From the NCBI GenBank assembly GCA_003021905.1, contig PXPI01000096.1, positions 1 through 35,326 on the forward strand: 35,326 bases of DNA. Reading direction: 5' to 3'. Source of the stretch: Cyanobacteria bacterium SW_9_44_58 (lineage in GTDB: Bacteria; Cyanobacteriota; Cyanobacteriia; Cyanobacteriales; Rubidibacteraceae). Each line of letters begins with the position of its first letter. The first letter of the stretch is position 1. Shown piece by piece: positions 1 through 35,326 of this stretch. A model generated the notes under the pieces. It saw nothing but the letters and a program-made list of their open reading frames with translations. It did not search any database and had not been told where the DNA came from. The position numbers and the translations under genes were made by a program.

Positions 1-308
1 CTCATGCACCCCCTCGCTTGATGCAAATCGTCACCCCCGCGAATCACCTTCCCTAATCCGCTTCGCGCTCGATTAGGGACTGTCGCGCTTAATGTTCAAT
101 CTAGCAAGTTAGGCAAGTTGTTCAGTCAATCTCCTAATTGTGATTTTCTGAACTAAAACCGTAACCACCAGAACGAGAAGCAACTTGCAGAAAAATATTG
201 CTCAAAATAAGCTATCGTAGAAAGGGTTGGAGATTACGGCTTCCGTTGAGGAAGGTACCTGCTCTAACCGTTGGTGATAATTTAAAACCCCTTTAATTGT
301 TCTAAAAT
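1..308. other. Upstream region of rpoZ with a hairpin; no gene seen
   Basis: I see no complete gene here. A perfect 9-bp inverted repeat lies at 50-58 and 71-79 (core CCCTAATC / GATTAGGG, 12-nt loop). It could terminate a plus-strand gene outside the window: one forward frame is open from base 3 to a TAA at 54-56, inside the hairpin, but 17 codons are too few to identify. A weak sigma70-like pair, TTGCAG at 185-190 and TAAGCT at 208-213 with a 17-bp spacer, could drive rpoZ. The promoter is inference; the hairpin is seen directly. Confidence 0.45.
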
Positions 309-542
309 ATGTATAAACGTTCTTCTTTTAATGCTGAGGAAATTGTTCAACGCTCAGAACAGTTAATCAATGCGGCTTCCAATCGCTACCGGATTACAGT
401 GCAAGTGGCGAAGCGGGCAAAACGCCGACGCAGTGAAGACAAAAACCAAGATGCCCTCGAAGATCCCTTGATGACGCCTCCCATTCGCGCCATTATTGAA
501 ATGTCGGATGAATTAACGCAACCGGAAATCATCGGCGAATAA
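309..542 (+). CDS. rpoZ: DNA-directed RNA polymerase omega subunit
   Basis: This is a 77-residue protein matching the short cyanobacterial omega subunit, a small accessory subunit that helps RNA polymerase assemble around beta'. The N-terminal half has the omega signature of a helix followed by [17 protein letters not shown] (about residues 24-40), close to the family's NRYxLVxxxAKRAR pattern. The tail, with [13 protein letters not shown], is typical of the cyanobacterial form. Length agrees with the family in this phylum (about 75-80). The ATG at 309 is the only sensible start. A DUF1818 gene follows on the same strand, with a GC-rich hairpin between them at 563-589. Identification is firm. 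Confidence 0.93.
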
Positions 543-560
543 AGAGAAATCACTCATCAT

Positions 561-590
561 TGCCCCCTAGTCTTAAATCAATTAGGGGGT
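561..590 (+). terminator. Hairpin between rpoZ and the DUF1818 gene
   Basis: CCCCCTA at 563-569 pairs with TAGGGGG at 583-589, extended by a G-T and a T-A pair, around a 9-nt loop. No T-run follows, so it is a weak candidate for a full terminator. It may instead attenuate transcription or protect the 3' end of rpoZ mRNA. Part of its right arm (GGGGG, 585-589) would act as the ribosome site for a TTG start at 597, which argues against that start. Confidence 0.5.
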
Positions 591-641
591 AAAGCATTGA
601 TTTCAAAGTACTTCCCTATTGGACATTTACTTTCCCAATTC

Positions 642-1007
642 ATGGATCGAGTTCTCAAAAAAGGACAAGGCTGGCGCATGGGCTGGAATCCCTATGCCAA
701 AACCTACAAAGGGTTAGTGGGAACTGATGAGTGGGCCATTGAATTGACGGAAACTGAATTTAATGAGTTTTGTCGCCTGCTGTTGCAATTGGCAAAAACC
801 ATGGAACAAATGAAGCCAGAATTGATGGATGAAGAAAGAATGGCCTGTGAAGCTGAATCTGACCAACTCTGGCTAGAAGTCGAAGGCTATCCCCACTCGT
901 TTTCCCTGCGATTGATTTTACAAACCGGGCGCTGTGCCGAGGGCAATTGGTCGGCAGCTGCGGTTCAGGCGTTAATTCCCATGGCGCAAACGTTTTCCGC
1001 TCAATAA
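642..1007 (+). CDS. DUF1818 family protein, cyanobacterial conserved
   Basis: The 121-residue product begins MDRVLKKGQGWRMGWNP and matches, from memory, the DUF1818 family of cyanobacteria and plastid-bearing lineages, whose function is not established. I see no signal peptide or membrane segment. The middle is acidic and helical (MDEERMACEAESDQLWLEVEG), and the tail LRLILQTGRCAEGNW is characteristic of the family. I prefer the ATG at 642 because family members start at this MxRxLKxGxGWRxGW motif. A longer reading from TTG at 597 adds 15 residues of unlike composition and would need a ribosome site buried in the hairpin. Its place just after rpoZ suggests shared expression. The role is unknown. 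Confidence 0.82.
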   Translation: MDRVLKKGQGWRMGWNPYAKTYKGLVGTDEWAIELTETEFNEFCRLLLQLAKTMEQMKPELMDEERMACEAESDQLWLEVEGYPHSFSLRLILQTGRCAEGNWSAAAVQALIPMAQTFSAQ

Positions 1008-1009
1008 CC

Positions 1010-1041
1010 TTGCCATTTTCTAAAAGGTAAGCTATTATAAT
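1010..1041 (+). promoter_or_regulatory. Sigma70-type promoter of tRNA-Pro
   Basis: TTGCCA at 1010-1015 is followed after 17 bp by TATTAT at 1033-1038. An overlapping perfect TATAAT lies at 1036-1041, with a 20-bp spacer. Either would start RNA about 5-10 nt before the mature tRNA at 1055. The -35 element begins directly after the stop of the DUF1818 gene. Confidence 0.65.
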
Positions 1042-1054
1042 AGACCCTGGTCGT

Positions 1055-1128
1055 CGGGGCGTAGCGCAGTTTGGTAGCGCACCACTTTGGGGTAGTGGAA
1101 GTCGTGGGTTCAAATCCCGCCGCTCCGA
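1055..1128 (+). tRNA. tRNA-Pro (anticodon GGG)
   Basis: The 74-base cloverleaf folds by hand. The acceptor is CGGGGCG (1055-1061) against CGCTCCG (1121-1127) with one G-U pair. The D arm is in GTAGCGCAGTTTGGTAGCGC. The anticodon stem is CCACT/AGTGG around the loop TTGGGGT, giving anticodon GGG. The T arm contains GGTTCAAATCC, and the discriminator base is A at 1128. CCA is not encoded, as is usual in cyanobacteria. The anticodon reads CCC and CCU proline codons. The gene has its own promoter just upstream and a strong hairpin terminator just downstream. Confidence 0.95.
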
Positions 1129-1142
1129 TGCGATAAAGAAAG

Positions 1143-1177
1143 CCTTTCCCTTGCTCTGAGGGAAAGGTTAAATTTTT
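1143..1177 (+). terminator. Intrinsic terminator after tRNA-Pro
   Basis: CCTTTCCC (1143-1150) pairs with GGGAAAGG (1160-1167) around a 9-nt loop, followed by TTAAATTTTT. It ends the tRNA transcript and lies 19 bases from the stop of the convergent oxygenase gene, so it may serve both directions. Confidence 0.85.
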
Positions 1178-1195
1178 GGTTATGATCGCGCCTCA

Positions 1196-2683
1196 TTAAA
1201 CAAAACACTGGGAAACCCAACTGCCATGTAAGCCGTAAGGAATATGATATTTCAGTGCCAAACGGGCGGTTTCGCTTAAGGTTTTCCCATCGAGAATGAC
1301 CAATTCGGAACGATGTTTTGCCCCATTATAAATCAAGGTCAAGACCCAGCCGTCATCTTCAGCATCACTGTCGGGTTGGGGAACAAAAATGGGTTCACTG
1401 ATAAACCCGCTAGGGGCGGCGCTCCAGACTTGACGCTCCCGCGTTTCCCAATCATACTTCAAAATCGCTTGCAAAGGCGCATTTCCCCGAGGCTGATGGG
1501 CAGTTCCCATAAATAAATAGCGATAGGGTTGTCCCGCTTTTTGGGGAGGGGCATAAGGAAATTCACAGCAACGGGGTTCTATTAATTCTTTCTTTACTAC
1601 TGCCGTCTCTAAATTGAGCGTAAATCGCCATAATTGCCCCGGATATAAGGCATCAAAATCAACATCGCGAAAATCGGATTCCGGGTCAACTTCCGGAAAG
1701 TCAGCATAGCAAATGGAATCCACACATAATTGCTGATTACTCACTTCAAAGGCATTGGCATGATGGAAAATAAATCCTGCATTGACTTCTAACTCTGTCA
1801 TGGGTTGTTGACGATTTTTATCCCGAGGAATGACCCAAATCCGGGTATTATCTTCCGGCTTAAATTTGATACATTCTCCTGCGCCTCGCAGCCCTAACGC
1901 AAAAGGAATAGGATTGAATTGAACCGGATTTTGGAAAAAGATGTAGTAGTGCGGGGTAATCGCGAAATCATGAATAAAGGCAAAGCCGGGAATACTATGG
2001 CTTTGTTTTCTTAACAGCTTGAAATTCGTATCAAATTCATAGGTATGAATGGTACTGGATAAGCCTGGTTCAATATAGAAATTGATTAAACAGGGTTGAT
2101 TATTATTAAGAACAGAATTGGGTTCGATCCAAGGATGAGCGGCAAAGGCTTCCCCTTCTGCCAATACGCCATCTAATTGATCAATGCCAATGGTTTCTAA
2201 GGTTTTGGGATCTAAGCGATACGGCAATCCCCCTTCCCAGAGAGCAAGAAGTTTATCTCCCCAGTAAATGATATTGGTGTTGGCAATATTTTTATGCTGA
2301 AAGTCAAAGGCATTTTTCCACCATCCCCCAGGTTTTTGAGTGCCAAAAATATTGCGATATAAAATCGTTCCTGTGGCTTGTTCTTCCACAAAGCCTGCAG
2401 TGCGCACGAAGCGGTTTTGGAAATAAACATTGCCTTCCTGAAAGGTGAAGGAACACACCATGCCATCGCCATCAAAGGGATGTTGCACCGGAATGCCGTT
2501 GATATCCAGTAAACCGGGTCCGTTGCGAAATAAGGTTCCGGTTAGCCCTTGGGGAACGCTGCCTGAAATAAGTTCTAACCAATAAGCCTCTTCTCGTCTC
2601 TGAGATTCATAGCCTTGTTGCCATTCCTGTTTAGAGTAAGGCGGGTGGGTTGTCGCAGTGGGGTTGCTTGCTAGATCAGTCAT
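1196..2683 (-). CDS. Apocarotenoid 15,15'-oxygenase (carotenoid cleavage dioxygenase family)
   Basis: This 495-residue RPE65-family enzyme aligns closely, from memory, with the Synechocystis apocarotenoid oxygenase (ACO/Diox1, about 490 residues). That enzyme uses Fe(II) and O2 to cleave beta-apocarotenals to retinal. The four iron-binding histidines are present: H183 (in AAHPW), H238 (in FIHDF), one of H307/H308 (in FHHANAF) and H486 (in LHGSW). The fixed motifs RNGPGLL (53-59) and HPFDGDGM (68-75) are also seen. There is no signal peptide; the family binds membranes through a hydrophobic patch. The gene is divergent from an MFS transporter with 146 bp between them, so a shared control region is possible. 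Retinal production implies a retinal-binding partner, but no rhodopsin gene is in the window. Exact substrate is inferred from similarity. Confidence 0.9.
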   Translation of the reverse strand: MTDLASNPTATTHPPYSKQEWQQGYESQRREEAYWLELISGSVPQGLTGTLFRNGPGLLDINGIPVQHPFDGDGMVCSFTFQEGNVYFQNRFVRTAGFVEEQATGTILYRNIFGTQKPGGWWKNAFDFQHKNIANTNIIYWGDKLLALWEGGLPYRLDPKTLETIGIDQLDGVLAEGEAFAAHPWIEPNSVLNNNQPCLINFYIEPGLSSTIHTYEFDTNFKLLRKQSHSIPGFAFIHDFAITPHYYIFFQNPVQFNPIPFALGLRGAGECIKFKPEDNTRIWVIPRDKNRQQPMTELEVNAGFIFHHANAFEVSNQQLCVDSICYADFPEVDPESDFRDVDFDALYPGQLWRFTLNLETAVVKKELIEPRCCEFPYAPPQKAGQPYRYLFMGTAHQPRGNAPLQAILKYDWETRERQVWSAAPSGFISEPIFVPQPDSDAEDDGWVLTLIYNGAKHRSELVILDGKTLSETARLALKYHIPYGLHGSWVSQCFV

Positions 2684-2829
2684 ATAACCGTTAGCGTTTA
2701 AAGAAACTTTACATCGATTCTAACTGTAAGGATAACTGAATTTTAGAAAGCGATGGATCTGCGTTGGGGAAGAAGTTGCTTTTATTAAAAAATGTTAAAC
2801 ATTAAGCATAAGATAGCATTTGGTTTGCC

Positions 2830-4041
2830 ATGTCTGATTTAAATAGCGACTCCCTGAAAGTCAAGGCAGTTCTGCTAGGCGCCAGTCCCATTGTGATTTT
2901 GCCCAGTTCTGCCATTTCTCCTGCATTGCCGGCAATTCAAGATTACTTTGCCCAGGTTGACAATTCTGAATACTGGGTGCGGTTAGTTTTAACCATGCCT
3001 GCGCTTTCCATTATTATCGGCGGTCTACTGGCAGGCCAAATCATTGATCAGGTAGGGCGTAAAAGCTTACTCATCGCTTCCATGCTTTTAGCCAGCATCT
3101 CCGGCGCGATGGGCTATGGGTTAGATAGTCTTCTGTTTCTTATTTTGACCCGAGTTGCCCTTGGTTTTGCCGTTGCCGGCGCGATTACCAGTATCACCAC
3201 CCTCATCGCGGATTATTACGAAGACAAAACGCGAGCCAATTTGATGGGCTTTCAATCCACTTGTATTGCTGCCGTGGGCGTGGTTGTCCTCTCTTTAAGC
3301 GGGGTATTCGCTGATATTAGTTGGCGAACCCCCTTTCTGCTGTATTTATTGCCGCTGCTGCTGGTTCCTTTCATGATCTTATGGTTAAACGAACCCATTC
3401 ATGAAGTGATTGAACAGGACCGTCAAAGCCATCCCTTTTCCTGGTCACAACTCCCATTACTCACCATTGGCATCATTTATGGGGTAGAACTGCTGCACAT
3501 GTTCCTGTTCTATTTAACGCCGGTACAGCTGCCGTTTTATTTACAGTCTTCCTTTGATGCCTCAGCGTCTCTCAGCGGCGTTGCGATTGCAACCATGACG
3601 CTTTGCCAAGGTGCGGCTTCTATTGGTTACGGTTGGATGAAAGCAAGGTTGACGTTTGTCAATATCTTAGCTGCAGCATTTGCCCTTGCCTGTGTGGGAC
3701 ATAGTATTGTTGCTGTTGCTCCCAGTATCCAGTTTATTGTGTTAGGGTTAGCCGTGAGCGGGTTGGGATTTGGTTTTCTGTTTCCCAACTGTAAGGTGTG
3801 GATCACACAAACCGTTAATCCTGAGATTCGAGGACGGACTTTAGGCGGTTTAACCACAGCATTCTACATTGGCGAGTTTCTGTCTCCTTTTGCCAGTCAG
3901 ACAGCAGTGAAGTGGGTTGGCGCTGGCGGTACTTATGCCCTGGCTAGCGGCATTTTAGGAGTCGTTGCCATACTTGCTTTGGCATCGAGTGCCAAATCAG
4001 GGCTTATCCCCTCAGCAAATCGGTTTTCCAGTAATTCTTGA
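2830..4041 (+). CDS. MFS transporter (drug/metabolite efflux type)
   Basis: The 403-residue protein has about 12 hydrophobic segments and the loop 2-3 signature of the major facilitator superfamily, AGQIIDQVGRK (about residues 63-73, the GxxxDxxGRR motif A). A second, weaker copy, NPEIRGRTLGG, lies near residue 340. A proton-coupled exporter of the DHA1 kind is the best fit; substrate cannot be read from sequence. It starts with ATG at 2830 and is divergent from the apocarotenoid oxygenase gene. A small inverted repeat, AATGTT-A-AACATT, at 2791-2803 could be an operator between the two. An export role for carotenoid products is only a suggestion from position. Confidence 0.85.
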   Translation: MSDLNSDSLKVKAVLLGASPIVILPSSAISPALPAIQDYFAQVDNSEYWVRLVLTMPALSIIIGGLLAGQIIDQVGRKSLLIASMLLASISGAMGYGLDSLLFLILTRVALGFAVAGAITSITTLIADYYEDKTRANLMGFQSTCIAAVGVVVLSLSGVFADISWRTPFLLYLLPLLLVPFMILWLNEPIHEVIEQDRQSHPFSWSQLPLLTIGIIYGVELLHMFLFYLTPVQLPFYLQSSFDASASLSGVAIATMTLCQGAASIGYGWMKARLTFVNILAAAFALACVGHSIVAVAPSIQFIVLGLAVSGLGFGFLFPNCKVWITQTVNPEIRGRTLGGLTTAFYIGEFLSPFASQTAVKWVGAGGTYALASGILGVVAILALASSAKSGLIPSANRFSSNS

Positions 4042-4104
4042 TCGCGTTGGCAATTACAATTGTGTTGCTCCTGGTGAAGCAATTAGCCTATAAAAATAGC
4101 CTAG

Positions 4105-4125
4105 CGCCGGAAGTGGATTCCGGCG
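4105..4125. terminator. GC-rich hairpin between convergent MFS gene and pdhA
   Basis: CGCCGGAA (4105-4112) pairs perfectly with TTCCGGCG (4118-4125) around a 5-nt loop. It sits midway between the stop of the MFS gene and the stop of pdhA, where a two-way terminator is expected. No clear T-run flanks it, so factor-independent termination is uncertain. Confidence 0.5.
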
Positions 4126-4157
4126 TCATTGATGATTCCTTTACCTGCTAGCAGTAC

Positions 4158-5192
4158 TTAGTCATCTTCAGCAAAAATATAGCGATGCAACTGTTGGGGA
4201 TCAGGTTCCGGACTTGATTCCGCATACTCGACAGCATCATCAATGGTAGCCTGAACTTTCTCATCAATTTCAGACAGTTCCTGTTGGGTGGCTAAATTTT
4301 GCTCCATTAAATAACCGGCTAATTTCTTAATGGGATCGCGCGCCATCCAAGTTTCTTTTTCTTCAGCAGGCCGCAATTCGTCAGGATCAGCTAAGGAGTG
4401 ACCGCGAAACCGATACGTGAGGGTTTCAATCAGGGTGGGTCCTTCTCCGGCACGGGCACGCTGAATCGCCTCTTGTGCCGCATCCCGCACGGCTAAGACA
4501 TCCATCCCATCGACTTCTATACCTTTCATGTTAAACAGACCCGCTTTTTTGTAAATTTCAGGTTGAGAGGCGGCGCGTTCGTGGGCCATGCCAATTGCCC
4601 ATTTATTATTTTCTACCACAAACAAAATGGGTAAGTTCCAAAGAGAAGCCATATTAAGACATTCAAAAAACTGACCATTATTGGTTGCCCCATCGCCAAA
4701 AAAGCAAGCCGTCACTTGATCGGCATTTTCATTCCCCAGCACCTCTCGGCGGTACTTGGTTTGGAAGGCAACGCCGGTTGCAACAGGAATCCCTTCGGCA
4801 ACAAAGGCATATCCCCCTAGCAGATGATGAGCGGCGGAAAATAAGTGCATGGAACCGCCCCGCCCTTTGCTGCAGCCTGTTTCTTTGCCAAATAGTTCTG
4901 CCATGACTTCTCGCGGCGGAACTCCAGCACTGAGGGCATGAACGTGATCGCGATAGGTGCTGGCGACATAGTCTTCTCCTTGGCGGAGCGCCTTAATCAC
5001 CCCTGTGGAAACCGCTTCTTGACCGTTATAAAGGTGAACAAAGCCAAACATTTTGCCGCGATAATACATTTCGGCACACTTGTCTTCAAACAAGCGTCCC
5101 AGGGTGAGATCTTTATAAAGCATCAATCCTTGTTCACGGTTGATTTGAGTGCTTTGCGGTTGAAAAGTAGGTAAAGTTCGTTCAGCGACCAT
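4158..5192 (-). CDS. pdhA: Pyruvate dehydrogenase E1 component, alpha subunit
   Basis: The 344-residue protein is the alpha half of the heterotetrameric E1, which decarboxylates pyruvate with thiamine diphosphate and passes the acetyl group to lipoyl-E2. The thiamine-diphosphate motif runs from GDGATNNG (166-173) to ENN (194-196). Upstream are the conserved GQEA (57-60), [10 protein letters not shown] (78-87) and GRGGSMH (110-116) blocks, and [11 protein letters not shown] is found in the C-terminal third. Length matches cyanobacterial PdhA. The N-terminus [11 protein letters not shown] shows no targeting signal. The beta subunit gene is not adjacent, which is usual in cyanobacteria where pdh genes are scattered. 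The gene is divergent from ftn2 across 278 bp. Confidence 0.95.
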
Positions 5193-5470
5193 AGATTTTT
5201 ATGATTGGGACAAAGTTGACAGTTTGCTTAGAAAACCAACTTAATGCCAGTTGGCAGACGAAAATTTATATCGTGTTTATTAGAGCAAACTTATCTTAGC
5301 AAGGAAGTTATGATTTCCTCTAACACCGATTAAAATCAAACTGGTAGAGGATTCTTCCTTAATTTAAAAATGAGTTCGCTCATCACAGGGATTACTCTGT
5401 TATTGTAAAGACGTTTCCTGGAATATCTCTACCAAATTAGATGTACCGCTTGATACTGGGGAAGTAAACC

Positions 5471-7612
5471 GTGCGCATACCGCTCGACTATTACCGAATT
5501 ATCGGTCTGCCTTTACAAGCAACTGCCGAACAAGTTGAACAGGCTTATCAGGATCGCCTTCGCCAGACTCCTCATTCGGAGTACTCTCAGGAAACCTTGG
5601 CAGCCAGAAAAAAATTGCTGGATGTCGCTTATGAGGTGTTATCGGATTTTGAACAGCGAAGTGCCTATGATGCGAACTATTTACTAAGCAATTCTGAAGT
5701 TTCAGAGGAAGAGGTGGCTTTACCTCAGATTCCAAGCGAACAAGAGGAAGCCCTGGCTGTTACTCCCCATACCCCAATGTTAGAGGTGGATACGCCTCAA
5801 CAATTGCTGGGGGCGTTATTAATTTTATATGAACTTGGGGAATATCAGCGAGTGCATTACTTAGCAGAATGGGTATTAGCGGATCCTAGCCGTGCTTTTC
5901 CCAGTTTTTCTCCCAATCGGGAACTTTCTTCCGCCATGTATGGGGATTTGATATTAACCTTAGCCTTAGCTGGCTGGGAATTGGGACGGGAATTATGGCG
6001 GCAAGCGGAATATGAAGCGGCAGGAGAAACCGTGGAAAGAGCCCATCAGGCATTGGTCGATTGGGAGGCATTTCCGGAATTGCGTCAAGATATAGCCAGC
6101 GAATTAGAAAAATTATGTCCTTATCGCATTTTTGAATTGCTTTCAGAACGCGATCGCGATGAGGCAGTTCCCAAAGCAATTGCGCTGCTGGAAGGAATGT
6201 TTGAACAGCGAGGGGGAATCGATGGGGAAATTCCTGATGAATCTGGCCTAAATATTGATGAATTTTTACATTTTATCCAACAAATCCGAGCCGATTTAAC
6301 CGCCCCCGAACAGGAAGAATTATTTGCCAAAGAAGCACAACGCCCCTCAGCAGTGGGGATGTATTTGGCTGCTTGTGCCGGCATTGCTCGGGGATTTGCC
6401 TATTGGGAACCCCATTATATTCTCAAAGCGCAAGGATTTTTAAACCAGTTGCAACAAAATTATCAAAAGCCGGGTAACACCGCCGATGTCTATTTAGAAC
6501 AGGCCATTTGTACTTTATTATTGGGAGAAACGGAAACTGCAATTAATCAGGTTCAAAAAACTCAAGAGACAGAATCTTTAGCGCAGATTCAAGCGTATGC
6601 CTCTCAAGCCGGGGATTCCCCCGATTTTTTATTAGGGCTGTGCCATTATACGGAACAGTGGCTAGAGTCTGTTTTATTCCCCAAATTTTTAGAGTTAGCT
6701 GACCAACCGGCTTCTCTGAAAGATTATTTTGCCAGCGAGTCGGTGCAGCAAACCCTGGAATCTTTCCAAGACAATGCACCTTTACAAAAAGAAACGGAAG
6801 AACAACAAAAGCCGGCAATCCCTCCTTCTTCGCCAAATGTATCGCAACAGGAACATGAACTAAAGCAGTGGCATTTTCCGGTTTCTGAGTCTGATGCCTC
6901 TTCTGAAGCAACATCCCCTCAAGCATCCTCCGCTTCTGCCCTGAGACAACGCAAACCTCGTCGGAGGCAGCGCCGGCGCTTGTCCTCGCAAGCATCGCGA
7001 ATCATGGCTTTGATTGCAATTAGCGGGGTGGGATTAGGCGCGATCGCGCTGTTTGGGTTTGGCGTTTATCGCGGGGTGAATGCTTTATGGACAAATTTGT
7101 TTGATGAGGCGTCGCCGTCAGTGGAACTGGAGGGTGAACCGCTGGCCATTGAACTGAACAACCCGCTTGTGGAATTGCCTTCTTCTGAGTCCCAGAAACA
7201 AGAGGAATCCGCCGCCATTCCCCTGAATCGCGATCGCGCAGAACAAATTATCCGCACTTGGTTCGATAGTAAAGCTAAAGCCTTTGGTCCCGATCATCAA
7301 ATTGAGGCCTTAGATGAAATTCTAACCGGTTCCTTGCTGTCTTCTCGCAAGGCACAGGCGCAACAGTATGAACAGAATAACTGGCATCAATACTTTAGCC
7401 ACAGTCTTAACATCGAAAGCTTTTCTTATCCTGCCGAGAATGTGACAACGAAAGGGCAAATCACAGCAACCATCCGTGAAGTTGCAAAATTTTACGGCAA
7501 TGGCAATCTTAATGAGTCGCGTTCCTATGATTCCACCCTAAAAGTGCGCTATGATGTCGTTCGCGAAAACAAAACTTGGCGTATTGAAAGGATTGAGGTA
7601 TTGAATCAGTGA
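5471..7612 (+). CDS. ftn2: Cell division protein Ftn2/ZipN (ARC6 homologue)
   Basis: The 713-residue protein is the cyanobacterial ancestor of plastid ARC6, an inner-membrane anchor for the FtsZ ring. Residues 3-70 form a J-like domain (DYYRIIGLPLQATAEQVEQAY, then AYEVLSDFEQRSAYDA) in which the HPD tripeptide of true DnaJ proteins is absent. Helical repeats fill about 100-420, and a low-complexity, Ser/Pro- and Arg-rich linker covers about 430-505. One membrane span lies at about 511-535. A C-terminal DUF4101 domain (about 585-713) opens with AEQIIRTWFDSKAKAFG and ends WRIERIEVL. By homology the J-like side is cytoplasmic and the C-terminal domain periplasmic. The start is GTG at 5471, placing the DYYRIIG motif near the N-terminus as in homologues. 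Its stop overlaps the longest reading of the malic enzyme gene, so co-transcription is likely. Confidence 0.92.
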   Translation: MRIPLDYYRIIGLPLQATAEQVEQAYQDRLRQTPHSEYSQETLAARKKLLDVAYEVLSDFEQRSAYDANYLLSNSEVSEEEVALPQIPSEQEEALAVTPHTPMLEVDTPQQLLGALLILYELGEYQRVHYLAEWVLADPSRAFPSFSPNRELSSAMYGDLILTLALAGWELGRELWRQAEYEAAGETVERAHQALVDWEAFPELRQDIASELEKLCPYRIFELLSERDRDEAVPKAIALLEGMFEQRGGIDGEIPDESGLNIDEFLHFIQQIRADLTAPEQEELFAKEAQRPSAVGMYLAACAGIARGFAYWEPHYILKAQGFLNQLQQNYQKPGNTADVYLEQAICTLLLGETETAINQVQKTQETESLAQIQAYASQAGDSPDFLLGLCHYTEQWLESVLFPKFLELADQPASLKDYFASESVQQTLESFQDNAPLQKETEEQQKPAIPPSSPNVSQQEHELKQWHFPVSESDASSEATSPQASSASALRQRKPRRRQRRRLSSQASRIMALIAISGVGLGAIALFGFGVYRGVNALWTNLFDEASPSVELEGEPLAIELNNPLVELPSSESQKQEESAAIPLNRDRAEQIIRTWFDSKAKAFGPDHQIEALDEILTGSLLSSRKAQAQQYEQNNWHQYFSHSLNIESFSYPAENVTTKGQITATIREVAKFYGNGNLNESRSYDSTLKVRYDVVRENKTWRIERIEVLNQ

Positions 7613-7641
7613 CCCATCATCAACCATCAACGAATAACCCT

Positions 7642-9036
7642 ATGGTGAAATTAACACCCAATGCCAGTTATAGCCTGGCGATTACTTTGTGTTATCCCAA
7701 CCAACCGGGAAGGCTAGCGGAAATCACAAGCGCGATCGCGCAAGCAGAGGGGAGTTTAGGGGATATTGCTGTTCAAGAGCAAACCCGCCATCTCATGCAG
7801 CGGCAATTGATTGTTGATGCTTATAGCCATGAACATGGAGAAGCGATTTTAAAGGCCCTGCGTTCCCTCTCGGAGGTGACAATTCTGGAAGCAACGGATC
7901 GCACCTTGGAATTGCATCGCGGCGGAAAACTGCACATGCACAGCCGCCTTCCCATCAACTCCCAATCGGATTTAGCCATGGCCTATACGCCAGGGGTGGG
8001 AAGAATTTGCCGCGCGATCGCGCAACATCCCGACGAGGTTTTTTCCTTTACCATTAAAGGGAATACGGTGGGGGTGGTTACCGATGGCAGTGCTGTTTTA
8101 GGCTTAGGCAATTTAGGGGCAGCTGGGGCATTGCCTGTTATGGAAGGGAAAGCCATTTTGTTTAAGGAATTTGCCGATCTCGATGCCTTTCCCATCTGTT
8201 TAGACACCCAAAATATTGAAGACATTATCAGCACAGTGAAACATATTGCCCCCGTTTTTGGCGGCATTAACCTAGAAGATATCAGTGCCCCGCGTTGCTT
8301 TGAAATTGAACGGCGATTGCGGGAAGAATTAGCCATTCCCGTCTTTCATGACGACCAACATGGCACCGCGATTGTCGTAACCGCAGCCTTAGATAATGCC
8401 CTTTCCCTGGTTAAAAAAGCCCTAGCAGAGATAAAAATTGTCATTAATGGGGCAGGGGCAGCCGGAATTGCCATTGGCCGCTTATTAAAATCGGCAGGGG
8501 CAAAGCCGGATCAAATTGTGCTGTGCGACTCCCAAGGCATTATTACCCAAAGTCGAACCGACTTAAACCCGGAAAAACAGGAATTTGCTTTGCCCCAAAG
8601 CGGATCTCTCGCTGATGCCATGAAAAGGGCAGATGTGTTTATCGGTGTCAGTTTGCCAGGCATTGTTACCCCGGAAATGGTAAGTGCTATGGCCAAAGAT
8701 CCCATTGTGATGGCAATGTCGAATCCCATTCCTGAAATTCAACCGGAATTGATTGCCGATCAAGTTGCGGTTTGTGCCACCGGGCGCAGTGATTATTCCA
8801 ACCAAATTAACAATGTCTTAGCCTTTCCTGGAGTATTTCGCGGGGCATTGAACTGTCGCGCCAGAACTATCACCTCCCGGATGTGTTTAGAAGCCGCAAG
8901 CGCGATCGCGTCCTTAATTCCTGCCCAGGAACTGACCCCAAACTATATTATCCCTTCTGTTTTTGACCAGCGAGTGGTGACTGCTGTTGCCCAAGCGGTG
9001 GAAGAAACAGCCCGACAGGAAGGGATACTGCATTAA
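7642..9036 (+). CDS. Malic enzyme with N-terminal ACT domain
   Basis: The 464-residue product oxidatively decarboxylates malate to pyruvate using NAD(P)+. An ACT-like regulatory domain occupies about 1-80 (YSLAITLCYPNQPGRLAEIT). The malic N domain contains SQSDLAMAYTPGVG and VVTDGSAVLGLGNLG, with the metal-binding ED in NLEDI and DD in VFHDDQHGTA. The NAD-binding fold has GAGAAGIAIGRLL and ends with SNPIPEIQPE, ATGRSDYSNQINN and AFPGVFRGAL. It matches, from memory, Synechocystis Me (463 residues) along its length. That supports ATG 7642 over the GTG at 7609, which overlaps the ftn2 stop and adds a poorly conserved 11-residue leader. Cofactor choice cannot be settled by eye. It likely shares a transcript with ftn2. 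Confidence 0.92.
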   Translation: MVKLTPNASYSLAITLCYPNQPGRLAEITSAIAQAEGSLGDIAVQEQTRHLMQRQLIVDAYSHEHGEAILKALRSLSEVTILEATDRTLELHRGGKLHMHSRLPINSQSDLAMAYTPGVGRICRAIAQHPDEVFSFTIKGNTVGVVTDGSAVLGLGNLGAAGALPVMEGKAILFKEFADLDAFPICLDTQNIEDIISTVKHIAPVFGGINLEDISAPRCFEIERRLREELAIPVFHDDQHGTAIVVTAALDNALSLVKKALAEIKIVINGAGAAGIAIGRLLKSAGAKPDQIVLCDSQGIITQSRTDLNPEKQEFALPQSGSLADAMKRADVFIGVSLPGIVTPEMVSAMAKDPIVMAMSNPIPEIQPELIADQVAVCATGRSDYSNQINNVLAFPGVFRGALNCRARTITSRMCLEAASAIASLIPAQELTPNYIIPSVFDQRVVTAVAQAVEETARQEGILH

Positions 9037-9190
9037 CTGGCAATGGGATAAATTGGAACAAGTCAAGAAAAATCAACTTGAGAAATTTGCGATATCTTCG
9101 TTATTTTTTATTCAATAATAACTGCCAAAGCCCCTCTAAATTGATCAATTAGAATCTTTCATAATTAAGAATTATTAAACAAACGTTACT

Positions 9191-10741
9191 ATGACGGCTC
9201 GGAAACAACTGGAAGAAACTGCTACTAAACATCAAAAAAAAAAGAATAAATGGGTTATTCGCTTTGAACAAGCAATGGCGTTTATTGCGCTATTTAACTT
9301 AGGTTTAGTTTTTATTGATATTAGCTATCTCCCGTTTCGCAACTTTTATTTAAAGGAGTTTCGCTTATTTGTTCAAGGTTTAGACTATATCCCGAAATCG
9401 GAATTTATTAAAGATTATACTCCCATTTTAAGGAAAGGCTATCAGCAAATTCCCGACGCTTTTTTAAAAGAAGCACCGCTTCTTGCTAACGGATATGATT
9501 ATGTCAAAGGGATCACACCTCATCCGGAAACAGAACAATATTTACAAACTGTTGAACGGTTTCAAAAACAAGTAACCAATACGGGACTGCAATCTGATGA
9601 AACGCAGCGTATTTTAGAAAATTTACGAGAGCAAAGTCTGCAAATGATCCAAAATAATCCCTTTGAAGTGGCTAACAAAACCGGAACGTTAGAAACCATT
9701 AAAGATCGAATGCGCGATCAGACAGGGATTCAATCAGCACAAGAAGCCTTCCAGGAATTTTGGACAGCGGAATATCTCATGGCCAATGATTATAAAAAAC
9801 AACTGCAGTTTTTTAATAGCAAAGTTGCTCCTTTAATAGAAACCAATTACCTGCGAGGTATTGATACAGAAACCGGAGAGTATATTGATCGATTTTGGAT
9901 TTTAGATTTACCCTTTGTTATTATATTTGCCATTGAATTTTCTGTAAGAACTTATTTAATTCACCGCCGACATATTGGGTTGCGTTGGATTGATGGTATG
10001 ATGTGGCGGTGGTATGATGCATTTTTATTTATTCCCGTATTTCGCTGGTTAAGAGTAATTCCTGTAATTGTTCGAGTTGATCAGTCGGATTTAATTAATT
10101 TAGAGTCGGTTAAACGACAAATTTCTCAGGGATTTGTTGCCAGTATTGCAGAAGATATTACCGAAATTGTTTTTGTTCGCTTAGTGAACCAATTGCAAGG
10201 TTCCATTCGGCGAGGAGACTTTCGAAAAGCTATATCAGAAGCCAGCAGCAAAGAGTATATCGACCTTAACGATACCAATGAAGTTGCTGAACTCAGCAAA
10301 TTGTTTGTACAATTAACAGTTTACCAAGTTCTCCCAAAAATTCGTCCCGATATTGAAGCCATTGTCCGTCATAATGTACGAAAAGTTTTAGCCACTTCTC
10401 CCGCTTTTCAAGGCATGCGGAATCTTCCTGGATTACAGCGTTTTGAAAGTCAATTAACGGAACAATTTGTAACTGTTCTCTATCAAATTATTTATGATGC
10501 CATCATTGGGGCACTGGAAGAAGATCCAGAAGCGGAAAAATTAATTGAAGAACTCGGCAGCAATCTCACCCAAACTTTAACCGATGAAATGCAAGGCAAA
10601 CAAACGTTAGAGAAAATACAGTCTTTATTGCTTGATTTGTTAGAAGAAGTGAAAGTGAACTATGTGGAACGGTTATCGGAAGAAGATGTGGAAGAATTGT
10701 TAGAACAAACCCGGCGATTGCGCCAAGCTTCTAACCAATAA
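9191..10741 (+). CDS. Conserved membrane protein of unknown function, ion-channel-like core
   Basis: I do not recognise a named family. The 516-residue protein has a basic N-terminus, one hydrophobic span at about 27-47, and a soluble helical stretch at about 60-230. A second hydrophobic block follows at about 234-295 (LDLPFVIIFAIEFSVRTYLI, then YDAFLFIPVFRWLRVIPVIVRV). This block resembles the S2-S4 part of voltage-sensor domains: an acidic residue within a span, then regularly spaced arginines (R-W-L-R-V-I-P-V-I-V-R). Only a few arginines are present and no pore motif is visible, so channel activity is not claimed. The C-terminal 220 residues are soluble and acidic, rich in Glu/Leu. The next gene starts 15 bp later and probably shares its transcript. 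Confidence 0.7.
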   Translation: MTARKQLEETATKHQKKKNKWVIRFEQAMAFIALFNLGLVFIDISYLPFRNFYLKEFRLFVQGLDYIPKSEFIKDYTPILRKGYQQIPDAFLKEAPLLANGYDYVKGITPHPETEQYLQTVERFQKQVTNTGLQSDETQRILENLREQSLQMIQNNPFEVANKTGTLETIKDRMRDQTGIQSAQEAFQEFWTAEYLMANDYKKQLQFFNSKVAPLIETNYLRGIDTETGEYIDRFWILDLPFVIIFAIEFSVRTYLIHRRHIGLRWIDGMMWRWYDAFLFIPVFRWLRVIPVIVRVDQSDLINLESVKRQISQGFVASIAEDITEIVFVRLVNQLQGSIRRGDFRKAISEASSKEYIDLNDTNEVAELSKLFVQLTVYQVLPKIRPDIEAIVRHNVRKVLATSPAFQGMRNLPGLQRFESQLTEQFVTVLYQIIYDAIIGALEEDPEAEKLIEELGSNLTQTLTDEMQGKQTLEKIQSLLLDLLEEVKVNYVERLSEEDVEELLEQTRRLRQASNQ

Positions 10742-10755
10742 TCAATGATTAAGCT

Positions 10756-11547
10756 ATGTTTTTATTTTTCTCGAAACTGCTTCCCTTATTTGTTTATCCC
10801 TTAGGGCTAACCAGTATTTTATTGGGATTAGCATTAATTATTGCTTGGAAACGTCCTTATTTGGCACTATTCCCTACTGGAATTGCCTTATTGGTAATTG
10901 TCATTTCTAGCAATGCTTGGGTGAGTTCGCTCTTAATGCAATCGTTAGAATGGCGCAATCTGCCGCAAGGAGAGTTGCCCAAAGCAGATGCCATCATTTT
11001 ATTAGGGGGATCAACCCAAGTTCCTACTCCCCCTAGGAAAACCGTAGAAATCACAGAAGCCGGCGATCGCGTCTTGTATGCCGCTCATCTTTATCAAGCA
11101 GGGAAAGCCCCCCTCATTATCGCCACAGGCGGGCGCATTGGATGGTTGCAAAATGCTCCCCCGGAAGCCCATAGTATGAAGCGTTTATTAATTGAAATTG
11201 GGGTTCCTTCCTCGGTTATTATTGAAGAGCCTGATTCCTTGAATACGCATCAAAATGCCGTTTACACGAAAAAAATTTTAGAAGAGCGAGACATTGCGCG
11301 ATCGCTTTTAGTAACCTCTGCTGTTCATATGCCTCGCGCCCGATTAACCTTTAAAAAACAGGGAATTGAGGTGATTCCTGCTCCCACCGATTTTTTAGTG
11401 ACCAAAATGGACTGGCAACAGTTGCAACGGACACCCCAAGCAACACTCCTAAATTGTATTCCTCAAGCAGGACGTTTACAACAAACCACTAGAGCCCTAA
11501 AAGAGTATTTTGGCATTGTGGTGTATTGGCTGAAAGGTTGGATTTAA
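10756..11547 (+). CDS. YdcF/ElyC family protein (DUF218)
   Basis: The 263-residue protein has two N-terminal membrane spans (about 5-28 and 35-55) followed by a DUF218 domain. Family blocks seen are ADAIILLGGSTQ (about 77-88), a central IIATGGRIGW, EEPDSLNTHQNA (the family's E-S-x-N-T-x-N pattern) and LLVTSAVHMPRARLTFKKQGIEV. Bacterial members such as ElyC and SanA act in envelope or peptidoglycan homeostasis, but the biochemical activity is not settled. The domain would face the periplasm after two spans only if the N-terminus is outside, which I cannot decide. It follows the 516-residue membrane protein by 15 bp and converges on the polysaccharide operon, whose last stop lies 26 bp away. 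Confidence 0.85.
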   Translation: MFLFFSKLLPLFVYPLGLTSILLGLALIIAWKRPYLALFPTGIALLVIVISSNAWVSSLLMQSLEWRNLPQGELPKADAIILLGGSTQVPTPPRKTVEITEAGDRVLYAAHLYQAGKAPLIIATGGRIGWLQNAPPEAHSMKRLLIEIGVPSSVIIEEPDSLNTHQNAVYTKKILEERDIARSLLVTSAVHMPRARLTFKKQGIEVIPAPTDFLVTKMDWQQLQRTPQATLLNCIPQAGRLQQTTRALKEYFGIVVYWLKGWI

Positions 11548-11573
11548 TGGAACGGCGGCACCGCAACCGCAGA

Positions 11574-14165
11574 TTACCCCGGAGTCAAATTCCAGCGCCT
11601 GCTGCGACTGTTGGTCAACTTTTGATAAAGCTTATGCAATTCCTCAACTTGCTCGCTTAAAGTCCGAATATGCGTTGTTTTTTCTCGGGGAATTGCTTGT
11701 TGATAAGCTTGCGGATCGCGATCGAGCTTTTGTAAAATCTGTACTAGCTCTTCTGGTTTGTCTGGCGAAAAAATATCTCCGTGAATCCCAGGTTCAATGT
11801 CTTCAGCAAGTGCCCCTGCATTAGAGGCGACTACCCACACCCCAGCTAATGTCGCTTCTCGGGTAATCAACCCAAAACTTTCCGGCCAAATAGAAGGAGC
11901 GACTAAAACATCAATGTTGCCATAAAATTCTCCCATTTCCTCTGTGGGAAGTTTTGGGATGAATTGGACAGGGGTTGTTCCCCACTTTTCCCAACGCGGT
12001 GCTCCCAAACTCGTAAAAAGGTCGATGACAGTGAGAGTGGTATTTTGTAAATTAGCTTGTTCAATGGCAGTTTTGAGAAGGTAGTAACCTTTATGGGTAC
12101 AAATCCCGCCGGCATACCCTAAACGAATTTCATTTTTAGAAGGAGGCTGTGAGTTCGGTTTAGTGATGGCAGGAATACCGTTGCGATTGACAATCGTTTC
12201 TTCAAACCCATTTTTTCGATACAGTTGGGCTTGGGTATGAGAAACTGCAAGGAGTTTTTGCGCTTTTTTCAGTTGGGTTGCCAAATACCGTTGCCGTTTT
12301 AAGGTAAGGCTAATATTGCGACTGTAGCGAGCGGCAATTAGGGGATCATTAAGGCGAGTGTCGCAGGGCTGACCGTTTTCATCCACTAAAAATTGGCAGT
12401 CTCCCAGCCACCAAGCATCATGAAAGGTCACGAAATAGGGAATGCCAACATCGGCGGCGGCTTCTAAGGTGGAGGCAGTAAGCCTTTGGACGCAATGGAA
12501 GTGGATAAAATCAGGTTGAATGGTTTGGAGATACTCGCAGAAGCGTTCATAAACGGTTGCATCTTGATAATGCCAGTCTTCATTTGCTTTTGGGGGAATG
12601 CTAATGCGGGTAACATAAACGCCGTCTATCGTTTCTGTCTTGATTTCATAGGCGTTGGAATTTTGCCAATCCAGGGTAAAGACAAAGAGATCGTAACTCT
12701 CTCTGTAGTTAGTTTGTAAACAATCAAGGATGTTTTTTAGCAATCCGGTTGCCCCGCCGTGCCCTTGTGGCGGATAGAGCACATTAACACATAACAGCCG
12801 CATTTTTTGGGGTTGACGGGTGACAATTCCCTTGTCAGCTGCCAGTTCGATGGTTTGATTGAAAGTGGCGTTAAGTTGGTTGGCAACAGTAGCGGGAGAA
12901 TAGTCATTTAGTGCCTTTTGCCGGGCTTGTTTTCCGATCGCGCTTCGCCTGCTATCATCAACAATTAATGCTTCCAGCTTCTCTTCCCATTCTCTTAGAT
13001 TCCTAGCTAAGAAACCATGGTTGCCATCCTCTAGGATTTCCGCATAGGTTGAGGTGGCACTCACCACTGAAGGAATACCAAAAACTGCCGCTTCTAGCCA
13101 TTTAATTTCGCTTTTACAGTCATTAAATTGACCCCCTGTAAGAGGAGCGACATTAATATCGGCTTGGGCAAAAAATTGCCAGTAGGCTTCAGCACTGCTA
13201 AGAAACGGCACGCGATCAATGCGAGAGGAATAGGAAGTTAAAGAGGGAGGTAAGGTAATGTGGCCAATAATCGTTAATCGGAGTTGGGGATACTTGCTTA
13301 ACAAGTTCGCCAGAGCAGGGGCAATTAGAGAGAAATCGGCATCATGGGTTTTGGTGCCGCTGCCGTAAAAAATGGAAAGATAATCGCGAGAACATTGACG
13401 CGGCGGATCATTAACAAACTCTAGAATCGTTTGGTCGAGGCAGTTGCGATGACAAAAAGCATTTCCCTCTCCAATGACTTGTTCCATAAATTTTTGGAGA
13501 CTGGGCGTGGACGCGATCGCGAAGTCACAATGAGATAAAGCTTCCTGATAGAGTTGTCCCCCTTCCACTAACCCTCGATATTCGTCATAAGAGAGTTGTT
13601 TTTCATATTTTTCAAAGGGTTCTGGATACCATTGCGGGAGAAAAATTAAGTCATCAATATCGAAAATAACAATTCGATTGAGCGCTTTTGCCATCTTAAT
13701 TGTGGCTACGACTTCATTAAAAGCAGGAACGCGATAAAAAATAACAAGATGATGGAACTGGAGCAATTCACGAGCTCGTTGTGGCTGTTTCCAGGAAACC
13801 CAGTTAGTTTGATAGCCTAATAATTGAAGTTGTTCAATTTTTTGATGGACGCGATACCGAAAACAATGATCAATGGCTTCTTCGACAACTAATAATACTG
13901 ATAAAGATCTACCAGGAAGGGATTGGGGAAGTTCATAGTTAATACTTGGTACTTGAGTTTTTTCTACTGAATTCAAAGCTTCATACTGATGATGGCTATT
14001 GCCCCAAGGCAACTTGGGCTTGATTTTCAGCAAAAGCTCTCGCAGCTTCCAAAATTTGCTGCTTTTCATCCATTCGATTTCCGCCTCAAGTCTAACAATT
14101 TGTTCTTGAGCAGTTCTGAGTTTTTGTTCTAACTTTTGGAAGTTTTGTTTGTTTGAATTTTTCAT
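11574..14165 (-). CDS. Tandem glycosyltransferase with N-terminal coiled coil and SSKFWK motif
   Basis: This 863-residue protein opens with a coiled coil (about 8-34) ending in EWMKSSKFWKLRE (31-43). Two GT-B-type domains follow. The first, about 88-430, includes NVAPLTGGQFNDCKSEIKW and a C-terminal IPSVVSATSTYAEIL block. The second, about 455-850, is a clearer GT4 domain, with YPPQGHGGATGLL near its start and PESFGLITREATLAGVWVV carrying the E-x7-E pattern. Both are expected to add sugars from nucleotide donors on the cytoplasmic side of the membrane. It is the last gene of the minus-strand polysaccharide operon, 7 bp after the preceding stop. Sugar specificity cannot be inferred. No signal peptide or membrane span is visible. 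Confidence 0.85.
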   Translation of the reverse strand: MKNSNKQNFQKLEQKLRTAQEQIVRLEAEIEWMKSSKFWKLRELLLKIKPKLPWGNSHHQYEALNSVEKTQVPSINYELPQSLPGRSLSVLLVVEEAIDHCFRYRVHQKIEQLQLLGYQTNWVSWKQPQRARELLQFHHLVIFYRVPAFNEVVATIKMAKALNRIVIFDIDDLIFLPQWYPEPFEKYEKQLSYDEYRGLVEGGQLYQEALSHCDFAIASTPSLQKFMEQVIGEGNAFCHRNCLDQTILEFVNDPPRQCSRDYLSIFYGSGTKTHDADFSLIAPALANLLSKYPQLRLTIIGHITLPPSLTSYSSRIDRVPFLSSAEAYWQFFAQADINVAPLTGGQFNDCKSEIKWLEAAVFGIPSVVSATSTYAEILEDGNHGFLARNLREWEEKLEALIVDDSRRSAIGKQARQKALNDYSPATVANQLNATFNQTIELAADKGIVTRQPQKMRLLCVNVLYPPQGHGGATGLLKNILDCLQTNYRESYDLFVFTLDWQNSNAYEIKTETIDGVYVTRISIPPKANEDWHYQDATVYERFCEYLQTIQPDFIHFHCVQRLTASTLEAAADVGIPYFVTFHDAWWLGDCQFLVDENGQPCDTRLNDPLIAARYSRNISLTLKRQRYLATQLKKAQKLLAVSHTQAQLYRKNGFEETIVNRNGIPAITKPNSQPPSKNEIRLGYAGGICTHKGYYLLKTAIEQANLQNTTLTVIDLFTSLGAPRWEKWGTTPVQFIPKLPTEEMGEFYGNIDVLVAPSIWPESFGLITREATLAGVWVVASNAGALAEDIEPGIHGDIFSPDKPEELVQILQKLDRDPQAYQQAIPREKTTHIRTLSEQVEELHKLYQKLTNSRSRRWNLTPG

Positions 14166-14172
14166 AATTAAA

Positions 14173-16347
14173 TTACTTTGATTTTGTTAATTTTAACCAG
14201 GATTTAATTTGAAACCAAATTTCACGCATTTTCCAGAATTTACTGGATTTCATGCCTTCAATTTCGGAATAGGCTTGGTTCAATTCAAGTTGCGTTTGTT
14301 CTAATTGGGATTGGATTGATATAAGTTTTTGAGAGTTTAAATGGAGAGCGGGGAGATTATGTTGAGAGTTTGGCGGTAAACGGAGCAAGTAATAGTAAAA
14401 GTCTTTGGTTTCTTGTGCCGTTTTGAGCCAGTCGAATTGTTTAAGTCTTTCTTTTCCTTGCTGGATCGCGCGATCGCGATCGGATGGATTTTCAATTAAA
14501 CGAACCGCTTCTGAGGCAATTTTTTCGATTTCTCCAGGATGAAAACAAGTTGCTGCTTCTCCAACGACTTCCGGAATACTTGTCAATTTAGAAGCAATGA
14601 CAGGACAATTATTAAAAAAAGCTTCTAGCGGCGGTAAACCAAACCCTTCTGCATTTGATAAATAGAGTAAAACGCCTGCATTCTGATATAGATGCTTTAA
14701 CGCTTCATCTGATATATTATTAAGGAAAATAACTTTATCTTTAATTGTTATATCTTCTTTTAATGTTTGTTGAATTTCAGGAATAACACCGCCATTTTGA
14801 ACGGTATTACTGACAATTACCAATTGATAATCGTATCCTTGGTTAAGAATTGTTTTGAAAATAGTAACTGTTGCTTCTAAATTTTTATGTAAAAAGTCAT
14901 TACCAACAAATAACAAATAATGCTGTGGCATTAATCCCATATTGATTACTATATTTTCTTCTAAATTTTGGTTCTTAATGCACTCATTATTTTTAGTAAT
15001 GCCATGATAAATTCTTTTAATTCGTTTACTATCCAATAAATTGCCGTTGAGGATATCTTGCTTAACATAATCAGATATAGCAATAATACCATCCATACTT
15101 CTTAATAAGATACGACAATTAAATCGATAATTCTCAAATTCTCTAAATTTAGCAAAATAAGAAGGATTTCTAAATAAAATAAAATCTTGCCATGTATTAA
15201 CTAACCGTTTAGCATAAGGTCGAATGGTTACAATATCGGTTAGCGATATACCTTGAAATGTTATATGAAAGATATCCCAGCCTAACTCCCCAATTTCTTG
15301 GTCTAACTGCGATTCCTCAAGCAAATTTGGGAAAGACACAATTTCATATTTATTGAGAAGATTAATGATATGTTCTTGACAGCCATTACTGATTAGAAGA
15401 TCAAGTTGTAAACTGGATACTTGTTCAGTATAAGCTTTTAGCAATTCTAATAAGTATCGCTGTGTTCCTGAAATATTTTGGTTTAAACATCGGCCATCTA
15501 TTCCCACTCTTAATTCATAAATTTGAGCTTTAATATTATCCCATATTTGGCGAGGTCGATTTTCTTGATAATAGCGAATTAAATCCAAATAAAAAGGATA
15601 TTTTGTTAATAACTTATCTCGGTTAACTTGTTCTGCTTTATCTCGATTTTCGTCTTGATAAGATGCTTTCCCTACATGATAAATAAAAGTATCATCTGCC
15701 ATAATATTACATAAAGAATGACTAATGACTCGCATACAAAAATCATTCTCTTCTTCACATCCTAGGCCATAAATTTCATCAAAAAAACCTAATAAGTTTA
15801 AGCTAGTTCTTTTAATATATAAACAAAACCCATGTCCCGTTGGAACTTCTGGATAAAGACGCAGTGTCGTGTTTTCTATTAATTCAGCAAATGTGTCAAT
15901 GTCGTATCCCTCTGGGAGTTGATTGGCTTTTCCAAATTCAGGTACTGAAAAAATTGTTGCATTATTAGACAGTGGTGTAACGGTTGCAACATTCTCTTTG
16001 CTGTAAGCCGCTTTCCTTAGTTTGCCAATCCAATTTTTGGTAACAATGGTATCACTATTAAGCAGAATAACATCGTTTTGATCAGATAACTGCATTCCTT
16101 GATTTACTGTTTTGACAAACCCTTGATTTTGCTTATTTTGATAAATTAAAACTGGAAAATTTGCTTGTTGTTTATAGTGTTCTAAGCAAACTTGAATTCT
16201 GGGATCATTACTGCTATCATCAATCAAAATTAATCTAGCATCATTATCAAAGTGTTTAATTACACTATCCAAGCAAGAATTCAGAAAAGTATAGCCATTA
16301 AAAATTGGAATAATAACATCAATCGTTTTTTGTGATTTACTATTCAT
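14173..16347 (-). CDS. Bifunctional GT2-GT4 glycosyltransferase with C-terminal SSKFWK tail
   Basis: The 724-residue protein joins a GT2 domain (about 8-265) to a GT4 domain (about 280-640). The GT2 part shows IIPIFNGYTFLNSCLDSV, LILIDDSSND, the DxD-like LLNSDTIV and the late acidic motif GCEEENDFC. The GT4 part shows the E-x7-E block NAEGFGLPPLEAFFNN and IPEVVGEAA. A coiled coil then leads to GMKSSKFWKMREIWFQIK (698-715) at the C-terminus. The gene overlaps the upstream sulfotransferase gene by 8 bp, a sign of translational coupling. It is visibly more AT-rich than flanking housekeeping genes and contains only one HIP1 site, near its 3' end, which suggests a transferred or fast-evolving gene. 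Product linkage is unknown. Confidence 0.87.
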   Translation of the reverse strand: MNSKSQKTIDVIIPIFNGYTFLNSCLDSVIKHFDNDARLILIDDSSNDPRIQVCLEHYKQQANFPVLIYQNKQNQGFVKTVNQGMQLSDQNDVILLNSDTIVTKNWIGKLRKAAYSKENVATVTPLSNNATIFSVPEFGKANQLPEGYDIDTFAELIENTTLRLYPEVPTGHGFCLYIKRTSLNLLGFFDEIYGLGCEEENDFCMRVISHSLCNIMADDTFIYHVGKASYQDENRDKAEQVNRDKLLTKYPFYLDLIRYYQENRPRQIWDNIKAQIYELRVGIDGRCLNQNISGTQRYLLELLKAYTEQVSSLQLDLLISNGCQEHIINLLNKYEIVSFPNLLEESQLDQEIGELGWDIFHITFQGISLTDIVTIRPYAKRLVNTWQDFILFRNPSYFAKFREFENYRFNCRILLRSMDGIIAISDYVKQDILNGNLLDSKRIKRIYHGITKNNECIKNQNLEENIVINMGLMPQHYLLFVGNDFLHKNLEATVTIFKTILNQGYDYQLVIVSNTVQNGGVIPEIQQTLKEDITIKDKVIFLNNISDEALKHLYQNAGVLLYLSNAEGFGLPPLEAFFNNCPVIASKLTSIPEVVGEAATCFHPGEIEKIASEAVRLIENPSDRDRAIQQGKERLKQFDWLKTAQETKDFYYYLLRLPPNSQHNLPALHLNSQKLISIQSQLEQTQLELNQAYSEIEGMKSSKFWKMREIWFQIKSWLKLTKSK

Positions 16348-17380
16348 TTTTGGAACGTTTGAATAATTGGCTGAAAAGTTTTTTACATTTTACCCAAAAC
16401 TGGTGTAGTTTCCAAATTTTACTAGACTCCATCTCTGATAGTTTTTGTTTTAATGTTTCATTTTCTTGTTGGAGTTGTAATAAAGACTGTTGTTCTTGCT
16501 TAAAATAATTTTGGGTTTGCTTTAAGCAAAATTCTAAACGGCGTAAGTCTAACCAATCTTGTAATACCCAATTTTGATAATTTGTTAAGTAGCATTCTTC
16601 ATTAACTTTTTCAGAACGATTAGAACTAATTGAAGCATCATTCAACTGTTGATATAAATCAATTGCCTCTGGAAAATATTCTTTTAGCAAGGTTGGTCGA
16701 TGAGAACTCAATACTTCCGTTTTCAGCAAGGATGAATCTAAGAGGTTTGTTGGTGGAGCGTCTAATTCTGCCTCGGTTTTTTCAGTAATCAATTGAATCA
16801 ATTGATTGGGATTTTGAATAATTGTTTCAATGGATATTAATAGACTTTCGCGGGAATACTTTTGGAAAAATTCTAGAATAGCGCGATTATAACTTTCCCA
16901 AGTTTTTAAAGCTAAGTTGGGATTGCCATAAAACACATCATCAACGGATTCAATATTGCGTCGATAAAGGGAATCAATGGTTTCCCAGGGCGAGCGATAA
17001 ACAAAAATAAAAAAGGGATTCGCGAGTACACGATGCCAAAAATTGAGAAATAAAACAGTACGGGGATCTTTCCATCCCCACAAGGATTTATCAGCACGTT
17101 GATTAATCATTCTCCGTGCTGAAGCAACATATTGTTCTGGAACTGAAACTTGAGAATAACTCGTCCATCCCGCATTATTTAATCCCTGAGACGATAAAAC
17201 TTGCTTGTGAAACTCAACAAACGCTAAATCTTCAAAATGTCCTTTGACATTGGTGGGAGTGGCAGGGGCTAATTTTTCGCCGATATCAACTCCTGCACTT
17301 TGGAGAAGAGAAGCGGTTAAGGAAGTTCCCGAACGGTGCATTCCGGCAATTACTAAAGTTAATGGCGTTCCTTGAGACAT
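16340..17380 (-). CDS. Sulfotransferase family protein with C-terminal SSKIWK tail
   Basis: The 346-residue protein begins with the P-loop-like PAPS-binding motif AGMHRSGTSLTASLL (12-26) of the sulfotransferase superfamily. A later YRSPWETIDSLYRRN matches the 3'-phosphate-binding region (conserved R and S). Such enzymes move sulfate from PAPS to a hydroxyl, here probably on a sugar. The last 60 residues form a Gln/Leu-rich coiled coil ending in EMESSKIWKLHQFW (about 316-329), the same type of tail as on the two glycosyltransferases downstream. It lies 51 bp after the Wzt-like gene and overlaps the next gene by 8 bp. The acceptor is inferred from context only; some relatives of this family have no tested activity. 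Confidence 0.82.
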   Translation of the reverse strand: MSQGTPLTLVIAGMHRSGTSLTASLLQSAGVDIGEKLAPATPTNVKGHFEDLAFVEFHKQVLSSQGLNNAGWTSYSQVSVPEQYVASARRMINQRADKSLWGWKDPRTVLFLNFWHRVLANPFFIFVYRSPWETIDSLYRRNIESVDDVFYGNPNLALKTWESYNRAILEFFQKYSRESLLISIETIIQNPNQLIQLITEKTEAELDAPPTNLLDSSLLKTEVLSSHRPTLLKEYFPEAIDLYQQLNDASISSNRSEKVNEECYLTNYQNWVLQDWLDLRRLEFCLKQTQNYFKQEQQSLLQLQQENETLKQKLSEMESSKIWKLHQFWVKCKKLFSQLFKRSKNE

Positions 17381-17431
17381 TGATCTAGATAGGGATTAGT
17401 AACAATCATAGGCAAAAAAATAATTAAACGA

Positions 17432-18778
17432 TTAGACTTCTAACAGTGAAGAAAAAGTCACTTTCGGTTCAATATCAAAATTGACGGTACCGGTTGCTAA
17501 TAATTCTGTTTCCGGTTGAACGCGGAACGTGACAATATCAAGACATCGGTGTAAAAAGGTTTCGATACCATCGACTAACCCCACTACTCCTGAATTTAGA
17601 AAATAAACTCCAGGCAACAGACGGCAACGGAACTTAAATTCAACTTGTACTGCTTTTCCTGGGGGAATGATTTCGATGGCATTTTGCGGAGAATGAGAAA
17701 CTGCCCCGCCCAATTCAAACCCGCTATTGGTTTTAATTAACATGCCGAAACGTACTGCAAACACTGCTTCTGTAAATTTCACGGTATAGCAATAAATATA
17801 GTCTTGTCCAAAACAAAGCAAGTTAACCGGTTCTCCTGCTAAATTCTTAATGTATGGGGATTCAATTTGGGCGCCTCGGCTAAAATAATTAACAGTACTT
17901 TGCGGGACTAAATTGGGATCGTAAAAATCTTGGGAAACTTCCTTCAATTGGGAAGGATTTTGAGAAGAAGCTGTGCTGGTTGATTGATTAGGATCATGGC
18001 TATTGAATTCCTGAATTTCTTGGCGTACTCCTTCTAACTGGTCAGGAGGCGTATAAATTAATTTATGGTATTTCGAAACAATAAATTTGGGTGTTCCTTG
18101 TAATAGCAATTCCCCTTGATCCATTAAGGCGGCGGCATTACACAACTCAACAATGGAAGTTGCAGAATGAGAAACAAATATGACTGTTCCGCCATTTTCT
18201 TGGATTGATTTAATACGGGCAAAGCATTTCCGTTGAAATACTTCATCTCCCACCGCTAACGCCTCATCGACCACTAAAATATCCGGTTCAACGCTGGTTG
18301 CCACGGCAAAAGCTAGGCGAACAAACATCCCGCTGGAATAAGTTTTGACCGGTTGATCAATAAAATCTCCAATGTCAGCAAATTTAGCAATTTCATCAAA
18401 TTTCTGTTCAATTTCTTTCTGGTTTAAACCTAAAATTTTGCCATTGAAGAAAACATTTTGTCTGCCTGTAAATTCGGGATTAAAGCCGCTTCCCAATTCT
18501 AAAAGGGCGGAAATGCGTCCGCCGACTTTGACTCTGCCGGAGGTTGCTGTTAAGGTTCCCACTAGAATTTGCAGCAGCGTACTTTTGCCGGAACCATTGC
18601 GTCCTACTAGTCCCCAAGTTTCACCCCTAGGAATGTCTAAATTGATGTTCCGTAGCGCCCAAAATTCATCTCCTCTTGATTTATTAGGAAATAACAAATC
18701 TTTCAGCCGATCTCCCGGATGATCATAGCGCTTAAAGCACTTTGAGACATTGTTTAAGGAAATTGCAATTTCACTCAT
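17432..18778 (-). CDS. ABC transporter ATP-binding protein, Wzt type, polysaccharide export
   Basis: The 448-residue protein has a nucleotide-binding domain at about 1-240. Walker A is GRNGSGKST (59-67), the signature is YSSGMFVRLAFA, Walker B is DILVVDEALAVGD, and the H-loop is VSHS. The DEALAVGDExFQRKC block is typical of ATPases of the O-antigen/teichoic-acid export group. Residues from about 290 to the end form an extra beta-rich domain like the Wzt C-terminal substrate-binding domain, which recognises the finished glycan's end. It partners the permease encoded 28 bp upstream. The domain's presence suggests export depends on a specific terminal cap. The sulfotransferase encoded next might supply one, but that is speculation. 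Confidence 0.9.
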   Translation of the reverse strand: MSEIAISLNNVSKCFKRYDHPGDRLKDLLFPNKSRGDEFWALRNINLDIPRGETWGLVGRNGSGKSTLLQILVGTLTATSGRVKVGGRISALLELGSGFNPEFTGRQNVFFNGKILGLNQKEIEQKFDEIAKFADIGDFIDQPVKTYSSGMFVRLAFAVATSVEPDILVVDEALAVGDEVFQRKCFARIKSIQENGGTVIFVSHSATSIVELCNAAALMDQGELLLQGTPKFIVSKYHKLIYTPPDQLEGVRQEIQEFNSHDPNQSTSTASSQNPSQLKEVSQDFYDPNLVPQSTVNYFSRGAQIESPYIKNLAGEPVNLLCFGQDYIYCYTVKFTEAVFAVRFGMLIKTNSGFELGGAVSHSPQNAIEIIPPGKAVQVEFKFRCRLLPGVYFLNSGVVGLVDGIETFLHRCLDIVTFRVQPETELLATGTVNFDIEPKVTFSSLLEV

Positions 18779-18806
18779 GACACCTTATCACTCACATCTG
18801 GCCGCG

Positions 18807-19643
18807 TTACAGCACATCTGCAAAGGCAGGACGCAATCGCCGATAAACCCATAATCCTGCATAAAATACTAGCAGAGAGATAACCATTAATGTTGCCCAT
18901 TCCCCAGGATGATTCACTTCTCCGATGATAATTAAATCGCGATAGATTTGCGCGATCGCGGCAATGGGATTGACCCAGAACACTAAATCTCGCACTGCTG
19001 CCGGAACCACGTCTATGGGATAAACAATGGGGGTAAGATAAAACCACAGATTGAGAATGACTAATAGCGTTTGTGGGATATCTCGCAGAAACACGGTTAA
19101 CCCGGCTGTCAAATATCCCAATCCAGCGGTAAATAACAGCTGCGGCAGCCAGATCAATGGCAGTAAGGCTAAAGTTGCGTGTAGTGTACCAAGTTTCAAA
19201 GCAACAAAAGCAATTAGAAGGATTAATCCAAAAGCACTTTCCACTAAGGCAGAAAATACTGGTACTAATGGCAATAATGCTAGGGGAAAGACTACTTTTT
19301 TCACTAAATTGGTTTGGGCAACCACGGAATTAGCGGCTTGAGTTAGCCCGCTGGTAAAAGCAATCCAAGGCGATAAGCCGGCAAATAACCATAAACCGAA
19401 AACCAAACTGTTTTCTTCCGGCAAGCCTTTAAGACTAAGTTTTACTTTTAAAATGACAGAAAAAACATACGTATAAATTAATAGTTGAGAAAGTTGGTTA
19501 ATCACTGACCATAAATTGCCTAAAATTGATCCTTTATAGCGAGCTTCTAAGTCTCTTTTGACTAAAATCCGCAATAAATCAAATTGAAATAACCATTTTT
19601 CCCATCTAGAATTTTTAAGTTTTACTTTGGCATTCTTTTTCAT
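18807..19643 (-). CDS. ABC-2 type permease, Wzm type, polysaccharide export
   Basis: The 278-residue integral membrane protein has about six hydrophobic spans and the ABC-2 pattern of polysaccharide exporters. An N-terminal amphipathic region (LVKRDLEARYKGSILGNLWSV) precedes the first span, and LRDIPQTLLVILNLWFYLTPIVYP appears in the second half. It forms the channel for a lipid-linked glycan with the Wzt-like ATPase encoded 28 bp downstream. It is the first gene of the minus-strand operon and is divergent from a glycosyltransferase gene with only 69 bp between starts. Promoters for both directions must lie in that AT-rich gap. Length and topology agree with the family. Confidence 0.9.
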   Translation of the reverse strand: MKKNAKVKLKNSRWEKWLFQFDLLRILVKRDLEARYKGSILGNLWSVINQLSQLLIYTYVFSVILKVKLSLKGLPEENSLVFGLWLFAGLSPWIAFTSGLTQAANSVVAQTNLVKKVVFPLALLPLVPVFSALVESAFGLILLIAFVALKLGTLHATLALLPLIWLPQLLFTAGLGYLTAGLTVFLRDIPQTLLVILNLWFYLTPIVYPIDVVPAAVRDLVFWVNPIAAIAQIYRDLIIIGEVNHPGEWATLMVISLLVFYAGLWVYRRLRPAFADVL

Positions 19644-19712
19644 AAAATAATACTGATACAGCGTTAGAATGACTGAGTTTAATTAGATCAAGATAAATTT
19701 AGCGTTTTTTAT

Positions 19713-20579
19713 ATGATTTATTTTTTAGTGGTGAATTATCAATCTTTTGCTTTGGTCAGTCAGTTGATTAATCGTAAGGCTGCGGAGGCGCGATCGCGCT
19801 GGGTAATTGTTAATAATGATCCACCTGAAAAGGAGGCATTAAAAAACATTGAAACAGAAAATATCCACTTGATTGAAGCGGGGAAAAATTTGGGATTTGG
19901 TTGTGCCTGCAATCTGGGATTATCTTGGATTTATCAACAAGATTGTCAAGCTTTAGTTTGGTTGATTAATCCCGATACGATATTTGATTCTCCAATGATT
20001 AAAGAAGCGTTAACTTTTATTGAGAACTATCCTGAAATATCGATTCTAGGAACAGTCATTTATTCAACTGATTATGAAATTTGGTTTGGCGGCGGCACCT
20101 TTAATTCAGTTCAGGGAAAAATCACCTCCGAAAACTTATTGTCTTTTAATGCTAAAGCATCTTATGTAACATGTGATTGGGTAAGCGGTTGCAGTATGAT
20201 GATTAATTTAAACCATTTTTCAGAATGCCCTCAATTTGATCCGCATTACTTCCTCTATTATGAAGATTTTGACTTTTGTCAACGCTATCAACGTCAAGGT
20301 CATCTGGTTGCAGTCACTAACGAAATCTCAATTGTTCATCAAGTTTCGGCAGTGACGAATCGGAATCTCAAACAGAAATTCTATCACAGCAGTTATAGTT
20401 ACCTATTAACCTTAGAAAAATATACCAATCAAATAGTTTTCTCCCTTCGTTTAACGCGTTTACTCACTTATGCCCTGATTCTGTTGCCGATCAAACCCGC
20501 GATCGCGCTTGGTAAAATAACAGGGGCATGGCACTATTTCCAAAAACGATTATTTGGTGTTACCTCCTGTTCTCATTAA
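19713..20579 (+). CDS. GT2 family glycosyltransferase (rhamnosyltransferase-like)
   Basis: The 288-residue protein is a GT-A-fold inverting glycosyltransferase. It has the opening FLVVNYQS, the diphosphate-binding block GKNLGFGCACNLGLSW, a DxD-like WLINPDTIF and the late YYEDFDFCQR motif, which carries the likely catalytic base. This arrangement resembles WbbL/rhamnosyltransferase-type enzymes, although the sugar cannot be assigned. A hydrophobic stretch near the C-terminus (LLTYALILLPIKPAIALG) may attach it to the membrane. It is divergent from the export permease gene and overlaps the following GT4 gene by 26 bp, so the pair is probably translated together. Confidence 0.87.
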   Translation: MIYFLVVNYQSFALVSQLINRKAAEARSRWVIVNNDPPEKEALKNIETENIHLIEAGKNLGFGCACNLGLSWIYQQDCQALVWLINPDTIFDSPMIKEALTFIENYPEISILGTVIYSTDYEIWFGGGTFNSVQGKITSENLLSFNAKASYVTCDWVSGCSMMINLNHFSECPQFDPHYFLYYEDFDFCQRYQRQGHLVAVTNEISIVHQVSAVTNRNLKQKFYHSSYSYLLTLEKYTNQIVFSLRLTRLLTYALILLPIKPAIALGKITGAWHYFQKRLFGVTSCSH

Positions 20580-21630
20580 CGGTTCCTTTTTAATCCCCCA
20601 ACCCACCGGAATATCCGCTTATACTCTCAATCTGCTGCCCAGTTTATCTTCTCTAAAGCCAACCCTTCTCACTTCCCAGCCCATTCCGCCTTATCATTGC
20701 TATCAAATTCGGGATCGATTAAATCCTGATTATGGAACGATCGCGCACTTCCGGCGTTTACTTTGGACGCAGCAACAACTGCCAAAAATTTACCAGAGGT
20801 TAAAGGCACAATTGCTGTTTTCGCCAATTCCAGAAGCCCCTCTCTATTCTCAATGCCGGTATATTGTCACGGTTCATGATTTGATTCCCCTGCGTTACCC
20901 AAAACGGTTTTCCCCGCTAATCCCTTATTTTCGTTTCTATGTTCCGCAAGTTTTACACCAAGCCCAACATATTATTTGCAACTCCCAAGCCACTGCCGAT
21001 GATATAATCCATTTTTGGCAGATTCCAGCCCATAAAATAACACCGATTCCCTTAGGATATAACCAAACGCTTTTTTATCCTTCCTCCCAGCAACGGGACG
21101 GTCAATATTTTCTGCATATTGGACGGCCGGATCCCCATAAAAATGTGGGACGATTAATTGACGCCTTTGCCCAAATTCCAGACACTAACTATCAGCTTTG
21201 GTTGATTGGTCCGCCGGATTCCCGTTATACACCGAAATTGCAACAAAAGGCAACAGAGTTGGGACTGCGCGATCGCGTTCATTTTCTAAATTATATTTCT
21301 CATTCTCAATTGCCCGAGATTATCCGAGGGGCAACCGCCCTAGTTTTTCCTAGTCTCTGGGAAGGCTTTGGTTTACCGGTTTTAGAAGCCATGGGTTGCG
21401 GGACGCCAGTCATTACTTCCAATTGTGCCTCCCTGCCGGAAGTTGCTGGCGATGCTGCTATTCTAGTTAATCCGACCAATACTGAAGAAATGGCAAATGC
21501 TATGATAACCCTTGCCAACAATTCTGATTTGCGACAAAAATTACGGGAGTGGGGATTAAAACGAGCATCTCAATTTAGCTGGGAAAAGACGGGAAGCGCA
21601 ACAGTAAAGATTCTCAAACAGTTTTTATAG
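20554..21630 (+). CDS. GT4 family glycosyltransferase
   Basis: The 358-residue GT-B enzyme contains the family's donor-binding half, with GRPDPHKNVGRLIDAF, LIGPPDSRYTPKL and the E-x7-E motif WEGFGLPVLEAMGCGTPVI followed by SLPEVAGDAA. The N-terminal acceptor half has LINGSFLIPQPTGIS and YIVTVHDLIPLRYP. Translation must begin inside the previous gene: TTG at 20554 or GTG at 20557 fits the family's usual start just before LINGSF, and no ATG lies near. It resembles mannosyltransferases of the WbaZ/MtfB kind, though specificity is uncertain. Together with the GT2 gene it forms the plus-strand arm of the polysaccharide locus. Confidence 0.87.
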   Translation: MVLPPVLINGSFLIPQPTGISAYTLNLLPSLSSLKPTLLTSQPIPPYHCYQIRDRLNPDYGTIAHFRRLLWTQQQLPKIYQRLKAQLLFSPIPEAPLYSQCRYIVTVHDLIPLRYPKRFSPLIPYFRFYVPQVLHQAQHIICNSQATADDIIHFWQIPAHKITPIPLGYNQTLFYPSSQQRDGQYFLHIGRPDPHKNVGRLIDAFAQIPDTNYQLWLIGPPDSRYTPKLQQKATELGLRDRVHFLNYISHSQLPEIIRGATALVFPSLWEGFGLPVLEAMGCGTPVITSNCASLPEVAGDAAILVNPTNTEEMANAMITLANNSDLRQKLREWGLKRASQFSWEKTGSATVKILKQFL

Positions 21631-21684
21631 TAGAATTTGGCAAGTATAAAACATAATAAACAGGTTGCTCCTTAAAATTAACAA

Positions 21685-22137
21685 ATGCTGGTGTCGCGTT
21701 GGAACATTCCCCTTTTTTTCGGAACATTATTGCTGTTAATGGCAAGCCAAATTACACCAATTAACGCTGAGTCCTCTCTATACAATCCCGTTATTCTTCC
21801 TATTAATCGCTCAATCAGCGATGAATTGTCTGCCCAAGATATCCCTACCGGCGAAGGGGGGGTTGCCCGAGACTATCAAGTCAAACTGGAAAAAGGGAAT
21901 CAAATTTCCATTGATGTCAAATCAGAAGACTTTGACAGTATTGTTCTTCTCATTGCCTCTGATGGAACAACAGTAGCGGAAAATGACGATGGCCCCGAGG
22001 GAACCACAAATTCTCTATTGTTTACTCGTATAACCGAGTCAGGGCGTTATATTATTCGGGTGCGTGCCTTTGGGAAAACAGGCGGCGGAGAATTTACGCT
22101 AAAGCTTACCCGGTTACAACCTGTCGAAGACAATTAG
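21685..22137 (+). CDS. Secreted protein with PPC-like beta domain
   Basis: The 150-residue protein has a clear signal peptide: a basic start MLVSRWN, a hydrophobic core [11 protein letters not shown] and a probable cut after INA near residue 28. The mature part looks like one pre-peptidase C-terminal (PPC) domain, with [23 protein letters not shown], then a central [14 protein letters not shown] and a final [15 protein letters not shown] domains are beta sandwiches often carried by secreted hydrolases, but here no catalytic domain is attached. It should be periplasmic or extracellular. surE starts 10 bp later, so the two may share a transcript, though no functional tie is obvious. Confidence 0.8.
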
Positions 22138-22147
22138 AAGCAAGTTT

Positions 22148-22951
22148 ATGACAAAACTGTTGATTAGCAATGATGATGGCATTTTTGCCTTGGGCATCCG
22201 CAGCTTAGCCAACACCCTCGCAGAAAAGGGATATGATGTTACTGTGGTCTGCCCCGATCGCGAACGTTCCGCTGCCGGCCATGGCTTAACCCTGCATCAT
22301 CCCATTCGCGCCGATACCGTTGATGATATCTTCCATCCCAACGTTACCGCTTGGTCTTGTTCAGGAACGCCTTCCGATTGCGTCAAATTTGCCTTAAGCG
22401 CCATTTTAGACGGGCCTCCCGATATGGTTCTCTCGGGAATTAATCATGGATCCAATTTGGGCACCGATATTCTCTATTCGGGAACGGTTTCGGCGGCGAT
22501 GGAAGGAACCATTGATGGCATTCCGAGCCTCGCTTTTAGTTTAGCAAGCTATACCGCAACTGATTTTTCAACAGCGGCGCAAGTGGCTAATCAACTCTTA
22601 GCAAAGTTGCCGCCAATTCCCAAGGGAACCCTTCTTAATGTCAATATTCCCCCTGTTGCCAAGGAGGAAATCGCGGGCATTCAGCTAACTCGCCAAGGGT
22701 TGCGGCGCTACATTGAACAGTTTGAGAAACGCTTTGATCCCCGAGGAAAAAGTTATTACTGGCTAGCGGGAGAAGTCATTGAGGATATTCCCCAACCCGA
22801 AGCCAAACATCTTCCTGGTGATGTTCCCACCGATGTGGAAGCAATACGCCAAAATTATGTCACCATTACGCCTCTTGAGTTTGATTTAACCAATGCCCAA
22901 AGTTTTCTTTCCTTACAACAGGAAGGCATGGAAGGATTGTTTGATGCTTGA
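22148..22951 (+). CDS. surE: 5'-nucleotidase SurE
   Basis: The 267-residue protein matches SurE, a metal-dependent phosphatase of nucleoside 5'- and 3'-monophosphates that works in the cytoplasm, often in stress or stationary phase. Metal ligands are visible: D9 and D10 in LISNDDG, S41 in ERSAAGHG and N99 in SGINHGSN. The [10 protein letters not shown] block and the [16 protein letters not shown] tail are also conserved. The ATG at 22148 puts the NDDG motif at its usual place near residue 8. It follows the PPC-domain gene by 10 bp and is convergent with a serine hydrolase gene. Identification is firm. Confidence 0.95.
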
Positions 22952-23062
22952 GATGGAGAAATCAGCTTGGAAAATATCACAACACCTGGCTCGTTATTTC
23001 TTTGCTATGTTATAGCTTATCTCTAGCCAGATCAACCGCCATATTGCTACCTTGCCAAAAAA

Positions 23063-23950
23063 TTAAGGCGATAGGCTTCTCACTGCTTCTAGAACATTCT
23101 CAGAAATGAAGGGTAATAATTTGCGATCTTGTGGCGATGGCGGACGTTGCGTAAAGACAACAAGAAGATAGGGAGGGGAACTGGGGAGTTCAATATAAGC
23201 ACTGTCATGGCGAACTTGACTCGTCCAACCGGCTTTCGACCAGAGTTTGGCTTCAATGGGCAGTGCCTCTCCCAAGAAACCGGTAATTTGATTTTCTTCC
23301 TCTAAATTAGACGTCACATTAGCGAGAGGACGGGAGAGCAACTCCATCATAAACCGAGATTTTTCCGCAGAGACTGCATTCCCCGTGACAATCGTGTGCC
23401 AGAGTCGCGCTAGGGCATTGGTAGTGAGTCGATTCCGATTTTCCAAAAATTCTCCCACAAAGGTTCGTTCTCGCCCGTAGGGGCCATCTCCCCAAGTTTT
23501 TTGATTGACATTAATCGGTTCCAACTCTTCCCAACGGAAGGATTGGAAAAAGCGATTAACGAGATTCCGTTGCGACTTCCAGGTTAGAAAAGCATTGCGA
23601 GATAAATCCGGGCCGCTTGTAGTACCGGTTAAAACGTCCACAACTAAACCGGTGGCATCATTGCTCGAATCAACGATCATATCTCTCACCGCGCGATCTA
23701 GCTCGGAAGATGGGGCAATCATTTCCCGTTGCAACCATTCCTGAACGGCTACTAAATAAAATAATTTCACCATACTGGCAGGATAAAAAATTTGTCCCCC
23801 TCGATAGTGAAATCCTCGCAACTGGGAATCATAAACTAGCCAAGTTAAAGCAATGCGATTTTTATTTAAATCGGGAAACGTTTGCCAAACGCGCTCCAGA
23901 ATTTGCCAAGCAAGTTGTCTGAGCTGTGTATCTTCTTGATAAAATACCAT
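23063..23950 (-). CDS. Class A beta-lactamase-like serine hydrolase
   Basis: The 295-residue protein has the active-site series of the beta-lactamase/penicillin-binding superfamily. The SxxK motif is S59-M-V-K62 in YPASMVKLFYL, and the SxN motif is S95-S-N97 in VDSSND. KAG at 239-241 stands where KTG is usual. I do not find the omega-loop ExxLN of true class A enzymes. No signal peptide is visible at the N-terminus (MVFYQEDTQLRQLAWQ), unusual for an enzyme acting on cell-wall peptides, so the protein may be cytoplasmic. A role in peptidoglycan recycling or ester/peptide hydrolysis is more likely than resistance. It lies between surE (convergent) and psaD (same strand, upstream). Confidence 0.8.
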   Translation of the reverse strand: MVFYQEDTQLRQLAWQILERVWQTFPDLNKNRIALTWLVYDSQLRGFHYRGGQIFYPASMVKLFYLVAVQEWLQREMIAPSSELDRAVRDMIVDSSNDATGLVVDVLTGTTSGPDLSRNAFLTWKSQRNLVNRFFQSFRWEELEPINVNQKTWGDGPYGRERTFVGEFLENRNRLTTNALARLWHTIVTGNAVSAEKSRFMMELLSRPLANVTSNLEEENQITGFLGEALPIEAKLWSKAGWTSQVRHDSAYIELPSSPPYLLVVFTQRPPSPQDRKLLPFISENVLEAVRSLSP

Positions 23951-24003
23951 GTTTCAATCGGCTAGAAACGGGAGAGAAGAAAACCAATTACCATTAGCGA
24001 TCA

Positions 24004-24040
24004 AGAGACTCCCCAAACCGATTAGGGCAGGGGAATCTCT
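24004..24040 (-). terminator. Long-stem hairpin downstream of psaD
   Basis: AGAGACTCCCC (24004-24014) pairs with GGGGAATCTCT (24030-24040) over 11 bp, with one G-U pair in the psaD transcript, around a 15-nt loop. It begins 24 bp past the psaD stop. No strong U-run follows, so it may stabilise the 3' end of an abundant mRNA as much as end it. Confidence 0.6.
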
Positions 24041-24064
24041 CCAGATTAACTCATTTTAATTAAC

Positions 24065-24493
24065 TTAAACTTCGTAAGGCTCTTTGCCGGAGAATTTAAC
24101 CGTTGCAGGATCAGGATTATTCCCAATCTGACGGTCAATTTTGCCCACATAAGGACGGCCTTCGTTAACATTTTCAGGGAAGACCCCATCTTTGGGATGG
24201 AGATATTCTGTTTCCCCATTGGGGTAAATGCGATAAATTTTAAAGTCCTCAATTTTGGGCTTAAATTTACTGCGAAGTTGGGCTCCTAAAGCGAGACACT
24301 GCTCTTTGCGCGCAAAATAAAAAACATTTTGTCCTTCCCGCATAATCGCAGCGCCGCCAGTGGGCATTTCAAACACTTGTTCTTTTGGGCTTGTCCAAGT
24401 AATGCCGTATTTTTCTTCGGTTTCGGCAGCGGTTAATAAACCGCCGGTGCTGCCGCCAAATATAGGAGTTTGTCCAGAAAGTGTTTCATTCAT
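24065..24493 (-). CDS. psaD: Photosystem I reaction center subunit II (PsaD)
   Basis: The 142-residue protein is the stromal-side PSI subunit that docks ferredoxin and helps fix PsaC. The sequence is almost the family consensus: [56 protein letters not shown] and [20 protein letters not shown]. The frame is open further upstream to 24568, but homologues start at M-x-E-T/L-LSGQTP, so ATG at 24493 is chosen; the extra 25 codons have no resemblance to PsaD. The promoter is presumably in the 113-bp gap shared with the divergent flavoprotein gene, where TTGACA occurs on the minus strand at 24563-24568. High expression is expected. Confidence 0.96.
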
Positions 24494-24606
24494 AGTCAAT
24501 TTTCTAAAATAGGGACATTTATTGGGAATCCTATCACTGTAATGGCGCGCCTTTAGTGTTTTTGTCAAGAACTGTTACAATTTGCTGAGTTTAACAAATC
24601 GCTTTT

Positions 24607-25707
24607 ATGAAACCGATTTCACGAGAAAAGCAAAATCAAACCGCTTTGTTATCTAATCTCAAAAATTTTCTGCAAACGGAAATTGCTCCACAAGCAAACC
24701 TCCTAGATGAAGATACCAATGCTCTCGATCGCGCCCTACGGCAACTGAATCAATTTGGCTTGTTCGGTTTACGCATCCCGGAATTTTATGGCGGACTAGA
24801 AGCAAATTTAGTAACGTTTCGCCGTCTGCAAATGCTAATGCCTCGTTATTCGGGGGCATTGGCCTTTCTCCAAACCCAACACCAAAGTGCTGCTTCTCTC
24901 ATCGCCAGCAGTGACAATACCACGGTCAAAAATCGCTTTCTGCCCAAAATGGCAAGGGGAGAAATCCTAGTTGGTGTGGGGTTTTCTCAACTGCGACGGA
25001 CTCACCAACCGCCACTGATTGCCAAGCCGGTAACAGGCGGTTATCAACTCCAAGGCAATGTTCCTTGGATTACCGGGTATGGCTTTTTCCAATCCTTCAT
25101 TATTGGCGCTGCCCTTCCCGATGGGGAAGCCCTCTATGGCATCGCCCCGTTTACCCCCACGCAACAACAGGAAAGGGGCAACATTGACTTTGCCGCGCCG
25201 CTAGACTTAGCTGTCATGAACGCTGCCAATACTGTTGCTGCAACGGTGGACAACTGGTTTTTAAGCGACTCGGAGGTTTTATTTATTAAACCCGGTGAGG
25301 CGATTCATCGCAGCGATCAAAAAAATGTTCTCCATCATGGCTTTTATGCATTGGGCTGTGCCAGAGCGGGATTGGATATTTTGGAAACAGCAGCCCAGAA
25401 GAAAAACTTAATCTTTCTTGAGGAAAGTTATCAAACGCTAGAACAACAACATCGTTCCCTGTCTAACGCCATGTTTGATGCTCTTCCTCCCACAGACACC
25501 TCTTTTGAGTATCGTCTAAAACTGCGGGCGCAAGCCATTCATCTGGCGCAACGCTGTGCTCATGCCGGGGTCATTGCCTCCAGCGGCGCTGCCAATACCC
25601 GTAGTCACCCAGCGCAACGGGTTTATCGCGAGGCGTTGCTGTTTTCAGTTGCCGGACAAACCAAGGCAGTCATGGAAGCGAGTTTAAAGCAAGTTAACAA
25701 TGTCTAA
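24607..25707 (+). CDS. Acyl-CoA dehydrogenase-like flavoprotein
   Basis: The 366-residue protein has the acyl-CoA dehydrogenase layout: a helical N domain (about 1-110; LFGLRIPEFYGGLEA), a beta middle domain (about 115-225; VGVGFSQL, YQLQGNVPWITGYG) and a helical C domain (about 240-366). FAD binding is expected. By my alignment the catalytic glutamate of the usual Y-E-G-T motif is not present: the matching stretch reads FSVAGQT. A base elsewhere, as in isovaleryl-type enzymes, or a monooxygenase-like use of the fold, are both possible. Substrate is unknown; cyanobacteria usually lack a full beta-oxidation pathway. It is divergent from psaD and overlaps the broken pfkB gene by 8 bp. Confidence 0.78.
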   Translation: MKPISREKQNQTALLSNLKNFLQTEIAPQANLLDEDTNALDRALRQLNQFGLFGLRIPEFYGGLEANLVTFRRLQMLMPRYSGALAFLQTQHQSAASLIASSDNTTVKNRFLPKMARGEILVGVGFSQLRRTHQPPLIAKPVTGGYQLQGNVPWITGYGFFQSFIIGAALPDGEALYGIAPFTPTQQQERGNIDFAAPLDLAVMNAANTVAATVDNWFLSDSEVLFIKPGEAIHRSDQKNVLHHGFYALGCARAGLDILETAAQKKNLIFLEESYQTLEQQHRSLSNAMFDALPPTDTSFEYRLKLRAQAIHLAQRCAHAGVIASSGAANTRSHPAQRVYREALLFSVAGQTKAVMEASLKQVNNV

Positions 25708-26067
25708 ACGGGGATTATTTGTGGGCATTACGACCCTAGATTTAATTTATTTAGCTCCTTATCTACCGCAAGCCAATGAAAAACTAACTGCAGTGGATAG
25801 CGCCATTTCTGCCGGGGGACCTGCCACCAATGCCAGTGTGGCGTTTAGTTATTTCGGGAATCACGCTCGGCTTTTATCGGTGATTGGACAACACCCGATT
25901 ACCGGTTTAATCACCGCTGATTTGAATCAATTTGCCATTGAACATCAAGATTTACAACCCCCGTGGTCAGAAAGTCCCCCTACTTCCTCCAAGCCCTGAG
26001 CGCAGCCGGGGAAATTGCGACAAAAGCCTGTCAGTCTTTTGGCACCAGAAATTGGATGAATTTCTAA
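25700..26067 (+). pseudogene. PfkB-family carbohydrate kinase gene with internal deletion
   Basis: The first 90 or so codons are a normal PfkB N-terminus: GLFVGITTLDLIYLAPYLP, then the substrate-site motif SAGGPATNASVAFSYFG and LLSVIGQHPITGLI. The frame stops at TGA 25997-25999. In the -1 frame, directly at that point, the sequence reads as a PfkB C-terminus (LSAAGEIATKACQSFGTRNW) and ends at TAA 26065-26067. About 190 central residues of a usual 300-residue kinase are therefore missing, including the GAGD catalytic motif, and the ends are joined out of frame near 25985-25996. The start overlaps the flavoprotein stop, so the pair was once a translationally coupled unit. It is almost certainly non-functional. 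Confidence 0.82.
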
Positions 26068-26078
26068 GGTCTAGGGAA

Positions 26079-27218
26079 CTACATCATTTGCATTGACTTC
26101 CGTCGCACTGCTTGCTGATAAAGTTCTTCCAAATGAGAAATATTGCAGTTGAGGGTATAACGCTCTAAAACTCTCGCTCGCGCCTTTTTTCCCAATACTC
26201 GGGTTAATTCGGGATGATCTTTGAGTAAAGGCAATAGGGTTTTTAATTGCGTAGTAACGCGGTTAGTATTTAAAATTACGCCCGCCCCATCTTCTAAAAC
26301 TTCCCCATCAGCCCCGGCATCAGTGGCGACACAAGCCACTCCGCAAGCCATCCCTTCTAACAGAGAGATAGATAACCCTTCCACCAGAGAAGGAAGAATA
26401 AATACATCTGCCGCGCGCAGAATGTTGATTCGTTTTCGTTCATCAGGAATGAAGCCTAACCAAATGACGCCATGATTTTCGTTATAAAACGGTTTCAGGG
26501 AATTCACGAGCGGCCCATCGCCAACAATGGCTAATTTAGACTCGTCGCCCAAGCCACAAGCTTTCCAAGCCTGAAGCAGCGATTCAACATTTTTTTCGGC
26601 AGAAACTCGTCCTTGATAAACAAATAGCCGTTCTGCCCCAAATTGCGATTTTAAGTCGGATTTGGCAGGACAATATTTGGTTTCATCAACGCCATTGGGA
26701 ATAACCGCTAATTTTTTTTCCGGTACTCCAAGACGCCTTAATAAGTCCCGTTGAATGCGGGAAAAGATAATTACCCCGTCATAATGGGCTAAAAACGGCG
26801 CATAAAGTTGATAAGTCAGAAATTGCGTACTGGATTTCAGATTGCGAAGTTTACTGTCAAAGGGAGGATGAAAAGTCGCTACTAAAGGAATGTTCAGTTC
26901 TCGGCAAATTTCAGGAAGACGAAAGTCCAAAGGCGACAGCGTTAGAGAAGCATGAACAATGTCCGGTTGCAACTCCTGCAACGAGCGCCGTAAGATATTT
27001 GTTGAACCTAAGGAGGGAATGGTGTAAACCTGAGATTTATAAATAAACGGCAACAGCACTTCTTGACAATGGGGCCAATGGTCCGATTCTGCTTCTTCTT
27101 GGGCAAAATGGAGAAAACTAACTTCATACCCTCGCTCTAATAAGGCGCTAGTAATATTGCGGTTGTAGGTGACATTCCCACAAAACGGTGATTTTTTTCC
27201 CAACCAGGCGATATGCAT
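26079..27218 (-). CDS. GT4 family glycosyltransferase
   Basis: The 379-residue GT-B enzyme has the N-terminal half HIAWLGKKSPFCGNVTYNRN, HASLTLSPLDFRLPEICR and VATFHPP. The donor half has IPNGVDETKYCPAKSDLK, VYQGRVSAEKNVESLLQAW and the E-x7-E block LVEGLSISLLEGMACGVACV. No signal peptide or membrane span is seen. It resembles retaining hexosyltransferases acting on lipids or exopolysaccharide. The stop lies 11 bp from the end of the pfkB remnant, convergent with it. It is 4.5 kb away from the main polysaccharide locus, so a shared pathway is possible but not shown. Confidence 0.85.
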   Translation of the reverse strand: MHIAWLGKKSPFCGNVTYNRNITSALLERGYEVSFLHFAQEEAESDHWPHCQEVLLPFIYKSQVYTIPSLGSTNILRRSLQELQPDIVHASLTLSPLDFRLPEICRELNIPLVATFHPPFDSKLRNLKSSTQFLTYQLYAPFLAHYDGVIIFSRIQRDLLRRLGVPEKKLAVIPNGVDETKYCPAKSDLKSQFGAERLFVYQGRVSAEKNVESLLQAWKACGLGDESKLAIVGDGPLVNSLKPFYNENHGVIWLGFIPDERKRINILRAADVFILPSLVEGLSISLLEGMACGVACVATDAGADGEVLEDGAGVILNTNRVTTQLKTLLPLLKDHPELTRVLGKKARARVLERYTLNCNISHLEELYQQAVRRKSMQMM

Positions 27219-27275
27219 GCAACTGAAACTTGCGACAAACAGAAAATTGGATTGCTGGAGGCGAGTATCAAGACG

Positions 27276-27347
27276 TTCCGGTCAGAGATGACGTCTGATT
27301 GAATTTCAGACGCTGTCTCTAACCGTCGGCCGCAATTGATACCGGAA
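27276..27347. repeat. Nested inverted repeat between GT4 and MFS genes
   Basis: CGTCTGA (27292-27298) pairs with TCAGACG (27306-27312), flanked by AGAG/CTCT (27284-27287, 27317-27320). An outer TTCCGGT (27276-27282) matches ACCGGAA (27341-27347). Together they can form a tall interrupted hairpin of about 72 bases. It lies between two minus-strand genes and could be a processed or terminating structure, or a small palindromic element. Confidence 0.5.
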
Positions 27348-27430
27348 GCCAACTCTAGTTTAGGGCTTACACCTGTCCAAGCGTTCCTCGGAAGATGGTT
27401 CCCCTTGTCTCTAGCGACCATTGGTCAATT

Positions 27431-28792
27431 TTACTCTACTCCTGTACGGGAAATATACCAGGTTAGGAGTCCTCCTGCAATCGCAATTCCTGCTAAACTC
27501 AATAAAACAGCTTCTAAGCCGAAAATGGTCTCAGCTATACTGGCCAATGCCAAGGGTAAACTTAAGGCGATATTAACGGCATTATTTTGCAACCCAAAAA
27601 CTTTGCCGCGCTTATGTTCCGGGGTGTCTTCCTGAATAGTGGTTTGCATGGGAATGCCCACTACAGCCCCGAAAAAGCCCAACAAAACTGTTATTGCAAA
27701 TGCCAAAGCAACATCCGTGGTAAACAAGGCTAATCCCCCTAGGGAAGCGGCCATACCAAATGACCCCCATAGCCCTAATTGATGCCGTGACAAGCTTTGT
27801 CCCCAGTTGCCCAGAAAAGCTGCTCCCACTGCCATGCCAACACCGGCGGCAGCTAAAATAAAGCCGAATTGATCCGATTCTAAGTTCGGCAAGGTTTCCG
27901 CTAAACGCACCGCTAAGACAGCTAAGGCGGCAAAGATACAGAATAAAATTACTAACTGCACCATGGCATTGCGCACGCGATGGTTTTGGCGGAGATACTG
28001 AATCCCATCCCAAATATCTTGGAAGACATGGGGCGTTTCTGTCTCAGTTTTCGCTGTTTCTTGGGGATTTAGAGGCAACAGGACAATTCCTGCCAGGGCA
28101 TAGCCGGCACCGACGACAATTTCTTTGCTAAATTCCCAAGTTAGTCCTATCCACTGGGCAAATTGTTCGGTTAACCCTAACAGGGGTTCTCCCACGGCAA
28201 AGCCAATAATGACCGATGCCATCATGGTGGTCGTGTAAAGGGAATTGGCCGGCAGTAGATTTTTCCGTTGCACTAATAAAGGAATCGCAGTTTGTTCGGC
28301 GGGGGCAAAAAATTGCGTCAAGGTGGAAACTAAAAAGGTAACTGCTAATAAACACCAGAAGCCCACTGGCAGATTAAACCAGGGGGGTAAATCTTGAGAA
28401 ACATACAATAAAGCAGGAACGGACCAAACGAGTAAGCCTCGCACTAAATTCGTTCCCACTAAAACCCCTTTTTTCGACCAACGATCCACATAAACCCCCG
28501 CCAGTGAACCAAATAAGACGGCAGGAATGGTAAAGGCAATCATAATTGCTGAGACCCAACCACTGATGGTTTGGTCAGGGCGCTGGAAGTGACTGGCAAT
28601 AATACTGATCATTAAGACCAGATAGACTTTATCCGCTAATTGGGAAAAGATTTGACCGCTCCAGAGAGTTAAGAAACGATAATTTTTAAGGACGGGAAGA
28701 AACCCCTTTGTGTTATCTTCAGCAGGGGTTTGTGCCTTAATATCGCCTGCTTGTGCTGTGGAATTCGTTTGTTCTTGTTCTGATAATTTCAT
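27431..28792 (-). CDS. MFS transporter (DHA3/macrolide-efflux-like)
   Basis: The 453-residue protein has a hydrophilic N-terminus (MKLSEQEQTNSTAQAGD), then about 12 hydrophobic spans. YRFLTLWSGQIFSQLADKVYLV opens the first span and LAGVYVDRWSKKGVLVGTNLVRG gives motif A of the superfamily. FAPAEQTAIPLLVQRKNLLPANSL is characteristic of the DHA3-type exporters related to macrolide efflux proteins. The frame is open further upstream to 28921, but that would overlap recO by 128 bp; the ATG at 28792 directly follows the recO stop (TAA-T-ATG), so coupled translation is likely. Substrate unknown. It is the last gene of the CBS-CP12, deoC, recO cluster. Confidence 0.87.
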   Translation of the reverse strand: MKLSEQEQTNSTAQAGDIKAQTPAEDNTKGFLPVLKNYRFLTLWSGQIFSQLADKVYLVLMISIIASHFQRPDQTISGWVSAIMIAFTIPAVLFGSLAGVYVDRWSKKGVLVGTNLVRGLLVWSVPALLYVSQDLPPWFNLPVGFWCLLAVTFLVSTLTQFFAPAEQTAIPLLVQRKNLLPANSLYTTTMMASVIIGFAVGEPLLGLTEQFAQWIGLTWEFSKEIVVGAGYALAGIVLLPLNPQETAKTETETPHVFQDIWDGIQYLRQNHRVRNAMVQLVILFCIFAALAVLAVRLAETLPNLESDQFGFILAAAGVGMAVGAAFLGNWGQSLSRHQLGLWGSFGMAASLGGLALFTTDVALAFAITVLLGFFGAVVGIPMQTTIQEDTPEHKRGKVFGLQNNAVNIALSLPLALASIAETIFGLEAVLLSLAGIAIAGGLLTWYISRTGVE

Positions 28793-28793
28793 A

Positions 28794-29627
28794 TTATTTG
28801 ATTGCAGAAGTAATGGCATCCGAAGGATAAGTTTGGCAAGCGAGCAAGCTTTCCACCAAACTCGCTGAACGAATGGAAAAATGAAAATGATATTCTGTAT
28901 AGTTTCGTAACAGTTTTTCAATCGCTTGTAAATGAATCGCTTCTCCTGAAAAATCAGAAGAAAGCTGGGGTTGGGAAAACTGTTGCAATAACATTAATTC
29001 TGCAACACTGAGGATCTGATTAACAGGTTCTTGCCCTTGCTCAATAATCCCGCCAGCTTGGTTGCTAAATCCCACACGCGAGTTGGGATCCCTATAATCC
29101 ACTGTTAGGGGACGTTGGGTTAGGCAGCAATTATAGACTTGCGGGGCAATTCCTGCTAAAGATAAAAGATGAAAAATTCCTTGGTTCAGTAAGGGCAACA
29201 AGGCTTGGGCTAGGGGTTCTCCCCCTTGTTCCGGGGAAACTGGACGGGCCTCAATGCGGTTTAGGTGTTCCCGCAACAGGGTAAACAGTTCTGATTGGGG
29301 CTGTTCACTGAGGGCAAAACCAAGCGCGATTTCTGCCAAATACTGACTAATGGCAAGTTTTCCTAAATTGCGGCTGAGTTGGGAATAGGTATAGATCGTC
29401 TCTGCTTGGGTGAGACGGTACAGGGAAGAACGCCCTTTGACTAACAACAGTTGATTCACCACAAACAGTTCACTGCGGCCGCGCAAACTGGAATGATGTT
29501 TCCGCGCTCCCCCAGCAACAGCCTTAATCAGACCATATTCCGGCGTTAAAATTGTCAGTAAACGATCGCGCTCTCCTAAGGGCACACCTTTCAAGTTAAT
29601 GCCCGTTGCTTGATAGGTTTGACTCAT
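28794..29627 (-). CDS. recO: DNA repair protein RecO
   Basis: The 277-residue protein matches RecO, which with RecF and RecR loads RecA on SSB-coated single-stranded DNA. The N-terminal OB fold shows YQATGINLKGVPLGERDRLL and TPEYGLIKAVAGGARK, followed by SSLRGRSELFVVNQLLL. The C-terminal helical part contains the LLSLAGIAPQVYNC block, where bacterial homologues often carry a zinc site; here the cysteines are reduced to a close pair (CC) and the site may be absent. An AGGAGG ribosome site lies a few bases before the ATG. A CTCCTG copy 24 bases further up could pair with it. deoC lies 44 bp upstream on the same strand. Confidence 0.92.
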   Translation of the reverse strand: MSQTYQATGINLKGVPLGERDRLLTILTPEYGLIKAVAGGARKHHSSLRGRSELFVVNQLLLVKGRSSLYRLTQAETIYTYSQLSRNLGKLAISQYLAEIALGFALSEQPQSELFTLLREHLNRIEARPVSPEQGGEPLAQALLPLLNQGIFHLLSLAGIAPQVYNCCLTQRPLTVDYRDPNSRVGFSNQAGGIIEQGQEPVNQILSVAELMLLQQFSQPQLSSDFSGEAIHLQAIEKLLRNYTEYHFHFSIRSASLVESLLACQTYPSDAITSAIK

Positions 29628-29671
29628 TCTCCTCCTGCACGTCCACTATTGCTCACGATAACAGGAGCAGC

Positions 29672-30364
29672 CTAAGTCTCTGCATCCTCTGGATAACTGA
29701 TTTTTTCTTCTCGTTCCCGAATCAGTTTCAGACTGTGGGAAGTGCCCAATCGATTCGCCCCGGCGTTTAGCAGCGCGATCGCGTTTTCTCGGCTGCGAAT
29801 GCCGCCAGAGGCTTTAATCCCCACTTGCCCTTTCGTAATTTCTCGAATCAATTCCACATCAGCGACAGTTGCCCCGCCAAACCAACCGGTATTGGTTTTA
29901 ATAAAAGCCACGCCGGCATCCAAACACACTTCCACTGCTAACTGCTTTTCTTGCTGCGTCAGCAATCCCGTTTCAATAATCGCTTTGACGGTTTGTCCCG
30001 TTTCTTCGCAAATTTGCGCCATTTCCCGGTTTACGCGCTCAGGTTCTCCGGCTTTTAACCATCCTAAATTAATCACGACATCCAACTCGCTAGCCCCATT
30101 TTCCGTTGCTTCTTGGGCTTCGTAGCATTTGGTGGCCGTCGTTGTTGCCCCAGTGGGAAACCCAATCACCGTACAGACTTCCGGGGCTTTTGCATGTAAG
30201 TATTCCGTGGCTTGACGAACAAAACTGGGATAAACACAAACGGTGGGAAAATTGTGTTGCCAGGCTTCATTGCAACAGCGTTTCAAGTCCTCTAATTTGG
30301 CAGCCGGATTTAAAAGGGAGTGATCGATAGTACTGGCAATATTGATGTCTTGATTGAAAACCAT
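29672..30364 (-). CDS. deoC: Deoxyribose-phosphate aldolase
   Basis: The 230-residue class I aldolase splits 2-deoxyribose 5-phosphate into acetaldehyde and glyceraldehyde 3-phosphate, linking deoxynucleoside salvage to central carbon. The Schiff-base lysine is K156 in FIKTNTGW (KTSTG in most homologues) and the second lysine is K184 in [10 protein letters not shown]95 in ELDVVINLG is the proton-relay residue. The N-terminal IDHSLLNP is also standard. The start is ATG at 30364, 3 bp after the CBS-CP12 stop, so translation is probably coupled. Length is normal for the short bacterial form. Confidence 0.94.
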
Positions 30365-30367
30365 GCT

Positions 30368-30931
30368 TTAGCCTCGGGCGATATTGTGCATTTTTTCCGC
30401 TTTTTGGTGCGCTGCTTCCGCTTGCAATTCTTCTACCACATCCCAAGCCACTGCACATTCTGAAGAATTGTTACCGTTCACTTCACATGCTTGCCGGGCT
30501 TTGGCAACGGCATTGTTAATTTCTTCTTCCAAAACTTTCTCTTTTGGTTTTTCCACGAAGTCGCTTTTCATCAAAATATCAGCAGTAGAAACCAATCCCA
30601 ACAATTCCGCTTGAATTACCGGCGCATGATGAATCTGGGCTTGGGCAAACAAACGCGCCACATATTCCACCCCTAAATCAGGATTAACCACGATACAAGG
30701 TTTGGTCATCACTTCCGACACTCTCACCTGTTCGGGATCTTTCCCATAAGCGGCCACTTGTTTCACAATATCGGTGTCAGTGATTATGCCATAAGCATCT
30801 GCTTCTCGACGGCGATCGACAATTAAGCATCGAATATTTTTTTCTCGCATCAATTGGACGGCTTCTGCAATGGTGGCCGATCCTTTAATTTTAACCACCT
30901 CTGTGGTCATAATTTCTTTGGCTTTCATCAT
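30368..30931 (-). CDS. CBS-CP12 fusion protein
   Basis: The 187-residue protein has two CBS motifs (about 1-60 and 70-125; KEIMTTEVVKIKGSATIAEA, then SEVMTKPCIVVNPDLGVEYV). A CP12-like tail follows at about 135-187. The tail holds the signature AWDVVEEL (162-169) and the N-terminal cysteine pair C149/C159, which in CP12 forms a redox disulfide. It ends shortly after, without the C-terminal cysteine loop that binds GAPDH. CBS-CP12 fusions are known in cyanobacteria. They are thought to sense adenylates and redox state and to act on Calvin-cycle enzymes such as phosphoribulokinase. It heads a tight cluster with deoC (3 bp apart). Confidence 0.9.
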   Translation of the reverse strand: MMKAKEIMTTEVVKIKGSATIAEAVQLMREKNIRCLIVDRRREADAYGIITDTDIVKQVAAYGKDPEQVRVSEVMTKPCIVVNPDLGVEYVARLFAQAQIHHAPVIQAELLGLVSTADILMKSDFVEKPKEKVLEEEINNAVAKARQACEVNGNNSSECAVAWDVVEELQAEAAHQKAEKMHNIARG

Positions 30932-31029
30932 GATTTAGTTAATCCTTGAATTGGGTTGGCTTTTGATGAATCTGGGGCCAACTTTATCATTTTATGATGT
31001 TATTGGATTGCGGGTTGTTATAATAATGG

Positions 31030-31452
31030 TTAACGTCGATTTTTGGTTAATTTTAATTGCGTTCCTTGGTCATTCCAATGGACATGATCAAAAATTTGAT
31101 ATAAAATACATAGCCCCCTCCCTGTTTCTGCATTATCTGCCGGGAGAAGACTATCGGGATTATCTTGACAACAACAGTTGGGAATAAAGCCAGCGCCGTG
31201 ATCGGTAATGACCCAATTACCGTGCGTGCTCATAATGGCATACTGGACAGCAATCGTTTTTCCAGGATCTAATTGGTTCCCATGTTTGGCGGCATTAACC
31301 AATGCCTCTTGTAATCCCAACCGAATTTCGGCTTGCCAGTCCGGGGGAACTTTCGCTACGAGAAGGTCTAAAATGGGACCGAGATATAGAGTTGAGGCAA
31401 AACTGACTGTCCCCCACTTGCATTTTGTTGGACGGGGCAATAATGCAATCAC
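31030..31452 (-). CDS. RsbW-like ATP-binding protein (anti-sigma regulatory factor)
   Basis: The 140-residue protein is a stand-alone HATPase_c domain of the GHKL type, as in the anti-sigma kinases RsbW and SpoIIAB. The N box is LGLQEALVNAAKHGN (about 47-61), the G1-like motif is DHGAGF, and the G2-like motif is ETGRGLCILYQIFD. Such proteins bind a sigma factor or phosphorylate an anti-sigma antagonist (STAS) protein. No STAS or sigma gene is in the window, so the partner is unknown. The gene starts 62 bp downstream of a U-run that ends a likely small RNA on the same strand, and it might instead be carried on the same transcript as a long-leader mRNA. Confidence 0.85.
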   Translation of the reverse strand: MIALLPRPTKCKWGTVSFASTLYLGPILDLLVAKVPPDWQAEIRLGLQEALVNAAKHGNQLDPGKTIAVQYAIMSTHGNWVITDHGAGFIPNCCCQDNPDSLLPADNAETGRGLCILYQIFDHVHWNDQGTQLKLTKNRR

Positions 31453-31514
31453 GCGCTATTACCTCACTTTTTCTAAAAGCCTTTAGGAAGAGATTAATTA
31501 GTAGAAAATCGGTC

Positions 31515-31787
31515 AAAAAAAAGCCCATTCAGCTATTAAAAGCTGTTTCGTTTTTAATTGGAATTGCTACATTTAATTATATCAAAAATTTGACAAGGTT
31601 GAACTCTCCACGGATTAAAATCACATCTTGTTGCCCTCGAAGGACTCTTCCAAAAGGAAGTGGCACGTTCAAAGATGCCCTACAGACAAGTTACTTTCAT
31701 ACTGCCAAGTTAATTGATTACTTCGTTGTTTAAGTATTAACAGGATTTTTAGTTTAAGCCTGACGGTTTTTTCACCATCTGTGGGCC
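31515..31787 (-). ncRNA. Candidate structured non-coding RNA (about 273 nt)
   Basis: The RNA would begin at G31787, 7 bases after a TATAAT, and end in eight U (31522-31515). Its ends pair: minus-strand GGCCCA (31787-31782) with TGGGC plus the first U (31527-31522). AAAA just upstream of the start could lengthen the stem, and CAG/CTG extends it inward past a 2-base bulge. In the middle, GCATCTT/AAGATGT (31678-31672 with 31629-31623) encloses TGCC/GGCA and a 5-bp CTTCC-TTTT-GGAAG hairpin (31660-31647). It could be a stand-alone RNA, for instance of 6S-like architecture, although it is longer than usual 6S. It could also be a 5' leader of the RsbW-like gene. I match it to no known family. Confidence 0.5.
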
Positions 31788-31793
31788 TTTTCA

Positions 31794-31823
31794 ATTATAG
31801 CAGATACAAAAGACTAAAGTCTA
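31794..31823 (-). promoter_or_regulatory. Promoter of the RNA candidate
   Basis: On the minus strand a perfect -10 box TATAAT (31799-31794) stands 18 bp after TAGACT (31823-31818), which matches four of six -35 positions. The expected start, near 31787, coincides with the first base of the closing stem of the RNA candidate. It lies 11 bases or more downstream of the rRNA methyltransferase stop, so it separates the two transcripts. Confidence 0.6.
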
Positions 31824-31833
31824 AATCTGCCAT

Positions 31834-33246
31834 TCATGAGGGGCTGTCGTCGGAACTTGGTTCCGACGCTTGTAAAAAGGCGGCACATTCCACATGAGCA
31901 GTTTGCGGGAAAAAGTCCGCCGGTTGAATCAGGGTGGCTTCATAGCCGCAGGCGGATAACTGTTGTAAGTCGCGAGCGAGTGTGGCAGGGCGGCAACTCA
32001 AATAAACCAGCTTTGGCGGTTGCAACTGGGCAATGGTGTCTAAAACAGCGCGATCGCAGCCTTTTCGGGGGGGATCGAGAAAAATGAGATCAGGCGCCGT
32101 CTCTAATTGGGGAAGAATCGTCTCCACGTTTCCGACATGAAATGTTACATTGTCAATCTGATTGCGTTGGGCACTGCGTCTTGCTTGCGCGATCGCGCTT
32201 GTTTGGGATTCAATGCCAATGACGTGCCGGGCTTGACGGGCAAGGGGCAGAGTAAACGTTCCTACCCCGCAATAAGCATCAACAACGGTTTCGCTGCCAG
32301 TAAGGGCTAACTTGTCTAAAATAAAATCGCACAGCACTTCTGCGGTTTCGGTATTCACCTGGAAAAACGTATCGGGGCGCAAATAAAAGGTTAATCCCGC
32401 AAATTGTTCTTCTAATTCGTCTTTACCGGCAATACAGCGCGTTTCTTTGCCGAAAATAATGTTGTTGCGTTGAGGATTGCGATTGAGACATACCCCGACT
32501 AATTCTGGGAACTGATTCAACCAAGTGTTTGCCTGGGCTTCAACTCCTTCCAGATTCCAATCCGTACTGATTAAGGTTAATAGCACCTCTCCGGTATGCC
32601 GTCCGATTCTCAGGGCTAAATGACGCAGTTTTCCGGTTTCTCGGGTTTCGTGATAAATCTCCCAACCTTGGGCTTCAATATCTTGCTTAATTTGGGCTAA
32701 AAACGGATCTAGACGAGAATCTTGAACCGGACATTGATTGAGATTAACTAATTTATGAGATCCTTTGCGGTAGTATCCCGCTTGCACTTGCCCGGTGGCG
32801 GACCGTTGGAGGGGATAAGCTACCTTGTTTCGATAGTGTAACCCGCTGCCCCGGCTTAACATTTCGGCAACCGGAGGATGGGAAATTTTGCCAATGCGTT
32901 CTAAGGCATCGATAATGATTTGCTGTTTGGCTTGGTGTTGGTAGGGGAAATCAATATGTTGCCACTGACAGCCCCCGCACTTGTCCGCCACGATACAATG
33001 GGGGCGAATCCGATGCGGCGATAGGGTTAGCAATTGTTGAAGTTTCCCATAAGCATATTTGGATTTGACGCGAACGAGACGCACTAACGCGCGATCGCCG
33101 GTCACAGTATCCGGGACAAACACGGCACGCCCTTGCCAACGCCCCACCCCATCAGCGCGATCGCTGAGATCGCTAATTTCCACTTCAATTAAACTGCCTT
33201 GTTGCCATTTTGGGGGATTTGTCTCGGTAACTGACATAATTCTCAC
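31834..33246 (-). CDS. 23S rRNA (uracil-5-)-methyltransferase, RlmD/RumA family
   Basis: The 470-residue protein has a TRAM RNA-binding domain (about 15-75; EVEISDLSDRADGVGRW) and the iron-sulfur cysteines C84, C90, C93 and C172. It ends in a Rossmann methyltransferase domain that makes 5-methyluridine in 23S rRNA. SAM-binding VDAYCGVGTFTL, the FLDPPRKGCD block and the nucleophile C418 in VYLSCRPATLARDL are present. Which uridine is modified (RlmC, RlmD or a dual-site RlmCD-like activity) cannot be told by eye. Translation may start at 33246 or at the Met three codons later (33237). The last codons contain a 9-bp perfect hairpin (31848-31868). Confidence 0.9.
   Translation of the reverse strand: MRIMSVTETNPPKWQQGSLIEVEISDLSDRADGVGRWQGRAVFVPDTVTGDRALVRLVRVKSKYAYGKLQQLLTLSPHRIRPHCIVADKCGGCQWQHIDFPYQHQAKQQIIIDALERIGKISHPPVAEMLSRGSGLHYRNKVAYPLQRSATGQVQAGYYRKGSHKLVNLNQCPVQDSRLDPFLAQIKQDIEAQGWEIYHETRETGKLRHLALRIGRHTGEVLLTLISTDWNLEGVEAQANTWLNQFPELVGVCLNRNPQRNNIIFGKETRCIAGKDELEEQFAGLTFYLRPDTFFQVNTETAEVLCDFILDKLALTGSETVVDAYCGVGTFTLPLARQARHVIGIESQTSAIAQARRSAQRNQIDNVTFHVGNVETILPQLETAPDLIFLDPPRKGCDRAVLDTIAQLQPPKLVYLSCRPATLARDLQQLSACGYEATLIQPADFFPQTAHVECAAFLQASEPSSDDSPS
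31848..31868 (-). terminator. Hairpin inside the last codons of the rRNA methyltransferase gene
   Basis: CGTCGGAAC (31848-31856) pairs perfectly with GTTCCGACG (31860-31868) around a 3-nt loop. It overlaps the final codons of the gene. No T-run follows, so it may protect the mRNA end or act as a weak terminator. It resembles the hairpin at 4105-4125 in its GGAA...TTCC core. Confidence 0.45.
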
Positions 33247-33376
33247 TAATTTCTTTCCTTCAGATACTGTTAATTGTTAATGATCCATTCCTTTTGCTCG
33301 CGATCGCGACTCCGGGTTTTGCGATACTACCAGAACAACACAAGCAACAAAAATTCAATCACTTACCAAAACTTTA

Positions 33377-35074
33377 TTATCGGGGCCAAATTTCAACTGC
33401 CTTATCAGCTAAGTGATCGGCACGACGTTTTATTTCTTCTTCATTCCAAACTGAGACGTTTTCAAAGTATCTATTAAGAGAAATGTTACTATCACTTAGA
33501 TACTCTTTTTTTTCTTTAAACGGCTTATCAGATAATTCAGAATTGTATGCAGTCAGGGTTAAGTTACCAACTGTATGCAACCATTCTTTGTGTATGGTAT
33601 CATATCTTTCTCCCAACATTTCCTGCCAAGATTCATTTAATTTTTGTGGCATGATATGTTCGATAGTTAAATTGTTTGGATTGACCTGCTCTTTATTTTG
33701 CCAATTTTCTAAACTTTCTAGAATCATTTTGGCGCGCTCTCTCTGATTTTGATTATATAAAGAAAAGCTTATAAAATTTTCGCAAAATTCTTGATTATTA
33801 GGCCATCTTTTATTTCCTTCAAACTCGCTTAATGTAGCGTGTAGTCCTTCAACTAAATCTTTATAACCCTTTTTTTGGATTTGGCTGTATAATTTAGTAA
33901 AAACACCGCCTAAACTTTTTGTAAGTATTTTAACAAACAAGCGACGTACGAAGTAGGACTCTAAATATTGCAAAATTTTCAAAAAATCTTGTAAGGATAT
34001 AATTTCATTTTCATAACAATCGTAAATATTAATCAAGAAAATACGGCTTGTCGTAAAATCCAACCTATTTAAACGATAAAACTTTTCGCGTAACTTGGAA
34101 TTTGATTCTCGCTCGCAAAAACGAATGCGTTGGTAATATCGAGTAAATCGAGTAAGTCTTTCAAGTTTTTGTTCAATTTTATTACCTTTAAAATAATTTT
34201 TTGTTTCTTTATAAACATTTTTCTGAGAAACTGATTTTCCATCCTTTCTTAAAAATGTCCAAAAAGCTGTTGTTAGCTCTTTTGCGGAATCTCCAGAATC
34301 TTTTAAATCCGCTTTAAATTCCTCTTGGATTGGCATCCATTTTTCTTTATAAAGTTTTTCCCTTTTTTCGTTTGGTAATTGCATAAAAATATAATTCCGA
34401 ACTAAATCTGCTTGCGTTAACTCTTGACCTTTATAATTTAAACTTTCAAAAATCAAATAAGGATCGTCTTGTTCTTGGTCCGAAGTAATATTAATAAAAA
34501 CTAATTTTTCAAGAATTACCGTTTTAAAGAGTTCGCATTGCAATTCGGTTTCTTCTTCTAAATCAGGATTAGGATTGCAAATTTTCTCATAGAAAAAATC
34601 ATATGCTTCGCAAATTTTTCCTGTTTCTGTTTCCTTACATGTATTATTAATTATGGATTTATAAATGTCGCGATCTTCTTGAGTTGGCAAAATTTTGTAG
34701 TGCTTATCATCTTTTTTAAATCTATTGATTAAAGATTCTTCATGAATTTCATCCGCAATTTCTTGTAAATTTGGTTTGTTTTTCTTAATATAATCTCGTA
34801 AAGTAGCTAATAAGAGAGTTAGTGTTGTTAAACGTTGTTGTCCATCGATAACTGTAAAAGGAGAAATTCCCTCTGCGGTTCCATGCCTAGATTCGGTAAC
34901 AATTGGACCTAAAAAATAAGAACCTTCGACTTCTTTTTTATAAATACTTAATAAGTCTTCCCATAAAGCTTGCCAATTTTCTTTGTTCCAGGAATAAGGA
35001 CGCTGAAAAAGCGGAATTTGAAATTGTTTAGTGCCTTCTAATAAATTACGTAAACTCGTTTCTAATGCCTTCAT
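33377..35074 (-). CDS. DUF262-DUF1524 protein, GmrSD-type restriction/defence candidate
   Basis: The 565-residue protein has an N-terminal DUF262 domain, related to ParB/Srx nucleotide-binding folds, with IPLFQRPYSW (20-29) and the hallmark VIDGQQRLTTLTLL (75-88). A long helical middle follows. The C-terminal DUF1524 domain is of the His-Me/HNH nuclease type, with TIEHIMPQ (H473) and LHTVGNLTLTAYNSELS (H500, N504). This order is that of single-chain GmrSD type IV restriction enzymes, which cut modified phage DNA using NTP hydrolysis. The gene is markedly AT-rich and free of HIP1 sites, and an IS630-like element follows, all pointing to an acquired island. Partner genes might lie past the window end. 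Activity is not shown. Confidence 0.87.
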   Translation of the reverse strand: MKALETSLRNLLEGTKQFQIPLFQRPYSWNKENWQALWEDLLSIYKKEVEGSYFLGPIVTESRHGTAEGISPFTVIDGQQRLTTLTLLLATLRDYIKKNKPNLQEIADEIHEESLINRFKKDDKHYKILPTQEDRDIYKSIINNTCKETETGKICEAYDFFYEKICNPNPDLEEETELQCELFKTVILEKLVFINITSDQEQDDPYLIFESLNYKGQELTQADLVRNYIFMQLPNEKREKLYKEKWMPIQEEFKADLKDSGDSAKELTTAFWTFLRKDGKSVSQKNVYKETKNYFKGNKIEQKLERLTRFTRYYQRIRFCERESNSKLREKFYRLNRLDFTTSRIFLINIYDCYENEIISLQDFLKILQYLESYFVRRLFVKILTKSLGGVFTKLYSQIQKKGYKDLVEGLHATLSEFEGNKRWPNNQEFCENFISFSLYNQNQRERAKMILESLENWQNKEQVNPNNLTIEHIMPQKLNESWQEMLGERYDTIHKEWLHTVGNLTLTAYNSELSDKPFKEKKEYLSDSNISLNRYFENVSVWNEEEIKRRADHLADKAVEIWPR

Positions 35075-35230
35075 AATTATTGCTAATCATAAATAATTAA
35101 CCAATAGTAAATTTTAGCAAGTTCAATTATTTTATTTAAAAGTTTTGATAAAAACAGATAACAATTTAGCTTAACTAAAAATTATTCAGCAAATAAGCAT
35201 AATTAATATTTAATTATAATTAACGGTTAT

Positions 35231-35326
35231 TATAGCAATTCTCAGACCAATAAGGTACACTGAGAAGGAAAGACAGTAGATTAAAATAAGCGTGTCCATG
35301 CAACCTTATTCAATTGATTTTCGGAA
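35231..35326 (+). mobile_element. Left edge of an IS630-like insertion sequence (partial)
   Basis: An ATG at 35298 opens a frame reading MQPYSIDFR up to the window end. This closely resembles the start of cyanobacterial IS630-family transposases (M-x-x-Y-S-x-D-L/F-R). Upstream, starting near the TA at 35231, is a stretch with an inverted repeat TTCTCAG (35239-35245) / CTGAGAA (35260-35266) that could belong to the terminal repeat; IS630 elements insert at TA. The exact left end cannot be fixed because the right end is outside the window. Nine residues are little evidence, so confidence is moderate. Confidence 0.55.
35298..35326 (+). CDS. IS630-family transposase, N-terminal fragment cut by window end
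   Basis: Only nine codons are visible, MQPYSIDFR. The family's first helix begins this way, ahead of a helix-turn-helix domain and a DDE catalytic core that would lie outside the window. GAGAAGGAAAG upstream offers purine-rich sequence but sits too far to be a ribosome site. The rest of the gene is needed to judge whether it is intact. Confidence 0.5.

What the first reader, a model, noticed from the sequence alone, without database searches (positions are those of the whole stretch)
31515..31787. Possible new structured RNA with pairing ends, between an RsbW-like gene and an rRNA methyltransferase gene
Promoter, predicted start, closing stem, internal branched helices and a terminal U-run all agree in phase. 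The start falls on the first base of the closing stem, and the U-run falls at the other end of that stem. I match it to no named family. Alternatives are a 6S-type RNA of unusual length or a long regulatory leader for the anti-sigma kinase gene.
Basis: partly seen in the sequence, partly recalled or inferred. Interest (0 to 1): 0.62.

Follow-up and report, generated by a model that had tools for sequence, protein, structure and literature searches.

The report
Decayed jumping-gene remnant, not new RNA
The apparent new RNA is the worn remnant of a small mobile DNA element that jumped in front of a regulatory gene; better-preserved copies in related bacteria still look able to make a guide RNA for a DNA-cutting enzyme, but this one does not.

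Summary
The promoter box, 5' hairpin, internal hairpins and U-run are really in the sequence (minus strand), but they do not form one RNA unit. Window 31599-31871 is a transposase-less IS200/IS605-type element (a PATE/MITE). None of five same-genus genomes carries it here. Four of them read TTAC|CC where the window reads ...GAGAGTTCAA|CC. Related copies lie elsewhere in relatives, and the right end is identical to that of TnpB-encoding elements. The family is a tnpB-deleted derivative that kept the TnpB guide-RNA (omega/reRNA) parts: a GGTGAAAAACCC hairpin, the tnpB 3' segment and the right end. Two core stems covary among copies, also when only copies without tnpB are counted. The window copy has lost one core stem and half of the terminal stem through two deletions, so it is probably dead as a guide RNA. 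It is not 6S: that gene lies elsewhere in the genome. This locus is an ordinary decayed insertion. The interesting part is the family: 21 solo omegaRNA-like copies in three genomes, which could act as guides for TnpB made by other copies (untested).

The parts
31599..31871 (-). Non-autonomous IS200/IS605-type element (PATE/MITE) remnant, 273 bp: starts AAGCGTCGG, ends GAGAGTTCAA
   Evidence: Matching pieces in own genome and relatives; right end shared with TnpB elements; absent at this site in 5 of 5 other same-genus genomes
31848..31868 (.). Left-end palindrome CGTCGGAAC-CAA-GTTCCGACG
   Evidence: 9-nt arms, 100% complementary, 3 nt between (I7)
31800..31830 (.). Second left-end hairpin GCAGAT..AGACTTTAGTCT..ATCTGC, abutting the -10 box
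   Evidence: read; outer arms listed as I9
31794..31799 (-). -10 box TATAAT
   Evidence: 6 of 6 match; 17 of 500 shuffles of the upstream segment reach it
31756..31787 (-). 5' hairpin GGCC..GATGGTGAAAAAACCGTC..GGCTT, counterpart of the GGTGAAAAACCC hairpin in tnpB
   Evidence: 10-row alignment: 94.0% of cells paired, covariation 0.231 vs 0.136 shuffled, but only 2 of 10 pairs changed on both sides; for its place in tnpB
31686..31687 (-). Deletion scar 1: about 48 nt missing relative to L005-type copies, including core stem S1 (GCTAAAC/GTTTAGC)
   Evidence: comparison of copies; model R1 matches the window only over positions 34-60 of 64
31662..31680 (-). Core stem S2 GGGCAT-CTTTGAAC-GTGCC (kept)
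31647..31660 (-). Hairpin S3 CTTCC-TTTT-GGAAG (L021 copy: CTCC/GGAG)
31599..31622 (-). Right-end motif GATTTTAATCCGTGGAGAGTTCAA; the 5' half of the terminal stem (GGAATCCACGC) is missing (deletion scar 2, 39 bp between GATTTTAATCC repeats relative to L021)
31515..31598 (-). Host sequence: native leader of the rsbW-like gene, with a GATATAAT box, a CAGCTTTTAATAGCTG hairpin and the U8 run
   Evidence: compared with uninterrupted leaders of relatives
31834..33246 (-). rlmD (23S rRNA m5U1939 methyltransferase); its last 11 codons are element sequence
   Evidence: TIGR00479 E 2.9e-152
31030..31452 (-). RsbW-like anti-sigma kinase-type ATPase
   Evidence: PF13581 E 5.4e-17; SpoIIAB and RsbW models match only far below their cut-offs

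Best explanation
SHOWN from sequence: the region is a decayed, transposase-less IS200/IS605-type element inserted between rlmD and the rsbW-like gene. Its family is a tnpB-deleted derivative of TnpB-encoding elements that kept the left end, a GGTGAAAAACCC hairpin, the tnpB 3' segment with two covarying stems, and the right end; most copies also have a -10-like hexamer before the hairpin. INFERRED mechanism: intact copies are moved by a Y1 transposase (TnpA) made elsewhere and make a short omegaRNA/reRNA whose guide is the DNA flanking the right end; a TnpB made by another copy could use it to cut the emptied site and so keep the element. The window copy has lost core stem S1 and the terminal stem, so it most likely makes no working guide RNA. 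Its remaining effects are local: it split the native rsbW promoter-like region, brought its own TATAAT, and supplied the last codons of rlmD.
For: Uninterrupted site: five of five other same-genus genomes lack the element upstream of the rsbW-like gene; G001, G002, G003, G005 read TTTTAC|CCTT, G004 reads TTTCCC|CCTT (in G002 no rlmD match lay in the stretch held). Multicopy: 23 matching pieces in G001, 10 in G003, 3 in own genome, several pieces per copy. Right end: exact 24-mer in the window, in 13 of 14 pattern hits in G001, 2 of 5 in G003, 2 of 4 in G035. Four G001 loci have the same right end behind a tnpB frame, unbroken in three (L108-L110), broken in L111; L108 protein = guided_TnpB NF040570 E 1.6e-51, PF01385 E 5.4e-15. 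Own copy C119 joins the element's 5' half to a right end like that of the TnpB elements. Stems: A4 (12 solo + 4 other cores) covariation 0.341 vs 0.148 +/- 0.022, 0 of 500 shuffles, best slid version 0.124; 16 solo cores only: 0.381 vs 0.182, 0 of 500, best slid 0.167. Intact copy z = -3.42, window element part z = -1.00. R1 finds only positions 34-60 in the window. TnpA source: six PF01797 matches over the cut-off in the own genome, several of them fragments, none on the window's contig.
Against: The left junction is not simple: the window joins the first of two host TTACs (37 bp apart in G005) to an internal left-end TTAC, so a second deletion through TTACAA must be assumed. Four of seven fam2 copies (L200, L201, L202, L215) have a broken S1, so not every solo copy keeps the fold. 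In the pair counts one measure, further pair types, is ordinary (62, 207 and 79 of 500 shuffles), and for the 5' hairpin the number of pairs changed on both sides is too (128 of 500). GGTGAAAAACCC also codes GEKP in tnpB, so its conservation there has another cause. The -10-like hexamer is not significant in fam2. No transcript data. The own genome's closest TnpB (C113, 81%) covers residues 299-427 only, near a contig end, and holds a stop, so a partner TnpB in this strain is not shown. TTAC/TCAA as the IS608 cleavage sites is recalled.
Confidence: 0.95

Rival explanations
1. A new discrete structured RNA of about 270 nt with pairing ends.
For: TATAAT, 5' end and U-run line up; hairpins and closing helix in the MFE.
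Against: The 3' 84 nt are host leader and the rest is part of a multicopy element; a closing helix as long is reached in 2286 of 5000 shuffles; whole fold z -1.69.
Confidence: 0.02
2. An unusual or second 6S RNA.
For: Promoter box, closing stem, length of the same order.
Against: Rfam 6S matches another contig at 78.6 bits and nothing here, even at E<=10.
Confidence: 0.01
3. The insertion now serves as promoter and leader for the rsbW-like gene (co-opted element).
For: Same orientation; TATAAT kept; the native hexamer TTTACC (four of five relatives) now reads TTCAAC.
Against: No expression data; the host box GATATAAT remains and could still work; the copy shows decay, and of the six genus genomes searched only this one has it there.
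Confidence: 0.3
4. The window copy still makes a working TnpB guide RNA.
For: Right-end motif, S2, S3 and 5' hairpin are kept.
Against: S1 and the 5' half of the terminal stem are missing; fold z -1.00 against -3.42 for an intact copy.
Confidence: 0.05

Closest known systems
PATEs (palindrome-associated transposable elements) of Haloquadratum walsbyi, PMC3119063 (passages seen)
   Same: Transposase-free, near-terminal palindromes, some derived from IS605-type transposons by repeat-mediated core deletion; [quoted passage not shown]
   Different: Archaeal; predates omegaRNA; the passages seen describe no promoter, guide-RNA fold or covariation
PATE-like element of Halanaerobium hydrogeniformans, PMC7290912 (passages seen)
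   Same: 28 nt of left end with its hairpin + last 58 nt of tnpB + entire right end, no tnpA
   Different: One such sequence in that genome; here multicopy families that also keep an upstream hairpin and often a -10-like box
TnpB reRNA/omegaRNA of ISDra2, PMC8612924 (passages seen)
   Same: RNA from tnpB 3' end plus right end, guide from flanking DNA
   Different: Made from a tnpB-bearing element; here tnpB is missing, and the window copy lacks two stems

Membership tests
IS200/IS605-derived PATE/MITE | No transposase or tnpB gene in the element | tested here: met
   No PF01797 match and no match of the L108 TnpB on the window's contig C96
IS200/IS605-derived PATE/MITE | Near-terminal palindromes at both ends | tested here: inconclusive
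   Left-end 9-bp palindrome present; right-end stem present in intact copies but half missing in the window
IS200/IS605-derived PATE/MITE | Insertion 3' of a short target (TTAC) without target duplication | tested here: inconclusive
   Right junction fits TTAC|CC in 4 of 5 relatives; left junction changed, apparently by a later deletion
IS200/IS605-derived PATE/MITE | Multicopy and related to a larger gene-bearing element | tested here: met
TnpB omegaRNA/reRNA (family of copies) | tnpB 3' end + right end with conserved stems | tested here: met
   four of seven fam2 copies have a broken S1
TnpB omegaRNA/reRNA (window copy) | Complete scaffold including S1 and terminal stem | tested here: not met
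   Two deletions; R1 matches positions 34-60 only
TnpB omegaRNA/reRNA | RNA bound and used by TnpB | not testable with these tools
   needs co-purification or a cleavage assay
6S RNA (RF00013) | Match to the 6S covariance model | tested here: not met
   No match here; 6S found on C136

The most novel reading that the evidence does not exclude
The genomes related to the window carry two families of miniature elements that are guide-RNA-only: left end, often an own -10-like box, a compacted TnpB omegaRNA with covarying stems, right end, and no protein. Each copy would make a guide that matches its own insertion site, and TnpB from other elements would act on it in trans, so a protein-less element could secure its own retention.
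Probability: 0.35. Interest if true: 0.65.

Novelty: new member of a known kind. Interest (0 to 1): 0.3.

Why it matters
It removes a candidate new RNA family and shows a trap: a mobile-element remnant beside a host T-run can imitate a closed, promoter-to-terminator RNA. At family level it gives two sets of solo omegaRNA-like elements with covarying stems, which would make it testable whether non-autonomous IS605 derivatives keep a guide RNA usable in trans.

Tried and rejected
Rejected: 6S; a known Rfam family (gathering: only a tRNA at 1055-1128; E<=10 over 31300-32000: two eukaryotic matches below their gathering scores); a conserved rsbW leader; a plus-strand RNA (z -0.29); the closing stem as a functional feature (2286 of 5000 shuffles reach it, and 4 of 6 other copies' 5' ends pair longer with the same host stretch).

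Led nowhere: a pattern scan of genome contigs for the 5' hairpin gave 0 (records near the window's genome may be left out there); the right-end pattern gave two loci of Spirulina sp. CS-785/01. Literature: nine answered searches showed no paper on omegaRNA-only miniature elements in their listings. I saw passages, not whole texts, of seven papers: PMC3119063, PMC8612924, PMC7290912, PMC9956272 (a reference-list hit only), PMC10711439, PMC11870625, PMC10278001. The sign omega cannot be searched well and most subscription papers are missing.

Weak points: the -10 box is strong in some copies (TATAAT, 4-42 of 500 shuffles in L176, L206, L207, L208, L217; 17 in the window), middling in the other fam1 copies tested (67-116) and not significant in fam2 (175-496). 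The shuffle controls of the pair counts do not allow for relatedness, and fam1-fam2 differences carry much. One search covers 46 of the 47 R1 matches in the genus (the window was left out). One search used stricter filters and scored 88 candidates per genome, so copies may be missed.

Corrections made: in A1 five letters at the 3' end of row L041 were typed wrongly; redone as A4 and recounted (0.341 instead of 0.344). Model R1 was built from A1 with that error. A2 (counted) lacked L012; redone as A5. A1/A4 hold 16 of 18 true distinct strings (two dropped as identical over the core); 11 further strings were chance regex matches and dropped. A note gives deletion 2 as 48 bp; it is 39.

Full report
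WHAT WAS CLAIMED. A roughly 270-nt RNA (31515-31787) with a promoter, a start on a closing stem, internal helices and a U-run at the other end. Only the minus strand fits: TATAAT 31799-31794, start near 31787, U-run 31522-31515, upstream of the rsbW-like gene (31030-31452) and downstream of rlmD (31834-33246).

IS IT MORE THAN CHANCE. The signals exist, but the fold is weak: z = -1.69, 11 of 200 shuffles at least as stable; plus strand z = -0.29. A contiguous helix of 6 or more pairs between the two ends appears in 2286 of 5000 shuffles. Rfam gives only a tRNA at gathering score in the window and two matches below their gathering scores at E<=10 around the finding. 6S RNA sits on another contig (78.6 bits).

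COPIES. The 331-bp stretch 31500-31830 has matching pieces in 4 of 60 genomes (G000, G001, G003, G035): 3 in the own genome, 23 in G001, 10 in G003, 4 in G035 (several pieces per copy). Apart from the self match, the pieces cover window 31830 to 31595, that is they end at or within four bases of the element's right end and do not cover the 3' host part. The right-end motif GATTTTAATCCGTGGAGAGTTCAA occurs with up to 3 mismatches in 5 of 60 genomes (G000 3, G001 14, G003 5, G035 4, G048 4) and in none with the reversed control pattern.

WHAT THE ELEMENT IS. In four G001 loci the same right end follows a tnpB frame, unbroken in L108-L110 and broken in L111. The L108 protein (430 aa) is guided_TnpB (NF040570, E 1.6e-51) and OrfB_IS605 (PF01385, E 5.4e-15). 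Left ends begin after TTAC with palindromes in both kinds of element. So the window element is a transposase-less IS200/IS605 derivative, a PATE or MITE. [quoted passage not shown]

THE UNINTERRUPTED SITE. The rsbW-like gene was found in 20 of 20 relatives. In the five other genomes of the genus its upstream region has no element. G001, G002, G003 and G005 read TTTTAC|CCTT followed 16 nt after TTTACC by TATAAT or TACAAT; G004 reads TTTCCC|CCTT. The window reads ...GAGAGTTCAA|CCTTGTCAAATTTTTGATATAATT. The right junction is thus a clean insertion after TTAC. The left junction is not: G005 has two TTACs, 37 bp apart, and the window joins the first one (in rlmD...FLQ) to an internal TTACAAGCG of the composite left end that is longer in other copies. 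A later deletion through the shared TTACAA would explain this, and RlmD now ends with element-coded residues (ASEPSSDDSPS). That deletion is an inference.

WHY THERE IS RNA STRUCTURE. TnpB of ISDra2 uses a guide RNA made of the 3' end of tnpB plus the right end, with about 16 nt of flanking DNA as guide (PMC8612924, passages); processed omegaRNAs of 79-466 nt are reported (PMC10278001, passages). Fam1 copies keep the tnpB segment GTAGAGATACAGC...TGCC with stems S1 and S2. On 16 distinct cores (12 solo, 3 with tnpB, 1 of G048), 88.5% of cells pair, 7 of 13 pairs have a change on both sides, covariation 0.341 against 0.148 +/- 0.022 shuffled and at most 0.124 when slid. On the 16 distinct solo cores, 89.4%, 6 of 13 pairs, 0.381 against 0.182 and at most 0.167. 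The 5' hairpin around GGTGAAAAAC(C)C gives 94.0% and 0.231 against 0.136 on 10 rows, with only 2 of 10 pairs changed on both sides, which 128 of 500 shuffles reach. The measure 'further pair types' is ordinary in all three counts. In 20 of the 25 tnpB-linked loci GGTGAAAAACCC (up to one mismatch) lies 120 nt upstream of the core; in 20 of the 21 solo copies it lies 30-32 or 97-103 nt upstream. The solo elements thus lost coding sequence between two retained parts. The intact L021 RNA folds with z = -3.42, 1 of 200 shuffles as stable.

THE WINDOW COPY IS DECAYED. Against L005-type copies it lacks about 48 nt containing S1; against L021 it lacks 39 bp between two GATTTTAATCC repeats, which removes the 5' half of the terminal stem. 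Model R1 finds only positions 34-60 of 64 (31661-31687, E 9.4e-4), and the element part folds with z = -1.00.

HOW COMMON ARE SOLO COPIES. R1 hits 16 of 60 genomes; 47 hits lie in the genus (G000 5, G001 29, G002 3, G003 10; G004 and G005 none). Of the 46 outside the window, 21 show no tnpB or only weak matches to its last third (14 fam1: 9 in G001, 4 in G003, 1 own; 7 fam2: 5 in G001, 2 in G003) and 25 have tnpB or a remnant, 10 of these with an open frame of 350 codons or more into the core (grouping by me from that table). Fam2 (L197, L198, L200-L202, L213, L215) has the same layout with different stems; in four of its seven members S1 is broken, which speaks against uniform constraint. One solo copy (L182) lacks the 5' hairpin.

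PROMOTER. A hexamer with 5 or 6 matches to TATAAT lies before the hairpin in 19 of the 20 solo copies that have it, and in the window (6 of 6). Against shuffles it is strong for the five TATAAT copies and the window, middling for the rest of fam1 (67-116 of 500) and not significant in fam2. I did not map transcripts.

MECHANISM. Shown: origin, right boundary, relation to TnpB elements, covarying stems, decay of this copy. Inferred: transposition by TnpA in trans, guide use by TnpB in trans, retention. Own-genome partners: six PF01797 matches over the cut-off, several of them fragments, and four matches to the L108 TnpB: the closest (81%, C113) covers residues 299-427 near a contig end and has a stop, two at 50-51% are open, one is at 38%. 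For rsbW, the first hexamer of the native promoter-like pair now reads TTCAAC, and the element brings its own TATAAT. Whether this changes rsbW expression is open.

NOVELTY. The locus is a new member of a known kind. Guide-RNA-only miniature elements did not show up in nine answered searches of an open-access library, which is not proof of absence in print.

Noticed in passing
31834-31871: The last 11 codons of rlmD (ASEPSSDDSPS) are read from the element's left end; G005 ends in host sequence (FLQRGNPPKQ).
   Followed up: partly
L197, L198, L200, L201, L202, L213, L215: A second family of solo omegaRNA-like elements with the same layout but other stems; four of the seven have a broken S1.
   Followed up: partly
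L008, L009, L014, L015, L023, L111, L200: Among copies, short words are swapped for GC-rich ones (GGCA to GCGCCC, TGCC to GGGCGC, TAG to AAGCG, TTTA to CGCGA). No cause known to me.
   Followed up: no
L108 protein, around IIVFGWNKG: The place where TnpB usually has its second RuvC acidic residue seems to lack Glu; recalled motif, not tested.
   Followed up: no
30368-30931: Protein with two CBS stretches and a CP12 domain.
   Followed up: no
33377-35074: GmrSD-type restriction protein next to rlmD (PF03235, PF07510).
   Followed up: no
own genome and five same-genus genomes: TnpB genes are very numerous: 26-56 PF07282 matches per genome against 1-9 PF01797 (TnpA) matches.
   Followed up: no
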